This document shows, in pieces, positions 1-64,000 of a stretch of DNA of 64,000 bases; position 1 is the stretch's first letter; each line of letters begins with the position of its first letter. The translations under genes were made by a program, and so were the position numbers. The DNA comes from Fimbriimonadaceae bacterium (GTDB lineage: Bacteria; Armatimonadota; Fimbriimonadia; Fimbriimonadales; Fimbriimonadaceae), in contig JAHBTD010000002.1 in the NCBI GenBank assembly GCA_019638775.1, positions 558,001 through 622,000 of the forward strand, given 5' to 3'. The notes beneath the pieces are model-generated. The model made no database searches, was not told the DNA's origin, and saw nothing but the letters and a program-made list of their open reading frames with translations.

Positions 1-33
1 ACATCCTCATTGCCTGTCTGATAGCCTGAAAGT

Positions 34-597
34 GTGAAAGACGACACGCCTCTGATCGGTCCTCACGGCGGTTATCGCGGCCTCAAAGCCTATCAGATGG
101 CAGAACTGGTCTACGATTCAACGGTCGCTTTCACCAGGCTCTACATTGATAAGAAGTCACGCACGGTGGACCAGATGGTGCAGGCCGCAAGAAGCGGCAA
201 ACAGAACATTGCCGAAGGAAGCATGGCTTCCGGCACTTCAAAAAAGATCGAACTCAAACTGGTCGGTATAGCACGCGCCAGCCTCGAAGAGCTTCTTCTG
301 GACTATGAAGACTTCCTTCGACAGAACAATCTGGAGTGCTGGCTCAAAGAACACGCCAAGGCACGGTACATTCGCAAGCTATCATACAGGGAAGATAGGT
401 CCTATAAGACATATAAGGCATACATTGAAGAGAAAGGCCCTTCGAACGCAGCCAACACTGCGATCTGTATCATCCACCAAACGAATTACCTCCTCAATCA
501 ACTTTTGAGACAGTTGGAACAGCAGTTTTTAACGGAGGGTGGTTTTACAGAAAAACTCCATAAAGTACGTACCGACTATAGGAAGCTCCGCATATAG
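34..597 (+). CDS. four-helix bundle protein (S23/IVP-like)
   Basis: This 187-aa protein resembles the four-helix bundle family first found encoded in intervening sequences of 23S rRNA genes. The visible signature is a G-L-K-A-Y-Q start, a VAFTRLY helix, and the stretch around residues 45-65 with AARSGKQNIAEGS, which matches the family core. The rest is charged and helical. It starts with GTG; an in-frame TAG at 22-24 fixes the 5' limit. No rRNA gene is nearby, so it is a free-standing copy. The biochemical role of the family is not established. Confidence 0.8.
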   Translation: MKDDTPLIGPHGGYRGLKAYQMAELVYDSTVAFTRLYIDKKSRTVDQMVQAARSGKQNIAEGSMASGTSKKIELKLVGIARASLEELLLDYEDFLRQNNLECWLKEHAKARYIRKLSYREDRSYKTYKAYIEEKGPSNAANTAICIIHQTNYLLNQLLRQLEQQFLTEGGFTEKLHKVRTDYRKLRI

Positions 598-610
598 CTT
601 TCAAAGCAAA

Positions 611-640
611 CAGCCGCCTCCTATATCTAGGAAGCGGCTG
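611..640 (-). terminator. terminator of the PEP-CTERM gene
   Basis: Arms of 13 bases with one mismatch (CAGCCGCCTCCTA and TAGGAAGCGGCTG) flank a four-base loop. Read on the minus strand the hairpin is followed by TTTGCTTT, so it best serves the minus-strand gene ending at 667. It may also stop the convergent plus-strand gene. Confidence 0.7.
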
Positions 641-666
641 AGCAAACTATGCTCGGTAACGGTTTC

Positions 667-1554
667 TTACTTTTTCTTTCGCCGACGCAGGGCCAAAGCC
701 GAAACACCTGCAATCATCGCGATCATCGTCGCTGGCTCTGGTACCGGATCGAGCAGATCCAGATACCGCCCACCGCCAGCATAAACCTGCGAAGAGCCGC
801 CAGTGTTGACGTCGAAGATGTGAGCGCCTGCGCTGTTTGTCCACATGATGTTTCCGTTACCCAACTGATGAACGCCTCGCGCGCCGGAGGCCGTAAAGGA
901 GCTGATGAGAGCGCCAGTATTGGGGTCCAAGCGGACAATATTGTTCGACGAGAAGCCAGCGACCAAAACATCGCCGTTCAGCGCGTAGTCCATCTGCTCA
1001 CCAAAGTTCAGGGAAGCCGAGTTGTGGAAGGTACCAAGTGACGATCCAGCGAGCGAATATCGGTGTACGTCGTCGTTTGCGCTGGAAGAGCTGACCAGCA
1101 TTCCACCTTGGTGAGAAAGGATTCCGAAGGGACTCGGCGCGTTCGGAGTAAGGAAGTGGCCAAGGCTGCCTCCCGAGGTATCGAACATACGCACGGCAGC
1201 GCCGGGAGCGCCATTGCCCGTGCCTGCATTAGTGACGAAAACCGTGCCACCGATCAGGCCCATGCCGCGAATGTTATCCAGCGCGCCACTAATGGAACCA
1301 AGGGACGTACCCGTAAAGCTCCACCGCGAAACTCGATCACCAATCTGCTCGGAGACCCAAATCTCGTTGCCGACTTGCATGGCGTGGATTTGAGTCCCGC
1401 CAGCGAGGGCGAACATGTTTGAGTTCACCACACTGCCGTTAAATGGATCGAAGGCGACGAGCCTGTTGTTCGTGCTATCCGGCATGATGAGCATTTGTGC
1501 GTTCGCGCCAGCCACCACGAACATCGCCCCAAGGAACAGAGAAACTCTTTTCAT
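667..1554 (-). CDS. PEP-CTERM sorting domain protein
   Basis: A 295-aa exported protein. It has an N-terminal signal peptide (MKRVSLFLGAMFVVAGANA) and ends in a textbook PEP-CTERM tail: VPEPATM, a hydrophobic helix, then RRRKKK. Such tails are recognised by exosortase, which removes them when the protein reaches the cell surface; no exosortase gene is in this window. The middle (residues 20-265) has NRLVAFDP, NNIVRLDPNTG and similar units, suggesting a beta-propeller of the NHL/WD type, which is inference. The upstream region holds a nested inverted repeat that could be an operator. Confidence 0.9.
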   Translation of the reverse strand: MKRVSLFLGAMFVVAGANAQMLIMPDSTNNRLVAFDPFNGSVVNSNMFALAGGTQIHAMQVGNEIWVSEQIGDRVSRWSFTGTSLGSISGALDNIRGMGLIGGTVFVTNAGTGNGAPGAAVRMFDTSGGSLGHFLTPNAPSPFGILSHQGGMLVSSSSANDDVHRYSLAGSSLGTFHNSASLNFGEQMDYALNGDVLVAGFSSNNIVRLDPNTGALISSFTASGARGVHQLGNGNIMWTNSAGAHIFDVNTGGSSQVYAGGGRYLDLLDPVPEPATMIAMIAGVSALALRRRKKK

Positions 1555-1580
1555 ATTTAAATCCCCGATAAAGATATTCT

Positions 1581-1621
1581 AAATTTAACATAAAGTACAA
1601 ATGTTAAGTCCTGTTAAATTT
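1581..1621. promoter_or_regulatory. nested inverted repeat before the PEP-CTERM gene
   Basis: AAATTTAACA (1581-1590) and TGTTAAATTT (1612-1621) are perfect 10-bp inverted arms, with another ATGTTAA copy inside. The AT-rich block lies just upstream of the minus-strand PEP-CTERM start at 1554. It could be an operator or part of the promoter; no regulator can be assigned. Confidence 0.4.
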
Positions 1622-1734
1622 GCCAGGTAACTGGGGGATATCTAAAAGGGTTGTATTACGTGCAGATTGTCGTGCAGATGCTGCTCGGAGCTTGCTACAT
1701 GTCGTATAACAAAGCAAAGCCATAGGAATGCAAA

Positions 1735-2331
1735 ATGTTTGATTCAATTTCTCGAAGATCTCTGCTCGCAGCCGGAACAGGGCTAGCCTTTGCCTCGGCG
1801 ACGACCCTGGCGCGTGGTCAGGACCAAGCCAAGCCCGCCGGTCCCACAGAAGCGCCTTTTGAGCGTGACTATCCAGCGCCCGGTTTCGCACCGGCCTGGA
1901 AGAGGCCACAGATCAACCGGCAGCTCATACAGGACTTCATCATCTACGCTCACTCCGACCTGGACATGACCAAGAAACTACTCGACAAAGAGCCGATGCT
2001 GATCAACGGTTTCATCGACTGGGGCGGCGGAGATTGGGAAAGTGGCCTCGGTGGAGCGTCTCATATGGGAAGGCACGACATCGTGGAGGTTTTTCTTGAG
2101 CGTGGCGCGCGGATCGACATCTTTACGGCGGCTATGATGGGGCAGCTTGAAGCAGTCAAAGCATTCCTCACACTACAACCCAAGCTTATTGATGCTCGGG
2201 GACCGCACGGCTTCAATCTGCACTTTCATGGGCAGTTGGCAGGGAAGAAGGCAGACGAGATGGTGGCGTATCTGCAGTCGGTGAAGAAGATTGAGCTGAA
2301 GCCAAATCCGTTTGTCAGACCGCCGGAATGA
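1735..2331 (+). CDS. Tat-exported ankyrin-repeat-like protein
   Basis: A 198-aa protein with a twin-arginine signal (SRRSLLAAGTGLAFASA) at residues 5-21, so export in folded form is expected. Residues 60-165 show ankyrin-like helical pairs: DLDMTKKLLDKEPMLIN, GRHDIVEVFLERGARID, MGQLEAVKAFLTLQPKLID. Ankyrin repeats bind proteins; the partner is not visible. The C-terminus (HFHGQLAGKKADEMVAYL) resembles exported ankyrin proteins of Planctomycetes and Armatimonadota. It stands alone, 128 bases before xth. Confidence 0.7.
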   Translation: MFDSISRRSLLAAGTGLAFASATTLARGQDQAKPAGPTEAPFERDYPAPGFAPAWKRPQINRQLIQDFIIYAHSDLDMTKKLLDKEPMLINGFIDWGGGDWESGLGGASHMGRHDIVEVFLERGARIDIFTAAMMGQLEAVKAFLTLQPKLIDARGPHGFNLHFHGQLAGKKADEMVAYLQSVKKIELKPNPFVRPPE

Positions 2332-2459
2332 TCCTGGGGTCACTGATTCTTCCTGGTACAGCTACAAACTGATCACACCTCATCGCACCTGACATACTGC
2401 CTTGCGATTTGAAAGGGTGCGCGATCATACTCCGCACCTCAGAGCGTAAAATGTAGCCC

Positions 2460-3233
2460 ATGAAGTTCGCTACGTTCAACGCCAATTCCATCCGCGCACG
2501 CCTAGACATCACTCTCGATTGGCTAGCCGAAAACGAACCAGACCTGCTCGCCATTCAAGAGACCAAGGTTGAAGATGACAAGTTTCCGGTTAGCGCCTTT
2601 GAGGATGCAGGATGGCATGTGGCGATTCACGGGCAGAAGAGCTACAACGGCGTCGCGCTTGTGACACGCGAGCCCCTTGGTGGCGTAACGACCGGTTTTG
2701 GCGATCCGCTGATGCCGGAAGACTGCCGGATCATCGCCGTCGACTTCCAGGGCATTCAGGTCATCAATACGTACGTGCCAAACGGCTCTGCCGTCGGTTC
2801 TGAGAAGTTCGAATACAAAATGAAGTGGCTGGCGAAGTTTGCCGATTGGGTGGCAAGCCATTACTCTCCTACTCAGCATGTGCTCTGGATGGGAGATATC
2901 AACATCGCGCGGCATCCGGACGACGTTTTCGATTCTCCTAAGATGCTCAACACGGTTGGACATCATCCCGATGAGTTTGCCGCTCTAGATAAGATCACGG
3001 ACTGGGGCTTTAGCGACATGTTCCGTAAGTTCACCCAAGGACCAGGTCACTATAGCTTCTGGGAATTTGTAATTCCCAAGTGTTTTGAACGAAATCTGGG
3101 GTGGCGAATCGACCACATTTACACCACGCGCGGGCTGGCTGATCTTTGCACAAGCTGTATCATCGACAAAGAACCGAGAGCGCTCGAAAAGCCAAGCGAT
3201 CATACATTCGTCGTGGCTGAATTCGACTATTGA
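2460..3233 (+). CDS. xth: exodeoxyribonuclease III
   Basis: A 257-aa member of the exonuclease/endonuclease/phosphatase family, close to the usual 250-270 aa. Visible catalytic motifs are N-x-N-S-I-R-A-R (residues 7-14), the metal-binding QETK glutamate, WMGDINIA (the D-x-N pair), GWRIDHIY and the C-terminal SDH histidine. ExoIII/XthA enzymes incise at abasic sites and remove 3' blocks in base-excision repair. It is monocistronic and converges with the zinc-ribbon gene at 3260. Confidence 0.95.
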   Translation: MKFATFNANSIRARLDITLDWLAENEPDLLAIQETKVEDDKFPVSAFEDAGWHVAIHGQKSYNGVALVTREPLGGVTTGFGDPLMPEDCRIIAVDFQGIQVINTYVPNGSAVGSEKFEYKMKWLAKFADWVASHYSPTQHVLWMGDINIARHPDDVFDSPKMLNTVGHHPDEFAALDKITDWGFSDMFRKFTQGPGHYSFWEFVIPKCFERNLGWRIDHIYTTRGLADLCTSCIIDKEPRALEKPSDHTFVVAEFDY

Positions 3234-3259
3234 ATCTTGTCGTGAGATTTGAGCCGAAG

Positions 3260-3739
3260 TTACGACCTGTCGCTTTCAACTGGCTGACTATCTTGATCGT
3301 ATTGAATCGGCGGCTCTGACCTTTGCATCCTGCCGCAGCTTCGGAAGCCGCCAAGGAAGATGATTAAGATAAAGATCAAGTAGAAGGTGATTGGGCTAAC
3401 GCGGAAGATGCGTGAGACAGACCGTTTGATGTCGTGAAGGATTGCCCGCCCTCGAATGGGGATCTGCATCTTTCCGCATTCTGGGCAGCGCGGTCCGGCA
3501 GGTCCCATTACTGTACATTTGACGCAGATGGGACGATCACATCGCCCACAGCGCAGTCGCGTTGCCGTTTTTTTGTGCCGATAACAGAAGACATCGTCCT
3601 CTAGGGGTGCAGCGGGCGTGGCTTCATATTGTGTGAAATCGAGCCCGCATCGTCCGCAGAAGCGGTTCTCATCCACGTTCTCTTTAGCACAGCGCGGGCA
3701 AACCATTTCTACGTCGCTACCGATCCTCCGCCGAACCAT
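3260..3739 (-). CDS. zinc-ribbon / B-box-type membrane protein
   Basis: A 159-aa protein with two metal-binding units: a zinc ribbon CPRC...CGRC near residues 14-33 and a B-box-like unit with CYRH...CGRC...C-x-x-C...CPEC at about 52-87. One membrane helix follows (ITFYLIFILIIFLGGF). The B-box plus membrane helix layout is seen at the N-terminus of some bacterial rhomboid proteases, but no protease domain is present here. Its 5' end overlaps the 3' end of the next upstream gene by 23 bases, so the two are probably cotranscribed. Function unknown. Confidence 0.75.
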   Translation of the reverse strand: MVRRRIGSDVEMVCPRCAKENVDENRFCGRCGLDFTQYEATPAAPLEDDVFCYRHKKTATRLRCGRCDRPICVKCTVMGPAGPRCPECGKMQIPIRGRAILHDIKRSVSRIFRVSPITFYLIFILIIFLGGFRSCGRMQRSEPPIQYDQDSQPVESDRS

Positions 3740-4295
3740 CGTTCGCGAACGCCTTGAGGTAGGGTTTTAGCTCAGCAATGACCTCGGTCCTTGTCCCAGC
3801 AATTTGTCCAATCCCTATCGAAAGAGCGTTACCAGTGGAGCTTTGCGCTTGAACGGCTGCGTCATCTGAGGGTCTTTCTCGTAGAGCGTCATCGGTTAAA
3901 GAGATCAGTATCTCGGGAAAGAGGCTGTCTTGACTTACTCGGAGATACTTGACGCGATCCCACGGCACCGTTCCAAGATTGTTGTAACTGGATATGAAGC
4001 CCTTTGGAGTTAAGATAAGGATAGGCTTCCGATCACGAGCGGCACGATAGCTGAAGATCATCATGATCGCCAGCAACACGGTCGGCAATAGAGCTACACC
4101 GAGATAAAGTTGTCCCTTGGTGCTTCCAGCCATCTGCTGCCAAACGATGGCAACCAAACCAACCGACGCGACGATCATTCCGATGCAAAGGATGATGGCC
4201 CGCTTCGCGAATAGTGAGTTTGACTTGAGTACGACCGTTGGCGCTTCAAGAAAACGCGGTACTTCCTGTTCGGTCCTCTCAGTGCTACTGGCCAT
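3717..4295 (-). CDS. two-helix membrane protein, unknown
   Basis: A 192-aa protein with two hydrophobic helices (about residues 33-52 and 63-83) followed by a soluble domain containing KPILILTPKGFISSYNNLG and WDRVKYLRVS. That pattern resembles bacterial PH-like (YcxB/YdjO-type) domains placed after a helical hairpin, which is a loose inference. It overlaps the zinc-ribbon gene downstream by 23 bases, supporting one transcript. Confidence 0.65.
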   Translation of the reverse strand: MASSTERTEQEVPRFLEAPTVVLKSNSLFAKRAIILCIGMIVASVGLVAIVWQQMAGSTKGQLYLGVALLPTVLLAIMMIFSYRAARDRKPILILTPKGFISSYNNLGTVPWDRVKYLRVSQDSLFPEILISLTDDALRERPSDDAAVQAQSSTGNALSIGIGQIAGTRTEVIAELKPYLKAFANDGSAEDR

Positions 4296-4324
4296 CAGTG
4301 ATGATTGTATTCTATCGGCTGGGG

Positions 4325-4882
4325 CTATGAGCGGTCACGGACCGCCCCCGATTCTAATTGGACGTGAAAAATCGTCTGACTGCGCGAAGGGTTTACGTTA
4401 GACACCCGGACGTTCGCAACGTGGGCCTTGATTGGCATTTCCCAATCTTCCGATAAACGGCGTAGCCTCTCAACCAGAACGGGGTTGTAGTTCTCGCCTA
4501 GGGGCACGAGCGGAACCCAACTGCCGGGCTCGTACTCTTTGCGCGGCGACTGCCCAACTTTGCGCAGAAAGGAATATATGCCGACATGGGCTTGTTTCAA
4601 TTCTGGAGTCTCATCACAGGTCAAGCCAGCGATCCGGGGATCACATCCAGCGCCAACGCCGGAAAGATTTAAGTCAAACGGTTTCAAACCCATCGCGTAT
4701 CTCTTGATTTCCAAGCGCATATGTGATGCGTCGAGCTGCCCGAACACTGCGAGTGGAATGCTCGCCTTGTAACCGACACGCTCAATATATGTTGGAAGGC
4801 CGGAAGCCTCAACGCGATCTAATAGAGCCTTCACTGCCAATGCCCCAGGATCATCTATTTCAAGTTCAATTACATATGGCAT
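4325..4882 (-). CDS. degenerate 2H-phosphoesterase-like protein
   Basis: A 185-aa protein. Its spacing recalls the 2H (2'-5' RNA ligase) fold: a first strand ASIPLAVFGQLDAS, then PFDLNLSGVGAG, and a second WVPLVPLG followed by a helix and a final FHVQLE strand. In active 2H enzymes the two strands carry H-x-T/S motifs; here they read S-I-P-L and W-V-P-L, so both catalytic histidines are absent. The assignment is inference from pattern and not certain. It lies 29 bases upstream of the membrane protein gene on the same strand. Confidence 0.5.
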   Translation of the reverse strand: MPYVIELEIDDPGALAVKALLDRVEASGLPTYIERVGYKASIPLAVFGQLDASHMRLEIKRYAMGLKPFDLNLSGVGAGCDPRIAGLTCDETPELKQAHVGIYSFLRKVGQSPRKEYEPGSWVPLVPLGENYNPVLVERLRRLSEDWEMPIKAHVANVRVSNVNPSRSQTIFHVQLESGAVRDRS

Positions 4883-5004
4883 CGTCTATATCCACTGGTC
4901 ATTCTTATGATAGATGAAACTTCGGCGATGAATTCCTTAACAATTGTCCTTAAACAGGTGAGAATCACGTCTTTTTAACCCGAGAATATTGCGGGGAGAG
5001 CTTC

Positions 5005-5068
5005 CACTTGCAAGAACTGCAAGTGAATCAACTCAAAGCAGGTGCGTACGCATGACTAAGCATGCGTA
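5005..5068 (+). promoter_or_regulatory. two tandem hairpins ahead of the HD-GYP gene
   Basis: Two perfect 8-bp inverted repeats lie between 4883 and the HD-GYP start: CACTTGCA/TGCAAGTG (5005-5012 and 5018-5025) and TACGCATG/CATGCGTA (5047-5054 and 5061-5068). They may form hairpins in a leader RNA or be protein operators. No known riboswitch consensus was recognised. Confidence 0.4.
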
Positions 5069-5117
5069 ACTTAAGATGGTTCGATTCGAGGGAACCGACG
5101 AACGGAAAGGAAGAGGC

Positions 5118-6761
5118 ATGCGCTCGGTGCGATTTCGCATCGTAGCGCTTTTTGTGCTTGTCGCAGCGGCTTTTGCGGTTTGTACGACGGCTTGGCATAT
5201 GTCAGAGCAAGAAAACCTTTTGCACCTCGTTGACGCATCGCGCAAAGAACGACTGCGTGTGTATTCCAGCGTTCTCGATACACGGCTAAAACAGCTTGAC
5301 ACAACGATCCTAGATTACACACTCTGGGACGACTTTGCGGACTATATATCGACACGTGACCAAAAGTTCATCTCCGAGCAAGTTAACACCTCTACGAACA
5401 CGATGCATACATCGGCATTGTGGGTTTTTGACTCCGACGGAAAACTCATTCACTCCTATTCTGTTGCGGACACTGCCGATCTCTTTGGCAAGTCCATGTC
5501 CCCTTCGTTTGTCAAGGACAAGTTTACGAGCCGTCAAAATGTAAGTCGCTTCTTCATCAAGCACGAAGACCACTATGACGAGATCGTAGGGACATCAATT
5601 CACGGCTCTGATGACCTTGAGCGATCAGGCAAAGTCTACGGCTACTTCATTGTTTCCCGACCTTGGCGTGTGTCCGATTTAGCATCACTTGGGGAGCTTG
5701 CAAATGCAGAAGTCAGCTTCAAGGAGTACGCCGCAAACTCAGACAAGAGCAAAACATCTGCACAACAAAAGCTTATTCCAACTTCTGAATCAAAGCCCTT
5801 GCTTGGTCCAAGTGGAGAGCCCGTCGCATTTGTACACTTCTCAGCGCCAAACAAGCTCGCATGGGAAATGCGTTCTAGTTTGAGTAGAGCAACAAGCATC
5901 ATTCTCCTCTTTGCAGGAACGATGACCGGGCTTGTCTTCCTGTGCATTCTCCTTTGGGTAGGAAGGCCGCTCAAGTCCATCTTGGTCGGATTAGAGAGCG
6001 ACGATCCAGAACGCTTAAAAAGGATGATCGAAAAGGACGATGAGTTTGCGCGAATTGCACTCCTCATACGCGCGTTTTTTGATCAACGCGACTCCATCGC
6101 CCGACATAATGTCGACCTTGAAAACCGCGTCGTTCAACGTACTGAAGCTCTTCAAAACGCCTATGACTCAACTATTGAGGGCTGGGCAAAGGCGCTTGAT
6201 CTGCGCGATCATGAGACGGAGGGGCATAGCCGCCGCGTCACCGAGTTTTCTTGCTACATTGGCGAACAGATGGGCCTTACCGAGGACCAGCTCATCCATC
6301 TGAGGCGCGGCGCACTACTGCACGATATTGGCAAAGTTGGGATTCCCGACTCAATCCTTCTCAAGGAAGGTCCGCTCACGCAAGAGGAACGCAAGATCAT
6401 GGAGACACATCCTGTACTTGCATACAATATGCTCAAGGACATCCCGTTTATAGAAGAGGCTCTCCCCGTAGCCCTTTATCACCACGAGCGATGGGATGGG
6501 AAGGGATATCCTGACCGGCTAAAAGGGGACAGCATTCCCTTGCTGGCTCGCATCTTTGCACTTGCCGACGTTTGGGACGCGCTGAGGTCAGACCGACCTT
6601 ATCGAAAGGCTTGGAATGAGGCCAAGGTGCGCGAACACATAAAATCCCTTTCTGGAACCCATTTTGATCCCAGAGTAGTCGAAGTTTACCTTGCGACCTC
6701 TCCTGATCAGCTCGCAGAGATTCGCCGTGGTTCTTTACCACCAGAAGAAGAAGCTGCTTAA
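5118..6761 (+). CDS. CHASE4-like sensor with HD-GYP phosphodiesterase domain
   Basis: A membrane c-di-GMP phosphodiesterase candidate, 547 aa from the chosen start. TM1 is at residues 8-27, then a periplasmic CHASE4-like domain (LDYTLWDDFADY, FGKSMS), TM2 near 258-280, a HAMP-like linker with coiled coil, and a full HD-GYP domain: LLHDIGKVGIP near 400 and HHERWDGKGYP near 460, then ALADVWDAL. All metal-site motifs are present. ATG 5118 follows AAGGAAGAGG at good spacing and starts with a signal anchor; an in-frame ATG at 5076 lacks both. It ends 12 bases from the convergent DUF1800 gene. Confidence 0.9.
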   Translation: MRSVRFRIVALFVLVAAAFAVCTTAWHMSEQENLLHLVDASRKERLRVYSSVLDTRLKQLDTTILDYTLWDDFADYISTRDQKFISEQVNTSTNTMHTSALWVFDSDGKLIHSYSVADTADLFGKSMSPSFVKDKFTSRQNVSRFFIKHEDHYDEIVGTSIHGSDDLERSGKVYGYFIVSRPWRVSDLASLGELANAEVSFKEYAANSDKSKTSAQQKLIPTSESKPLLGPSGEPVAFVHFSAPNKLAWEMRSSLSRATSIILLFAGTMTGLVFLCILLWVGRPLKSILVGLESDDPERLKRMIEKDDEFARIALLIRAFFDQRDSIARHNVDLENRVVQRTEALQNAYDSTIEGWAKALDLRDHETEGHSRRVTEFSCYIGEQMGLTEDQLIHLRRGALLHDIGKVGIPDSILLKEGPLTQEERKIMETHPVLAYNMLKDIPFIEEALPVALYHHERWDGKGYPDRLKGDSIPLLARIFALADVWDALRSDRPYRKAWNEAKVREHIKSLSGTHFDPRVVEVYLATSPDQLAEIRRGSLPPEEEAA

Positions 6762-6773
6762 GTGTCACTGAGA

Positions 6774-8270
6774 TTAGCAAAGCTGAAACTCAGGAATCCC
6801 AAACATTATCTGGCTCAATCGGGCAAAGAGATTTGCTGCGCGATTCTTTTCCGAAAGGGCAGCTAATCCACCGTGCTTGGTACAAGCCTCGACGAGAAGC
6901 GCTCGCCGGTCGGTTGTGAGTGGCACGTCCAGAATATCGGCAAGCCCAACCACGATGTCATCCGGCGTTTTGACCTTATCGTCAGTTAAGAGCTTTGCTG
7001 CCATGAGCACCGCGAACGGGCGGTCTTCGCCTCCTCCCCAGAAAATCACTCCAGAGAGCTTCACTCTTTGCAGCAAGCTATCGGTGCTTAGCCAAGCCTC
7101 ACCCCAATCCCAGCCCGCGACATTCGGTGGAAGCAACAAAGACATTCCTTGCAGGGTCATCAAGTAGTGCAATCCAGCCCCGCCGTCACGCATTGTCTTA
7201 GGGACAGGTGTGAAGTCGTCCTTGGGTTTGCCGTAAGCGTCTAGCAGTCCTGGTCCTAAGGCAAAACAGCGATAGAGGCCCGCGGTGAAGTCAACTGGGC
7301 TCTTCGGCAACTGTCCGACGCATTGCGTTGACCAAAACTCTGGGTCCTCCACGATGGCTGTCAACACCGCTCGAATGTTTCCGTCCGACTGCTTCCAGGC
7401 TCTCGTCAGTCTTTCGAGTGTCGAGTTGCTGATTTCCATCGACGCGAACCAATTCCACAGCTTCCTGCAGATGTACTTAGCCGTTGCGGGATGGTCGGCA
7501 GCGAGGTCCAAGACCTCTTCGGCGGTGAAGTTTTTGGTCTTGCCGAAAATCGTCTTCTCACCCTCGTCATGGATAGCCGGGACATAGCAGACGTTGAGAA
7601 CGCCCATTTCGTGTCGAGCCGCCGTTTCGCGAAGAATATCAAATCGGGTCTCGATCCCTGTGCCGAGATAATGCAATGACCATCCTGTAAGTGCTCGGGC
7701 GGCCTCTTGAATATCCTTTTCTGTATAGTTGCCGACGCCCATCGTATAGAGCTCGAATAGCTCACGGGCGAAGTTTTCATTCGGAGCGATCTTATTGCTG
7801 GCATGATTATCCAGTGAGACGTACAGAGCTCCCTGGTGGAAGATCGCTTTTAGCAGATCGCGGAATTTGCCACGACCATGCGTCCGCAGAATCTCCAGAT
7901 AGCTCGCCATTGTGGGCAATTCACCAATCTTTTCATAGTCTAAAGCAAAGTGATCGTGCCAAAAGACAGCAAGCTTTTCCTGCAACGGACGCTTGGTCAT
8001 GAAGAGCCGCAAACCCCACCAAGCTGCCAAGCGATAAGCAGCGGGATCGATCTTGCCAGTATCGTCGGTGGCAAAAGACCAAGGGCTAACAGGGAATCCC
8101 TCATCGACGGTGTCGTCATAGAGCAGCGCCCGGACGGTACCGTCGTATCCGAGCTTTTCATAGGGCTGCCGGACGTATCTTCCCGCCCCGATCCCAAACC
8201 GCCTCAAGACATGACGGATCTTTTCGCCTTCGGTGAGCTTTGCCTGCATCGCTTGAATCCTCTTCGCCAA
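6774..8270 (-). CDS. DUF1800 domain protein
   Basis: A 498-aa member of the DUF1800 family. Recognisable blocks are LRRFGIGAG near the N-terminus, FWHDHFA, NENFARELFELYTMGVG, AARALTGW, and PPNVAGWDWG...TDSLLQR. The family is common in Planctomycetes, Armatimonadota and Bacteroidetes, usually beside a DUF1501 gene; no such partner is next to it here. No signal peptide is evident. Molecular function of the family is unknown. Confidence 0.85.
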   Translation of the reverse strand: MAKRIQAMQAKLTEGEKIRHVLRRFGIGAGRYVRQPYEKLGYDGTVRALLYDDTVDEGFPVSPWSFATDDTGKIDPAAYRLAAWWGLRLFMTKRPLQEKLAVFWHDHFALDYEKIGELPTMASYLEILRTHGRGKFRDLLKAIFHQGALYVSLDNHASNKIAPNENFARELFELYTMGVGNYTEKDIQEAARALTGWSLHYLGTGIETRFDILRETAARHEMGVLNVCYVPAIHDEGEKTIFGKTKNFTAEEVLDLAADHPATAKYICRKLWNWFASMEISNSTLERLTRAWKQSDGNIRAVLTAIVEDPEFWSTQCVGQLPKSPVDFTAGLYRCFALGPGLLDAYGKPKDDFTPVPKTMRDGGAGLHYLMTLQGMSLLLPPNVAGWDWGEAWLSTDSLLQRVKLSGVIFWGGGEDRPFAVLMAAKLLTDDKVKTPDDIVVGLADILDVPLTTDRRALLVEACTKHGGLAALSEKNRAANLFARLSQIMFGIPEFQLC

Positions 8271-8344
8271 GTTCTTGTCCCCGGCTTCTCTCTTTATATC
8301 CTACAGAGACTGCTCAGAAATGCAAAGCGATGCAGGCGTTTGGA

Positions 8345-9292
8345 CTACACTGGCACAGCGATGTACGTTTCTAACTTCACCTGACCTTTCGTATAGGCGC
8401 TCAGAACATCGGTCGTCGCGCCCACTTGATCCGCCGGAGGCGACTGGACTGTCACCAAAGCTGCCCTTTGAATCGACAACGCGCCGGGATTCTCCTGGCT
8501 CATGTTCATAAACGACAAGGCAGATTCCAAAGGAGACAAGCTTGGGTTATAGGCTGCATTTTCAGCATATCGACCTTGGAAGATCGCGCCACTCGTCGTC
8601 ATCACGGCGCATCCGCAGTAACTCTTTGTGTACGGCGAATAACAACCTTGGGCGCCGGCAAGCGCTGCAAGTGCAAGCGGATCGTTAGAACCGCTTTGGA
8701 GCTTGAGCGCATGCGTGCAGTACTTCGGGTCCATCAGACCTCCTGTGAGGCCAAGATCGCGTGGCCCAAAAGCATCTGGAAGGTAATAGGTAAGTGGGTT
8801 CAGGGTGTAGTTATCCCCCTGCCCCGTGGGCAGCAGAATATTGAACTGAGGCTGTGTAACCAACTCATACAGGAATTGGCGGCAATAACCGCATGGTGCA
8901 GCAGAGATCGCAAGCGACTGGAGCCCCTGCTGACCGTTCAGCCACGCATTGTTCGTTGCGGCTTGTTCGGCGTGAACTGTGAAGCTGAGCGCCTGACCGA
9001 CGAACTCAAAGTTGGCGCCCAGGTAGAGGCTTGACCAGCCTCCCACCGGCATACCTTGCGACACCGCGCCGACTCGGTAGTTTGAGACAGGCACGATGGC
9101 GTAAGTGGCGGCAACAGGCAAAAGCTGTATCATCAACGTGCCTATCTCCGCACCGATGGTCGTGCAAATCTTCTCCACACGATCGGCTGTCAAGACGCCG
9201 TTAGTTGTTTTGATGGTTGCGATATCGTCGCGGACGCTTGACGGAAACGCGGCAAGCGCCTCGTCGAACGAAGTTTGTTGAATGGTTGTCAT
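8345..9292 (-). CDS. cdd: cytidine deaminase (dimeric type)
   Basis: A 315-aa two-domain cytidine deaminase like the E. coli enzyme (about 294 aa). It deaminates cytidine and deoxycytidine to uridine forms in pyrimidine salvage. The first domain keeps the zinc and proton-relay motifs HAEQAA and PCGYCR near residues 105-140; the second domain (from about 190) is the degenerate copy typical of the dimeric type. NYRVGAV matches the substrate-binding N-x-x-V-G-A block. The gene appears monocistronic. Confidence 0.93.
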   Translation of the reverse strand: MTTIQQTSFDEALAAFPSSVRDDIATIKTTNGVLTADRVEKICTTIGAEIGTLMIQLLPVAATYAIVPVSNYRVGAVSQGMPVGGWSSLYLGANFEFVGQALSFTVHAEQAATNNAWLNGQQGLQSLAISAAPCGYCRQFLYELVTQPQFNILLPTGQGDNYTLNPLTYYLPDAFGPRDLGLTGGLMDPKYCTHALKLQSGSNDPLALAALAGAQGCYSPYTKSYCGCAVMTTSGAIFQGRYAENAAYNPSLSPLESALSFMNMSQENPGALSIQRAALVTVQSPPADQVGATTDVLSAYTKGQVKLETYIAVPV

Positions 9293-9390
9293 TTGTGTCC
9301 TCCCCTAAAGGTACAGACTCATGATAAGCCAAAATCGCGGTGAAGGAAAGTGTGCTGAGCTTAGACGAGCTAACGCAACAAGTCCAAGAA

Positions 9391-9428
9391 GAACAGGCGG
9401 GACATCCAAATGGGAGTCCTGCCTGTTC
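9391..9428 (-). terminator. terminator of the 601-aa unknown gene
   Basis: GAACAGGCGGGAC and GTCCTGCCTGTTC form a 13-bp stem with one G-T-type mismatch and a 12-base loop. On the minus strand the stem is followed by a T-rich run (TTCTTGGACTTGTT), placing it just after the gene ending at 9446. Confidence 0.7.
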
Positions 9429-9445
9429 AGTCATTATGCCAAAAA

Positions 9446-11251
9446 TTAGGTTCGGACGGGGAGTCGGAACCCAATCCAATAATAGCCACGCCCTAGGCCG
9501 ATGTTGTATCCGTAGCCTCCGATAAGCCGGTCGTCTAAGAATGAAGCCCCAAGCCCAATACCAAACTCTTGCTGGTCGTTCCCATCCTGATCAAGGAAAG
9601 CCAGCGAGGGCCCGATGCCAAATGACATGAGCCGGTTCGCTTGCAGGCTTTTGCGCGTGCCCATCTTGAACACGTCGGTGACGGCGATGCCATATCTCAA
9701 TCCCGATCCTTCGGTCTTGCTAAAGAATCCTATCGTGATAAGACGGTCAGACCGCGTTCCGATCTTGTAGCAATAGAGTCGGATTGATGGGTAATCCTTG
9801 AGAACGGCATCATCCTGCCCCATGGCCTGTAGATTCAGTAACAGTTCATCTCCCGATACGAGGGTGTCAGATAAGGATCCAAGCTTTCCTTCGTCGTTCG
9901 TCAGTCTGACTATAGGCGAATTGACGTCTGTAAAGGACTCCCCGATCTGCTGCATCTTTGCGGCGAAATTGAGCCGCTGCAGAATGTTGCGGCTGAGCTT
10001 GGAAATCATCTGTGTCGCGTCGATAATCGTTTGCTTGAAAACGTTGGGCAGATCGCTGACCCAGCTTTGCAAACCTGCTACGATGGTCTTCGCTTGGATT
10101 TCAGCTTCGTTTGCGGTCGTAAGAAGTAGGCTCGTCAGATCAGTCCAAAGAGACTTTGCTTCGATTGGAAGCCCTTTCAGCTCTGATGCAATCGATTCAA
10201 AATCGCTCCTGATTTTTGAAGTAAATTGGATGAGATCGTTCGTTGGAGCCTGGCCTTGCAGTTTGCCGATCGTTGAGACGAGATCCTCCGCTTTAGTCTG
10301 CAGATCAGTGACTCGCTTTACAAAGTTATCGTATCTGTCTTTCGCCTGTTTCTTCGCCCCTTCAACCAGTCCCCATGCCTCGCCAAGTTTAGTCTTCAGT
10401 TCGTCGAGCTTTGCCTTTTGAGCATTGATGTTGCCATCAACAAGCCCTTTCAGCGCAGTCGCCTGTTGCTGAAGCTCGCCTTTGACACCATCAACTAAGG
10501 ACTTCACAAAGTCGTCGACACTTGTTATCTTGTCGGATGGAAAAGCTTGCCGCAGCTTCTCAATCACTGCCAAATCGGCCGCCGTTAGCGGCTCAAGCGC
10601 CTTGACCTCATATCGGCGCGAAGCATCGTCGTCGCGAAAGTGCCGCAGATGAACACGAAGCCGGACACCAGCAGCTTGTAGGTCGGAGTAGATTTGCGAT
10701 CCTTCAATGATCAACGTGTCTGAAATTGCAGCAACCGAAGCCATGACCGCATTTTCCGGATCGGCAAGTCTTGCTTTGCGGATAGCCTCGCTGATTTTTG
10801 TCTCAAGCTCGCTATTTTCTTCGAGCACGCCGATTACTGAACTGACGTACCCATTGAGCTTCGACGTGATGCGTGCAGTCTGTTCGACTGAGAACTGGCG
10901 TTCACTAGATAACGGGTTCAGAGATGTCTCATTGATGATCTTGAGCGCTTCGGAAATGACGTCCTGTCCAACGAGTCCGAGATTCAACACTTTGCTCAGG
11001 TATTCAAGCTTTTGAGACACCCTTTGCTTCTGTTCTGAGGTCGCTAAGTCCATAAACAGCCCTTTGGCATCGATCACGACCTCCAAATGTGTTCTCGTAT
11101 CGATAACATGAGAATCCGCAAGCTTGATCCGATCACCCTTTGGTGTGATCTCCGTTATCGACTGGATGCGGTAGTCAGGACCGATCTGCGAACTGCCGAA
11201 AGCACTCAGTAGGGCAGTCAGTAGGCCGATCTGGAGTCGACGATTCATCAA
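9446..11251 (-). CDS. exported coiled-coil protein with barrel-like C-terminus, unknown
   Basis: A 601-aa protein with a signal peptide (LLTALLSAFGSSQ). Residues 60-430 are largely helical and likely coiled coil (LDELKTKLGEAWG, FVKRVTDLQTKAEDLVSTIG). The last 120 residues change to glycine-rich beta strands (RYGIAVTDVF, FGIGLGASF, YGYNIGLGRGYYWIGF), which look like an outer-membrane barrel edge or a beta sandwich. I recognise no family. It overlaps the upstream 125-aa gene by four bases (ATGA), so they form an operon. Confidence 0.7.
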   Translation of the reverse strand: MMNRRLQIGLLTALLSAFGSSQIGPDYRIQSITEITPKGDRIKLADSHVIDTRTHLEVVIDAKGLFMDLATSEQKQRVSQKLEYLSKVLNLGLVGQDVISEALKIINETSLNPLSSERQFSVEQTARITSKLNGYVSSVIGVLEENSELETKISEAIRKARLADPENAVMASVAAISDTLIIEGSQIYSDLQAAGVRLRVHLRHFRDDDASRRYEVKALEPLTAADLAVIEKLRQAFPSDKITSVDDFVKSLVDGVKGELQQQATALKGLVDGNINAQKAKLDELKTKLGEAWGLVEGAKKQAKDRYDNFVKRVTDLQTKAEDLVSTIGKLQGQAPTNDLIQFTSKIRSDFESIASELKGLPIEAKSLWTDLTSLLLTTANEAEIQAKTIVAGLQSWVSDLPNVFKQTIIDATQMISKLSRNILQRLNFAAKMQQIGESFTDVNSPIVRLTNDEGKLGSLSDTLVSGDELLLNLQAMGQDDAVLKDYPSIRLYCYKIGTRSDRLITIGFFSKTEGSGLRYGIAVTDVFKMGTRKSLQANRLMSFGIGPSLAFLDQDGNDQQEFGIGLGASFLDDRLIGGYGYNIGLGRGYYWIGFRLPVRT

Positions 11252-11625
11252 TGTCCGCCCCCTGATGCAATCAAGCAGGCGTTCAAAACTCGGATTTCAC
11301 TGGTTGCTTGCGTGATGCTCAGCAGCTTCACAACGCTGTCATTCCAGTCGATAACGACGATTCGATGTCCAAATTCATCCCAATTGACCGTGTCACCGCC
11401 TGTTAGGGATTCCACAATCGGTCGAATGTGAGCCGGGTTTTTGGCAAGCATCGCAGAACATCGCATGAAGTCTTGCTTACAGAACCCACACGCCATGTCG
11501 AAGGCTTGTTGTGCGTTCACACCAAGACAAAGGACAATCCCCCAGTTAAGCTCTTGAAGAACCCCCCTCAGGGCGGCCTGCGCTTCATTCTCGGCATCAG
11601 GCAACGTGATACATTTTTCTGGCAT
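11248..11625 (-). CDS. small unknown protein upstream of the coiled-coil gene
   Basis: A 125-aa protein without a recognised family. Features are an acidic helical N-terminus (LPDAENEAQAALRGVL), a central cysteine cluster (FDMACGFCKQDFMRC), and a GGGH end. The ATG at 11625 has GGGAGG four bases upstream, so I prefer it to an in-frame ATG 39 bases earlier that lacks a ribosome site. Its stop overlaps the start of the 601-aa gene by four bases, so translation is probably coupled. The region 11626-11784 holds no gene. Confidence 0.6.
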   Translation of the reverse strand: MPEKCITLPDAENEAQAALRGVLQELNWGIVLCLGVNAQQAFDMACGFCKQDFMRCSAMLAKNPAHIRPIVESLTGGDTVNWDEFGHRIVVIDWNDSVVKLLSITQATSEIRVLNACLIASGGGH

Positions 11626-11784
11626 TTTGCCTCCCGTGGCACCGTAGCACAATAGTTTGTGCATGCCTAAGTACCAGCATATCTAATAGAAGAGGGAGGA
11701 AGAAACAGAACTAACAAACGGTGATAATTTTTTCAATAAATCAGCACCTGCCTCCAATCACTTGGACAAAGTTAAGCAGGAGAC

Positions 11785-12465
11785 TTAATCCGTATAAAGA
11801 ACACCCTGCAAAGGCAATCCACCACCGTTCTTATCCACCGCTATCCACGTTTTGATGTTGCCAGCGGCAAGGGTAATCGTCCCGCTATCAAGGATAACGG
11901 TTTGGTTGTTCGCGCCGGTAATACGCACACGATAGCTTCCGGCGGGCCCTTCAAGGTAGCCGGTTTGACTGCCAAAAGCCATGTCGTTGAAATTCGGATT
12001 GAGTGGAAGAGGGTCAGCCGGAGCCGTAATGTAAACGTCTACGGGGCCAACGGCAGGTGCCGCAAAAACAAGCCTTAACTTCACGCTGCCGGTGGCAGGC
12101 GCTGACGTGTTATCGCTGAGCAAAAGCGTTCCAATTCCGGCGTTCGTGCCAACCAGCAAGAACGAAAGCTTCTCGTTTTGACCGGGCGTGATCGGCAGGG
12201 AAGTGACCAGATTTGACGTGCCGCTCACCAGGACGTCGATGTTTTGGGCCACTGACTTAGTGGTTTGATAGCTCCCCGCCTCCTTAAAGACCTTCCCAGT
12301 CGCAAGAGGATCGCCGCTAAAGTCGGCAAAAACATCCAGCGCAGGGCCATCGGCGACTAGGTGAATGAAACGGATTCGTGCGTTACCGGAATTAGCCGCG
12401 CCTCCGCAACCAAGCCCGGCGACAAGAAGGGAAGTAAGAAGTGTCAGGAAGAAAAGTCGCTTCAT
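11785..12465 (-). CDS. DUF4397 lipoprotein
   Basis: About 226 aa from the chosen start. A signal peptide (MKRLFFLTLLTSLLVAG) ends at LGC-GG, a probable though imperfect lipobox. Then come DUF4397 hallmarks: RIRFIHLVADGPALDVF, a second VKLRLVFAAPAVGPVDVYIT unit, and VLVSGT. These are Ig-like cell-surface domains of unknown role. The longer frame starts at 12489, inside the ppdK terminator, so the start at 12465 is preferred. Confidence 0.85.
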   Translation of the reverse strand: MKRLFFLTLLTSLLVAGLGCGGAANSGNARIRFIHLVADGPALDVFADFSGDPLATGKVFKEAGSYQTTKSVAQNIDVLVSGTSNLVTSLPITPGQNEKLSFLLVGTNAGIGTLLLSDNTSAPATGSVKLRLVFAAPAVGPVDVYITAPADPLPLNPNFNDMAFGSQTGYLEGPAGSYRVRITGANNQTVILDSGTITLAAGNIKTWIAVDKNGGGLPLQGVLYTD

Positions 12466-12487
12466 TAGATTAGGCTTAGGATACAGC

Positions 12488-12525
12488 AAACAGGCTTCTC
12501 AATGGGGTCACGGAGAAGCCTGTTT
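12488..12525 (-). terminator. ppdK terminator
   Basis: A perfect 13-bp inverted repeat, AAACAGGCTTCTC and GAGAAGCCTGTTT, separated by 12 bases, 28 bases after the ppdK stop. Read on the minus strand it ends in TTTGCTG. Confidence 0.75.
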
Positions 12526-12552
12526 AGACGGAGAACGAATCCCCATTACCAA

Positions 12553-15267
12553 TTACTTATCCAGCGTCACCTTAACCCGATCCCGAATCGCTGCCTGAGC
12601 AGCCGCAAGACGGGCAATCGGAACCCGGAACGGTGAACAGGACACATAGTCTAGGCCCAGTTCATGGCAGAAGTAGATCGACTGTGGATCGCCACCGTGC
12701 TCACCACAGATGCCACACTTCAAGCCTTCGCGGGACTTGCGACCTTCCTCAACCGCCATTTTCATCAGCCGTCCAACACCAGCAATGTCGATGGTTTCAA
12801 ACGGGTTGACGGGGAGGATTTTCTGCTCGACGTAGCGCTGCAAGAACTTGCCCTCGGCGTCGTCTCGACTGTAGCCGAACGTCGTCTGGGTGAGGTCGTT
12901 CGTGCCGAAGCTGAAGAATTGGGCATACTCGGCGATCTCTCCGGCGGTCAAAGCTGCGCGGGGAATCTCGATCATTGTTCCGAAGGTGTAAGGGATTTTG
13001 ACGCCCTGCTCCTTCACAACACTTTTAGCAACGCTCTCAAGCTGACCCTGCACAACCCTAAGCTCGTTCACGGTCGAAACGAGCGGAATCATAATCTCTG
13101 GAAGAATCGTCTTGCCTTGCTTGATCAGCTTGGCAGCGGCTTGCAGGATCGCCCGAGTCTGCATAACAACCAGTCCGGGGAGGATGATGGAGAGCCGAAC
13201 GCCGCGCAAACCCAGCATCGGGTTCATCTCTTTCATCGATTCGACCTCGGCAAGCAGCTTCATCTTCTCCTCGTATTGCTTTCGCATCTTGGAGTGAGCG
13301 TCGTCGTTGGGCGTGGCATAACCCAATCGCGTCTTAAGCTCGGTCGTCTCTCGAACAAGCGTCTCGTGCGAGGGTAAGAATTCGTGGAGCGGCGGGTCGA
13401 TAAGGCGAACGGTGACGGGCTTGCCCTCCATCACCTCAAAAATGCCTTCGAAGTCTCGCTGCTGAATGACTTCAAGCTTATCCAGCATCTCCTTGCGAAC
13501 CGACTCATCCTTGGTGAGGATCATCTCTTGTACCAAGGGCAGTCGGTCCGACTCAAAGAACATGTGCTCCGTTCGGCAAAGGCCGATGCCTTCGGCGCCA
13601 AAGTCGAGGGCTTGCTTGGAGTCGCGAGGGTTGTCGGCGTTTGCCCGAACCTTCAGCACACGAATCTCATCTGCCCACGACATGAGCGTTCCAAAGGAGC
13701 CGCTAACTTCAGGAGCGATGAGCTTAAGCGAGCCAAGGTATACATTGCCGCTGCTGCCGTCCATCGTGATGGTTTCGCCATCTTTGACGATGTGCCCGCC
13801 GACTCGGAAATGCTTGCTGTGAGTGTCGACCTCCAGAGTTTCCGCACCTGCGACACAAGGAATTCCAAATCCACGAGCAACAACAGCCGCGTGGGAGGTC
13901 TTACCTCCACGCGCTGTGAGAACGCCCTGCGCGGCGAGCATGCCATGCACGTCGTCGGGGTTTGTTTCGTCGCGAACCAGAATCACCTTTTCGCCAGCTC
14001 CGCCGTGAACGCCGAGCTCAGCTGCCGTATCGGCATCAAAAACGGCCTTTCCAACGGCTGCACCCGGGGATGCCGCAAGTCCGGTGGCCAGCAGAGTTGC
14101 ACCTTCCAAAGAGTCTGGGTCGATGCGGGGGTGCAAGAGTTGGTCAAGGTGCGATCCGGTGACGCGCTGGATAGCCGTCTCCTTGTCGATCAACCCTTCG
14201 CCCACCATCTCCACCGCCGTTCGCACTGCTGCCGGGCCGGTGCGTTTTCCGGCACGGCACTGGAGCATAAACAGCTTTCCGTGCTCGATGGTGAACTCAA
14301 GGTCTTGCATGTCCTTGTAATGCGCCTCAAGGAGGTCACACGTGCGGACGAATTCGGCATAGACCGCCGGATTCTGCTTCTCAAGCTCACTAATCGGGAC
14401 TGGGGTACGCACGCCAGCAACCACGTCTTCGCCCTGGGCGTTCATCAAATACTCGCCAAAGAGGGCTTTTTCGCCGGTTGAAGGGTCGCGAGTGAAGGCA
14501 ACGCCCGTGCCGCAGTCGTCGCCGGCATTGCCGTAGACCATCGACTGCACGGTAACAGCGGTACCGATCTCATCGGGAATCTTCTCCGTTCGGCGATAGA
14601 TGATCGCACGATCGTTGTTCCAGCTTCGAAAGACGGCTTCCACCGAAAGAGCCAGCTGCTCGTAAGGGTCGGTGGGGAAGTCTCGCCCAGCCTTGGCCTT
14701 CACATGATCCAGAAACTGCTGCGAAATCTCCTTGAGGTGATCGGCGGTGAGGTCAAGGTCGTTCTTTGCCCCGACCTTTGCCTTGTACTTCGCAAAGATG
14801 TGCTCGTCGAATTCGTGCTTGCTGACTCCAAACGCGACATCGGAGAACATCATGATGAAGCGGCGATAAGAGTCGTACACGAATCGGGGATTATTGGTCT
14901 CTGCGATGAGGGCTTCGAGGGTGGTGGGGTTGAGGCCCAAGTTCAAAACCGTATCCATCATGCCCGGCATAGAGAACTTTGCGCCGGAACGTACGGACAT
15001 CAGAAGCGGCTTGGTGGAGCCGCCAAAACTCCGGCCCATATGCTTCTCCACGTCGGCGACGGCGGTCTTGATCTCGTCAAAAAGTCCGGCGGGGAGCTGC
15101 TTGCCTGCTTCGTAATATTGGGTGCAGACTTCGGTGGTGATTGTAAAACCTGGGGGAACCGGGAGGCCGATGTTGGTCATCTCGGCGAGGTTCGCACCCT
15201 TTCCGCCGAGGAGGTCACGCATGGTTGCATTGCCCTCGCGGAAGAGAAAAACGCGCTGATTGCTCAT
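12553..15267 (-). CDS. ppdK: pyruvate, phosphate dikinase
   Basis: A full-length 904-aa enzyme interconverting pyruvate, ATP and phosphate with phosphoenolpyruvate, AMP and pyrophosphate. Domains in order: nucleotide-binding N-terminus (GGKGANLAEMTNIGLP, residues 22-37), the phosphohistidine domain (GGKTSHAAVVARGFGIPC, near 455, with the active histidine), and the PEP/pyruvate TIM barrel (GAEGIGLCRTEHMF; LRGVRLSI; CGICGEHGGDP). It allows reversible flux between glycolysis and gluconeogenesis. It is transcribed alone, with a TATAAT box upstream and its own terminator. Confidence 0.97.
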   Translation of the reverse strand: MSNQRVFLFREGNATMRDLLGGKGANLAEMTNIGLPVPPGFTITTEVCTQYYEAGKQLPAGLFDEIKTAVADVEKHMGRSFGGSTKPLLMSVRSGAKFSMPGMMDTVLNLGLNPTTLEALIAETNNPRFVYDSYRRFIMMFSDVAFGVSKHEFDEHIFAKYKAKVGAKNDLDLTADHLKEISQQFLDHVKAKAGRDFPTDPYEQLALSVEAVFRSWNNDRAIIYRRTEKIPDEIGTAVTVQSMVYGNAGDDCGTGVAFTRDPSTGEKALFGEYLMNAQGEDVVAGVRTPVPISELEKQNPAVYAEFVRTCDLLEAHYKDMQDLEFTIEHGKLFMLQCRAGKRTGPAAVRTAVEMVGEGLIDKETAIQRVTGSHLDQLLHPRIDPDSLEGATLLATGLAASPGAAVGKAVFDADTAAELGVHGGAGEKVILVRDETNPDDVHGMLAAQGVLTARGGKTSHAAVVARGFGIPCVAGAETLEVDTHSKHFRVGGHIVKDGETITMDGSSGNVYLGSLKLIAPEVSGSFGTLMSWADEIRVLKVRANADNPRDSKQALDFGAEGIGLCRTEHMFFESDRLPLVQEMILTKDESVRKEMLDKLEVIQQRDFEGIFEVMEGKPVTVRLIDPPLHEFLPSHETLVRETTELKTRLGYATPNDDAHSKMRKQYEEKMKLLAEVESMKEMNPMLGLRGVRLSIILPGLVVMQTRAILQAAAKLIKQGKTILPEIMIPLVSTVNELRVVQGQLESVAKSVVKEQGVKIPYTFGTMIEIPRAALTAGEIAEYAQFFSFGTNDLTQTTFGYSRDDAEGKFLQRYVEQKILPVNPFETIDIAGVGRLMKMAVEEGRKSREGLKCGICGEHGGDPQSIYFCHELGLDYVSCSPFRVPIARLAAAQAAIRDRVKVTLDK

Positions 15268-15339
15268 ATTTGATTGCTCGAGTTGGGGAGGTAAACGGTC
15301 CGGCTGGCGTCGTTGGCAATCGGAGGCGAGAATGGGGTG

Positions 15340-15345
15340 ATTATA
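15340..15345 (-). promoter_or_regulatory. -10 box of ppdK
   Basis: A perfect TATAAT on the minus strand, 73 bases before the ppdK ATG. No convincing -35 hexamer was seen at 16-18 bases upstream. Confidence 0.4.
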
Positions 15346-15381
15346 CCTGGCGGGATTTTGAGGGCTGGGTTAAGGGTGGGT

Positions 15382-17013
15382 TCAGCTTGCCAAGGGCCTT
15401 GCCGTACGCAAAGAATCGTCTTTGACAAGGATCAGTGACGGTACGAATCCTGCTTGCGTTACTTGTGCTGCATACTCTGAGATGCAACTCAAGGTCCTCA
15501 ATCCCGCAGTTTGAAGAAACAATTCGGGTCGCCTCAATATCAATACAATACCAACAACCCACGTTCCATTGGTTTCAATCGTAATTTGCTCTCCAAATAT
15601 GACCGAAAAAGCCGTAGTTAATATCTCCCTTTGATGTGTATTCGTTCGAAGTTCCTCAGCGGCGTCAATAGCCTGCTCGCATACCTTCAATACTGGACCA
15701 AATGATTGACCGCGCTTGATGTGCAAGAGTGCTCGATGTCTGGACACCATGTCGGAATACTCTATTCGAGACACCCCGCCTTCCATCGGGAAAGTACGAA
15801 GATGAGTGCCGATTATATCGTCATTTTCGGCATTTCTAATATAAAGATCCTCACCATTTGCGGAATCCTCTTCAATATAGTGAGGCAGTGCAAGAGTCGA
15901 TGAAATGGGCTCACTCTGTTGGATAAGTCTATTTATGTCTAGTCTCAATCCCTCAAGCACTCCTTCCTTTACACCAAACCAGGTATTGTCTTCAAAGATA
16001 TAGCGTTCGGGAATCTGATGTCCTGGCTCTAATTCAATACAGAACAATTCTCGTATCGGACGATCGTGAGGCTTATTATCATCGTAAAGTGATCTTAGAA
16101 TGATTTGGTCGCTTTCTCTAACATGTGGCAGATAGCTATTGTACGCGTTAAGCAAGTACTCGATGTCGAGCGGTATGTGACCCTTGCTTCTTGTCCGAAT
16201 TATGAGTTCATGACCAGTTGCGTTCCAGACTTCATCTTCTGGTGTCCAGAGACTTATGGTTGCTGTATCAGCTTGAGCAATGCAATTCTCAAGGGCCGCG
16301 TTTAAAACCGAAAGAATATCAGGGTCATCCTCTTCCCAAATCTTATCCAACTCCTCTATCTGGTCATGAGCATGTTTGCCGCCGTTCCACCACGATTCAA
16401 GTAGATCAAGTGTGTTGAAGAGCGCTTCCACTGACGTCGGGGCAGGCAATCTCACGCCAGTGCCGCCTTGAATGATGAACGGGCGTTCAAGATCGACTTT
16501 TACTGCTAACTTGTTGATCCGATTTGCGAATTTTGGAAAATCAAATACTCTTAAGCTTCCTGCTTTTGAGCGACGCTCGGTACGACTCTTTGAGGAAACA
16601 CCGTGTGAATAGGCACCGAATTCTCGTATCTCGCTTGTTGTGGCTGAATTAGCGGCAGTTACGACTCCAAATCTACGCTCGATGGTCAAGCGCTTTGCTG
16701 CGTGATGACCATGACTAAAGCTGACTGCAAAGAGGCTGTCCTTGTATTCGACAAGAAGCAAGGCGGAGTGAACAACATTCTTATGACTGCGATTTCGAAA
16801 AGTTGTATTCGCAACCGACTCAATGAACTCAAGCCATTGTGGTTCGTCAGGTCGGGCGACCTTATGGAACACAAAGATCCGACCAACACGGTCGCCATCC
16901 TGTACATCGATAGCCTCGTTATTAAATGGGATGCCGAATTTTTCGCTTATGCAACTCACGGAGTCGGCTACATTGGCACGAGGTTTCAGGCGAAAAAATG
17001 TTGCAACATCCAT
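15382..17013 (-). CDS. DUF6119 / TIGR04141-like sporadic protein
   Basis: A 543-aa protein that fits the sporadically distributed TIGR04141 (DUF6119) family by layout: an N-terminal FVFHKVARPDEPQWLEF strand-loop, HSALLLVEYKDSLFAVSFS, then ERRFGVVTAANS and SSKSRTERRSKAGSLRVFDF, followed by a long helical C-terminal half. The last 80 residues look atypical for the family. The gene is more AT-rich than its neighbours ppdK and ispG, and flanking intergenic DNA on its 5' side (17014-17303) holds no other gene, fitting horizontal acquisition. Function is unknown; the family is often found in variable islands. Confidence 0.6.
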   Translation of the reverse strand: MDVATFFRLKPRANVADSVSCISEKFGIPFNNEAIDVQDGDRVGRIFVFHKVARPDEPQWLEFIESVANTTFRNRSHKNVVHSALLLVEYKDSLFAVSFSHGHHAAKRLTIERRFGVVTAANSATTSEIREFGAYSHGVSSKSRTERRSKAGSLRVFDFPKFANRINKLAVKVDLERPFIIQGGTGVRLPAPTSVEALFNTLDLLESWWNGGKHAHDQIEELDKIWEEDDPDILSVLNAALENCIAQADTATISLWTPEDEVWNATGHELIIRTRSKGHIPLDIEYLLNAYNSYLPHVRESDQIILRSLYDDNKPHDRPIRELFCIELEPGHQIPERYIFEDNTWFGVKEGVLEGLRLDINRLIQQSEPISSTLALPHYIEEDSANGEDLYIRNAENDDIIGTHLRTFPMEGGVSRIEYSDMVSRHRALLHIKRGQSFGPVLKVCEQAIDAAEELRTNTHQREILTTAFSVIFGEQITIETNGTWVVGIVLILRRPELFLQTAGLRTLSCISEYAAQVTQAGFVPSLILVKDDSLRTARPLAS

Positions 17014-17303
17014 CTGTTCGATTATACGATTATTGTATAAATATTTCTATTCGTCTGACGAGCCAATTATTGAGGCGTCGAGAGCCTGTACGCATAGTTC
17101 TTTTGATTAGTCAGAGTTGGCCCATGCATAGGTTCACAGAGTGCGTTCTGTTGTTCTGAGGCCGATAACAGTTGTTTAGCATCTAGATTGCGAGGCTGGT
17201 GGCACTCCACGGTGGAGAGCTATTGAATTCGCGCCGTCCCAAAGGGTGCAGTTGCCCTCCCAACTTCTGCGGACTCATTCATAATGGGGGAGAACGGTGA
17301 TTC

Positions 17304-18668
17304 GTGAACCGTAATCAGAAAAGGGAATCCAAAATCCAAAGTCGCAAATCCAAAATGCAACCCGAAATCCTCTATCCCCGCCGTAAAACCCGGACCGTGA
17401 AGGTCGGGGAGGTTTTCATGGGCGGCGGGCACCCGATCCTCGTGCAGTCCATGATCACCGAAGAGACCCGCAACGTCGATTCCTGCGTCGAGCAGATCAT
17501 CGGGTTGCACCAGGCAGGTTGTGAGCTGGTGCGCGTCACCACGCCGACCCTCGGCGAAGCGCAGTGTTTGGAGGAGATCAAGGCCAAGCTGAAGGAGCGG
17601 TACCGCGACGTACCCCTGACCGCCGACGTGCATCACCAGGGCTCGGCGATCGCGGTGGAAGCGGCGAAGTATGTGGAGGAGATCCGCGTCAATCCCGGCC
17701 TGTTCGTGTTCAAGCGGCACGGCACCCGCGCCCAGCAGACGGGCGCCGGGGAAGAGATCGACCTGCGGGGAAGTGGGGAAGACAAGACGGTCGATGAGCT
17801 CCGCAATGAGCTTGCCTACGACCCGAGTGAATGGGCGGAGGAGCTTGCGGCGGTCGAAGAGAGCTTTGTCCCGGTCATCGAGGCTTGCAAGAAGTACGGC
17901 CGTGCCATGCGCGTAGGCACCAACCACGGTTCGCTTTCCGAGCGGATGCTGGTGACTTATGGCGACACACCGGCAGGGATGGTGGAGAGCGCGATCGAAT
18001 ACTGCCGCATCTGCCGAAAGCACGGCTATGAGAACGTAAATATCAGCGTGAAGGCCAGCCGCGTGCAGATCATGGTCGCCGCAAACCGGCTGCTCGCCCA
18101 ACGCCTCGACGAAGAGGGAATGGACTACCCGATCCACCTGGGTGTGACCGAAGCCGGAGACGGCGAGTACGCCCGCATCAAGTCCACTGCGGGCATCGCG
18201 ACTCTCTTGATGGAGGGGATCGGCGACACCATCCGCGTTTCCCTTGCCGAAGACCCGATCCACGAAATTCCGGTTTGCTACGACATCCTGCAGTCGCTCG
18301 GCCTGCGCAAGACCAAAGTCGAATACATCGCCTGCCCCAGCTGCGGACGCACCAAATTCAACCTCCCGACCGTGCTGCATGAGGTCCGTGAAGCCACCAA
18401 GCACCTGGTCGGGCTGGACATCGCGGTGATGGGTTGTATCGTGAACGGTCCTGGCGAGATGGCGGATGCGGATTATGGCTACGTCGGCGCAGCGGGTGGC
18501 AAGATCACTCTGTACCGAAAGAAGCAGATCGTGAAGAACGGCATTCCGCAGGAAGACGGCGTTCACGAGCTGATCGAACTGCTGAAGGCAGATGGGATGT
18601 GGTCGGAACCACCCGAAGGCTCGGGCTCGGTCAAGCGGGAGCTGACCGGCCTGCGCGTTATTGAATGA
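17304..18668 (+). CDS. ispG: 4-hydroxy-3-methylbut-2-enyl-diphosphate synthase (flavodoxin)
   Basis: IspG/GcpE converts methylerythritol cyclodiphosphate to HMBPP in the non-mevalonate isoprenoid pathway. Clear blocks are [11 protein letters not shown] near the N-terminus, [34 protein letters not shown], and the 4Fe-4S site [13 protein letters not shown] with [20 protein letters not shown]. Start is uncertain: GTG 17304 has GGGGGAG about 11 bases upstream and gives 454 aa; ATG 17355 gives the family-like [12 protein letters not shown] but has no ribosome site, because a heptamer repeat abuts it. If GTG is used, the repeat encodes the first 17 residues. Confidence 0.95.
17327..17354. repeat. 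heptamer array (ATCCAAA)n before ispG ATG
   Basis: ATCCAAA occurs at 17327-17333, 17334-17340 and 17348-17354, with GTCGCAA between the second and third. The last unit ends at the base before ATG 17355. The same heptamer occurs inside leuS and after gdhA. Confidence 0.75.
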
Positions 18669-18695
18669 TTGAGCAACTGGACGTTGGGCGGTGAG

Positions 18696-19376
18696 ATGAC
18701 TGATAGCGCTCTTGTCAAGGCCAAACTTCCAGAGATCGTCGAGCGCATCGAAGACAGAAAAGCGCGACAGACCGGCGCCCTGCGCTCCATCATGCGCGAA
18801 GTCCTGGAGGAAGTGAAGCAAGAGTCGGGAAGGGAGGTGCTTGAGCTCGCCAACGCTCTCCAACGCGTTGAGGGATATCGCTATCGTCTCATCTCGAACG
18901 AGCTCGTTGCTCGGCACAAGGCTGCATTCGCCTTGCTAAATCAGGTCGAGCTGGAAAGGCTGGGCGAGGGTCTTGCCTCTTGGTGGGACGTCGATGTTTT
19001 TGCCTGCGAGCTTACAGGCCCCGCGTGGCTGAAAGGCCAGATTTCCGATCAGACTGTGGAAGCTTGGGCCCGCTTGCAGGATGTCTGGTGGCGAAGAACT
19101 TCGCTTGTCAGCACCATCAAGCTGAGCCGCGCGACTGCGAAGCATCCCGAATTCATCGAAAAGACGATTTATATCTGTGAGCTACATGTGGATGATCGAG
19201 AAGATACGATCATCAAGGCTCTTTCATGGGCCTTGCGAGAATTGGCCAAAAAGAATCCTGCGGTCGTTCAAGACTTTACTGAGAAACACAATACTCGGTT
19301 AGCCGCCAGGGTCAAACGAGAAGTCAGTAATAAGCTAACCACAGGGGTGAAGAACCCTCGAAACCAGGTTAAGTAG
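18696..19376 (+). CDS. AlkD-like DNA alkylation repair protein
   Basis: A helical protein of about 226 aa that fits the HEAT-repeat AlkD/AlkC-type DNA glycosylase family. Visible are GLASWWDVDVFACELTGPAWL (the W-D-x-x-D region) and W-W-R-R-T-S-L-V-S-T, the conserved W-x-R-R helix, followed by further helical repeats. Such enzymes excise positively charged alkylated bases. ATG 18696 is chosen over TTG 18669 because GGCGGTGAG precedes it. It follows ispG by 27 bases and precedes radC by 60, so a repair-linked transcript is possible. Confidence 0.7.
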   Translation: MTDSALVKAKLPEIVERIEDRKARQTGALRSIMREVLEEVKQESGREVLELANALQRVEGYRYRLISNELVARHKAAFALLNQVELERLGEGLASWWDVDVFACELTGPAWLKGQISDQTVEAWARLQDVWWRRTSLVSTIKLSRATAKHPEFIEKTIYICELHVDDREDTIIKALSWALRELAKKNPAVVQDFTEKHNTRLAARVKREVSNKLTTGVKNPRNQVK

Positions 19377-19436
19377 TCGTTTGATCTGTCAATGTGCTTA
19401 CATTCGACGATCACACTGCAATAAACTATCCCCCAA

Positions 19437-20090
19437 ATGGAAACTGCCTATTCGCGGGTTCAACGGTCGGGGATCTCTGCCGGGACCGTCGTTGATCTCC
19501 TCACCCTGGCCTTCGCACAACGACCTGAACAGCTGCCCGCGATGGAGAAGGTCGCGCTTGAGGTGTTGCCAGGGATCGGCAAAGCACAAAGGCTGGGCGA
19601 ACTGAGTGTCGCCGAGCTTCAAAACTATGCTTCTGCTGATCCTTATGAAGCCACACGCATGGCGGCTTTAATTGAGATTGGCAGAAGGTCGGCAGTGGCG
19701 GGGAAGGGTGATCCTGCGACGGTCGACGATGCCGAGGATGTCTACGAACAGCTCAAGTATCTGGAACGCGAGAAGAAAGAACACTTTGTGGTCGTGATGC
19801 TGGACTCGCAGAACATAGTCCTGCGAACAGCGACGGTGCACATTGGGACTCTTACGATGTCGGTAGTTGGGCCGAGGGAAGTCTTTCGAGAAGCAATTCG
19901 AGAAGGCGCCAGCAGCATTATCGTGGCGCACAATCACCCGAGCGGCGACCCAACACCCAGCCCGGAAGACATCGCAATAACCAAAGAGTTGGTCGAGATT
20001 GGAGCGCGGCTGGATATCCCGGTGCATGACCATATCATCATCGGCTATCGAGATCATCGGAGTCTGCGAAAGGTGGGTTTGATGAAGTGA
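19437..20090 (+). CDS. radC: RadC-family JAB-domain protein
   Basis: A 217-aa RadC protein of normal length. The N-terminal half carries a helix-hairpin-helix (LPGIGKAQRLGELSVAEL); the C-terminal half is the JAB/MPN metalloprotease-like domain with HFVVVMLDSQN, the zinc signature AHNHPSGDPTPSPED and VHDHIIIG. The role of RadC in repair is disputed; the metal ligands here are intact. A terminator follows at 20106. Confidence 0.92.
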   Translation: METAYSRVQRSGISAGTVVDLLTLAFAQRPEQLPAMEKVALEVLPGIGKAQRLGELSVAELQNYASADPYEATRMAALIEIGRRSAVAGKGDPATVDDAEDVYEQLKYLEREKKEHFVVVMLDSQNIVLRTATVHIGTLTMSVVGPREVFREAIREGASSIIVAHNHPSGDPTPSPEDIAITKELVEIGARLDIPVHDHIIIGYRDHRSLRKVGLMK

Positions 20091-20105
20091 GTTCTCCCTC
20101 CCCAA

Positions 20106-20149
20106 CCCCTCCCTCATCAATCCTTCGGAGTTGGCGAGGGAGGGGCTTT
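20106..20149 (+). terminator. radC terminator
   Basis: CCCCTCCCTC and GAGGGAGGGG form a perfect 10-bp stem, followed by CTTTAT. It lies 15 bases after the radC stop. Confidence 0.7.
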
Positions 20150-20171
20150 ATGGTAGGTAACATCTTGGGAG

Positions 20172-20810
20172 ATGAACCAAACTGGCTGGGAAGAGATCCT
20201 TACGAACATTCGCGGTACCGCTCAACGCATGCATGAGGGCAGGGAAGAGGGCTTGAAGGCGTCGCGAGCGCTCATTCAGACCTCCTCAAAGTGCATCCGA
20301 CATATCCACCGTCACCAGTTTGACGAGGCGGAGGCGCTTCTGCTGGAGGCCCGAGCCATCGCCAAACGCGCTCAGGATGCCCTGGCCCCCGCGCCCGAGG
20401 TTTATCACGCCGGGTTTCTACACGATGCTGAAAAAGAGATGGTTGAGGCCGCTGCTGTACTTGCGATTGTCAAGGACGAGCCACTTCCAGGCCCAGCTGA
20501 CCTCAGCGTGATGCCGATGGCCTACCTGAACGGTATGGGAGAGGCCGCGAGCGAATGTCGGCGCTTTGCCCTAGACGAGATGCGGCATGGAAGGTTGGCG
20601 GAGGCGGAGCGCATTCTCGGCTATATGGAAACGATCTACGACGATCTCATCACATTCGACTATCCCGACGCGATGACAGGCGGCCTGCGCCGAACTTGCG
20701 ATGCGCTGAGGGCGGTGATCGAGCGAACGCGGTCGGACCTTACCGCAACGGTCTCACAGCAGGAGTTGATCCGGGAGCTGAAAGCGACGAGAGAGTCGTT
20801 AGGGAAGTAG
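20172..20810 (+). CDS. translin-family protein
   Basis: An all-helical 212-aa protein. REEGLKASRALIQTSSKCIRHIHRHQFDEAEALLLEAR at residues 23-60 is the typical start of the translin fold, and the later GEAASECRRFALDEMRHGRLAEAERILGYMETIYDDL block matches the helical bundle where translins bind nucleic acid. Translins are well known in eukaryotes and archaea and are rare in bacteria. Charged residues needed for nuclease activity of TRAX cannot be confirmed by eye. It is monocistronic between radC's terminator and a palindrome. Confidence 0.75.
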   Translation: MNQTGWEEILTNIRGTAQRMHEGREEGLKASRALIQTSSKCIRHIHRHQFDEAEALLLEARAIAKRAQDALAPAPEVYHAGFLHDAEKEMVEAAAVLAIVKDEPLPGPADLSVMPMAYLNGMGEAASECRRFALDEMRHGRLAEAERILGYMETIYDDLITFDYPDAMTGGLRRTCDALRAVIERTRSDLTATVSQQELIRELKATRESLGK

Positions 20811-20819
20811 GCGCATAGC

Positions 20820-20893
20820 AGTAAGGGTTGTAAGGGGTAAGGATTGTAAGGAGAACAGGATGGAAATCGGGCGGGCGCTTTACAACCCTTACT
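20820..20893. repeat. inverted repeat with GTAAGG units
   Basis: AGTAAGGGTTGTAA (20820-20833) and TTACAACCCTTACT (20880-20893) are perfect 14-bp arms. More GTAAGG units lie inside. It sits between two convergent genes and resembles the element at 24727-24897. It lacks a T-run, so an ordinary terminator role is not clear. Confidence 0.6.
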
Positions 20894-20898
20894 TCTTC

Positions 20899-21828
20899 TC
20901 ATTCAAACGGCAAGTCGCTTGGTGGCTTTGGCCTGTCTGGACGAACTCGGGTCACCGCCTCAACCTTGGCTCCGGCATACGCATCAAAAATACAGACCAA
21001 ATGCACGGCAATCGCGATGATGAAGGCAATAAATGAGATGTGGTTTTTGGCAGGACGGCCGGAAAAGATATAGGCCACGTTGTTCCAACCGAAGGTAAAG
21101 ACAATCGCCCAGGCTAAAAGAATAAGTCCAACGTAAATGGCCCCACGCTGCACGCGCCCGCTTACGAAGTGACCAAGGCCAGGGACGAACACCGAAAGAA
21201 ACATGGCTGCCTTTGGGCTTGCAGAACCTTCCTCTTTTTCCATCTTGGCGATGAATCCGGACGACACCAACTCGCCCTGAGTGCGGTTGAAAACGAGGTT
21301 CGCATGCTTTCGATCAAGCCCGATATTCTTGGGGTCAAGCTCCAGAGCCCGCTTGTATAGCTTCATCGCTTCGTCGATGTTGCGGTTTGCCGCCTCTTCA
21401 TCTCCCAGAGCCTCTAAAACCGGTGCAGAAGTTGGAGCGAGCGAAGCCGCCTTGCGTAGAAGCTCGACAGCCTCCTTGCGATCATTGCGCATCGAGGCGA
21501 CTCGGGCTTGACGAATGAGGTTTTCAGCTTCGGCGATAGTGTCTTTGGAGGGTGGTTCGGCGTTCTCTGCCGCATCAACCGCAGCCATCACAGGGGAAAC
21601 CTCTTCGGTATCGTCCTCAATCGGCAAATCGCCAAAAGCAGCTTTGACCTTCTCATTGTCGCTCACCGATTTCGGCAGGTAAGTGGCTTTGCCGATGGCT
21701 CGCTTTAGCCGAGCATCAAGCGCCTCGTTCAGGCCGGAAAGGGTGAGCGGATCCTTCGTCCGTTTGATGGTGTCGACCAGCTTCTTGAGCTCGGTCCAAA
21801 ACTGCTGCTCGTTGAATTCGACTTGCAT
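20899..21828 (-). CDS. TPR protein with C-terminal membrane hairpin
   Basis: A 309-aa protein. Residues 105-180 form TPR units (AENLIRQARVASMRNDRKEAVELLRKAASLAPTS and the following EALGDEEAANRNIDEAMKLYKRALELDP). Two or three membrane helices follow (KAAMFLSVFVPGLGHF, YVGLILLAWAIVFTFGW, ISFIAFIIAIAVHLVCIF), resembling the TM2-like module with GLGHFVSG. It lies 10 bases after rsfS and ends the minus-strand ribosome-assembly cluster. Partner unknown. Confidence 0.75.
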   Translation of the reverse strand: MQVEFNEQQFWTELKKLVDTIKRTKDPLTLSGLNEALDARLKRAIGKATYLPKSVSDNEKVKAAFGDLPIEDDTEEVSPVMAAVDAAENAEPPSKDTIAEAENLIRQARVASMRNDRKEAVELLRKAASLAPTSAPVLEALGDEEAANRNIDEAMKLYKRALELDPKNIGLDRKHANLVFNRTQGELVSSGFIAKMEKEEGSASPKAAMFLSVFVPGLGHFVSGRVQRGAIYVGLILLAWAIVFTFGWNNVAYIFSGRPAKNHISFIAFIIAIAVHLVCIFDAYAGAKVEAVTRVRPDRPKPPSDLPFE

Positions 21829-21838
21829 ATCGCCCGAT

Positions 21839-22180
21839 TTAGAGAAGGTCGGGATTCGGGTGCATAGACTTCCACAGCGTTTCGAGATCGTAAAACTGCC
21901 GTTGCTCGTCGCGCATTACGTGCAGCCAGACATCGCCATAATCGTGCAGAACCCAGCTCGTCGTCTCACCTTCTACACGTAAAGGACGTTCGCCAAGCTC
22001 TCGGAGCTTCTCGGCAACACGATCGGCAATGCTGCTGACGTGTCGATCGGACGTTCCTGTACAAACGACGAAGAAATCGGCCATCGGCGTCTTGGAGCGA
22101 ATGTCGAGAACTTCGACGTCCTCGGCTTTGATGTCGTTGGCAAATTCAACGATCTTGTCTACTTTTTCTTGAGATGTCAT
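21839..22180 (-). CDS. rsfS: ribosomal silencing factor RsfS
   Basis: A 113-aa member of the Iojap/RsfS family, normal length. It binds L14 on the large subunit and blocks subunit joining when nutrients are low. Visible signature: DVEVLDIRSKTPMADFFVVCTGTSDRHV and WVLHDYGDVWLHVM. It follows nadD by 109 bases, the common gene order. Confidence 0.95.
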   Translation of the reverse strand: MTSQEKVDKIVEFANDIKAEDVEVLDIRSKTPMADFFVVCTGTSDRHVSSIADRVAEKLRELGERPLRVEGETTSWVLHDYGDVWLHVMRDEQRQFYDLETLWKSMHPNPDLL

Positions 22181-22289
22181 GCGTGTGTTGGGGTCGTTTG
22201 ATGAAACGGCTTGATTCTTATACCTTGGAATGTGGGTTCAGACTCGCTAACCGGCCCGGTTTTGGAGCCTGTGGCTATCACAGAACGAG

Positions 22290-22886
22290 CTACCGCTTTT
22301 CGATATAGAGCTTGTTCTCCAGGATATATTGGAGCACTTTTGTTGGCAAAGACGAAAGCGATCGCTCCCCTCGAGCGAGATCGGCCCGAATTGCTGAACT
22401 GGAGATATCCATCGGGGGTGCATCGATCCTGTCAATTTTCTCGCGAAGGTTCGGAGTGACGCGCATCATCATACTTTGCCATGTCTCTGGCGGACGAACG
22501 ACAACCCCCAACCTACAGCGTGACGCAATCTTCTGCCAGTCCTTCCAGCTTTCAAATCCTCGAGCCGTATCACCACCCAAGATCAGCCAGTACTCCCCAG
22601 GAATCGCCTGCTGAAGCTCGAACAGCGTGTCAATGGTATAGCTCACGCCTCCACGTGCAATCTCGATGTCCGAGGCCACAATCCCTGGCTCGTTTCCGAT
22701 TGCAAGCTTGACCATCTCTAGCCGCTGTTTTGCTGTTGCAACGGAGCGCAGCTTCTTGAGCGGGTTGCGATGAGCAGGCACAAGGATAAGTTCGTCAAGC
22801 TCCAACTGCTCCTTTGCCGCCTTCGCAAGCTGGATATGGCCCTTGTGAGGAGGGTCGAATGTGCCGCCAAAAATGCCGATTCGCAT
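22290..22886 (-). CDS. nadD: nicotinate-nucleotide adenylyltransferase
   Basis: A 198-aa NadD of normal length, transferring AMP from ATP to nicotinate mononucleotide in NAD synthesis. It has GIFGGTFDPPHKGH (the HxGH nucleotidyltransferase motif) at residues 4-17, LILVPAHRNPLKK, and the C-terminal ISSSAIRADLARG (the S-S-T-x-I/R motif with a serine change). Its start is two bases after the obgE stop. Confidence 0.95.
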   Translation of the reverse strand: MRIGIFGGTFDPPHKGHIQLAKAAKEQLELDELILVPAHRNPLKKLRSVATAKQRLEMVKLAIGNEPGIVASDIEIARGGVSYTIDTLFELQQAIPGEYWLILGGDTARGFESWKDWQKIASRCRLGVVVRPPETWQSMMMRVTPNLREKIDRIDAPPMDISSSAIRADLARGERSLSSLPTKVLQYILENKLYIEKR

Positions 22887-22888
22887 GA

Positions 22889-24157
22889 TTAATAGTCAGT
22901 GAAAGCGAACTCGAATTCGCCGATGTTCACGCTGTCGCCCTCTTCGGCGCCCATGTCGCGGAGCTTGTCGATAATCCCCATCTTCATCAAGCGTCTGTGG
23001 AGATAGCGTACCGATTCGTAGTTGTCGAGGTTGGACATCGCCACCATGCGCGCCACCTTCGTGCCTGTGACTTCAAATCCATCATCGGTCGCCACCACTT
23101 CCCACGTGCCCCAATCCTCGTCTTTCTGTTCAGACTTGACGGTGATGACCAACTCTTCTTCTTGTCGTGTTGCACTCTGCACTAACTCATCCATTCGGTA
23201 GAGAAGGGGCTCCATGCCCTGAGTTGCCGCAGCGGAGATAGGGAAGACCTCGACCCCAATCTCTTCAAACCTCTTCACCAACTTTGCCAACTCCTCTTCG
23301 GGGAAGATGTCGATCTTGCTAAGGGCAACAAGCCGGGGTTTGTTGTAGATGTCTTCCGAGTAGTTTTTGAGCTCAGCCTCGATCTTCTGGAAGTTTTCTA
23401 CCGGATCGGATTCATCCATCGGCCACACTTCAACAAGGTGCAGCAGAGCTGCCGTCCTCTCGACGTGCTTCAAGAACTGGTGCCCCAGGCCCACACCGGC
23501 GCTTGCTCCTTCGATCAATCCCGGCATATCGGCAACGGTAAAGCTGTTCTCGCCATGGAAGACCACGCCAAGGTTTGGCACGATGGTGGTGAAAGGGTAG
23601 TCGGCGATCTTTGGTTTTGCCGCGCTTACTGCGCCGATGAACGTGCTCTTTCCGGCATTCGGCAAGCCGACGATACCGATGTCGGCAAGGAGCTTGAGCT
23701 CAAGCTTGGCGTTAAACCGCTGTTCGGGCTCACCCTTTTCGGCAAAGTTCGGCGCTTGACGGACGCTCGAAACGTAGTGGTTGTTTCCATGTCCACCGCG
23801 CCCTCCCCTAGCCACAAGGGCTTTCTGGCGGTCGAGCCGAAGATCGGCGATCACCTCACCTGTCTCAGCGTTTGTGATGACGGTGCCGACAGGAACACGA
23901 ATCTTGATGTCTTTGCCGTTCTTGCCGCTCTTGTTGCCGAGGGCGTGGGTTCCGTCTTGGGCTTCAATCTTGGCCTGAAAGCTGAAGTCGTAGAGAGTAC
24001 GCTTGCCACGGTCGGCGATGAAGATGACGTCGCCGCCTTTGCCGCCGTCGGCGCCGTTGGGTCCGCCCCGGGGGACGTGCTTCTCCCGATGGAAGCTGAC
24101 CGCTCCCGAGCCACCACGGCCCGAAGCGATCTCTATAAGGGCTTCATCGAGAAACAT
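22889..24157 (-). CDS. obgE: Obg-family GTPase
   Basis: A 422-aa Obg/CgtA GTPase with all three domains: the glycine-rich Obg fold (ASGRGGSGAVSFHREKHVPRGGPNGADGGKGGDV), the G domain (GLPNAGKSTFIG, ADMPGLIEGAS, LSKID) at about 155-325, and the C-terminal OCT domain (FEVTGTKVARMV...YLHRRLMKMGI). It acts in 50S assembly and stress responses. It lies 63 bases after rimM and two bases before nadD in the same transcript. Confidence 0.97.
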   Translation of the reverse strand: MFLDEALIEIASGRGGSGAVSFHREKHVPRGGPNGADGGKGGDVIFIADRGKRTLYDFSFQAKIEAQDGTHALGNKSGKNGKDIKIRVPVGTVITNAETGEVIADLRLDRQKALVARGGRGGHGNNHYVSSVRQAPNFAEKGEPEQRFNAKLELKLLADIGIVGLPNAGKSTFIGAVSAAKPKIADYPFTTIVPNLGVVFHGENSFTVADMPGLIEGASAGVGLGHQFLKHVERTAALLHLVEVWPMDESDPVENFQKIEAELKNYSEDIYNKPRLVALSKIDIFPEEELAKLVKRFEEIGVEVFPISAAATQGMEPLLYRMDELVQSATRQEEELVITVKSEQKDEDWGTWEVVATDDGFEVTGTKVARMVAMSNLDNYESVRYLHRRLMKMGIIDKLRDMGAEEGDSVNIGEFEFAFTDY

Positions 24158-24220
24158 AGGTTCAATTGTACCGGGGAGGAGGTGGACGGCTAAGGGTCGC
24201 TGCGGGACCGCGACGCGCGC

Positions 24221-24700
24221 TCACATCCCCTCAATCAGCTCAACCGTAACCCGTTTTTTCTCAAGGTCAATCTCCTTTACAAACTCCCTTACCATCGGGA
24301 TTTCGTGCTCCCCGACCACCAGAAGGTCGTTTGCCGGATACAAAAGAACCTCAGAGACATTGCCAAGCCGCTCACCTGAGGAAGTAAACACTTCCAGCCC
24401 GATCAGGTCGTCGATCATGAAAGTGTCTTCGTCGAGCTCGGGCCGCTCGTCCTCTGGCGCTTCCAGATACTCCCATTGCAGAGTTTCCGCCTGATTACGG
24501 TCGTTTACTCCCTTGAAGCGGATGATGAGATGTCCCTTGTGCTCGGAGATGTCAAGCATCTCCACCTTTTCGCCATGCAGAAAGAGGGAAGCATCTGGGT
24601 CAAATCGGGCCTCGACAAAGTCCGTGAGCGGCAAAACTTTGACTTGGCCCTTGATGCCAAATGCACCCACAATTTGGCCGACGCGGATTAGGCGGGAGAT
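24221..24700 (-). CDS. rimM: 16S rRNA processing protein RimM (probable ATC start)
   Basis: RimM assists maturation of the 30S head. Family hallmarks are VGAFGIKGQVKV, the PRC-barrel half with DDLIGLEVFTSSGERLG, LLVVGEHEIPMV and VELIEGM. The first standard start is GTG 24670, which would cut off the conserved R-V-G-x-I. Reading upstream in frame gives S-R-L-I-R-V-G-Q-I, preceded by an ATC codon at 24700-24698 that has GAGG six bases upstream. No ATG, GTG or TTG is found in that stretch. I therefore mark ATC as the likely start, giving 159 aa; a sequencing error changing ATG is the alternative. Confidence 0.85.
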   Translation of the reverse strand: MSRLIRVGQIVGAFGIKGQVKVLPLTDFVEARFDPDASLFLHGEKVEMLDISEHKGHLIIRFKGVNDRNQAETLQWEYLEAPEDERPELDEDTFMIDDLIGLEVFTSSGERLGNVSEVLLYPANDLLVVGEHEIPMVREFVKEIDLEKKRVTVELIEGM

Positions 24701-24726
24701 AGCGCACCTCGTTTGGGGGATGTAAG

Positions 24727-24897
24727 GAGTAAGGATTGTAAAGATAGTAAGGCGTAAGGGATGGAAGGAGGCAAAGCCTGAAAAGGACCCGACGAAAAAG
24801 CAAAAAAGGCTGCAAGTTCGGAGGCCCCCAGAATCTGGGTTAGTGCCTCATTTCGGACTTGCAGCCTTACGATCCTTACCCCTTACAATCCTTACTC
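24727..24897. repeat. long inverted repeat enclosing the khpA terminator
   Basis: GAGTAAGGATTGTAA (24727-24741) and TTACAATCCTTACTC (24883-24897) are perfect 15-bp arms. GTAAGG-type heptamers flank the left arm. The arms match those at 20820-20893 closely, suggesting a dispersed family. The interior holds a strong terminator hairpin. Confidence 0.65.
24798..24868 (-). terminator. terminator of the ffh-rpsP-khpA operon
   Basis: AAGGCTGCAAGT (24806-24817) pairs perfectly with ACTTGCAGCCTT (24857-24868), with a smaller GAGGC/GCCTC stem inside. On the minus strand it is followed by TTTTTTGCTTTTT. This splits the cluster into two transcripts, so rimM needs its own promoter. Confidence 0.85.
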
Positions 24898-24906
24898 AGG
24901 CGGAGA

Positions 24907-25158
24907 TTAATTCTCCGTAACGATCTTTACAAACGCCTTCTCTCGCGACTTTGCCGCAACGGCGCTGACCACAAGACGGATCGCCTGGACGACACGTCCG
25001 CTCTTGCCGATAATCTTTCCGACATCTTCGGCGGCGACGCGCACCATAAACGTTCGGGTATTGCCGGAGACTTCTTCGTCGAGCTCCACCTGCTCGGGAT
25101 ATTCGACAACACCCTTAATCACTGATTCAACAAATTCTCGATAGCTCATGATTTCCAT
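24907..25158 (-). CDS. khpA: KH-domain RNA-binding protein KhpA
   Basis: An 83-aa single KH-domain protein of the YlqC/KhpA family. The G-x-x-G loop appears as IGKSGRVVQAIRLVV at about residues 50-65, preceded by VRVAAEDVGKI. KhpA binds RNA, often with KhpB, and affects division and translation. It follows rpsP by 21 bases, the usual arrangement. Confidence 0.92.
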   Translation of the reverse strand: MEIMSYREFVESVIKGVVEYPEQVELDEEVSGNTRTFMVRVAAEDVGKIIGKSGRVVQAIRLVVSAVAAKSREKAFVKIVTEN

Positions 25159-25179
25159 CCTGGATTGTTAGGGAAGAGC

Positions 25180-25713
25180 TTATGCGTTCTCTTCGGTCGC
25201 CTCAGGCGCAGCCTTTTCAGCCGGAGCGGCTTCAGCCTCTGCTGCCGGGGCTTCCTCTGCAGCTGCCTCAACAGCGGGCTCTTCTGCAGCGGCTTCTGCG
25301 ACAGGAGCTTCCGCAACCGCTGCCGGCGCTTCTTCAACAGGAGCCGGAGCAGGCGCAGCCTCTTCAACCTTGGCTGTCGGAACTTCCATGACGGACTTCA
25401 CCGACGTTGCCGCCGTGCGCTTGTCGAGGAACTTGTAGTCCTTCTTTGCCGAGGGTCTCTCGCTGAAAAACTTATCGAGAACGCCCGTTTTGTTGAGGAG
25501 GATCGCCGTCGTTTCCGTCGGCTGAGCTCCTTGCATAAGCCAATGCAGGGCGCGGTCCTCGTTGATTTCGATATGGGTCGGCTTCAAGATTGGGTTGTAT
25601 GTTCCCAAATTCTCAATGAAGCTGCTGTTTCGGCCAGCCGTGCTCTTGGCTACCACTACTCGGTAGAAAGGTCGGCCTTTGTTGCCCATTCGTCGCAGTC
25701 TAATCTTTACCAC
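25180..25713 (-). CDS. rpsP: 30S ribosomal protein S16 with long acidic tail
   Basis: Residues 1-85 are a normal S16 (MVKIRLRRMGNKGRPFYRVV, LGTYNP, ALHWLMQGAQPTETTAILL). S16 binds 16S rRNA early in 30S assembly. Beyond about residue 95 the protein continues for some 80 residues of alanine, glutamate and proline repeats (EEAPA, EAAAEE). Typical S16 ends near 80-100 aa, so this 177-aa form nearly doubles the protein. It lies 45 bases after ffh. Confidence 0.95.
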   Translation of the reverse strand: MVKIRLRRMGNKGRPFYRVVVAKSTAGRNSSFIENLGTYNPILKPTHIEINEDRALHWLMQGAQPTETTAILLNKTGVLDKFFSERPSAKKDYKFLDKRTAATSVKSVMEVPTAKVEEAAPAPAPVEEAPAAVAEAPVAEAAAEEPAVEAAAEEAPAAEAEAAPAEKAAPEATEENA

Positions 25714-25758
25714 TGTTGCGTTCGTTCTCCAATTGGTCGGTATTCCCGTTCAAATCGC

Positions 25759-27090
25759 TTATCGGCGTCGGCGCTTCTGCATTTTGTTCTGCATCTGCAT
25801 CATCTGCTTCATGCCTTTGCGCATCTCGTAAAGCTGACGGAGCAGGGCGTTGACCTCTTCAACCGAGGTTCCTGAACCCGTCGCGATGCGCTTCCGCCGC
25901 GAGCCATTGATTATATCCGGATTTGAACGCTCAAAAGCCGTCATGCTGAGGATAATGGCCTCGATTCGGTTAATCTGCTTGTCGTTGACCTTGCCGAGGG
26001 CGTCTTCGGGAATCTGAGCCCCAAGCCCAGGGATCATCTTGAGCACGTTCTGGATCGGACCCATCTTGCGGATGGTTTTGAACTGGGAAAGCATATCGTG
26101 GAAGTCCAGTCCACCGCCCTTTTTAAACTTCTGCTCGAGCCGCTTGGCCTCGTCCTGGTCGATCGCTTGCTCAGCCCGTTCGATGATGCCCATGACATCG
26201 CCCATGCCGAGGATTCGCTGAGCCATGCGGTCGGGATAGAAGATGTCGAGGGCGTCGGTCTGTTCGCCGACGCCGACAAATCGAACCGGAACGCCGGTGG
26301 CCTCACGCACCGAAAGCACGGCGCCACCGCGAGTGTCGCCGTCGAGTTTTGAGAAGATCGCTCCCGTAAGCGGCACGCGTTCGTGGAAGGCTTGGGCAAC
26401 GCTCACCGCTTCCTGGCCGGTGGTGGAGTCCAAAACGAGGAAAACCTCGCTCGGCTTTGTTGCCTTGTGGATGGACTGCAATTCTTCCATCAGTCCGGTA
26501 TCGATCGTCAACCGGCCTGCCGTGTCGATGATCAGCACGTCAAGCATGAGGTGCTGACATCGCTTAAGGGCTTCTTTCGCGATGTCGGTGGGGCGTGATC
26601 CGTCGGTCTTAGCGAAGACGGGCGCGCCAACCTGCTCGCCGAGCACCTCAAGCTGCTTGATCGCGGCGGGGCGCTGGATGTCGCATGCAGCAAGCATCAC
26701 CTTTTTGCCTTCGTCCTGCAAGTGTTTGGCCAGTTTTGCAGTGGTTGTGGTCTTACCGGAGCCTTGAAGGCCGCACATCAGCACGACCGTCGGCGGGGAA
26801 GAGGACCAGTTGAACCGGGTGGAGCTTGTCCCGAGCAGCTCAATCAGCTCGTCGCGGACGATTTTTATCAGCGTCTGGTCGGCAGTGAGGCTCCCATAGA
26901 TCTCCTCGCCGACGGCCTTTTCCTTGATCTTGGCGATGAAGTCCTTGGCGATCTGGAAGTTGACGTCGGCCTCAAGGAGCGCGACGCGGACTTCACGGAG
27001 CATTTCGTTGACGTCGGCCTCATTCAGACGGCCTTTGCGCCGCAGGCCGATAAAGATGTCGGATAGACGCCGCGTCAAATTGTCGAGCAT
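25759..27090 (-). CDS. ffh: signal recognition particle protein Ffh
   Basis: A 443-aa SRP54 GTPase of normal length. It has the helical N domain, the G domain (GLQGSGKTTTTAKLA near 108, DTAGRLTID, SKLDGDTRGGA), and the methionine-rich M domain (MLSQFKTIRKMGP; GSRRKRIATGSGTSVEEVN; KGMKQMMQMQNKMQ). Ffh targets nascent membrane proteins to FtsY and SecYEG. It heads the ffh-rpsP-khpA transcript. No 4.5S RNA gene was recognised in the 294 bases upstream. Confidence 0.97.
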   Translation of the reverse strand: MLDNLTRRLSDIFIGLRRKGRLNEADVNEMLREVRVALLEADVNFQIAKDFIAKIKEKAVGEEIYGSLTADQTLIKIVRDELIELLGTSSTRFNWSSSPPTVVLMCGLQGSGKTTTTAKLAKHLQDEGKKVMLAACDIQRPAAIKQLEVLGEQVGAPVFAKTDGSRPTDIAKEALKRCQHLMLDVLIIDTAGRLTIDTGLMEELQSIHKATKPSEVFLVLDSTTGQEAVSVAQAFHERVPLTGAIFSKLDGDTRGGAVLSVREATGVPVRFVGVGEQTDALDIFYPDRMAQRILGMGDVMGIIERAEQAIDQDEAKRLEQKFKKGGGLDFHDMLSQFKTIRKMGPIQNVLKMIPGLGAQIPEDALGKVNDKQINRIEAIILSMTAFERSNPDIINGSRRKRIATGSGTSVEEVNALLRQLYEMRKGMKQMMQMQNKMQKRRRR

Positions 27091-27384
27091 AGATAGGGAA
27101 GTTTACCGTTTGGCATGTGGATGCTGTCGGCAGATGGTTGGAAGGCGGGGGTCCAACTTGGCAACACCTATTAAAGATTTGTCGGCAACCTGATAACGCT
27201 CCTTTCTTGCCCCTAATATCGCATCAAATCATGTCTCCCTTTGCCAAAAACGCACCGATCTGTATGCTATCCAGGCAAAAAGGCCTGAAAATAGCCCTCA
27301 AAGCAACCTAAAGAGCAAAAAAATCTGTCCGAAAGAGTAGTAAGGAACGATCCTTTCTTGAACTTATATGTAGGTGATATCAAT

Positions 27385-27609
27385 ATGGCGCCCGAAAACA
27401 GCGAAAAGTGCCAAAAAAAGAGCAGCGCTCTTCCGATCACAGCCATCTTATTGGCGGCTGGTCTCGGAATGACGGCTCTGTATTTGGCCAAGAAGTCGCG
27501 GGCGGCCCAGCCGGAAGCACGAGCGGTAGACCTTTTGGAACGCTGCGACCGCGCGGCCACAATGTTGGACCGTCGACTTAGCGACGACTTCTATATTCAC
27601 ACAGCGTAA
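27385..27609 (+). CDS. small single-pass membrane protein, unknown
   Basis: A 74-aa protein with one membrane helix (LPITAILLAAGLGMTALYLA) after a short polar N-terminus and a charged C-terminal helix (DLLERCDRAATMLDRRLSDD). ATG 27385 has AGGTGAT at a good distance; a TTG 27 bases earlier is in frame but less likely. A terminator follows closely, supporting a real gene. The preceding gap from ffh (27091-27384) holds only this gene's promoter region as far as I can see. Confidence 0.6.
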   Translation: MAPENSEKCQKKSSALPITAILLAAGLGMTALYLAKKSRAAQPEARAVDLLERCDRAATMLDRRLSDDFYIHTA

Positions 27610-27629
27610 AGCTCTCTCTATCCCGAAAA

Positions 27630-27670
27630 GCCCCGAACGCCTCAGACGAGAAATCGTTTGGGGCGCTTTT
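27630..27670 (+). terminator. terminator of the small membrane protein gene
   Basis: GCCCCGAACG and CGTTTGGGGC form a 10-bp stem with one G-T pair, followed by GCTTTT. It starts 21 bases after the stop. Confidence 0.8.
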
Positions 27671-27805
27671 CATTGGGAAGAGCCAGATTAAGCAAGTGAG
27701 GCAGTGATAGAGAGAAGAGATTCGAGACTGATATATGTGCCGATAATCATTATTATGACTATTACATACTGAGAGCCGCTTCCCCTGTTGGGATTGCGGG
27801 TGAAT

Positions 27806-28771
27806 TCACTGCCGCGACAGCTTTGACTCGTTCTTTGCGCTGGAATTATCCCTTGTCTTCGACGGCTCGGACTTCTTTGTCGCGGTCTTCTTCTTTTCGA
27901 CTACCGGCTTCACCTCCTTTACAGGTGCGAGCCGAATGTTCGAAGCAAGGAATCCTCCGATGACATCACTTACGGTTTTTATGTTTGCCAGCAGGATTGC
28001 GGCGACGACCAGTAAGACAGCACGACTTCCGACGTCGCGTATAAAACGCTCTGCGCTGCGTGTGGCAAAGGCGGAGCGTCGACTCCGGTCTGGACTTTTA
28101 GGGTAAGGCTGGGTTTGTGAGGCTTCGAAAATGGCCTGCTCGATGCGAGATATGTCAGTATGCTTGGCTTCCGGCAGTGCCTTCACATGATCCAGCAGTT
28201 CGCGCCGTCGGATGATTTCTGCCGTCGGACTCTTGACAGCAAGGTCGGCGCGGTCGTTGAAGACGATCACGCCGTAGACTGGGCCGCCAGTGAGCCTTTT
28301 GATACGGCTGACGTTTCGAGCGAGCTGCTGCGAGTGGCTGCCAATCTTTCTCCATTCTCCAGTATGAAGTCGGCAAGTCCAGCGGTCGCCGTCGCAGCGG
28401 ACAGGCACGGAATAGGTCTTGCACTCAACGACCAGCGTACCGAATGGTCCGAGCAGGAGAAGGTCGATGTCGCCTCCGCTGTCGTCGGGCGTCCAGTTGC
28501 GGATCAGGCAATGGCGATCGTCGAGCGAGCTGATCGCTGTTTCGGCGCGCTTCTCGCCGGACGCACCAAGTCCGCATGAGAAAACACTTGAGGAAAGCCG
28601 ACCAGCGAGAGCCATCGCGCCCAATCCTACAAAGTACAACCAAAGCGGCTGTTTGGTTGTAAAGCCGATAGTCAGCCATGCAATGAGGCCGACAGAGAGT
28701 ATGGCAATACAGGCAATGCCCCGATTGCGCCTTCGTCGCTCTGCCCACGACGGAAATCGAACAACTTTCAT
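27806..28771 (-). CDS. NERD nuclease-related membrane protein
   Basis: A 321-aa protein with two N-terminal membrane helices (residues 18-60), a NERD domain and a third helix near 240. The NERD core shows GDIDLLLLGPFGTLVVECK, the D...E-x-K restriction-like active site, and QLARNVSRIKRLTG with VYGVIVF. The C-terminus is lysine-rich and disordered. NERD domains are predicted nucleases, often near mobile or defence genes; none is adjacent here. Substrate unknown. Confidence 0.8.
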   Translation of the reverse strand: MKVVRFPSWAERRRRNRGIACIAILSVGLIAWLTIGFTTKQPLWLYFVGLGAMALAGRLSSSVFSCGLGASGEKRAETAISSLDDRHCLIRNWTPDDSGGDIDLLLLGPFGTLVVECKTYSVPVRCDGDRWTCRLHTGEWRKIGSHSQQLARNVSRIKRLTGGPVYGVIVFNDRADLAVKSPTAEIIRRRELLDHVKALPEAKHTDISRIEQAIFEASQTQPYPKSPDRSRRSAFATRSAERFIRDVGSRAVLLVVAAILLANIKTVSDVIGGFLASNIRLAPVKEVKPVVEKKKTATKKSEPSKTRDNSSAKNESKLSRQ

Positions 28772-28840
28772 AACTTCCCCAATACTTTTTGTTCGGGTTA
28801 GCTGAGTCGGTTCTGAAGTCTGACGCTATGACATTTTGAC

Positions 28841-29287
28841 TTACTGCACTGAGGCGGTTATGGCTAGTCGTGGAGATTCCCTAATCACAGTCTCAACATT
28901 CGGTGACACCGTGATTGTCGACCCTGCTTCGAAGATAACCCGCTCAATGTCGTTCTGTATTGTGTACGTTTCGGAGTCGATGTCGACCGTAATCGTGCCA
29001 TCTGCGTTCGACGTCCCACGAACCCGAACTGTATAGCTGTTGTATGATTGAACGCCATAGTGACGGCTTTTTGCCGACGTGCCTTCATCCATTGATAGCG
29101 TCGTCGTACAAGAGGGTTTTTCGGGGTCTCCCCACACAACTTTCACTGTCATGCGCTTAATCGTTGCGCTTCGGGCCGCCGAGGAACTATCAGGACGCGT
29201 CTCCTGCGCCGTTGAGTAGGCGTAGAGCCCGATGGAGAGAACGGACACGGCCGTAGCCGCAATCACGAGTGAACGGTTCTTTTTCAT
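28841..29287 (-). CDS. exported or anchored unknown protein
   Basis: A 148-aa protein with an N-terminal signal or anchor (SLVIAATAVSVLSIGLYAYSTA) and a beta-rich remainder (RMTVKVVWGDPEKPSCTTTLS, GTITVDIDSETYTIQND). No family recognised. It lies 69 bases upstream of the NERD gene on the same strand, so both could share a transcript. Confidence 0.6.
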   Translation of the reverse strand: MKKNRSLVIAATAVSVLSIGLYAYSTAQETRPDSSSAARSATIKRMTVKVVWGDPEKPSCTTTLSMDEGTSAKSRHYGVQSYNSYTVRVRGTSNADGTITVDIDSETYTIQNDIERVIFEAGSTITVSPNVETVIRESPRLAITASVQ

Positions 29288-29416
29288 CTATTTATGTGTC
29301 CTTCGTTGAAGATTCGTTAGAAGCTTCTACACGATCTGATGTGTTTCCTTTCATCTTTTAGTTGATTTGAAGCTGCCCGATAGACCTCCCTTGAATCAAG
29401 TAACATCAAGTTTCCA

Positions 29417-30787
29417 ATGCGCGTGATCATGCTCTCCTGGGAATATCCTCCGCGCATCGTGGGCGGCATAAGTCCACACGTCAAAGACCTGTCTCAGCAG
29501 CTTCAAGCACAAGGCGTTGAGGTCCATGTCGTCACCAAGTTCACGCCAAATGCGCCTGATGAAGAGGTGGAGCCAAGTGGAGTTAGCGTACACCGGGTTC
29601 ATCTTGATGCTGAGCCCGACAACTTCGTTCACGAGATTCAACTATTGAATCGTGCTACCGAACGGCGCGTGAGGCGGCTTCTTGAGGATTGGCGACATGG
29701 CGGACAGCCGACGATCTTCCACGCCCACGACTGGCTCTCGTTGGACTCGGCCCGCGAACTGAAGTACGAATACAAACTGCCGATGATCGCCACCGTTCAT
29801 GCAACCGAAGAAGGTCGAAATCAGGGCATCCACACGGAAGTTCAGCGGTACATCCATGAGCAAGAGTACTGGCTCACTTATGAGGCATGGCGAGTGATAG
29901 TCTGCTCCGAGTTCATGCGAGGTGAGGTTCAGCGCTCGTTCAACGTGCCAGAGGACAAGATTGATGTCGTTTTTAACGGGGTTGATGCTGCAAAGTTCGA
30001 CTTCGATTGGCCGAAGCATGAGCGGGCTGCCTGGCGTGCCAAATTGGCTCTTCCCCACGAAAAGATCGTCATGTACGTCGGGCGATTTGTGCGTGAGAAA
30101 GGCATTCAAGTCCTGCTGAACTCGGCAAGCGCAGTGCTGTCGCACAATCCCGACACGAAATTTGTGATCGTTGGCGGTGGTAACAGAGAAAAGTTCGAGA
30201 GGTTCGTGCATTGGTATGGGCTCAGCGATAAGGTGCTTTTCACCGGCTTCATGGCCAATCGCTCGCTCCATCAGCTCTACCGCTGCGCCGACGTTGCTGT
30301 CTTCCCTTCCTTGTATGAGCCATTTGGAATCGTAGCGTTGGAGGGGATGGCGGCGGGCGTGCCCGTGGTTGCCAGCGATGCGGGCGGCTTGCGTGAGGTC
30401 GTGCTTCACGACAGGACCGGAACTCTCAGCTATGCCGATGATTCGGGCTCGCTGGCTTGGGCCATTCAGAGGGTGTTGGATGATCCGGCGAGAGCGAAAA
30501 AGCTGCAAGCGGCAGCAAGCAAGCGATTACAGACCGACTTTCACTGGAAGAACCTTGCTGCACAAACGATCAAGGTTTATGGCCGGGTTTGGGAGGAGTT
30601 TCTTCAGAGCTATTGGACTGAAGAAACGCTTTGGCCCGTCTCTCCAGGGGCTGAAAAACGCGCTGAAGAGTTGCGTGTGCGTGAGAAGGCCGAGATTGGC
30701 TTTGCCCACGAAATTCAGCTTCCTGACCTACCTGGGCCTGGTATCCGCTCCATCGATGATCCCGCGCAAGATGAAGATGATGAGTAG
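29417..30787 (+). CDS. glycogen-synthase-like glycosyltransferase (GT4)
   Basis: A 456-aa GT-B glycosyltransferase. SWEYPPRIVGGISPHV at residues 7-22 is the nucleotide-sugar loop seen in starch/glycogen synthases and GlgM-type maltose-1-phosphate synthases; FHAHDWLS, VFNGVD, YVGRFVREKGI and the C-terminal EPFGIVALEGMAAGVPVVASDAGG (the E-x7-E motif) complete the fold. The acceptor could be an alpha-glucan, which is inference. The last 50 residues are acidic. It is monocistronic and converges with feoB. Confidence 0.88.
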   Translation: MRVIMLSWEYPPRIVGGISPHVKDLSQQLQAQGVEVHVVTKFTPNAPDEEVEPSGVSVHRVHLDAEPDNFVHEIQLLNRATERRVRRLLEDWRHGGQPTIFHAHDWLSLDSARELKYEYKLPMIATVHATEEGRNQGIHTEVQRYIHEQEYWLTYEAWRVIVCSEFMRGEVQRSFNVPEDKIDVVFNGVDAAKFDFDWPKHERAAWRAKLALPHEKIVMYVGRFVREKGIQVLLNSASAVLSHNPDTKFVIVGGGNREKFERFVHWYGLSDKVLFTGFMANRSLHQLYRCADVAVFPSLYEPFGIVALEGMAAGVPVVASDAGGLREVVLHDRTGTLSYADDSGSLAWAIQRVLDDPARAKKLQAAASKRLQTDFHWKNLAAQTIKVYGRVWEEFLQSYWTEETLWPVSPGAEKRAEELRVREKAEIGFAHEIQLPDLPGPGIRSIDDPAQDEDDE

Positions 30788-30839
30788 CTTCCGGAGACTC
30801 CCCACCTGGGTTTGCCGGTAGTTACCTTGCGGCCCTTCC

Positions 30840-33026
30840 CTACCCTCCGATCCAAAGTCCAAACTGATAAATTGCAACTGAGAAGATGTACGCGAGGCCT
30901 GACATGTAGACAAACATGAACAAAGGCCACTTCCACGAGTTCGTTTCGCGTTTTACTGTCGCCAGAGTAGCCATACACTGACAACAAAGTGCGAAGAAAA
31001 CCATCAGTGATATCGTGCTCCAAAGCGTAACCAGCGGCCTGCCGTCGGGCCAAGTCGCCTTTTGAATTGCATCTCGCAAGTCTGTTGAAGTCTCGTCTTG
31101 CTCTTCGCCAAGGTTGAAGATGATCCCCATTGAAGATACAACCACTTCCCTTGCAGGAAACGCGCTTAAGATTGCTGTGCTCAAACGCCAGTCGAAGCCA
31201 GCGGGGGCAAACGCAGGTTCGATTGTTTTCCCAAATCGTCCCAGAAGCGATTGCTCCATCAATTTGCCCTCGACGTGGTGGCTGATCTCGCTCTCCGTTG
31301 CGTCTGGGTAAGCCGTCACGTATGCAGCTTCAAACCGGGCTGCAGTATCTTCGCTGCGTGGGAAGTAGAGCGTCGCCCAGATGACAATGGATAGCGCAAC
31401 AATGATTGTTCCTGCTGTGGTTACAAACAGCTTCCCACGGAAGTAAATTGCGAGCCACACATCACGCCACTTCGGCCATTGATAGGGCGGCAATTCAAGA
31501 ACAAACGGAAGTCGCTTCCCTTTGATCACACCACGATTCAGAAGCCACACGATCGGCACGGCCACAATCAGCCCCAGAAAGTGCATCGCAAAGAGCGTGA
31601 ATCCTGCCCACGCTGGGCCGTACTTGGGCTCGATGAATGCACCGATCAAAAGCAGATAGACGGGAAGGCGCGCGCTACAACTCATCAATGGCGCCACGAG
31701 AATCGTCGCCAAACGACTTTTCTGGTCGGGCATGACCCTTGCCGCCATGATGCCCGGGATCGCGCATGCAAAACTTGACAAAAGCGGGATAAACGCGCGG
31801 CCGCTGAGCCCACACCAGCCTAGGAGGCGATCCATCAAGAACGCTGCGCGGGCAAGATAGCCTGTGCCCTCTAGAATGGAGATGAATAAAAAAAGGATCA
31901 GGATCTGGGGCAAGAAGACAAGCATCGCGCCGACGCCGCCGATCAACCCCTTAACAATAAGGGACTGCACCCAGTCCGGAGCTCCGGTAACCCAACCGGC
32001 GACGAGGTCGCTGAGCCCTCCAATCACGTCCTCAATAACGGTCATCAACGGTCCTGCGAGTGTGTAAATGGACTGGAAGACCAAATACATGACGCCAATG
32101 AAAACCATCACGCCGAAAACACGATGGGTTAGGATGTTGTCGATGCGGTCGGTTAGGCTGCGCATCGGCTTATGGCCTTCGTCAGAGATGACTGCCAGCT
32201 TGACCATTGCTGCCCAGTTGTATCTGCTTGTGAGGTCAAGCGTCGGTTGGTTTAAGTTTTCGGTGGCAAGCTCATCCTTCGCGTGGTGAACGGCCTCTTC
32301 GAGCTCTTGCAGTTCGGCAAGATCTTCAAACAATCCGGGATTGTTTCCAAGCAGTGCCTGCCGAATCTCGAACTTCCCATAGTCAAGCCCCGACCGTGCC
32401 AGCCGTTCTTTCAATGCTGCAACTTTCGTTTCAAGTTGAATCGGAAAACCGATTTCGCAGTTTGCGTGTCTTGGCTCGGCAATGTTCCGCTCAATCGCTT
32501 CGAATAGCTCGCGCATCCCCTTCTTCTTGTGGGCAACGACGGGGATGACGTCAACACCGAGCAGGTTCGAAAGCTTCTGGACATCGACCGTGCCACCCGA
32601 CTGCTCTATCAGGTCGGTCATGGTAAGGGCAACAACAATCGGAAAGTCGGCTTCGGCAAGTTGAGAGAAGAAGAAGAGGTTCCTTTCGAGGTTCCCGGCG
32701 TCCATGACATAGACAATAAGGTCTGGCCGTCTCGAGCCTGGGATTGTGCCTTTCAGTACATCAACGGCAACCAGCTCATCCTCTGAAACGGCGTCGATGC
32801 TGTACAGACCAGGAACGTCAACTGCAGCAATCTCCTTTCCATCAAGCCTGAGGGTGCCCGTAACACTCTCGACGGTGACACCGGGGTAATTCCCTACCTT
32901 TTGGTGAGAGCCTGTTAGGGCATTAAACAGAGTGGTTTTGCCCGCGTTTGGGTTGCCTGCAATCGCGACCAGTGGCTGTCGTACGTCGCGTACAGTCGCT
33001 GTTGAGGTGCCGTGACAGTCGCTCAA
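30840..33026 (-). CDS. feoB: ferrous iron transporter FeoB
   Basis: A 728-aa Fe(II) permease with a cytosolic G domain and membrane gate. G1 is GNPNAGKTTLFNALTG (residues 25-40), G3 DVPGLYSI, with the GNYPGVTVE switch. From about residue 300 there are multiple membrane helices with two nucleoside-recognition gate domains, including CGLSGRAFIPLLSSFACAIPGIMAAR and AFPAREVVVSSMG. It starts two bases after feoA's stop, so the two are cotranscribed. No FeoC-type gene is visible. Confidence 0.97.
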   Translation of the reverse strand: MSDCHGTSTATVRDVRQPLVAIAGNPNAGKTTLFNALTGSHQKVGNYPGVTVESVTGTLRLDGKEIAAVDVPGLYSIDAVSEDELVAVDVLKGTIPGSRRPDLIVYVMDAGNLERNLFFFSQLAEADFPIVVALTMTDLIEQSGGTVDVQKLSNLLGVDVIPVVAHKKKGMRELFEAIERNIAEPRHANCEIGFPIQLETKVAALKERLARSGLDYGKFEIRQALLGNNPGLFEDLAELQELEEAVHHAKDELATENLNQPTLDLTSRYNWAAMVKLAVISDEGHKPMRSLTDRIDNILTHRVFGVMVFIGVMYLVFQSIYTLAGPLMTVIEDVIGGLSDLVAGWVTGAPDWVQSLIVKGLIGGVGAMLVFLPQILILFLFISILEGTGYLARAAFLMDRLLGWCGLSGRAFIPLLSSFACAIPGIMAARVMPDQKSRLATILVAPLMSCSARLPVYLLLIGAFIEPKYGPAWAGFTLFAMHFLGLIVAVPIVWLLNRGVIKGKRLPFVLELPPYQWPKWRDVWLAIYFRGKLFVTTAGTIIVALSIVIWATLYFPRSEDTAARFEAAYVTAYPDATESEISHHVEGKLMEQSLLGRFGKTIEPAFAPAGFDWRLSTAILSAFPAREVVVSSMGIIFNLGEEQDETSTDLRDAIQKATWPDGRPLVTLWSTISLMVFFALCCQCMATLATVKRETNSWKWPLFMFVYMSGLAYIFSVAIYQFGLWIGG

Positions 33027-33028
33027 GA

Positions 33029-33286
33029 CTATTCCACCAGTTCGACCATAAGGCCGGCGCTTTCACGTTTCCGGAGGCAAAGACGATATCCGCGCAAGTC
33101 AATCTCAATGGGGTCACCCAATGGCGCGACTTTGACTACCGTGAACTGAGTTCCTTCAACAAGCCCCATCTCTTGAAGCCGCTTCGCAAGCGGTCCGTCA
33201 TTGGGCACCTGCACGACTTTTGCACGCATGCCCTTTTTGACCTTTGCGAAATCCAACATGGAGGTTGCCGAAGCGTTCACGCTCAC
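33029..33286 (-). CDS. feoA: iron transport accessory protein FeoA
   Basis: An 85-aa SH3-like FeoA. The conserved pattern is present: AKRLQEMGLVEGTQFTVVKVAPLGDPIEIDLRGYRLCLRK. FeoA is thought to modulate FeoB's G domain. GTG 33286 is the chosen start; an ATG 27 bases inside (33259) begins MLDFAKVKKG and lacks a ribosome site. I saw no clear Fur box upstream; the preceding gene's terminator ends only 15 bases before this start. Confidence 0.93.
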   Translation of the reverse strand: MSVNASATSMLDFAKVKKGMRAKVVQVPNDGPLAKRLQEMGLVEGTQFTVVKVAPLGDPIEIDLRGYRLCLRKRESAGLMVELVE

Positions 33287-33300
33287 CTTTAACGTACCTT

Positions 33301-33341
33301 AAACAAAAATGTTCTGTGGGGACCTGAGCCACCACAGAACA
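33301..33341 (-). terminator. terminator of the LolA-like gene
   Basis: TGTTCTGTGG (33310-33319) and CCACAGAACA (33332-33341) pair perfectly. On the minus strand the stem is followed by TTTTTGTTT. It separates the LolA-like gene from feoAB. Confidence 0.9.
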
Positions 33342-33385
33342 TCTTACCAAACTTTACTCTTTTGTCGAGTATGTTTAGTCCTATT

Positions 33386-34141
33386 TTATTTGATCCTGAA
33401 ATATGACTGATCAACCTTGCCGTTGACCTCAGCCTCAACTTCCCAAACAAAGAGAACATCAACCGACTGTCCAGTTGTCGATCCGACCTTTTCGGTTTTG
33501 GCAAACTGCTTCAATTCACCTTGATCGGTGAGATAAAAGCGGTACTGGCCAGTTGAGGGGGTGGCTTGATTGAGACGCCAATCGCCGGTAACGACATGGA
33601 CCTTCTCTTCTTTGTACTCGATCATGCCCTTGTACACAACGGTCTGCCATTGCTGTGTCGCGATTTTGAGGTCTTCGTTTCGGGAGATGAGAATGTCGAG
33701 CGCAGTCGATCGGTCTCCAAGGTTTACGGCGCCAATGCCGTAGATCTCCTTAACGCCAAAATCCTTTCCAAGGGTCTTCGTTCTTTCCGCAAGGCGCTGA
33801 TCTTCTTTTACGAATGGCAGGTCGGGCGCATCGTAGCTAAACGCTTTCCCATCGGAGACGAGAAGCCACGACCGTGCATTTCCGACGTTCTTTTGTTGGC
33901 GAATGTAAATCTTGTTGGGATATTCGTACTGTACGTCTGTGACGATCTTTCCGCTTTGGTTCATGGCGGTGGTCGTGAGCGTGATTCGCCCACTCAAAGT
34001 TTTGGCCGACGCATAATGCGCGAACATCTTCGACAGCAGTTCTGATGGGCTCACTTTCGGCGTTTGGTCGCCGCCTGCTTGACCGCCACCTTGAATTTGG
34101 CCCACCGCAAGAAGCGCCGTGACTAAGACTGTTGTGATCAT
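33386..34141 (-). CDS. LolA-like exported protein
   Basis: A 251-aa protein with a short signal peptide (MITTVLVTALLAVGQ). The remainder fits the lipoprotein-carrier fold of LolA/DUF2092: LLSKMFAHYASAKTLSGRITL, YEYPNKIYIRQQ, LLVSDGKAFSYDA, YRFYLTDQGELKQF. LolA proteins carry lipoproteins across the periplasm; whether this one does is inference. Downstream lies its own strong terminator. Confidence 0.7.
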   Translation of the reverse strand: MITTVLVTALLAVGQIQGGGQAGGDQTPKVSPSELLSKMFAHYASAKTLSGRITLTTTAMNQSGKIVTDVQYEYPNKIYIRQQKNVGNARSWLLVSDGKAFSYDAPDLPFVKEDQRLAERTKTLGKDFGVKEIYGIGAVNLGDRSTALDILISRNEDLKIATQQWQTVVYKGMIEYKEEKVHVVTGDWRLNQATPSTGQYRFYLTDQGELKQFAKTEKVGSTTGQSVDVLFVWEVEAEVNGKVDQSYFRIK

Positions 34142-34148
34142 AAATGCA

Positions 34149-34694
34149 TTACCCTCGTGGACTCCACTTTACATCTTCGACGTTTGAAAGGCTGTTCGCA
34201 ATTCGTGCGATTACGAAAAACCAGTCTGACAACCTATTGATGAATACAAAAAGCTCGGATCGTACTGGCTCTTTTTGATGCAATGACGTCATGACGCGCT
34301 CGGCTCGACGGCATACGCTTCGGGCTAAATGCAAATTCGCGGCTAGCGGACAGCCTGTGGGGAGCACAAAGTTGCGCAAGGGCTCAAGTCTTTCCGTATT
34401 CTCGTCCATCGAGCGTTCCAGCCATTCGATATCGGATTGATCGACTCGGCTGTTGTTGAATTTTGAGCCGTCAGGCGTTGCCAGTTCTGCGCCCACGTCA
34501 AAAAGTAGGTTCTGAATCCGGGCAAGATCGCTATCGATTGAGTTCACTGAGGCGGAAACCCTGCACACACCCACAATAGCATTCAATTCGTCTATCTCTC
34601 CGATGGCGTGGATTCGGAGGCTGTTCTTCTCTACTCTTTGCCCACCAACCAATCCCGTCGTTCCGTTGTCTCCAGTCTTTGTGTAGACCTTCAA
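34149..34694 (-). CDS. PduO-type cob(I)alamin adenosyltransferase
   Basis: A 181-aa enzyme that adds adenosyl from ATP to cob(I)alamin. The start KVYTKTGDNGTTGLVGGQRV is the canonical ATP-binding N-terminus; later RIHAIGEIDELNAIVG, ATPDGS, FVLPTGCPLAANLHLARSVCRRAERV and FINRLSDWFFVIAR follow the family. TTG 34694 overlaps the upstream stop (TTGA), and the longer frame adds 30 residues absent from the family, so TTG is chosen. No cobalamin riboswitch was seen. Confidence 0.92.
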   Translation of the reverse strand: MKVYTKTGDNGTTGLVGGQRVEKNSLRIHAIGEIDELNAIVGVCRVSASVNSIDSDLARIQNLLFDVGAELATPDGSKFNNSRVDQSDIEWLERSMDENTERLEPLRNFVLPTGCPLAANLHLARSVCRRAERVMTSLHQKEPVRSELFVFINRLSDWFFVIARIANSLSNVEDVKWSPRG

Positions 34695-35446
34695 CGCTTG
34701 CTCCTGATGACGAGCCAGGCAAACTTCGGCAGGGCCTTGGCTTTCTTGATCTTGGACGGATTCAGCAGGGTTCGCCACAGCCATTCGAGCTTGAGCTTTT
34801 GGATGATCTTGGGAGCACGCTTTGTCTTTCCGCTAAAAACATCAAACGAACCGCCAACACCCATCGCTACCGGAGCTTTGATGATCTCCTGAGTGTGTCG
34901 AATAAACTTCTCCTGACGAGGGATACCCATCGCCACAAAGAGAACATCGGGCTTATGCTCCGCGATCTCCTCGGCGACAACCTCGTCGCTATCAGCAGGA
35001 AAATACCCGTGCCTCGCGTGCACGATATTGCAACCAGGATGTCGGAGCCGCAAAGCTTCGGCAGCCATCTCGGCAACACCTGGTGCAGCGCCAAGGAAGA
35101 CAATCCTGTATCCCTTCAGCGCGCTAAGCTTGCAGATCTGATCGACCATATCGACGCCACTGACTCTGTCTTTGACCGGTTTGCCCGCACGTTTGGCTGC
35201 CCAAACTACGCCGATGCTATCAGGCGTGACAAGATCGGCTTCGGCAAAGATTCCGAACCATTCGGGGTCAGTCTGCGCCTGCACGATCCCACTTGAATCT
35301 GCCGTTACAACGAGATGTGGAGAGCCTTCGGCAATAAAGCCTTCAATCGTCTCCAATGCCTGCGACATCGTGACGCGATCGACGGGCAACCCCAAGACTT
35401 CAACGCGGTCACGCTCAGTCGTGCCCGAAGACGTTAAGGAAGTCAT
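34691..35446 (-). CDS. WecG/TagA/CpsF family glycosyltransferase
   Basis: A 251-aa enzyme of the GT26 family, which transfers N-acetylmannosamine-type sugars to undecaprenyl-linked GlcNAc during surface-glycan synthesis. Blocks are VTADSSGIVQAQ, DLVTPDSIGVVWAAK, RIVFLGAAPGVAEMAA, VLFVAMGIPRQEKFI and GVGGSFDVFSGKTKRAPK. It overlaps the adenosyltransferase by four bases, although the two reactions are unrelated. The upstream region to 35705 (259 bases) holds only a possible leader for the next gene. Confidence 0.92.
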   Translation of the reverse strand: MTSLTSSGTTERDRVEVLGLPVDRVTMSQALETIEGFIAEGSPHLVVTADSSGIVQAQTDPEWFGIFAEADLVTPDSIGVVWAAKRAGKPVKDRVSGVDMVDQICKLSALKGYRIVFLGAAPGVAEMAAEALRLRHPGCNIVHARHGYFPADSDEVVAEEIAEHKPDVLFVAMGIPRQEKFIRHTQEIIKAPVAMGVGGSFDVFSGKTKRAPKIIQKLKLEWLWRTLLNPSKIKKAKALPKFAWLVIRSKR

Positions 35447-35640
35447 AAGTTGAGTTTACCGTAGGTTCGGAAGAATGCCAGTCCATTGTTGGAAACCTGG
35501 GTCTTGAAAGCAGCGGGCCTTCCTGGAACATGAAGATTGCGCAATTGTACGCAACACAGCAGATAGGGCAGCCCCCCTGAAACAAATGCTGGTAATTACT
35601 TAGTGCCTTTTGACGAATATTTGCGTTATCATAGACAACC

Positions 35641-35682
35641 GCTGAGGGCAAGAGCGGCAACCGTAGCCTCGAGGCCTTCAGC
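35641..35682 (+). promoter_or_regulatory. structured leader before the pseudopilin gene
   Basis: Between GCTGA (35641) and TCAGC (35682) the sequence can close a stem, and contains AGGGCAA, a CGG-CAA-CCG mini-hairpin and AGCCTCGAGGCCT. These pieces faintly resemble the first half of GEMM (c-di-GMP-I) riboswitches, but the second conserved half is missing. A GGAGG ribosome site follows at about 35697. Confidence 0.25.
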
Positions 35683-35705
35683 TCATCTATCAGCGTGGAG
35701 GATGA

Positions 35706-36566
35706 ATGAAGAAAGCTTTTACCTTGATTGAACTGCTTGTCGTCATTGCGATTATCGCGATTTTGGCGGCTATCCTTTTCCCCGTCTTTGCTCAGGCGAA
35801 GGATGCGGCGAAGAAAACGCAGTCCGTTTCAAACATGAAGCAGATCGCGACAAGCTGCCTGCTCTATGGTCCAGATTACGACGACTACTATCCAAACAGC
35901 GCCTATATCATGGCACCTGTGGCTCCGGACCCCAGACCCATCGTGTTCTCTGTGTACGACGCAGTGATGCCGTACATGAAGAATGTCAACATTTATGTGA
36001 GCCCAGCCGACCCTGAAAAGCAGGACTGGAAAAAGCGACTGAACTCGGTGAACTTGACGAATGTCCCAGGCTCTCAGGGCGTTCAATTCGCAAGTTATGC
36101 GCCCAACCTTGGGCTGTTCGGCGAGAATCTGTGCTCACCGTTCCTACCTGGCGTTCTACAAAAGTATTCGCCGGTATGGACTCAAACGGCTCTGCCTGAC
36201 GTCGTCGGAACGATCATGTTCTTTGATGCTTACATCCTTGACGCCAGCTTCCCCAATCCCGCGAAGGGAGTGGGCTTGACCTATAACAAGTTTATGGGCG
36301 TTGCGCGGCATAATGATGGCCTTGTCATCAACTTCGCCGACGGGCATACGAAATTCCACAAATGGAATGGCATTCCAAACGGTGGGATTACACCTGCGAC
36401 CGGCGTTGACCGCCCGAACGTTCCGTACTACAGTTGGTCCAACCCTTACTATAAATCGATCAGCCAACTTGAGGCAGCTCCAAACACACCGGCAGCTCCT
36501 TACAACGACCTTCATGGTGTGCCTGGAACACAGATTGGAGACTCTGAAGATCTGGCCTGCAGCTAG
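35706..36566 (+). CDS. pseudopilin-like protein with H-x9-DG motif
   Basis: A 286-aa protein. The type IV prepilin cleavage site and helix are at residues 3-25 (KAFTLIELLVVIAIIAILAA). A large C-terminal domain follows with YDDYYPN and, near residue 205, RHNDGLVINFADGHTKF, the H-x9-DG motif of the Planctomycetes/Armatimonadota pseudopilin families. Proteins of this type are expected to be processed by prepilin peptidase and held at the envelope. Armatimonadota usually carry many copies; a second lies at 48144. A terminator follows. Confidence 0.9.
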   Translation: MKKAFTLIELLVVIAIIAILAAILFPVFAQAKDAAKKTQSVSNMKQIATSCLLYGPDYDDYYPNSAYIMAPVAPDPRPIVFSVYDAVMPYMKNVNIYVSPADPEKQDWKKRLNSVNLTNVPGSQGVQFASYAPNLGLFGENLCSPFLPGVLQKYSPVWTQTALPDVVGTIMFFDAYILDASFPNPAKGVGLTYNKFMGVARHNDGLVINFADGHTKFHKWNGIPNGGITPATGVDRPNVPYYSWSNPYYKSISQLEAAPNTPAAPYNDLHGVPGTQIGDSEDLACS

Positions 36567-36587
36567 ACTTTCAGTGCAAATCAACAA

Positions 36588-36630
36588 ATTCGGCTCCGCA
36601 GCGTAAAGTTGCGGGGCCGAATCATTTTTG
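36588..36630 (+). terminator. terminator of the pseudopilin gene
   Basis: ATTCGGCTCCGCA and TGCGGGGCCGAAT form a 13-bp stem with one mismatch and a nine-base loop, followed by CATTTTTG. Confidence 0.85.
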
Positions 36631-36643
36631 GTTAACGGCGCGC

Positions 36644-37315
36644 TTATTGCGGGCTGCTTGCTGGGTTCACGGAGGAGATCAATTGCTCAAGATAATCTCC
36701 TACGGTCGACAGCACTTTTCCACGGTGTGAGATACTGTGCTTTTGTTCGGCGGTTAAGTCTGCCATGGTGCAACCGAGTTCAGGAAGAAAGAAGATAGGG
36801 TCATAGCCAAAACCTCCGCCACCACTTGGCTCATTAGCGATGCGTCCCTCGCAGGTTGCCTCAAAGACCACTGACTCTCCAATCCTGCGAGAGTCTTGCC
36901 ATGCGGGTGCCGAGACTCCGGACGGCGGTGTAATCGACACACAGCACCGAAAACGGGCTCCTCGCTGCTCGACCGGCGTATTTTTTAGGCGATCAAGGAT
37001 GATGGCCATCTTTTCCGGAAACGGTGTCTCTTCACCGGCGAATCGCTTCGACATCAATCCCGGTTCGCCGCCCATTGCGTCAACCTCCAAACCCGCATCA
37101 TCGGCTATACACCACTCACCTGTGAAATCAGCGGCAGAAGCCGACTTAATCGCGGCATTGTCCCAATAAGTGGACCCTGTTTCTTCCGGCTCTGGAGCTC
37201 CGGGAAAGTCTGCAAGAGTCAGAATCTTGAGCCCGGGCAGGCGCTGCGAGAGGATTGTAACCATCTCGCCCGCCTTCTTGAGATTGTGAGTAGCAATGAC
37301 CAAGCGTTCGATCAT
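36644..37315 (-). CDS. rdgB: XTP/dITP diphosphatase
   Basis: A 223-aa HAM1/RdgB enzyme that hydrolyses deaminated purine triphosphates and keeps them out of DNA and RNA. Motifs: [11 protein letters not shown] near the N-terminus, [46 protein letters not shown] and SHRGKVL. It overlaps rph by four bases, which is the common rph-rdgB order. Confidence 0.95.
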
Positions 37316-38022
37316 ATCTCCAGAACTTTTCGCTGCATTTCGATCAATTCGTCGATGCCCTGCTTTGCCAATCGAAGCATTTTGCCGAGCGTCTCTGCAG
37401 AAAAAGGCTCTTGTTCGGCAGTGCCCTGGATCTCAACGAACTTGCCGGAAGAGGTCATCACCACGTTCATGTCTGTGTCGGCGGTGCTGTCCTCCTCGTA
37501 GCAAAGGTCGAGGAGTTCGGTCCCACGGCAAATGCCAACGCTGACAGCTGCCGTCGGCTCTCCAAGCGGCATCGATTTGAGCATACGCTGATCTTTCATC
37601 CACCGGATCGCGTCGTAGGTGGCAACGTAGGCCGCCGTGATGGCAGCGGTTCGCGTGCCCCCATCGGCCTGGATCGCGTCGCAGTCGAGGGTAATCGTTC
37701 TCTCTCCGAGGGACTCGTGATCTACGATGGCGCGCATTGCACGTCCGATCAAACGCTGAATCTCTTGTGATCTTGCATTGGCCTTGCCAATCTCTCGCTG
37801 GTTGCGCTGTCTTCCCGACCTCGGAAGCATTGAATACTCGGCAGTGACCCATCCTTTACCGGAGTGCTTGAGAAATGGGGGAACACGGTCTTCGACTGTC
37901 GCAGTCACGAGCATATGGGTCTCTCCCATCTTGATCAAACACGAGCCCTCGGCAAACTTGGCAAAGCCTCTTTCGAGGGTAACGGGGCGGAGTTGGTCGG
38001 GCCTTCGGCCATCGATTCGCAT
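37312..38022 (-). CDS. rph: ribonuclease PH
   Basis: A 236-aa phosphorolytic 3' exonuclease for tRNA processing. The start [14 protein letters not shown] is canonical; a longer frame (38058) adds 12 residues that overlap rsmE and is rejected. Conserved blocks are [59 protein letters not shown] and [27 protein letters not shown]. It sits between rsmE and rdgB in the operon. Confidence 0.96.
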
Positions 38023-38041
38023 AGGTGAATGGTACCTAAGC

Positions 38042-38779
38042 TCAGGAACCAAGACCAAGGAGAACGACGCCTGCCGCGACTGGCCCAGCGGTGTCCGCTC
38101 GTAGGACGAGAGGCCCCAATGTCACACCACGATCGCCGATCAGGGCGAGCTCTCTTGGGGCCCATCCACCCTCTGGTCCCACAACGAGCGTGAACTCCCG
38201 ACAACCAGCAGATATACGCTCTCTTATAGTCGTGGCAAATGCCTTTTCAAGCCCTTCACGCTCACTCAGGACGATGGCTTGATTCATCTCCTCCAGAACG
38301 GTCTTTAGCGAAGGCGCGAAGGACACTTGGGGCAAACGACTCCGAAAACACTGTTCGGCCGATTCTCTCGTGACCGCTCGCATCCGGCGCAAACGATCTT
38401 CGATCTTTTTATCATCCCACTTCACGACCGAGCGCTCAGCTGGAAAGAAAACCATTCTGGCTACGCCGATCTCGGTGCACATCCTCACAATCGTGTCGAT
38501 CCGGTCACCTTTGGGAAGCGCCTGAGCAAGCGTGACTTGGATATCCGGTTCAGAGTTTGGAAGAATAGTTTCGATGGGAGCGGCGGAGCGTCCTTGAATC
38601 TCGCATCGAACAAGCCGCCCGTCGTTTGGAAGGACGGCGATCTCATCGCCAGTGCTGAGTCGCAGCACCTTGTGAATCTTTGCAAACTCCTCCGCCGGGA
38701 TTTCGAAGGGTCCACTCAAGTCCAAGCCCTCAATAAAGAACCTCGGAAGCGCACGGATGGGGAGTCCCTTCTTTGGCAT
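38042..38779 (-). CDS. rsmE: 16S rRNA m3U1498 methyltransferase
   Basis: A 245-aa SPOUT methyltransferase. It has the N-terminal PUA-like part ([24 protein letters not shown]), [12 protein letters not shown], and the knot [17 protein letters not shown] with [11 protein letters not shown]. It methylates U1498 of 16S rRNA. The ATG at 38779 overlaps the prmA stop (TGATG); the frame extended to 38818 lies inside prmA and is rejected. Confidence 0.95.
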
Positions 38780-39636
38780 CACATCACTCTTGGCTTTTGC
38801 AGCGTAGCCCCCACCCATTCACCTTTGTCAAGCTTGCGAACAAGTTGAAATCCACCGCGTTCTGCCATCTCAAGGACTGCGAGCCAGTTTTCGCGGATAA
38901 TCCCGGAGACAATCCAATTTCCGCCTGGGCGAAGATGTGCCCATGCTTGGGGTGTTAGGCGGATCAAGGTTGCGCTGATAATATTGCTCAGGATCAAATC
39001 CCATGGTTGTTGAGAAGAGGGATGTTCGAATCCGTCACCGCAAACCACATCCAAGACCACATTATTGATTTCGGCGTTTTGAGCCGTAACTTCGGCCGAA
39101 ATAGGGTCGATATCGGCAGCGAGAACGCATTGCGCACCAAGCTTCAACGCTCCTATTCCGAGTATGCCACTGCCACAGCCGAGATCAAGGACGCGCGACC
39201 CGTCTACTTGCTCGGCTTCCAGCAATTCAAGGCACATTCGGGTCGTGGGGTGATCGCCCGTTCCGAACGCTTGGCCAGGGTCCAGGACGATGTCGATATC
39301 GCCCGGCTGGAATTCGAACTCCTCCCAAGTGGGCCGTACGACAAATCTCTTCCCGACCCGCCTGGGCTTAAAATGCTTCTTCCACGCCTCAGCCCAATCT
39401 TCTTCGTTGACCTCTGAGGTGATGATCTCTCGGGCTCCCAATGATCGCAACTCCCTTGAAAGAGCTTCAACCTGTGCAGAAGTTCCAGCAACGGACACCA
39501 GATAAGCCGAGATGGATGGAGGATTCTCTCCAATGATCGTTGCGGGGCAGCCAAAGCGGTCAAAGGCATCGGCGAGGATCGCCCAATCTTCGGGCGCAGA
39601 GTCGAGAACGGCCTTGATCTCGATCCAAACGGTCAT
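38779..39636 (-). CDS. prmA: ribosomal protein L11 methyltransferase
   Basis: A 285-aa enzyme that methylates L11. An N-terminal substrate domain is followed by a class I methyltransferase: DPGQAFGTGDHPTTRMCLELLE, LDLGCGSGILGIGALKLGA near 160, and DLILSNIISATLI. It overlaps dnaJ upstream by four bases and rsmE downstream by one, giving strong translational coupling. Confidence 0.95.
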   Translation of the reverse strand: MTVWIEIKAVLDSAPEDWAILADAFDRFGCPATIIGENPPSISAYLVSVAGTSAQVEALSRELRSLGAREIITSEVNEEDWAEAWKKHFKPRRVGKRFVVRPTWEEFEFQPGDIDIVLDPGQAFGTGDHPTTRMCLELLEAEQVDGSRVLDLGCGSGILGIGALKLGAQCVLAADIDPISAEVTAQNAEINNVVLDVVCGDGFEHPSSQQPWDLILSNIISATLIRLTPQAWAHLRPGGNWIVSGIIRENWLAVLEMAERGGFQLVRKLDKGEWVGATLQKPRVM

Positions 39637-40739
39637 CTCTTCTTTTTGAACAGGCCACCTAATAGCCCGCCCCCACTGCTGCCCTTGGGAATGGGTTCTC
39701 CAAAAGCTTCGGCAAGCTTCTTGATCTGTTCAATCTGGCCCTCGGTCAGCTTTTCTGGGACAGCAATATTCGTGACGAGTACGAGATCGCCTCTTCGCCC
39801 ACCATGAAGCGGTGGCAAACCTGCCCCTTGAACTCTCAAATACTCTCCTGGCTGCGTGCCAGCTGGAACCTCAACATCGTAATCGCTGTCAATCCCCTCG
39901 ACTGAGATTTCATCACCCATTGCAGCCTGCGAAAAAGTTAGGTTTAAACGCATTGCAACATCCTGACCGTGACGCTCAAACCTTTCGTCTTCCTCTACTT
40001 CGATAAAGACGTACAGCCCGCCGGACATCCCGTATCCGGTGCCGTCACTTCCCTTTCCTGGGATTTGAATTCGGGTGCCAGATTCTATTCCTGCAGGGAT
40101 ATCGACCGTAGCTTTGGCTTCTTCAACGACGAGCCCTTGTCCACGACAGACGTTACATGGCTTTTTGATGATCGTGCCTGCACCGCGACAGGTCGGGCAA
40201 GTCGCAGAAGTTTGTACGGTTCCAAAGATGGTCTGTTGCATCCGACCCACCATCCCTGCTCCATTGCAGTTCGTACAAACATCGGGTTCAACACCGCCTT
40301 CCGTGCCTTTGCCACCACAGGTACCGCACTTGGCTTGCCGTCGATATGAAACCTCTTTGGTCACACCAGTAATGACCTCTTGAAGAGTAAGTTTGATGTC
40401 GGCTCTTAGATCGTCGCCATCGCGGCCAACATTGCGCTGGCTTTGCCCGCCCGCCATATTGCCGAAGAACATCTGAAAGATGTCGGCAAAGTCTCCAAAG
40501 TTTTGGAAATTGCCGCTTGGAATCTCTTCGGCGGTGCCGAATTGATCATACCGAGCCTTCTTTTCGGGGTCGGACAGGACGGCATAGGCCTGTCCGATCT
40601 CCTTAAATCGCTCCTCGGATTCGGGATTGCCCTGGTTGACGTCGGGATGATGCTCACGAGCCAAACGCCGAAAGGCCGACTTGATTTCGTCGGCAGAGGC
40701 GTCTCGCGAAACGCTGAGTACCTCGTACGGGTCGCGCAT
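39633..40739 (-). CDS. dnaJ: chaperone DnaJ
   Basis: A 368-aa type I Hsp40. The J domain carries HPD (residue 33 area) within LAREHHPDVNQG. A glycine/phenylalanine linker is short and less glycine-rich than usual. Four zinc repeats follow: CGTCGGKG, CTNCNGAG, CPTCRGAG and CNVCRGQG. The client-binding C-terminal domains end in GLLGGLFKKKR. It works with DnaK; no dnaK or grpE is in this window. It overlaps prmA by four bases and follows rpoZ by 22. Confidence 0.97.
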   Translation of the reverse strand: MRDPYEVLSVSRDASADEIKSAFRRLAREHHPDVNQGNPESEERFKEIGQAYAVLSDPEKKARYDQFGTAEEIPSGNFQNFGDFADIFQMFFGNMAGGQSQRNVGRDGDDLRADIKLTLQEVITGVTKEVSYRRQAKCGTCGGKGTEGGVEPDVCTNCNGAGMVGRMQQTIFGTVQTSATCPTCRGAGTIIKKPCNVCRGQGLVVEEAKATVDIPAGIESGTRIQIPGKGSDGTGYGMSGGLYVFIEVEEDERFERHGQDVAMRLNLTFSQAAMGDEISVEGIDSDYDVEVPAGTQPGEYLRVQGAGLPPLHGGRRGDLVLVTNIAVPEKLTEGQIEQIKKLAEAFGEPIPKGSSGGGLLGGLFKKKR

Positions 40740-40761
40740 AGATCCTTAGCGGCTCAAAGCC

Positions 40762-41268
40762 TTAATCACTCTCAGACTCTTCTTCTTCGCCAGTCTCCTG
40801 ATCGGCGATGTCGGAAAGCGACAGAGTGTCGTCGTCGCTGGGCTCAGTCTCGATCTCGTCGTCAGTGCCTTCAACAAGGTCGGACAGGGATACCGGCTCG
40901 GCAGAATCGTCCGAGTCGCCATCAGAATCGTGGTCTCCGTCGTGGTCGTCTTCGCCAATCGTTTCGACAAGAGCTACTTCCGACTCGTCAAGGGCAGGCA
41001 GAAGCATTCCAAATTCGGGCGCCAGTTCATCGGGTAGAACCGCCATCTCTGGCTGCTCAATGCGACCCATCTCATCGACCGAAGGCAGAATCGCCTTGAT
41101 TTTGCCAGCAGCGATCTCCGCAAGTGCGATCGTGAGCGGGTGATTGGAATCGATGCTGACAAGCGGAGGCGCACCCTCGCGGAGTTGTTTCGCACGCTTG
41201 GCGGCAAGGTTTGCCAATACGAACTTCCCTTCGGGAAAATTCTTGAGGATATCTGGGGAAGGCAGCAT
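40762..41268 (-). CDS. rpoZ: RNA polymerase omega subunit with acidic tail
   Basis: A 168-aa protein whose first 70 residues match omega: KFVLANLAAKRAKQLREGA, then SNHPLTIALAEIAAGKI. Omega helps fold and assemble the beta-prime subunit. The rest is highly acidic (DDHDGDHDSDGDSDDSAEP; EEEESESD) and probably disordered; ordinary omega has about 70-100 aa. ATG 41268 lies 25 bases after a TATAAT box, which rules out the start at 41391. It heads the operon rpoZ-dnaJ-prmA-rsmE-rph-rdgB. Confidence 0.9.
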   Translation of the reverse strand: MLPSPDILKNFPEGKFVLANLAAKRAKQLREGAPPLVSIDSNHPLTIALAEIAAGKIKAILPSVDEMGRIEQPEMAVLPDELAPEFGMLLPALDESEVALVETIGEDDHDGDHDSDGDSDDSAEPVSLSDLVEGTDDEIETEPSDDDTLSLSDIADQETGEEEESESD

Positions 41269-41293
41269 AGTGTGTTCCGTCGGCAGGCGAGAA

Positions 41294-41299
41294 ATTATA
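41294..41299 (-). promoter_or_regulatory. -10 box of the rpoZ-dnaJ operon
   Basis: A perfect TATAAT on the minus strand, 25 bases upstream of the rpoZ ATG. No clear -35 hexamer. No CIRCE sequence is present here, so HrcA control of dnaJ at this promoter is not supported. Confidence 0.45.
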
Positions 41300-41421
41300 C
41301 CATTTCGGCGTATCCACTGGAGGCTCGAAGTCCTATGGCTGAGTGTTTTTGCAGAATTCACGGCAGGATGCCCAAATTCAGCGAAAAACAAATACGGATT
41401 CTGCTACAAAACAGATGAGAT

Positions 41422-42600
41422 ATGGACATCCACGGCGAAGCTAGCCCAGACACACTGTTGCAGCATTTTGGAGAGGAAGAGAAATACCTTGGCGCGGTAG
41501 CCCCACCCCTCATACACACATCTACCTTTGTCTTCAACGACGTCGATACCTTCATTTCGACGATGCAGGATAATCCTGGCGGGCCGCCTTGGCACTATTC
41601 ACGAGTTGGCAATCCCACCGTCGCCGCAGTCGAAAACAAGCTTGCTGCGCTTGAACACACCGAGGCTTGCAAGATGTTCGGCAACGGAATGGGAGCAATC
41701 ACGGCATGCCTGTTTTCATGTATTGAAGCTGGCTCGCATGTCGTGGCCGTCGATACTTGCTATGGAACCACACGACAGGTTTTCGAAGAGTATCTTCCAC
41801 GCTTCAACGTCTCCCATACGTATGTCTCTGGTCTTACGGTTGAATCCGTCCTGGATGCCGTCACCCCAGAAACTTCGATGATCTACCTGGAGGCTCCGAG
41901 CAGCCTTATCTTCCGACTGCAAGACATCGAGCCGATCACGAAGTACGCAAGAGAGAAAGGAATTCCAACCCTTCTGGATAACACCTACAGCTCACCCCTC
42001 CATATGAATCCTGCCGATCATGGCGTTGATATGGTGATTCATAGCTGCACCAAGTATTTGGCTGGACACTCGGATACCTGCTCAGGAGCAGTCTGTACGA
42101 CTCAAGAGCGCGTAGACCGACTCGCGAAGTGGGAAGTCAACTTCTTTGGTTCTGTTTGTTCCCCGTTTAACGGATGGATGGTCCACCGAGGACTGCGGAC
42201 ACTTCGCGTACGCCTCAAGCAGCACGAGCTCGCAGGAAACATAGTTGCAGACTATCTTGCTGGCAAGCCTGCTGTCGATAAGTTAATGCATGTTGGCCAC
42301 GAAACTTATCCGCAGCGCGAGCTATATAAGAAGTATTGCCGGGGATCTGGGGGACTCCTTTCGTTCGTCCCCACGAATCAAGATCCCGAGTATGTAAAAC
42401 GACTCTGCAACGCGCTCAAACTCTTTCGGCTTGGCGTTAGCTGGGGCGGACACGAAAGTTTAGTCGTGCCTCTCCTAATTAAGCCGATCGGTTGGAACGC
42501 TGAAACTTACGTAATCCGGCTGTTCTGCGGACTCGAAGACCCCGCTGACATGATCAAAGACCTGGAGCAGGCCTTTGATCTTGCGACTGTTGCGGTTTAG
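41422..42600 (+). CDS. PLP-dependent trans-sulfuration enzyme
   Basis: A 392-aa member of the Cys/Met metabolism PLP family (cystathionine gamma-synthase or beta/gamma-lyase type). Visible: HTSTFVFNDV, HYSRVGNPTVAAVENKLAALEHTEACKMFGNGMGAI, the ring-stacking tyrosine block CYGTTR, LDNTYSSP and the Schiff-base lysine in SCTKYLAGHSD. The C-terminal domain has GVSWGGHESLV. Which reaction it runs cannot be fixed from the sequence. It converges with the amidase gene at 42614. Confidence 0.92.
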   Translation: MDIHGEASPDTLLQHFGEEEKYLGAVAPPLIHTSTFVFNDVDTFISTMQDNPGGPPWHYSRVGNPTVAAVENKLAALEHTEACKMFGNGMGAITACLFSCIEAGSHVVAVDTCYGTTRQVFEEYLPRFNVSHTYVSGLTVESVLDAVTPETSMIYLEAPSSLIFRLQDIEPITKYAREKGIPTLLDNTYSSPLHMNPADHGVDMVIHSCTKYLAGHSDTCSGAVCTTQERVDRLAKWEVNFFGSVCSPFNGWMVHRGLRTLRVRLKQHELAGNIVADYLAGKPAVDKLMHVGHETYPQRELYKKYCRGSGGLLSFVPTNQDPEYVKRLCNALKLFRLGVSWGGHESLVVPLLIKPIGWNAETYVIRLFCGLEDPADMIKDLEQAFDLATVAV

Positions 42601-42613
42601 GGAAAATCGGCAA

Positions 42614-43321
42614 TCAACGATCGGCGATGGCTGAAGTCAGCGCGAGAGCTTTTTCGTCCCAAACTCCGATGAGCTCGCTTCCTGGCGGGTCCGTGCGCTT
42701 GGACATATCGTAAACCAATTCCAAGCCGGTGTCCTTCATCTGATCCCAGGGGAACCCAAGAGGGTCACTTTTTCGTCCACGCGGGACTGCGATAAACTCG
42801 TGGCTCGTGATGTACTTTAACTCTGGGAATCGCATACGCAGGTGCAGGATTAGATACTTGGTCACCTCAACCTGCTCCTTGGTCCACGGGTCCTTTCCGT
42901 CCCCAAGATTCACCATCTCTATGCCTATGCTAAAGCTGTTCACGCTCGTTCGGCCCAAGAAGTCACGGCTAACCCCCGCATGCCACGCACGCATAAAGGT
43001 AGAGACATGCTGGACGATGCTGCCATCCTTTCCTATCGTAAAGTGCGCGCTGACTTGACTCTCGGGCATTGCGAACCACTTGACCACACTCCCGAGGCTT
43101 GAGTTTGCAGTGTGGTGTAGGACGATTGTATCGATGGGCATATCTAACGGTCGTGCATTGTAGTTCGGCGAATCAACCCAAACAACTTTGTTGTATCCAG
43201 GTTCCTTCCATCCTTCTGGCACACCCAATCGATCCAGTTCGTTTGTCTGGGCGCTTGCAGTTGATGCTGCGATCACAGGCAACAGGAGGGACATCCACAT
43301 CGTTGATCCTATTGTAGGCAT
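42614..43321 (-). CDS. N-acetylmuramoyl-L-alanine amidase (Amidase_2)
   Basis: A 235-aa exported cell-wall hydrolase. From ATG 43321 the protein begins with a signal peptide (SLLLPVIAASTASA). The Amidase_2 fold is clear: TIVLHHTAN with the first zinc histidine, SAHFTIGKDGSIVQHV, SFSIGIEMVN, TSHEFIAVPRGRKSDPLGFPWD with the second zinc histidine and the K-x-DP motif. The frame extends 33 residues further upstream (43420), but that part lacks signal-peptide character. Confidence 0.9.
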   Translation of the reverse strand: MPTIGSTMWMSLLLPVIAASTASAQTNELDRLGVPEGWKEPGYNKVVWVDSPNYNARPLDMPIDTIVLHHTANSSLGSVVKWFAMPESQVSAHFTIGKDGSIVQHVSTFMRAWHAGVSRDFLGRTSVNSFSIGIEMVNLGDGKDPWTKEQVEVTKYLILHLRMRFPELKYITSHEFIAVPRGRKSDPLGFPWDQMKDTGLELVYDMSKRTDPPGSELIGVWDEKALALTSAIADR

Positions 43322-43512
43322 ATTCCATGAACTTTTCTGACGCAAATTTGTGGCTTCCATCACGCCTCGATTCCCCGTAGATGGGATAGCCTGGGGCTCA
43401 GGAACGCAACAACCGCACAAGACATTATTCGGTACACAACTTGCGACGCTTGCTCGTCAAGCCCTTCCCTGCCCATGCTGCAAACAGGAAGTAGACTCTA
43501 ACGAACGAATAC

Positions 43513-44541
43513 ATGTCAGAACTTGGCGACCGTAAACAGCTTCTTCTTCGCGCCGTGATCATCGAGTATGTTCACGGGGCGGAGCCAATTTCGAGCGAAC
43601 TTCTCTCGAAGAAGTACGATCTGGGCGTAAAAAGCGCGACCATCCGAAATGAGCTCGCCGAAATGTCAGATCAGGGATATCTTGAACAGCCGCATACCAG
43701 TGCGGGGCGAATTCCCAGCGACAAAGGTTACCGCTTCTATGTCGATCACCTCATTGAGTCGAGCCTGCCCAAAAAGTCGAAAGAGGCCGTAGGCAGTCAC
43801 GCAGACGAAGGGGAGACGCTGCAACAAGTTCTCGCTCACACGACGGCTTCACTGAGTCGGTTCTTGCAGCTACTAAGCGCGGCGATAACTTACTCCGAGC
43901 GCGATCTTGCCGTTCGCAGCGTTATCGTGAGCGCTATAGGGCCGGTGCAAGCATTGTTAGTCGTGGTGCTTTCGAACGGTCATATTGAGAACCGAGTGGT
44001 TGAGATTCCGCCGGGACTTACTCTCGACGAGCTTGGCAGTGTCAATGCCTTGGTGAACAAATCCGTTGCTGGCAAGCTATTGCGACAACTACAGCGCGTC
44101 AAAGCGCCGATTGGAGCACAAGATTCGACAGCCGATAAACTGCTGCAGATCATCTGGGGAGTACTTCGTTCGATCAGCCGAGAACGCACTCGCGGCAAGC
44201 TGGTAACAGAAGGCGAAGAGTTCCTTTTCGGTCAGCCGGAGTTTCGACGAGATGCTGAAGCTTTTTCTGACCTCCTTGCAGCTCTCACAGAACCGGAGGC
44301 GCTGTATGAGGCCCTTTCTGGTACGAGCGACCAGACTGGAACGGTCACTATCGGACGTGAGAACCGGAGTGAAAAGCTACGAAAGCTATCTGTGGTGAAA
44401 CAGACGTTCTATGTTGGAGAGCACGAGGCAGGCACGATCGCGATCATCGGACCGACGAGAATGCCCTACGATAGCAGCATCCCCTTGGTGAACTTCACAG
44501 CCAAAGCCCTCAGCGAAGGTCTGACGAAGTTCTTTGGGTAA
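43513..44541 (+). CDS. hrcA: heat-inducible transcription repressor HrcA
   Basis: A 342-aa HrcA of normal length. The winged helix is at residues 1-75 (YVHGAEPISSELLSKKYDLGVKSATIRNELAEMSDQGYLEQPHTSAGRIPSDKGYRFYVD), then a GAF-like middle and a C-terminal domain with IGRENRSEKLRKLSVVKQTF and IGPTRMPYDSSI. HrcA represses class I heat-shock genes at CIRCE sites. No CIRCE inverted repeat was found near this gene or near rpoZ-dnaJ, and no other heat-shock gene adjoins it. Confidence 0.95.
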   Translation: MSELGDRKQLLLRAVIIEYVHGAEPISSELLSKKYDLGVKSATIRNELAEMSDQGYLEQPHTSAGRIPSDKGYRFYVDHLIESSLPKKSKEAVGSHADEGETLQQVLAHTTASLSRFLQLLSAAITYSERDLAVRSVIVSAIGPVQALLVVVLSNGHIENRVVEIPPGLTLDELGSVNALVNKSVAGKLLRQLQRVKAPIGAQDSTADKLLQIIWGVLRSISRERTRGKLVTEGEEFLFGQPEFRRDAEAFSDLLAALTEPEALYEALSGTSDQTGTVTIGRENRSEKLRKLSVVKQTFYVGEHEAGTIAIIGPTRMPYDSSIPLVNFTAKALSEGLTKFFG

Positions 44542-44602
44542 CCGTTTCGGGTGCGGGTGATCGGTCTCGAAACTCGAAGACTCTTTCCAGGTTGCGGTCA
44601 CA

Positions 44603-45136
44603 TCAAGGCCCCACTTTAGGCTTCGTTCCCGATGAGAGAATAGCGACCTCTGCCGCCGATGCCCTCACGTACTCGCTGTCGAGGACACTTATCCCTACTG
44701 GCGCATCTAGAAACTGCAGACGGTCACCATCAATGCGGTATCGGACTTTGCGATATTGGACCTCCCCGTGGTCGCCTATTGAGGAGATATACATAACACC
44801 TGGTTCAGTGCAGTACCACATGAGACGGCCACCCCTTCGATTAGACAAACCCGGTTCCTTCCAGTAAACATAAAAGCGACCTACTCCCTTTTGCAAGTCC
44901 ACAGCGTATTTGGGTTCAAACGGACGGAATAACGCGGCCGGATCTTCCGTGCCCTTCGCAATTCGTCTCTCTCTTTCCAGCGCCGCTTGCGTTTCCGGGT
45001 GCACAGGAATCCACAGACCGTACAGCTCAGGGTCATACTGCGGCTCTGGCCTAGTGAGAAACCAAAATCCGCCCCATGCGATAAGCAGAAGCACCACCCC
45101 GATCACAAACCTCTCGATCAGAATGAACCGGTTCAT
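44603..45136 (-). CDS. membrane-anchored unknown protein
   Basis: A 177-aa protein with one N-terminal helix (FVIGVVLLLIAWGGFWFL) and a soluble part rich in beta strands (YAVDLQKGVGRFYVYWKEPG, GRLMWYCTEPGVMYISSIGDHGEVQYRKVRYRIDGDRLQFL). The lipocalin-like pattern is a guess. No family recognised. It lies convergent to hrcA. Confidence 0.6.
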   Translation of the reverse strand: MNRFILIERFVIGVVLLLIAWGGFWFLTRPEPQYDPELYGLWIPVHPETQAALERERRIAKGTEDPAALFRPFEPKYAVDLQKGVGRFYVYWKEPGLSNRRGGRLMWYCTEPGVMYISSIGDHGEVQYRKVRYRIDGDRLQFLDAPVGISVLDSEYVRASAAEVAILSSGTKPKVGP

Positions 45137-45201
45137 GTAACCCTGATCTTAGAATACAACGGTTCTAACGACGCTGGAGGGTGCAATCTCAGGGTGCTTA
45201 C

Positions 45202-45720
45202 TCATTTCACAGAGTAGGTGCCATCCGCTTCACGAATGAGATTTAGGGAAAACCTTCCGTCGGGCTTGGCTGGGAGGGGCGTTATCGCTGAACCGAAGTA
45301 CTCCACTTCATACTTGTGTTGCGTGGACATCTCTGCAGACATCCATTGATACATCGCAAAGATGTTTTCTGCAAGCCTGGGATCGACTGAACCATCCATC
45401 GGCTTCACGGGCAATACTGCATTCACCTCATTGAAGCCGGAGTCTTTGAAAGTTATTCGTGCGATCAACTCACCAGAATCTCCAGGTTTGCCATCGGGTT
45501 TGATCAGTCGAATTTCTCTGGTATTCAAATCCTTTGTGAGAATGAAAGGAGCCGATAGATAATCTGATTTGGAAAGCTCATATAATGCCTGTTGCATACC
45601 TGTCGGTTCGCGCTTGGACGCAATCTGCGAAGTGAAGATCAGAATGCAACTCAGCATGAGGATCGCTGCAAACGAAACGCAGACTACTTTTCGCTTTTTC
45701 GTGGGCTTTGCCCGACACAT
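45202..45720 (-). CDS. signal-anchored unknown protein
   Basis: A 172-aa protein with an N-terminal hydrophobic segment (VVCVSFAAILMLSCILIFT) and a mixed soluble domain including LNTREIRLIKPDGKPGDSGELIARI. The LSC cysteine could be a lipobox, but the surrounding residues do not fit well. No family recognised. It lies 65 bases upstream of the preceding gene on the same strand. Confidence 0.55.
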   Translation of the reverse strand: MCRAKPTKKRKVVCVSFAAILMLSCILIFTSQIASKREPTGMQQALYELSKSDYLSAPFILTKDLNTREIRLIKPDGKPGDSGELIARITFKDSGFNEVNAVLPVKPMDGSVDPRLAENIFAMYQWMSAEMSTQHKYEVEYFGSAITPLPAKPDGRFSLNLIREADGTYSVK

Positions 45721-45846
45721 GCAACCCTATGTTACGCGAAACTGGACGTATCCACTATTAAAATCCCTTCCGCCAGCCTATTCAAGCTTCTGAACGAAAA
45801 AATTGCTGCGCTATTGCCAGTAAGACTACAAATCCACTACGCTCCT

Positions 45847-45877
45847 AAAGAAAACAGCCTGCCAATTTGGCAGGCTG
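45847..45877 (-). terminator. rpsT terminator
   Basis: CAGCCTGCCAA and TTGGCAGGCTG pair perfectly around 45855-45877. On the minus strand the stem is followed by TTTTCTTT. It is 28 bases after the rpsT stop. Confidence 0.9.
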
Positions 45878-45905
45878 CTTTCAAATCCAGAATCTGAACC
45901 TGTGC

Positions 45906-46169
45906 TTAGCTTCCGGCTGCGACCTTGTTTGCCGCCTTTGCAACGCGCGACTTGCGTCGAGCTGCTTGATTCTTGTGAATCGTGCCGTGCTCTGCGGCCT
46001 TGTCGATCGCGCTCACTGCCTTCTTGAGGGCATCGCTAGCCGTGGTGGCGTCGGCTGCTGTCTTCACCTTCTTGATGTAGGTCTTCAGAGCCGTGCGTAC
46101 CGACTGGTTCTGTGCAGCCTTCTTTTGGCTGCGCTTGATATCTTTCTTGCTCGATTTAATATTTGCCAT
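45906..46169 (-). CDS. rpsT: 30S ribosomal protein S20
   Basis: An 87-aa S20 of normal length: MANIKSSKKDIKRSQKKAAQN at the N-terminus, then VRTALKTYIKKVKTA, AVSAIDKAAEHGTIHKNQAARRKSRVAKAAN. It binds the 5' domain of 16S rRNA. It follows the 606-aa gene by 49 bases and has a strong terminator, probably its own transcript with a TATAAA-like box just upstream. Confidence 0.97.
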   Translation of the reverse strand: MANIKSSKKDIKRSQKKAAQNQSVRTALKTYIKKVKTAADATTASDALKKAVSAIDKAAEHGTIHKNQAARRKSRVAKAANKVAAGS

Positions 46170-46218
46170 GTTCGAACCGGTTTGCTTTATACCTCAACCG
46201 CTAGGATGCGGTCTGAAC

Positions 46219-48039
46219 TTAGTCCTTCTTGATAAACTTCTTCTTCGCCTTATCGAATCCAAGGTCGATCTTCTTAGAGTCAAAATGCCACACCGGCGAG
46301 CCGCTTCGCTGGTAGAAGCACTGATAGCTGCTCAGGAGCGATGCCAACAGTCGCCGAGTCGTTCGACGCACGACGTTAACTTCAGCAAGCAGAGTCAGGA
46401 AGTCAGCGCCCTTTGGCCAATGTCCCATTACTTCAACGAGAAGATCGAGCGTGCTCTTTCCTTCGATGCCCGCCTGGATTTCGCGAAGTTGCTCCATCCG
46501 CTGCGAACTGATGTAAAGGAGCGGATCGGTCTGATCTTCCCATGCGAACTCAAAAACGTTGGGCTTTGCCGTCTTGGTGAGGATGAAAACAGAGCCGCTT
46601 TCAATAGCCTGCTCATACCACCAGTCGATCAAATTGAAAAGCAGCCTTGCCTGGTTGTTCGCCCAAACTTGAAGCTCTCGACCGTTCGGGTCGATAAAGA
46701 TGAGCTCCTGAATGTTCGGCATCGCGTCGATCCAGCCTTGCGGGAACTGACACATCGGGAAAGTACCGAGCTCTCTGTGGATCGATTTGAGCACAAGCCG
46801 AGTCTCATTTCCGCTCGACTTGGGCTGAAGGCCGGGGTCTTCGTCCAAGACGTCGGTTGCGAGCGGGTGCTGCAGCAATTTGCGCAAAGAGCTGGAGAGA
46901 CCGTCGTCGGTCAACTCCACATCGACCAAATCGCCCTCTTCGTTCAAATTGTCCGTTTGAACGTACTGGAAAGGATCGGGGATGCTGTAGATGAAATCCG
47001 GCGCAGAATCCGGCTTTCGGAACCTGTCCGCGCCAACCCACCAAATCGCCTTGTCCGCCGTCAGAGCGTCCTTGAGGTTTGCAAGGTCGTCGGGGAAGGT
47101 CTTGTTGCTGGGCGTGATCTCGTAAAACTCTTCGAGAAGTTTGGTGGCCGTGACGGAATCTGCCGACGCGTTGATCTTCTTGATCATCTTCGTCACGTCG
47201 TCGGATTTAACGTCGATCGGGGCGATATCCTCAACCTCAATCGTGGGGGCAATCTTATCGGCAACCTTTAGCGCCATGCTGACCCACTTCTTCGCCTCAT
47301 CAAGCGGGTAAACGATGCCATCCGCGCCAAAGACATAGTTCTCCATGTCAATCGCTTCGCCGACGATCTTGCTTGCGTTATAAAGCAGGATCGACTGGGG
47401 AGTTTGGGGCGAAAGCTGTTTCCACGCCACCGCGCCAAGCGCCTTCAGCGAGATCGGAGCGGCAATCTTCAGAGCTTCCGCCACAGCGCCAGGCTGTCGG
47501 AAGTCGATCTTAGCCAGCTTCTTCTCCGCAGGCTCAACGTCCTCTTCCGTGACACCGTTCAGTAGGTATGCCCGCTCAATCGACTCGTCGTTTGCGACAA
47601 AGCCCCAATCTGCGAGCATCACGTTGCCCTTCGGCGACACCACAAACTGCGGGTCCTTGTGCAGGTACGGCAAAAGCATGCCGACGAGCTTCTCGAACGA
47701 TTCGCCGCGAGCTCGCGAAAGCTCAAGGGCGACCTCTTCGACGGGCATCGGCCCGCCAAAACGCTCAAGCAGTAGCCTTGCGGCTTCGCTAAACGGCCTG
47801 CCTTGTCCCTCGATTCGGGCGGTCGGAACCCATCGACGTTCGTGAAAAATGAACTTGTCGGGGTTAGATGCAAGCAACGAACGAACAGCCGACAGCCCCA
47901 TGCCCGAGTTGGACAAGCGGTCGGCAAGCTCGCTGAGCTTGATGGCGGCTTCGATCTGCGTGAGCTGACTCAGAATGAGTCGGTCCGCATAGGAGCGCGC
48001 AAATAATTCTTCTGGCTTGAAGGTAACGGTCTTTGCCAA
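46219..48039 (-). CDS. 606-aa unknown protein with winged-helix-like N-terminus
   Basis: A large soluble protein without a recognised family. Residues 20-150 look like two tandem winged helices: IEAAIKLSELADRLSNSGMGLSAVRSLLAS...RRWVP and PMPVEEVALELSRARGESFEKLVGML...GNVMLADWG. The middle has many helices and the C-terminus a mixed alpha/beta region (VFEFAWEDQTDPLLYIS). There are no membrane segments and no nucleotide-binding motif. The N-terminal pattern resembles the helicase-linked XPB/Ssl2-type or HARE-HTH proteins, which is weak inference. Confidence 0.6.
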   Translation of the reverse strand: MAKTVTFKPEELFARSYADRLILSQLTQIEAAIKLSELADRLSNSGMGLSAVRSLLASNPDKFIFHERRWVPTARIEGQGRPFSEAARLLLERFGGPMPVEEVALELSRARGESFEKLVGMLLPYLHKDPQFVVSPKGNVMLADWGFVANDESIERAYLLNGVTEEDVEPAEKKLAKIDFRQPGAVAEALKIAAPISLKALGAVAWKQLSPQTPQSILLYNASKIVGEAIDMENYVFGADGIVYPLDEAKKWVSMALKVADKIAPTIEVEDIAPIDVKSDDVTKMIKKINASADSVTATKLLEEFYEITPSNKTFPDDLANLKDALTADKAIWWVGADRFRKPDSAPDFIYSIPDPFQYVQTDNLNEEGDLVDVELTDDGLSSSLRKLLQHPLATDVLDEDPGLQPKSSGNETRLVLKSIHRELGTFPMCQFPQGWIDAMPNIQELIFIDPNGRELQVWANNQARLLFNLIDWWYEQAIESGSVFILTKTAKPNVFEFAWEDQTDPLLYISSQRMEQLREIQAGIEGKSTLDLLVEVMGHWPKGADFLTLLAEVNVVRRTTRRLLASLLSSYQCFYQRSGSPVWHFDSKKIDLGFDKAKKKFIKKD

Positions 48040-48075
48040 AGCAATTTCCCTGCGCCGGAGTCGGCGCGAACGTTA

Positions 48076-48090
48076 ATTATGGCCCATAAT
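48076..48090. promoter_or_regulatory. 15-base palindrome between divergent genes
   Basis: ATTATGG-C-CCATAAT is a perfect palindrome between the 606-aa gene (start 48039, minus) and the pseudopilin gene (start about 48144, plus). Its right half contains a -10-like CATAAT. It may be an operator acting on both promoters. Confidence 0.4.
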
Positions 48091-48143
48091 AGAGACACAA
48101 TTCTACGTTGGTTTGGGCGTTATGGCCCGGCTATTTCGACGTA

Positions 48144-48821
48144 ATGAAAGCTATGAGGCGCGCGTTCACGCTCATTGAGATGCTGGTTGTCATCGCGATC
48201 ATCGCGATTATTGCCGCGCTTCTCTTTCCTGTATTTGCCCGAGCGAAGGCTTCAGCCAAGCAAACCACGTGTGTGAGCAACCTCAGCCAGATCGGAAAAT
48301 CCATCGCAATGTACATGGGCGACTACGACGATCTCTTCCCCCATGCGCTCGACGCTTCCGACCGATACGTCGCAAGCATTTGGCAGCACAACCCCGAATA
48401 CTTTGCCCGAATCCAAGGCATGCCTATGCTTCATGAGGCTTTGCAAACCTACGTGAAGAACCGTGAGCTCTTCAAATGTCCGGCGGATAACGGCACAGAA
48501 GTGCTCGACAACCACTACCCAGATGTTCTCTCCAGCGCCCCCAGTCTGTATGCAACTTACGGCTCCAGTTACTTCTACAGGACAGAGATAGGGTTTCGGT
48601 ATCTCTCACAAACCGGACTCGAAAGGCTTGTCGATATCAATGTGATGTTTGACGCAGCCGGGCATTGGCATGGCAGCGAGGGCGTACTGCGAGCCAGTGA
48701 TGACTTTGCGACCTTTACGAAGAAGCTAAGACAATATCGCTACACAACGTTGTTTGCCGATTTCCATGTAAAATCGCTTGCCTGGAGCCAACTTCAACAA
48801 GCATGGGCGACACCGCTGTAA
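48144..48821 (+). CDS. pseudopilin-like protein
   Basis: About 225 aa. The prepilin site and helix are RRAFTLIEMLVVIAIIAIIAALLFP (within the first 30 residues), followed by ARAKASAKQTTCVSNLSQIG, the usual DUF1559-like continuation, and MYMGDYDDLFPHALD. The tail ends TTLFADFHVKSLAW, a degenerate form of the H-x9-DG motif. ATG 48144 and ATG 48153 are both possible; the frame's GTG 48108 adds unlikely residues. The stop overlaps the next gene by 19 bases, so the two are cotranscribed. Confidence 0.85.
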   Translation: MKAMRRAFTLIEMLVVIAIIAIIAALLFPVFARAKASAKQTTCVSNLSQIGKSIAMYMGDYDDLFPHALDASDRYVASIWQHNPEYFARIQGMPMLHEALQTYVKNRELFKCPADNGTEVLDNHYPDVLSSAPSLYATYGSSYFYRTEIGFRYLSQTGLERLVDINVMFDAAGHWHGSEGVLRASDDFATFTKKLRQYRYTTLFADFHVKSLAWSQLQQAWATPL

Positions 48822-49966
48822 TCCTTCGTCCCTACGGGATCATCGTCTCGGGTGTTTTGGAGATCGGTCTTGAAGTGGTACGCGAAGGCAGTCGCATCGT
48901 CGAGATACGACCGCACACAGGAATTCCCGACGAATATGTGCTGAGCGTTCCCTTCGTCAACGCTCATTCCCACCTTGAATACAGGGGGTTGCAGGGCAAG
49001 ATTGCGGAAAATGAATTCTTTGCCTGGATCAGAAAGCTCACAGAACTCAAACAATCGCAGTCAATGGAAGAAGTCCGTGCAGCTTGTCTCCTCGCTGCCG
49101 AAGAGAACAAAGCAACTGGAGTCGGCTTGATCGGCGAGCACAGTGATCGTCCGTTTTCGGGTGAAGCACTATCGAAGGTTGGAATAGGGGGAATCATCTT
49201 TCAGGAAGTGATCACGTTCCTCGAACACGAATCGCCTGATGAGAAATGGAACGCTGTCTCAGCAAAAGCCGATATCAACAAAGCAAGTTTCGAAGGACAG
49301 GTTGTGATGTCGCCGCATGCCATCTACACCAATGAAGAATCGACCCTCGTTCGTTTCGGAGAGTCGGGAGAGCCGTTTAGCATCCATATCGGTGAAACGG
49401 TTTATGAGAGCCAACTCACTCACGACGGAACTGGACCCTTCGCCGAACTTGCAAGAAAGTTTGACGTTCCCGTACTTCACCTCGGTAAGACAATCTTCGG
49501 AACTGCTGAATTCTTGGGCCTCGTCAGACGTGGGGCGCAGTTTGTTCACTGCTGCGACCTTTCGTTGCCAGATATCAAAAAGATGAGCAAGGCCCAGGTC
49601 ACGGTCGCGCACTGCCCACGCTCTAACTTAGCCCTTCAGAGCCCGCTGGCTCCCATACGAGAGCTGCTGGATCACGGGATCGACGTAGGCCTTGGGCTCG
49701 ATTCTGCAGCCAGTTCCGGTGCTATCGATATGTTTGCCGAGATGCGGGCTGCCTTGCAAGTTGGTGGCCTGCGCGACAAGCGACTCGCACATGAAGAAGT
49801 CTGGAATATGGCAACGACGATGGGCGCTCGTTCGCTATGGCGCGAAGGGTGGGATATGCAGGTTGGGTTTGACGGACCACTGATCGCACTGGACGTAGCC
49901 GATTGCCACTCAACTGCCGAGCTGATTGAAGGTGCGTCACCACGGTCGGTAAGGTGGGTTCATTGA
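48803..49966 (+). CDS. amidohydrolase, possibly aminofutalosine deaminase
   Basis: A 387-aa metal-dependent amidohydrolase of the cytosine-deaminase-like class. Motifs are VPFVNAHSHLEYRG (first two metal histidines), HIGE, HCCDLS and VAHCPRSNLALQSPL, with LGLDSAASSGAIDMFAEMRAAL giving the conserved aspartate. Size and motifs fit aminodeoxyfutalosine deaminases of the futalosine menaquinone pathway, but other purine-type deaminases are possible, and no mqn gene is adjacent. It overlaps the pseudopilin and the downstream ATL gene. Confidence 0.8.
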   Translation: MGDTAVILRPYGIIVSGVLEIGLEVVREGSRIVEIRPHTGIPDEYVLSVPFVNAHSHLEYRGLQGKIAENEFFAWIRKLTELKQSQSMEEVRAACLLAAEENKATGVGLIGEHSDRPFSGEALSKVGIGGIIFQEVITFLEHESPDEKWNAVSAKADINKASFEGQVVMSPHAIYTNEESTLVRFGESGEPFSIHIGETVYESQLTHDGTGPFAELARKFDVPVLHLGKTIFGTAEFLGLVRRGAQFVHCCDLSLPDIKKMSKAQVTVAHCPRSNLALQSPLAPIRELLDHGIDVGLGLDSAASSGAIDMFAEMRAALQVGGLRDKRLAHEEVWNMATTMGARSLWREGWDMQVGFDGPLIALDVADCHSTAELIEGASPRSVRWVH

Positions 49967-50280
49967 GCGAAATTCGGCAAAAAGCTACCGACCAGCTTTA
50001 CGCGCTCGTCGCGCAAATCCCGGAAGGGCGGTGTGTTCCTTACTCCGTCCTTGGGCGTGCCTTGAGGACGCCAGTAAGTGGTTTCATTGTTGGACGGTGG
50101 ATGGCAAGCTGTCCCCCTGGTCTGCCGTGGTGGCGCGTTGTCGCCAAAGACGGCTCCATGCCCGTGTACAAAAAAGACCCGAATGCGGAGTTTGAGCAGC
50201 GGAATCTGCTGGAGAGCGAAGGCGTGCCGATCGTTGAGGGTCGGGTCGTCATGGATGCGGTGGTGTGGCATCCGGAGTGA
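49963..50280 (+). CDS. alkyltransferase-like protein (ATL)
   Basis: A 105-aa DNA-binding protein of the MGMT/Ada C-terminal class: IPEGRCVPYSVLGRALR, VGRWMASCPPGLPWWRVVAKDGSM. In true O6-alkylguanine methyltransferases the loop reads P-C-H-R-V; here it is P-W-W-R-V, so the acceptor cysteine is replaced by tryptophan as in ATL proteins, which flag alkylated bases for nucleotide excision repair. TTG 49963 has AAGGTGGG upstream and overlaps the previous stop (TTGA); GTG 49954 is the alternative. Confidence 0.88.
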   Translation: MSEIRQKATDQLYALVAQIPEGRCVPYSVLGRALRTPVSGFIVGRWMASCPPGLPWWRVVAKDGSMPVYKKDPNAEFEQRNLLESEGVPIVEGRVVMDAVVWHPE

Positions 50281-50292
50281 AGGCGTTGGCAT

Positions 50293-50330
50293 GTGGTTAG
50301 CAGGTTGTTATCAAGTGGTTATCAGGTGGT
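50293..50330. repeat. 11-bp tandem repeat upstream of leuS
   Basis: GTGGTTAGCAG, GTTGTTATCAA, GTGGTTATCAG and a partial GTGGT follow one another without gaps. The 209-base gap before leuS (50281-50489) also holds CGCCC-rich tracts around 50418-50462 and no gene. Confidence 0.65.
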
Positions 50331-50489
50331 CGGATACTCATCTTCATGGCTCTTTCGTTGTCAAACATTGCTGATCGCCATTCACGTGCGTACAGCACTG
50401 ATTGACAGCAACTTGACAACGCCCCAAACACTCCTAACGCCCCACGCCAATCGCCCAACGCCTTCAGCCTAAGATAAACTCTCGCTTCT

Positions 50490-53258
50490 ATGGCAGAACG
50501 CTACGAGCCGAAGACGTTTGAGGACAAGTGGAGACAGCGCTGGGCTGAGGCCGAGCTTTTCAAGACGCGCGAGGAGCCGGGGCATCCGAAATTCTACGCC
50601 CTCGACTTCTTCCCCTATCCCAGCGGCGCGGGCCTGAGCGTGGGGCACTGCCGCAACTACGTCCCGACCGACGTGCTCGCCCGCATGAAGTACATGCAGG
50701 GCTACAACGTTCTGCATCCGATGGGGTTCGACGCCTTCGGTCTGCCCGCCGAGAACGAGGCTATCGCCAAGAAGACGCACCCCGCGCCGATGGTGCAGGA
50801 GTACGGAGAGACCTACCATCGCCAGATGGACCTGATCGGCGTCTCCTACGACTGGTCGCGGTCGTTCTTCAGCTCCGACCCGGACTACTACAAGTGGACG
50901 CAGTGGATTTTCAAGCTGCTGTACGAGCGCGGGCTGGCTTACCAGAAGCTCGCGGCGGTGAACTGGTGCCCGAAAGACAAGACCGTCTTGGCGGATGAAG
51001 AGGTCGTTGGCGGTCTGTGCTGGCGCTGCAACACCCCCGTCGAGAAGCGATTGATCCCGCAGTGGTTCTTCAAGATCACCGAATATGCGCAGAGGCTGAT
51101 CGACGATCTGGACCTGGTGGAATGGCCCGACGGCATCAAGAACATGCAGCGCAACTGGATCGGAAGATCTGAGGGTGTTGAGTTTGCGATGCAGGTTTTC
51201 ACCCCCTCCTTGTCAACGCGAAGCGTTGATGGGGAGGGGGCAGGGGGTGGGGAATCTGTGAGCGATCAGCAATCGGCGATCAGCGATCAGCCGGCGGAAT
51301 CCAAAATCCAAAATCCAAAATCCGAGATTGAGCCCGATTTCCTCGCCGATTTCGAAGTTCGCCCCAAGGAACGCCAGCTCAACTTCCGCGTTTTCACCAC
51401 CCGCATCGACACGATCTTTGGCATGACCTTCTGCGTGCTCGCGCCCGAGCATCCGCTGGTCGAACAACTGATGAAGATGGTTGAGCCGGAGCACGTTGCC
51501 GCGATGCAGGAGTACCGCGAAAACGCCAAGCGGCTGAGCGACACCGACCGCCAAGCAACCAACCGCGAGAAGACCGGCGTGTTCACTGGAGCCTATGCAA
51601 TCAACCCCGCCAACGGGAAGAAGGTACCGATCTGGATTGCCGACTATGTGCTGGCGACCTACGGCACGGGCGCGATCATGGCAGTGCCTGGGCACGACGA
51701 GCGCGACTTTGAGTTCGCTCAAAAATTCGGGCTGGAAGTTAAGAAGGTCATCACGTTGGGGGACGACGATCCCGAACTCCCGTTCGAGTCCAAAGATGGA
51801 CGCATGACCAACTCGGGCGAGTACGACGGGCTGACATTCTCCGAAGGCACCGATCAACTCGGCGAATGGATCGAAGGCCTGGGCATCGGCGAACGCAAGG
51901 TCACCTACCGCCTCCGCGACTGGCTGATCTCGCGCCAACGATACTGGGGCTGCCCGATCCCAATGATCCACACAAAGGACGGCGAGATGCATCCAGCTTC
52001 TGACGATCAGCTTCCTGTGCTGCTCCCCGAGGTTGAGAACTACGAGCCCGCCGGAGACGGTTCTTCCCCGCTGTCGCAGATTCCCGAGTTTTTGAACGTC
52101 ACGGACAAGGACGGCACACTGGGTCGAAGGGAAACCGACACGATGGGCGGCTTTGCCTGTTCGTCGTGGTATTTCCTGCGATTCTGCGACCCGTTCAACG
52201 ATGAGAAGGCGTGGGATCTGAACAAAGCAAAGTATTGGATGCCGGTGGACTGCTACGTCGGCGGGGCCGAGCACGCGGTCATGCACCTGCTGTACGCGCG
52301 GTTCTGGACCAAGGTGCTGTACGACGCCGGGCTCGTGACGGTGAAGGAGCCGTTCCAGCGGCTGATGAACCAGGGGATGCTCCTCGCCAACACCCCTTAC
52401 CGGAAGCCAAAGGAGAACGAAAAGCTTGAGGTCGGGGAAGACGGAATCTTGATCACGAAGGCGGAGGCCGAAACCCTCGCAGAAGATCAGGTCTTCTACA
52501 AATGGGTGAAGATGTCGAAGTCGAAGGGGAACGTCATCACGCCGGAAGAGGCCGTCGATGTGCTTGGCGCGGATGCTATGCGCCTGTACCTGCTGTTCGT
52601 CGCCCCGTTTGAGCAGGAAGTGCTGTGGTCGGGCGACGACGCCCAAGGATGTGTACGGTTCCTTGGCAAGCTGTTCCGCTTTGCCCATGAAGTTCAGGCT
52701 TGGTACGATCCTAACTGGCGGATGTCTATGCCAAACACGCCGACGAATCCGTTGTGTGCAAAGATCCGGCGCGAAGTCCACAAGACGATCCATAAGGCCA
52801 CGCAGGACATTGAGAAGTTCGCGTTCAACACTTACGTCTCGTCGATGATGACCTGCCTGAATTCGCTCAACGAAGCTCTCAAGGAGGCGGGTGATACGCC
52901 GAGCGACGAGGCCAAGCTTTGCTTCAGCGAGGCTGTCGAGACAATGACACTGCTGCTTTCCCCGGCTGCACCTTTCTCCGCTGATGAACTTTGGGAGTCG
53001 CTCGGGAAGTCCGGCTTTACATATCACGCCGACTGGCCAAAATGGCGGGCCGAGCTTGCGGTGGAAGACACACTCAAGATCGCCGTGCAAGTGAATGGAA
53101 AACTTCGAGACACCATTGAGGTCGCCGCTGGATCAAGCAATGCGGTTCTCGAGGAACAGGCCAAAGCCTCGCCCAAAGTCCAGACTCACACCGATGGCAA
53201 GGAGATCAAGAAGGTCATCGTTGTCCCAGGCAAGCTGGTCAACATCGTCGCTGTGTGA
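50490..53258 (+). CDS. leuS: leucyl-tRNA synthetase with repeat-derived insert
   Basis: A complete 922-aa LeuRS charging tRNA-Leu. HIGH motif: FFPYPSGAGLSVGH near 41-54. Zinc region: CPKDKTVLADEEVVGGLCWRC. CP1 editing domain: NWIGRSEGVEF, TTRIDTIFGMTF and TYGTGAIMAVPGHDERDFEF. KMSKS: WVKMSKSKGNVI near 673. The anticodon-binding and C-terminal domains end in VIVVPGKLVNIV. Between NWIGRSEG and TTRIDT it carries about 45 extra residues (about 237-282), low in complexity, encoded by three repeat types in frame. Bacterial LeuRS is usually near 860 aa, and the extra length matches. Confidence 0.97.
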   Translation: MAERYEPKTFEDKWRQRWAEAELFKTREEPGHPKFYALDFFPYPSGAGLSVGHCRNYVPTDVLARMKYMQGYNVLHPMGFDAFGLPAENEAIAKKTHPAPMVQEYGETYHRQMDLIGVSYDWSRSFFSSDPDYYKWTQWIFKLLYERGLAYQKLAAVNWCPKDKTVLADEEVVGGLCWRCNTPVEKRLIPQWFFKITEYAQRLIDDLDLVEWPDGIKNMQRNWIGRSEGVEFAMQVFTPSLSTRSVDGEGAGGGESVSDQQSAISDQPAESKIQNPKSEIEPDFLADFEVRPKERQLNFRVFTTRIDTIFGMTFCVLAPEHPLVEQLMKMVEPEHVAAMQEYRENAKRLSDTDRQATNREKTGVFTGAYAINPANGKKVPIWIADYVLATYGTGAIMAVPGHDERDFEFAQKFGLEVKKVITLGDDDPELPFESKDGRMTNSGEYDGLTFSEGTDQLGEWIEGLGIGERKVTYRLRDWLISRQRYWGCPIPMIHTKDGEMHPASDDQLPVLLPEVENYEPAGDGSSPLSQIPEFLNVTDKDGTLGRRETDTMGGFACSSWYFLRFCDPFNDEKAWDLNKAKYWMPVDCYVGGAEHAVMHLLYARFWTKVLYDAGLVTVKEPFQRLMNQGMLLANTPYRKPKENEKLEVGEDGILITKAEAETLAEDQVFYKWVKMSKSKGNVITPEEAVDVLGADAMRLYLLFVAPFEQEVLWSGDDAQGCVRFLGKLFRFAHEVQAWYDPNWRMSMPNTPTNPLCAKIRREVHKTIHKATQDIEKFAFNTYVSSMMTCLNSLNEALKEAGDTPSDEAKLCFSEAVETMTLLLSPAAPFSADELWESLGKSGFTYHADWPKWRAELAVEDTLKIAVQVNGKLRDTIEVAAGSSNAVLEEQAKASPKVQTHTDGKEIKKVIVVPGKLVNIVAV
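51202..51252. repeat. GC-rich palindrome inside leuS
   Basis: CCCCCTCC-TTG-TCAACGC and GCGTTGA-TGG-GGAGGGGG form a near-perfect hairpin (51202-51240) followed by CAGGGGGTGGGG. The same motif, a CCCCCT...AGGGGG stem followed by CAGGGGGTGGGG, occurs in intergenic repeats at 59263 and 62916. Confidence 0.8.
51264..51291. repeat. heptamer array (GATCAGC)n inside leuS
   Basis: GATCAGC, AATCGGC, GATCAGC, GATCAGC in direct tandem. Being a 7-base repeat in coding sequence, each unit is read in a different frame. Confidence 0.8.
51299..51323. repeat. heptamer array (ATCCAAA)n inside leuS
   Basis: ATCCAAA three times and then ATCC. Identical heptamers occur before ispG and on both sides of the gap after gdhA. 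Confidence 0.8.
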
Positions 53259-53280
53259 TAGCGCGGTATAAAGGGTCCGT

Positions 53281-54057
53281 ATGAAGTGGCAGACAATTGC
53301 GATGATACTGGTGTTCGCTGGAGCAGTCGGGTTTATTTGGAACTCGCAATGTCAGAGCGACCCCTATCAAGCGCCTGTCATTTCGTCAGGTTCGGAGTAC
53401 GCAGTGAAGGTGAAGGAAGCCGAAGACTTATCCTTAATCCCACTATCCAAGTTTGATTCTGGTGAAAAACTGACACCCGAAGATATCGACCAATTGAAGC
53501 GCGGCGCTGCCCTAACCAAGGGTCTTATCGGTTTTAGACCAGAGGCCATCACGCTGTTCGTTGGGCTATCCAAGAGCTACTTGGCTCTGGGCGAGAACGG
53601 GCAGGCCCACCAATGGGCACAAGACGGCATCGGCACGATCCCACTTAGTGCGCCTGATCAGCGGCTAAAGATTGTCGAGGCAGAACTTCACTGGATTAGT
53701 TCGCGCGCTCTTGAAAAGGAGCGAATGTACGATAAAGCCGAAATCGAGGCCACTTACGCGGTTACGCTTCTTGACGGAAACAAGGCTGTTGCGAAGGCTT
53801 ACCAGGAAATGTATCAAGCCGACGATGCTTATGGGCGGGCGTTGGCAACGTACATGGCTCAGCTTGCATCCATCAAGCTTCAACTTGTTCAGCAAAACTA
53901 TGATGGTTCTGAGTACACCGAACAGCAGATCAAGGACTTTAAAGCCGAGAGAATGAAATCTGTTCACGATCTCGTGCGCGCAGCGTTGCTGCTCGATCCA
54001 GATCATCCACGAGCAAAGCAGCTTGATATGCTCTTGCGGACATCACGGAACGGTTAA
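53281..54057 (+). CDS. membrane-anchored helical-repeat protein
   Basis: A 258-aa protein with an N-terminal anchor (TIAMILVFAGAVGFIWN) and an all-helical body with TPR-like spacing (ITLFVGLSKSYLALGENGQAHQWAQDGIG, YDKAEIEATYAVTLLDGN, DLVRAALLLDPDHPRAKQLDML). No family recognised. It follows leuS by 22 bases and could be read with it. Its stop overlaps the convergent MFS gene by four bases. Confidence 0.7.
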   Translation: MKWQTIAMILVFAGAVGFIWNSQCQSDPYQAPVISSGSEYAVKVKEAEDLSLIPLSKFDSGEKLTPEDIDQLKRGAALTKGLIGFRPEAITLFVGLSKSYLALGENGQAHQWAQDGIGTIPLSAPDQRLKIVEAELHWISSRALEKERMYDKAEIEATYAVTLLDGNKAVAKAYQEMYQADDAYGRALATYMAQLASIKLQLVQQNYDGSEYTEQQIKDFKAERMKSVHDLVRAALLLDPDHPRAKQLDMLLRTSRNG

Positions 54058-55250
54058 GCGGGCGTCGGCTCGGGGTCGTTTTTAGTGGGGTGATCGGGCA
54101 GTCGCTGATTTGAGAATAAGGCGATCACAGCCACGCCAACTCCAATCCAAAACGGAATCGTATAGTCTTTGTAGTGCTGCCAAAGCCACGCGCCCGTGAC
54201 CGGGATGATTACGGCAGCGATGTGGTTCATCGTGACGCCCATTGCTACGCTCGGCGTAAGCTCTCCAGGCCGGACGATTTTTTGCAGATAGGTGCTGTAA
54301 CCCACGCTAAACGCTTGGATCACGCGATCGACGATAAAGAGCCCGCAGAGGATGTAAACATTGGGGATGAGAGCATAACCGGCGAACACCAGAATGAGCA
54401 ACCCAGCATAAACCGTCAAGGGCTTGCGCTCTCCGATCCTGTCTATCAGTTTGCCTACCGCTGGCGATACTGCTACCGAGAGAACGAGACTAACGAACTG
54501 CAAAACGAGCATCGTCCTCAGTGGCAGGCCATACGCGCTCACGAGGGTAAAGAACACGAAAGTGCCTAGAATCTGCCTTCGGCACCCTTCGAGAAAGGTC
54601 AGAAGATAGAACAAGCCGTACTCACGGCGCACGATAATGGGCTGGCGTTTTTGACCCGACGAGTGGTGCGACAACGTCATGCACAAAACGGCCCCAGCTA
54701 AGATCGACGCGCCAGCAATGTAATAATAAACGTTGTATCGAGTGAACTGAGGCCACGAAAACAGCGAAGCGATTTTGGCCAGAATGAGCGCGCATCCCAA
54801 CGCTATTAGGTTCGCAAACGCATACACGGCGTTCATCTTGCCGAGGTTCTTCCCGCTGTTAGCACCCTTCGATAGATTCAGGGTAATCGCGGGTGCGACC
54901 GATGACCATGTATGAAATCCAATCGACCAAAGAACGGTAATCCCTACGAGGGGCCAATAATCGGTGAAATGACCCGTTAGGCCGATCCCAATGGCCATGA
55001 TCGCCAAGCCCAAGGCCGCCACCCGAGCTTCGGCAAGTGCCACCAGGATGCCTGCCATTAGCGCGGCACACAATCCTGGAATCTCGCGGATCGATTCCAG
55101 ACCGCCGTACTGCAATGGGGTCGCATTGACGATATCTTTGGCGAAGTTCGTAAAGACTCCTCCGTAGATCGAGAACCCGAACGCATACAAGAACGTCGCA
55201 ATGATGAGGATTTTCCAGTCGAGCTGGTGACGCTTGATGTCTTCCGTCAA
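54054..55250 (-). CDS. MFS transporter
   Basis: A 398-aa major-facilitator protein with about 12 membrane helices, including IATFLYAFGFSIYGGVFTNF, VGITVLWSIGFHTWSSVAPAI, and LVLSVAVSPAVGKLIDRIGERKPL, whose D-R-x-G-x-R-K is the loop motif A. Substrate cannot be read from the sequence. It lies 27 bases after the BaiN-type gene on the same strand. Confidence 0.85.
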   Translation of the reverse strand: MTEDIKRHQLDWKILIIATFLYAFGFSIYGGVFTNFAKDIVNATPLQYGGLESIREIPGLCAALMAGILVALAEARVAALGLAIMAIGIGLTGHFTDYWPLVGITVLWSIGFHTWSSVAPAITLNLSKGANSGKNLGKMNAVYAFANLIALGCALILAKIASLFSWPQFTRYNVYYYIAGASILAGAVLCMTLSHHSSGQKRQPIIVRREYGLFYLLTFLEGCRRQILGTFVFFTLVSAYGLPLRTMLVLQFVSLVLSVAVSPAVGKLIDRIGERKPLTVYAGLLILVFAGYALIPNVYILCGLFIVDRVIQAFSVGYSTYLQKIVRPGELTPSVAMGVTMNHIAAVIIPVTGAWLWQHYKDYTIPFWIGVGVAVIALFSNQRLPDHPTKNDPEPTPA

Positions 55251-55277
55251 ACCGTTTCACCTGAGTTCTGCATCAAA

Positions 55278-56534
55278 CTATCCTTCCAAAGCATCATTCG
55301 CCGCCGTTTCGCCTGCAACATACCCGGATGACCAAGCCGCCTGAAGGTTGTATCCTCCTATCGGGCCGGCAATATCCAGTATCTCACCGCAAAGATAAAG
55401 ACCCCTCATCTTGAGCGAACGCATCGTGTGTGGGTCCACTTCATCAAGAGAAACTCCCCCTGCTACGACCTCCCCCTTTTCAATGGGGACATGATGGACA
55501 TTCCCTAGGGGCCACGCCTTGATCAACTCGATTAGCTTATTGCGGACCTTCTTGGAGAAGTTCGCATTGACAGTCCCCTGAACATAGCCAGCCTTTTCAA
55601 GAACACTATCCGAAAGTGCCTCGGGAGCAAACCGCCTTACGAACTCACCGAGAGTCTTCCTGGGGGTCTCAGCGATAAAGGCATCCAGTATCGCGTGTAG
55701 CTGCTCAAAGCTATTCGCCTGGGCAAGGTCCACTTCAAGTGAGATCTTCCCCTCACTCATCCTTTCAGCGACAACGCGGCTCACTCCGAGAACGCATGGA
55801 CCCGAGACTCCATGCCTGGTAAAGACCATGTCTCCAGTCCATTTCTCAATCACTTTGCCTGCTTGTCGGGCTTTCAGGCAAACCTCCTGGAGGGACAATC
55901 CTTGAGTAAAGGCAGGTTCGGGGTCAGTGACGATGGGGGCGAGTGCAGGACGAATCTTTTCAATGGTATGCCCCATAGCCTTGGCCCAAGGCCAACCGTC
56001 ACCCGTGGTGCCCGAAGCAGGATAGGAGCTACCGCCGACTGAAAGCACAATGCGAGGACAGAGGATGTGAGTACCCCCCGCCACGAGCCCCTGAACACCT
56101 AGCTCATCGAATAAGACTTCGCTTACTGGCGCACTTAGCCGCACGTCAACCCCTGCCTGAACTAGACGGTCACCCAAGATACGCACAACCTGCTTTGCAT
56201 CCCCCTTTGTGGGGAAGATTCGACCATCGGGACGAGTATAAACTTCCAATCCTGCATTGACCAGCAGGTCCACGATATCGCGATTGGTGTACCGGTAGAA
56301 CGAGGGTCTCAGAAAGCGAGCCTCTTTAGGTCGAAACGCACGCAGAACATCCTCAACCTCTCCATCGTGGGTGATGTTGCATTTCCCTCCCCCCGAGACA
56401 AGTATTTTGATGCCGATCCTGTTATTCTTCTCGTAAAGTCGCACCTTTGCGCCAAGCTCGGCAGCTCGCAGTGAGGCAAGAATCCCAGCTGCGCCTGCGC
56501 CTACCACGACCACATCCGGTTCTACTTCGCCCAT
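55278..56534 (-). CDS. BaiN/RdsA-type NAD(P)/FAD oxidoreductase
   Basis: A 418-aa HI0933-like flavoprotein. FAD binding: VVVGAGAAGILASLRAAELGAKVRLYEKN at residues 9-37; the family mark ILVSGGGKCNITH follows, then GRIFPTKGDAKQVV, LSVGGSSYPASGTTGDGW, and the C-terminal LYLCGEILDIAGPIGGYNLQAAWSSGYVAG. Known members reduce bile-acid or steroid double bonds in gut clostridia, but the physiological substrate in most bacteria is unknown. Confidence 0.92.
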   Translation of the reverse strand: MGEVEPDVVVVGAGAAGILASLRAAELGAKVRLYEKNNRIGIKILVSGGGKCNITHDGEVEDVLRAFRPKEARFLRPSFYRYTNRDIVDLLVNAGLEVYTRPDGRIFPTKGDAKQVVRILGDRLVQAGVDVRLSAPVSEVLFDELGVQGLVAGGTHILCPRIVLSVGGSSYPASGTTGDGWPWAKAMGHTIEKIRPALAPIVTDPEPAFTQGLSLQEVCLKARQAGKVIEKWTGDMVFTRHGVSGPCVLGVSRVVAERMSEGKISLEVDLAQANSFEQLHAILDAFIAETPRKTLGEFVRRFAPEALSDSVLEKAGYVQGTVNANFSKKVRNKLIELIKAWPLGNVHHVPIEKGEVVAGGVSLDEVDPHTMRSLKMRGLYLCGEILDIAGPIGGYNLQAAWSSGYVAGETAANDALEG

Positions 56535-56628
56535 GGGGAGTTAAAGTACCTTGCCGAAGCCCCACGTCGGGAGGGCAACGTTCTATCGTTGCCGGTCTAT
56601 GATTACAGGAATCTGTCGAATCCGCGAT

Positions 56629-57213
56629 TCATGCAGGACCGCGAATTCCACCCAAACTCACCGTAAAGAGGTCTGAATAGTTCGCCCCGGCCGAGCCAAT
56701 GACGCTCTGGATCAGCACGACCTCTCGAATCTTCAAATCCGGAATCGGCGGCAGATCGATAGCACCGGCAAGCCCCCACCACTTATTTTGTCGCACAGTA
56801 TGACGGCCACGGGCAACCGTGACATGCGGCCAAAACCGCTTCAGATCAAACTCAACTCCGCACTCAACGAGGGAAGACCGGATTTCCGCACTCAGCGTCA
56901 GGAACTCGCCATCAAATTCCAAGCAGGCCACCATCACACGGTCCTGGTGTCCGAACCCAAAGGGCCCCACCGCATGAGGCTTAAATGGTGCTGTCACAGG
57001 TTGAAGGCTCGATAATCGCTCTCGAAGTCGAGCGTGAAGCGGCTCGACTGCTCTTTCGGCGAGGTTGCCCATGAACGCAAAGGTGAGATGCATCTTTTCA
57101 GGCTTGGTCGGCCTGAAACCCACCGCATCCATAGGCGCCTTCAGCAAGCCCTGTATTTGGACCAATCGTTCTGTCACAGGCTTGTCGAGCCGTGCAGCGA
57201 TGAACGCTCTCAT
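56629..57213 (-). CDS. thpR: RNA 2',3'-cyclic phosphodiesterase
   Basis: A 194-aa 2H-family enzyme. Both catalytic motifs are intact: KMHLTFAFMG near residue 42 and WPHVTVARG near 130. ThpR opens 2',3'-cyclic phosphates on RNA ends. ATG 57213 gives the family start MRAFIAARLDKP and overlaps the upstream stop (ATGA); the frame to 57360 lies inside the DUF2961 gene and is rejected. Confidence 0.93.
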   Translation of the reverse strand: MRAFIAARLDKPVTERLVQIQGLLKAPMDAVGFRPTKPEKMHLTFAFMGNLAERAVEPLHARLRERLSSLQPVTAPFKPHAVGPFGFGHQDRVMVACLEFDGEFLTLSAEIRSSLVECGVEFDLKRFWPHVTVARGRHTVRQNKWWGLAGAIDLPPIPDLKIREVVLIQSVIGSAGANYSDLFTVSLGGIRGPA

Positions 57214-59192
57214 CCCTCTATCACGGGCTTCAAATGAACCCAGTCGAGCCCGAACATGCTTCGCTTCGGTTTGGAGGCGGGGTTGCTCCCGATGAAGTCG
57301 ACCGTCAGCGTGTTCTCCCCGGCCTTGAGGTCGAAGACGCCAAGGTCGAACTCCTTCCACATCAGGTCGGGGCTGTAGAAGTCGATGATCCCCGCCTCAA
57401 CGCCGTTGATATAGAGCCGGTGCGCACCGTAGTCGGTCGCCATGCAGGCGTTCATGCGGACGCGGTACTTCCCTGCGCCGGGGCTCGGTATCGCCACGGT
57501 CAGGCGGTTCCCCACCGCAGCATCCATCCACCATATCTGCTTTTCGTCGGAGGGGCCTCCGATCTGCTGAACCTCCGTCTTGCCCCCGTTCGCCGAGAAT
57601 CGCAGCGACTCGGCTTCGATGGCGTCCTTCGGCGCGTGCTTGAGGCTCACCTCGGGGAAGCGCAGCATGTCAGGGTCGAGCTCGGCGGTCGGCTTGCCGC
57701 CCGGCTTGGCGTACCAGAACGCGGCGAAGGAGAACTCGGAGGATGTGTTCGCCCAGTGCCATTTTTCGATGGCAAAGCGCAGGCTCTTGGTGAACGGGAT
57801 GTCGTCGAAGATGTGCCAGCGCGAGTTGACGGCATAGCCGAAGTTGTCGGGGCCGTCGCATTGCGGCTGTGCGTGATACGGCTTGACGAACGGAAGGTTG
57901 CAGCACCACGCATAGCCGAAGTAGTCCTCTGTGCCCGTACCGAAGGTGCTCGGAAACTCCTCCCCATCCACAAAGACCTTCTCGTCGCCCTCGCCCCACC
58001 ATGCCCGGACCGGGTTGGCGACCGTCAAAACCGCGCCGACGAAGCGGCCCTCGCCGCGAGTGCGCACGAAGTCCATGTCCGCCATGGGGCGGCTTCCTTT
58101 GTAGTCGTAGCCCCATTGGGCATGAAAGTGCATCTGTCCGGCAAAGGAGCGCAAAGGCTCAGTGCGTAGGCTGAGGCTTCCGGTCACGGCGACCTTTCCG
58201 TGGTTGACAAGCCGGATGTTCGCCTGCCGCGCATAGGGCATGGGCCAGCGCGCGGTGAACTCGCTCCCGCTCACCGACACCGGGAGAGTGTCGAAAGCGT
58301 TCGCTTTGGTGCCGGTCTGGAAGAAGTCGGCGATGGGGATGCGGACGCAGGTCTCATCGTCAAAGTCGATCTGAAGCTCCAACGAACGCAGGATATTGTG
58401 CTTATGGCGCGGGTCGGTCCAGGCCGTCTCAGCGGGAACCTGGGGAAAGTCGATCTTGAGCTGGAGCAGGCGGATCGCGGCTGGGCCGTTCCCCTGCGAC
58501 CATCCCATCGCCTGCGAAGGCGCGATGGAGAACGGGTTGGATTTTCCTGGCTGGTCCGGCGGGGCCGTCAGCGACTTGGGCAGATTCAGGCTCGCGAGCT
58601 GCTTGGGATCGAAGGTCTCCACGACCGTGCCCTTGGCGTAGGTGCGGAAGTTGACGTGATAGTAGAGCCCCTTGGTGTTCCGTCCCGTTTCGTCGATGGT
58701 AATCTTGAGGCTCTTGCTGTAGGGGAACGGGAAGTAGAGGTTGCACCCGCGCGCTGCCGTGTAGGCAAACGGCTCGCCCCACGGCGGAACATTGCCCGTC
58801 AGCAGGCCGTCAAGCTTTGCCGTCAGCCGGGGCTCGGCCTCGCCATCGTAGTAAAAGCGCACGACCCCGTTGGGGTTTGCTGACCAGATGCGGACTACCG
58901 CACCGGGGCCCTGCAAATCCGCCATCACCCATTCCGTCCGTCCTGCGTTGGTCTCCTTTCGGATGTACTGCCCGTAGTCGGCATTGGCGAACCACTCCGG
59001 CGTCCCTTCCCGAACGCTGGCCCGATCATAGCTGCTGGCCTGGGCGCAGGTGTAGGCGGGGTTGGGTGTTGTGGAGAGTCGGGAGAGGTCGGACATCTCG
59101 CGCAGAAGCGACGCCGTGGTGACGCGCTGGGCGGGAGCGACGGTCGCAAGAAAGACGATGAGCAATGGAACGAAGAGTCGGAAGGGTTTCAT
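57210..59192 (-). CDS. DUF2961 (GH172-type) exported protein
   Basis: A 660-aa protein with a signal peptide (LFVPLLIVFLATVAPAQ). The DUF2961 core covers roughly residues 30-400: GPGAVVRIWSANPNGVVRFYYDGEAEP, CNLYFPFPYSKSLKITID, GEEFPSTFGTGTEDYFGYAW. This family is now GH172, with difructose-anhydride and arabinan-type fructo/arabinofuranosidases. The C-terminal 130 residues resemble a carbohydrate-binding beta sandwich (GKYRVRMNACMATDYGAHRLYING, NTLTVDFIGSNP). A role in glycan breakdown is likely. It overlaps thpR by four bases. Confidence 0.88.
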   Translation of the reverse strand: MKPFRLFVPLLIVFLATVAPAQRVTTASLLREMSDLSRLSTTPNPAYTCAQASSYDRASVREGTPEWFANADYGQYIRKETNAGRTEWVMADLQGPGAVVRIWSANPNGVVRFYYDGEAEPRLTAKLDGLLTGNVPPWGEPFAYTAARGCNLYFPFPYSKSLKITIDETGRNTKGLYYHVNFRTYAKGTVVETFDPKQLASLNLPKSLTAPPDQPGKSNPFSIAPSQAMGWSQGNGPAAIRLLQLKIDFPQVPAETAWTDPRHKHNILRSLELQIDFDDETCVRIPIADFFQTGTKANAFDTLPVSVSGSEFTARWPMPYARQANIRLVNHGKVAVTGSLSLRTEPLRSFAGQMHFHAQWGYDYKGSRPMADMDFVRTRGEGRFVGAVLTVANPVRAWWGEGDEKVFVDGEEFPSTFGTGTEDYFGYAWCCNLPFVKPYHAQPQCDGPDNFGYAVNSRWHIFDDIPFTKSLRFAIEKWHWANTSSEFSFAAFWYAKPGGKPTAELDPDMLRFPEVSLKHAPKDAIEAESLRFSANGGKTEVQQIGGPSDEKQIWWMDAAVGNRLTVAIPSPGAGKYRVRMNACMATDYGAHRLYINGVEAGIIDFYSPDLMWKEFDLGVFDLKAGENTLTVDFIGSNPASKPKRSMFGLDWVHLKPVIEG

Positions 59193-59262
59193 GGGCGGTC
59201 GGAAGAGTTTATTCGATGCGCGGGGCGGGGATTCCTTTTAGGGGCGGGTAACAGACTTCCCT

Positions 59263-59508
59263 CCCCCTGCGAAGCGAGGTGGCTCCACCGAGCAGCACGA
59301 GGAAGGAAAGGGGGCAGGGGGTGGGGGTTCCAACCCAAGCTAGTGGCACACCGTGCGCAACCCCCATCCCTCAGCTCACTGCGTTCGCAGGTCCCTTCCC
59401 CCTAAATGCAGGGGGAAGGGATTGCTGCCGCGACTTCCTGAACACACTGGAGGGACACTGTCCTCAGTGTCCAAAAGCTCTTGGTCATCGAGGACGATGA
59501 CCCTCCAG
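59263..59508. repeat. composite palindromic repeat, copy 1
   Basis: The 334-base gap 59193-59526 is filled by repeats and no gene. Order: a CTCCCCCTGCGAAGCGAGG palindrome with an extra segment, CAGGGGGTGGGGGTTCC, TCCCTTCCCCC/GGGGGAAGGG, then the 62-bp element 59447-59508 with outer arms CTGGAGGG/CCCTCCAG and two inner 8-bp hairpins (GGACACTG/CAGTGTCC and GGTCATCG/CGATGACC). About 230 bases match 62916-63140. Confidence 0.8.
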
Positions 59509-59526
59509 CCTGGGCAGGGGAAGGGG

Positions 59527-60684
59527 TTACCGCCTGCAACCCAGGGCCTCCGCATACATCCCCGCAATCTCCCGACCAAGCCGCTGGCGTGTAAACCTCC
59601 CCCACGCCTCCCGGTAGCCCGCTTCGTCAAGCTCACTTCTCAGTTCGGCATTCTCCGTCAGCACCCCGATCGCATTCGCCAAATCCTGCGCCTGACCCAC
59701 GGCATAGAGCAGCCCCGTCTGCCCTTCTTCCACGATCTCCTGAGTCGCCGGGATCCGCGTCGCCACCAACGGACAGCCGAACCCCATCGCCTCAGCGGTC
59801 ACGCGACCAAACGTCTCGGCGTGAGACGGCATGACAACGATGTCGGCCTCGCGATAGTAAGGAGCTACATCCCGTTGGAATCCGGCAAATCGTACCGTGC
59901 CCTTGATCTCTAGCTCCCCAACCAGATCGGCGAGTTTGGCTTCGTAGTTCGGCTCGCCGGAGCCCACAAAGGTCCACTCGGTGGCGATGCCTTGCTCCTT
60001 CAGCAGAGCTGCCGCCCGCATCGCATCCTCGGTGCCTTTTTGCGGACCAAGCCTGCCGATCACCACGATCTTCGCCGGACGACCCTCCAAAGGCGGTTTT
60101 GGCACGAAGGGCTGCTTTGCCTCTTCGTCGAGCGGCCCGTTGGGAATCGCCCGGATTAGCGACTCCGGAACGTATCGCCTCAGCCATGGGACGTTCGTCG
60201 GGGATGGGGTGATGACCGCATGGGTCGTCTCGGCAACCAACGCCCGGACCCGCGCGTCAGGCCTGAGGAAGAGTGGCTTTCCGTGTGATCTCAGCTGCTC
60301 TCTGGCGTGCCATAAGTGGGGAATGCCAAGCTCCCGAGCCGCCATCGCTCCGGTCGGCAGGATGATCGTGTTCGTGTGGATGAGGTCGATCCGCTCGGAT
60401 CGTGCAAGCTGGGCAAGACCTTTTGCCTGAACCCGGTTCAGCATACGCTTGCGGATGGCTTGGAAATAGCCCCGATTGTTCAGCCAGTTCCGGAGCGGAA
60501 GGACGTGAATGGGGACTTCAAGCTCTTGGAGCGCGTCCGTCAGCGGTCCCGTTTCTGGAATGGCTACGGAGGGGACGACGCCGTGCCCGCGCAGGCCGAC
60601 GATCATATCCAGCAGGGAGCGCTGAGAGCCGTACATCCGGGCCGACTGAACAACATAGAGGACCCGGATGTCACGCGCTGGCAT
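59527..60684 (-). CDS. glycosyltransferase family 4 protein
   Basis: A 385-aa GT-B enzyme: VLYVVQSARMYGSQRSLLDMI at the N-terminus, LIHTNTIILPTGAMAARELGIPHLWHARE, then the GT4 domain IVVIGRLGPQKGTEDAM, FVGSGE, and VVMPSHAETFGRVTAEAMGFGCPLVATR with the E-x7-E pair. It likely acts in surface-glycan synthesis; the donor and acceptor are unknown. It is read alone, starting 40 bases after the preceding gene. Confidence 0.9.
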   Translation of the reverse strand: MPARDIRVLYVVQSARMYGSQRSLLDMIVGLRGHGVVPSVAIPETGPLTDALQELEVPIHVLPLRNWLNNRGYFQAIRKRMLNRVQAKGLAQLARSERIDLIHTNTIILPTGAMAARELGIPHLWHAREQLRSHGKPLFLRPDARVRALVAETTHAVITPSPTNVPWLRRYVPESLIRAIPNGPLDEEAKQPFVPKPPLEGRPAKIVVIGRLGPQKGTEDAMRAAALLKEQGIATEWTFVGSGEPNYEAKLADLVGELEIKGTVRFAGFQRDVAPYYREADIVVMPSHAETFGRVTAEAMGFGCPLVATRIPATQEIVEEGQTGLLYAVGQAQDLANAIGVLTENAELRSELDEAGYREAWGRFTRQRLGREIAGMYAEALGCRR

Positions 60685-60724
60685 GGGCTGATTCTACCGG
60701 TGAACCAGCCTGTGCTAATCGAAA

Positions 60725-61393
60725 TCAGCCTTTGAGAGTTCCGACCACTTTCGCAGCCATACGCTGATCGCCCGCCATCGGTACCAGCCAATCCTTGATG
60801 CTCATCTCGAACTTAACGACGACGCCGTTCTTAGCGACCCACCAAGTCCCATCGGCGGAAACGCCCTCGTCGGCGACCTCTTTCATGGTCACCTTAAACT
60901 TCATCGCATCTTTGCCGTTGACAGCCTCTTGCCCGAGGGATTCGTAGTTGTATTCCACCACCGGGGCTGATTTCTCTTCCGCCTTGACTTGGGTTTTCCA
61001 CGCATTGCCCTTAGCTACCGGCTTGCCTGTGTAAAGGAAAGTTAATGGCGCGAGCATTCTGCGGATATCATCGCCCATGTCTCCTGGAGTCGCAAACACA
61101 GAACCATCCTCGGACCACTTCACATCCCAAGGTGGCGGATCTCCCGCTGCGTTGCCATCCACCATGATGTCGAGCCAAGTGATCGTGCCTTTCCAAGGCT
61201 TCCCCGAACCACCATCGGCAACTTTGATGAGCTGATTGAAGTTTGCTTCGAGCTGTTGCCCGCCGGCATCTACATTGACCTTACAGGTGTAGGTTGCCTC
61301 GTAACCTTTTGTAAATGGAGATTTGAGCTCCCATGTATCTTGGGGAGCTGTGCTGAGAATTGTTGTCGCTGCAATTAAGCTTGTCAGGATCAT
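60725..61393 (-). CDS. exported beta-rich unknown protein
   Basis: A 222-aa protein with a short signal peptide (LTSLIAATTILSTAPQ) and a beta-rich body: SPFTKGYEATYTCKVNVDAGG, TITWLDIMVDGN, VEYNYESLGQEAVNGKDAMKFKVTM, DGTWWVAKNGVVVKFEMSI. The layout recalls exported proteins in the DUF6263 group, but I cannot confirm it. Gap 61394-61599 upstream holds repeats only. Confidence 0.65.
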   Translation of the reverse strand: MILTSLIAATTILSTAPQDTWELKSPFTKGYEATYTCKVNVDAGGQQLEANFNQLIKVADGGSGKPWKGTITWLDIMVDGNAAGDPPPWDVKWSEDGSVFATPGDMGDDIRRMLAPLTFLYTGKPVAKGNAWKTQVKAEEKSAPVVEYNYESLGQEAVNGKDAMKFKVTMKEVADEGVSADGTWWVAKNGVVVKFEMSIKDWLVPMAGDQRMAAKVVGTLKG

Positions 61394-61470
61394 CGCTTTC
61401 CCTCCTTTGGGATGTTGCGCCTACGGCCAGTATAAGGGACGGGTTGCGGGGCTAGGCAATATGGGGGCTA

Positions 61471-61600
61471 TTAGATTTTGGATTTTGGATAAAGGTTGTT
61501 TGGGAGTGGTATGGAATGTCTGTCATGCTTGGCTGAACACTCTACACCGGAAAGCCCGAATGCGGATACATTCCAAAATCTAAAATCCAAAATCCAAAAT
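61471..61600. repeat. opposed heptamer arrays after gdhA
   Basis: ATTTTGGATTTTGGAT (61475-61490) and ATCCAAAATCCAAAAT (61585-61600) are inverted copies of the (ATCCAAA)n heptamer, with GGAATGT/ACATTCC also inverted between them. The right array runs into the gdhA stop codon (TGA at 61602-61600). The pair could form a long hairpin at the end of the gdhA transcript. Confidence 0.75.
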
Positions 61601-62844
61601 CACTTGACCCATCCCCTGATCCTGCAGGCCTCAGCCACGCGCTCGACAGCCACAAGGTAGGCGGCAAGACGTGTGTGGACATTCTTAGCCTGTCGCATGG
61701 AGTAGACGGCGCCGAAGGCATCGGTCATGATCTCATCCAACCTTTCGTGAACATAGCTGATCTTCCAGCGATCAAGCGAGGCGTTTTGAACCTGTTCAAA
61801 GTAGCTGACCGTCACACCGCCAGCATTGCAGAGAAAGTCGGGGATAACAAAAACGCCATTACTGTGTAGGATGTCATCGGCTTCCGGGGTTGTGGGCCCG
61901 TTAGCAAGCTCCGCAATGATCTTCGCCTTGAAATCGCCCGCATTGTCGGCCGTGATCGCGTTTTCTAGTGCGGCAGGGATGAGGACTTCGACATCCAGTT
62001 CTAACAACTCCTCATTCGTGATCGTTTTGCTCCCCTTGAACCCAACGACAGAGCCCGTCTTCGACTTGTGTTCCATAACATCCTTTAGTCGAAGACCACT
62101 CGCGCTGAAAATGCCTCCCCTTGAATCGCTCACTGCAACGACCGTAGAACCGAACATCGAAGTCACTAATTCGTGCGCGTGCATACCCGCGTTCCCATAT
62201 CCTTGGATTGCGACCTTGGCGGTTGATAGATCAACTCCTACAGCCTTTGCGGCTTCTCGGAGCGTATACATCCCTCCCCGCGCCGTAGCGTCTCCTCGAC
62301 CTGGAGAACCGCCGAGCTCAAGAGGCTTGCCAGTGATGATTCCAGGCGCATGATGTCCGTTCATCTTCTCGTACTCGTCCATCATCCACGCCATGATCTG
62401 CGGGGTTGTGTAAACGTCGGGCGCAGGCACGTCCACGACCGGGCCGATCTTGTGTCCGACCGCACGCATGTATCCCCGGCTCAGCCGCTCAAGCTCCCCT
62501 TCCGAAAGCTCCTTGGGGTTGCAGATCACGCCGCCCTTGCCCCCGCCGAGGGGAATGTCGACGACCGCCGTCTTCCAGGTCATCCACGCCGACAGCGCAC
62601 GGACGGTATCCACCGTCTCTTCCGGGTGGAAGCGGATGCCGCCTTTGCACGGGCCACGCGCATCGTTGTACTGCACGCGAAAACCCTTGAAAACTCGGGT
62701 GGAGCCGTCGTCCATACGCACGGGAATCTGCACATGAAGCTCCATCATTGGCTCGCGCAGGAGTTGGTGGACGTTTGGGGGAAGATTGAGGAGTTCTGCT
62801 GCTTGGTCTAGCTGCGCTTGGGCGATGGCAAACGGGTTTTGCAT
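61600..62844 (-). CDS. gdhA: Glu/Leu/Phe/Val dehydrogenase
   Basis: A 414-aa amino-acid dehydrogenase, most like hexameric NAD(P) glutamate dehydrogenases. Substrate site: [39 protein letters not shown] with the catalytic lysine region; [22 protein letters not shown]; Rossmann domain [52 protein letters not shown]. It links ammonium and 2-oxoglutarate metabolism. It is monocistronic, with a repeat region on each side. Confidence 0.94.
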
Positions 62845-62915
62845 GTCGCTCTGCAGAATACTATCTTCCCGAGTTTCTAGGCGTGGACTATGGTCTTTTG
62901 AATGGGGGCATCCTT

Positions 62916-63140
62916 CCCTTCCCCCTGCGAAGCGAGGGGGAAGGGGCAGGGGGTGGGGGTTCCGGCCTAAGCTCGCGGCACATCGTGCGCAACCCCCATC
63001 CCTCAGTTCACTTCGTTCGCAGGTCCCTTCCCCCTAAACGCAGGGGGAAGGGATGACTGCCGCGACATCTTGAACGTGCAGGAGGGACACTGTCCTCAGT
63101 GTCCAAAGGCTCTCGGTCATCGAGGACGATGACCCTCCAG
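62916..63140. repeat. composite palindromic repeat, copy 2
   Basis: Same module order as 59263-59508: CCCTTCCCCCT-GCGAAGCG-AGGGGGAAGGG, CAGGGGGTGGGGGTTCC, GCACATCGTGCGC, TCCCTTCCCCCT-AAACGC-AGGGGGAAGGGA (12-bp perfect), and the two-hairpin element at 63081-63140. The gap 62845-63397 holds no gene. Further palindromes fill 63178-63295 (CCCTCCCC-AGT-GGGGAGGG; CCTCTCCCT-CA-AGGGAGAGG). Confidence 0.8.
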
Positions 63141-63340
63141 CCTAGTCCAGAGGATGCAGCGACCCAATCCTTCCCTCCCCAGTGGGGAGGGACCAGTGAG
63201 CGAAGCGAACTGAGGGCGGGGTTATAGGCTTTCGGCACCCTCCCCGCACGCGGGATCTTCGACACCCCGTTCTCTTCGTTCACGGCCTCTCCCTCAAGGG
63301 AGAGGAATCTGCAGGCGCAGACCGTCTGCTTGCCATTGCG

Positions 63341-63397
63341 CTGGAGGGACACTGTCCTCAGTGTCCAAAGGCTCTCGGTCATCGAGGTCGATGGCCC
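63341..63397. repeat. two-hairpin element, copy 3
   Basis: CTGGAGGGACACTGTCCTCA...GTGTCC and GGTCATCGAGG match the elements at 59447 and 63081, but the right end has decayed (GGTCGATGGCCCC in place of GGACGATGACCCTCC). It ends at the base before the ABC transporter stop codon. Confidence 0.8.
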
Positions 63398-64000
63398 CTA
63401 CTCACCCACCGACGCAGGCTCGCTCGTCTTCTCATCGCCTTCGTCGAAGAACTGATCCTTGCTGAGCCGTGCATAGACCCCTTTCTTCGCCAGCAGCTCC
63501 TGATGCGTGCCGCTTTCCACGACCCGTCCCTTCTCCAGAACGAGAATCTGATCGGCGGCGACGATGGTCGAAAGCCGGTGGGCGATCGCAAAGGTGGTCC
63601 GGTCCTCCATCAGCTTCGACAGCGACCCCTGAATGAGCCTTTCCGAATGCGTGTCCAGCGCGGATGTCGCCTCATCGAGGATAAGAATCTTCGGATTTTT
63701 GAGGATCGAGCGGGCGATGGAGATGCGCTGCTTTTCGCCTCCGCTCAGCTTGTAGCCGCGCTCGCCTACAACCGTGTCGTAGCCTTCGGGGAGCGAAGAG
63801 ATGTGGTCATGAATCGCAGCGGCCTTGCAGGCCTCCACAAGCTCTTCGTCGGTGGCGTCGGGCTTGGCGATGCGCAGATTCTCCTTGATCGTGGTATGCA
63901 AAAGGTAGGTCTCCTGCGTCACCACACCGTAAAGCTTGCCCAGCGAATCGACCTTGTAGTCGCGCAGGTCCACACCGTCCAAAAGCACCTGCCCCTGGTC
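63398..64000 (-). CDS. ABC exporter ATP-binding domain (5' end outside window)
   Basis: The C-terminal 200 residues of an ABC transporter, open at the window edge. Visible: the Q-loop [10 protein letters not shown], the signature [16 protein letters not shown], Walker [13 protein letters not shown], and the H-loop IAHRLSTIV. The D-loop and signature fit fused export-type (MsbA/lipid or peptide exporter) proteins, whose membrane domain would lie beyond 64000. Substrate cannot be judged. A repeat element abuts its stop codon. Confidence 0.93.

Follow-up and report, generated by a model that had tools for sequence, protein, structure and literature searches.

Hairpin and heptamer repeats carried in frame within an editing-domain loop of leucyl-tRNA synthetase in a Fimbriimonadaceae bacterium, with other repeat fillings of the same loop in related lineages

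The window analysed here is a stretch of 64,000 nucleotides from contig C2 (positions 558001-622000) of the genome G000, a draft of 4.3 Mb in 126 contigs that is 99.9% complete and whose relatives are named Fimbriimonadaceae or Armatimonadetes. It contains leuS, in which three repeat types lie in order between the motifs IGRSEG and TTRIDT: a palindrome and its G-rich tail, then two heptamer arrays, an imperfect one of GATCAGC and a perfect one of AATCCAA. The features, in window coordinates, are as follows.

50490..53258, + strand: leuS, leucyl-tRNA synthetase (LeuRS), 922 aa; single uninterrupted ORF; PF13603/PF00133/PF08264; PDB 1h3n, E=1e-227
51202..51240, + strand: palindrome, 18-bp stem and 3-nt loop, encoding TPSLSTRSVDGEG; from folding and a family of copies
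51241..51252, + strand: G-rich 3' tail CAGGGGGTGGGG of the palindrome family, encoding AGGGE; from family copies
51216..51368, + strand: predicted disordered loop of low confidence, LeuRS residues 243-293; AlphaFold pLDDT < 50
51261..51291, + strand: imperfect heptamer array GATCAGC/AATCGGC, encoding SDQQSAISDQ; TRF
51298..51323, + strand: perfect heptamer array AATCCAA x3.7, encoding ESKIQNPKS; TRF
62917..62958, + strand: intergenic relative of the palindrome and tail; sequence match in the window
59302-59326: palindrome tail, intergenic; sequence match in the window
61572..61601, + strand: AATCCAA array, intergenic; TRF
61474-61490: AATCCAA array, intergenic; window
17326-17360: AATCCAA array, listed as an intergenic relative; window

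The synthetase, editing and anticodon domains of the leuS product are all present by domain matches, and the repeats keep the frame open through one 922-residue ORF, as the preliminary description had it. Its palindrome at 51202-51252 was confirmed as an 18-bp stem with a G-rich tail. The hairpin (51202-51240) folds at -33.8 kcal/mol (z = -5.3), beating all 200 shuffles, and its end together with the tail (51231-51252) forms a strong G-quadruplex motif, one of only two in the window. The first array (TRF 51261-51291; period 7, 4.4 copies, 83% matches) exists as described but is not pure, because its units read GATCAGC-AATCGGC-GATCAGC-GATCAGC. The second (51298-51323; period 7, 3.7 copies, 100% matches) is perfect, with no match in the reversed control. 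The low-complexity stretch is indeed encoded by repeats, and its size is corrected from about 45 residues to about 41 (238-278). An undecamer array, GTGGTTATCAG, lies at 50293-50330, about 160 bp upstream of leuS.

The claim that the palindrome and the AATCCAA array have intergenic relatives in the window held for 62917-62958 and 59302-59326, and for 17326-17360, 61474-61490 and 61572-61601, respectively. The array region 17304-17360 runs into the N-terminus called for an IspG-like gene; the start codon is probably miscalled, or else the protein has an N-terminal extension. No further GATCAGC array was found within the 64-kb window; GATCAGC relatives occur elsewhere in the genome. The intervals 59302-59511 and 62934-63143 are direct repeats of 210 bp, 89% identical, each with a palindrome tail and a further inverted repeat. 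Another dispersed family, the 16-mer GTAAGGATTGTAAGGG, has direct and inverted copies at 20820-20851, 24717-24769 and 24865-24896.

All three leuS repeat types are dispersed in G000, mostly between genes. The AATCCAA pattern AATCCAAAATCCAAAATCC has 40 genome matches, representing 22 arrays (reversed control 0), the GATCAGC pattern GATCAGCGATCAGCGATC has 340 at up to three mismatches (reversed control 0), and the palindrome tail GGGGCAGGGGGTGGGG has 55 at up to two mismatches (reversed control 9). Most of thirty tail loci are built alike, with CCCCCTCC or a close variant, an inner stem that varies around GCGAAGC or the like, then GGAGGGGG, two bases and GGGGGTGGGG. A strict pattern finds 73 hairpins in the genome (control 6), which confirms a dispersed palindromic family. 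On C2, 20 palindromes are intergenic and 12 fall within gene calls; some of the latter are false hits, as the genic detector takes in a few of these and overlooks the leuS copy. Dispersed tandem heptanucleotides of the kind that define heptamer satellites are likewise present. A census of 12-mers occurring in at least four spacers was made on C2 (1.16 Mb, 27% of the genome). These 12-mers account for 2.7% of spacer sequence, against 0.14% in the control, and for 0.15% of gene sequence, against 0.05%; they form 13 internal genic blocks within ten called genes (control 0). The leuS block, with 74 nt covered, is among the largest; in three of the ten genes the N-terminal start is probably miscalled. 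In-gene arrays at such probable miscalls (C2 genes at 624270, 702120, 817609 and 950235) were not counted. The search for copies in coding sequence that was proposed earlier finds the repeats mainly intergenic, and also in frame in other core genes.

Comparison with relatives indicates that the leuS segment is an insertion. From WIGRSEG to TTRIDT there are 86 residues in the G000 LeuRS and 43-55 in most of 76 Fimbriimonadaceae LeuRS sequences, and the equivalent turn in the Thermus enzyme (1h3n) has four (235-238). Aligned with the LeuRS of G068, the extra residues are the repeat peptides. In the AlphaFold model (36 sequences, mean pLDDT 83) only residues 243-293 fall under pLDDT 50. The insert lies in this segment, which connects strand 226-237 with strand 298-303 at the beginning of the editing domain; the site is thus predicted to be a disordered beta-hairpin loop. 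The G000 LeuRS retains the residues that are invariant across the family, and no second LeuRS-length match appears in G000 among the matches listed, so that to judge from sequence the enzyme very probably works with its insert. These results agree with the earlier suggestion of tolerance at an editing-domain loop. In 16 other Fimbriimonadaceae a helix-like, mostly repeat-free loop of 89-132 residues occupies the same site; these are dispersed over the tree (loci include L033, L034, L161, L165, L168, L169 and L173).

Besides LeuRS, about ten other core enzymes appear to have absorbed repeats in loops. On C2, in-frame stacks occur in the genes for MiaB, TrmFO, CarB, HisH, an acyl-CoA dehydrogenase, a GlcD-like oxidase, an OGG-type glycosylase and an MmgE/PrpD protein; on C1, in-frame repeats occur in ArgRS (three places), MetRS and a rhamnosidase-like protein. 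Several have clean empty sites, which extends the case for insertion beyond leuS. The MiaB linker has 176 residues in G000, 34 in nine relatives and 126, made of other repeats, in G063; a TrmFO loop has 165 residues in G000 and 36 in three relatives. In the LeuRS, MiaB and TrmFO comparisons, conserved genes hold in-frame palindromes at sites that are empty in orthologues. Two of the three ArgRS sites are length-neutral relative to relatives, which indicates that replacement of loop sequence happens as well as insertion. Residues 230-375 of the same ArgRS (L246:7387-9912) are unmatched in relatives and are not built of leuS-type repeats. Five of the genes with repeats encode tRNA enzymes (LeuRS, ArgRS, MetRS, MiaB and TrmFO), and a preference for such enzymes is a lead only.

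The peptides encoded by the repeats show a bias in orientation. A heptamer array yields one and the same heptapeptide whichever frame is read, since 7 is not divisible by 3, and this would suit such arrays to in-frame survival. The AATCCAA array is open on both strands, reading SKIQNPK or, reversed, LDFGFWI. All seven scored internal genic arrays (LeuRS, MiaB, TrmFO twice, GlcD-like, HisH and ArgRS) read the hydrophilic SKIQNPK, an outcome with a probability of 1/128 if orientation were random. Palindromes read forward encode peptides rich in G and E in the same frame (GEGAGGGE, EEGVGGGD, GEGVGGGV, EGAGGGD). Two or three of seven genic palindromes lie near heptamer arrays where 0.07-0.17 would be expected (P at most 0.006, on small numbers), and none of 15 does so in spacers. 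Clustering in genes and not in spacers fits stacking at rare permissive sites and disfavours a single composite element made of the three repeat types.

Within the comparison set of 85 family genomes the same loop has been filled in other lineages. G063, whose LeuRS is the best match to that of G000 (69% identical), carries there a palindrome of the same family, with an inner stem that differs yet keeps its pairing; after it comes a 9-mer array, TCNGACNNG, which occurs 52 times in 382 kb of G063 (control 1) and three times on C2 of G000. Relatives with the same residues and no DNA repeats would have told against insertion; G063, with similar residues, has the DNA palindrome too. The LeuRS of G052 has about five in-frame palindromes, two in this loop, which coincide with insertions by comparison with G053 of the same genus. 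These palindromes (L176, G052:C1:1819100-1822100; L282-L283) form a G052-specific subfamily, and four of nine strict palindromes in a 400-kb sample of this genome lie in its LeuRS gene. Hairpin counts are 79 in G063 (control 4), 1 and 0 in its genus mates G061 and G062, 119 in G052 (control 39) and 11 in G053; no palindrome occurs at the LeuRS loop in G061, G062 or G053. In G007 the loop holds GGGCGTT-type heptamers, and the MiaB site and ArgRS loops of G063 are filled with that genome's own, different repeats. Shared sites with differing fillings point to permissive loops that were filled independently. The earlier statement that the protein had absorbed one element is right as to absorption, and its extent is wider, with several elements, genes and lineages. 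The genus of G000 is represented in the set by G000 alone, so insertion polymorphism between strains cannot be seen.

The resemblance between G000 and G063 might instead reflect a palindrome in their common ancestor that was lost in other lineages. This would account for the same site, orientation and frame and for the similar ends (APSL..RSE..EGVGGG and TPSL..RSV..EGAGGG), and it is kept as a rival since the LeuRS tree is weak around G000, whose position is poorly resolved. However, in the tree built without the loop G063 groups with G061 and G062 (support 95) and not with G000, and both of these genomes lack the insert and, genome-wide, the palindrome family. The inner stems differ while pairing is preserved, a neutral 50-bp hairpin would hardly survive at a LeuRS identity of only 69%, and G052 independently repeats the pattern, which together make common descent improbable. 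That the insert is functional, with an mRNA hairpin or G-quadruplex in leuS, or the peptide, tuning LeuRS, would fit the strong hairpin and quadruplex motif, the recurrence at LeuRS in three lineages and the several tRNA enzymes affected (those named above). However, most relatives do without it, sequence and element type vary by lineage, unrelated enzymes are also affected and the loop is predicted to be disordered; we consider a function for the insert more doubtful still. An assembly or chimera artefact might be raised because the genome is a draft in 126 contigs, but the segment lies inside a 1.16-Mb contig with its frame kept, and the same phenomenon appears in several independently assembled genomes, of which G052 is a single contig. 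This explanation is scarcely credible.

The dispersal of the repeats and their lineage-specific amplification are clear. The earlier suggestion that the elements move is borne out only to this extent; non-autonomous movement of the hairpin is plausible. No transposase was linked to the repeats among the Y1_Tnp genes, part of which were examined. G000 has two weak Y1_Tnp matches, and the one gene examined has no strict palindrome nearer than about 5 kb; among six examined in G063 the nearest palindrome is 2.5 kb away. Mobilisation by a RAYT is not supported, as Y1_Tnp counts in the 85 genomes do not track palindrome counts (22 and 1 in G012, 2 and 90 in G004) and the examined genes are unflanked by palindromes. 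By comparison with MITEs, the hairpin is itself an inverted repeat, and no partner transposase was found among the Y1_Tnp genes examined.

The arrays, and perhaps the hairpin too, could alternatively have been born in place by replication slippage in a freely varying loop, with no dispersal and with like units reflecting polymerase bias. Heptamers are the commonest tandem period on C2 (106 of 401 TRF arrays) and are over-represented in bacteria (PMC4692102), slippage being an idea cited in PMC4679880. The same loop is filled with different units in different species, and the AATCCAA unit also occurs in distant families. The exact array is abundant in G100 (39 matches) and G211 (11), which belong to other families of the phylum, and is missing from nearly every other genome sampled. 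Against slippage, one unit is common to 29 of the 106 heptamer arrays, a long AATCCAA array occurs in just 3 of the 85 family genomes, and a 50-bp hairpin family with a common tail is not expected from it. Slippage explains the growth of arrays, but not the dominance of one unit at many loci, and as a full account it is unlikely.

The best reading, in which we have good confidence, is that permissive loops have repeatedly and independently taken up, in frame, repeats specific to each genome. The leuS segment would then consist of a REP-like hairpin, its G-rich tail and two heptamer arrays, absorbed in frame into a permissive beta-hairpin loop. From the observations above we infer an order of events, neutrality of the inserts and a mode of copying. 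Repeats would amplify lineage by lineage and land widely; within genes they would persist only at permissive sites, in copies that leave the frame intact and encode a hydrophilic, flexible peptide; and a loop, once permissive, would let more repeats pile up. Hairpins may be copied by non-autonomous transposition, and arrays by slippage or template switching plus dispersal. More speculatively, and with little confidence, an active process might write arrays of fixed unit and G-rich hairpins into genomes in patchy blooms. Blooms of AATCCAA are seen in three families (G000, G100 and G211), and because period-7 arrays read alike in all frames, they might be a recurrent source of disordered loops in essential enzymes, the same loops being hit again and enzymes of tRNA charging and modification preferred.

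The literature found contains no such description for Armatimonadota, most subscription papers lying outside the search. Among the closest known systems are the Rickettsia palindromic elements (RPEs) and their Wolbachia relatives, in-frame palindromes in protein genes (Ogata 2000, 2002, 2005, reviewed in PMC2229807), where an RPE-bearing guanylate kinase is still active (PMC2229807). As with RPEs, the palindromes described here are dispersed, also intergenic, in frame in many conserved proteins and tolerated. However, RPEs as published are 105-146 bp long (PMC2229807) and belong to intracellular parasites, whereas G000, with a larger genome and from another phylum, has GC-rich hairpins of about 50 bp with a G-rich tail, accompanied by tandem heptamers. 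Intragenic GTAG and CGTC REPs are short hairpins within genes of several bacteria; two Xanthomonas share one at nearly the same position of recB, tRNA-modifying enzymes carry others, and CGTC REPs are reported without a dedicated transposase (PMC3733652). Those of G000 differ in that no consistent GTAG or CGTC tag was seen by eye at the hairpin foot (copies show CCCCCTCC..GGAGGGGG plus CAGGGGGTGGGG), no RAYT neighbour was found among the genes examined and heptamer arrays are stacked alongside. Bacterial heptamers are known from Calothrix, as GGGAATC in Xanthomonas and as TAACTGA in Beggiatoaceae (PMC4692102, PMC4679880); these too are tandem 7-mers, dispersed mostly between genes and patchy by taxon. 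Genic TAACTGA repeats are reported mainly near protein ends, whereas the G000 arrays are internal to core enzymes and adjoin hairpins. Borg tandem repeats (PMC9879509) likewise turn DNA repeats into disordered protein segments, but there the amino-acid repeats are perfect and the proteins, encoded on extrachromosomal elements, are often extracellular or membrane-bound, whereas those of G000 are short dispersed families in chromosomal enzymes. Rickettsia-type protein-coding repeats are usually presented as a peculiarity of intracellular parasites. What is new here is another phylum, hairpins with heptamers, core tRNA enzymes and the repeated parallel filling of the same loops. Independent lineages with different repeats in the same loops of the same essential enzymes, and with empty sites in relatives, amount to a replicated natural experiment, in which the neutrality of inserts, the identity of the permissive loops and the spread of both hairpins and heptamers become testable.
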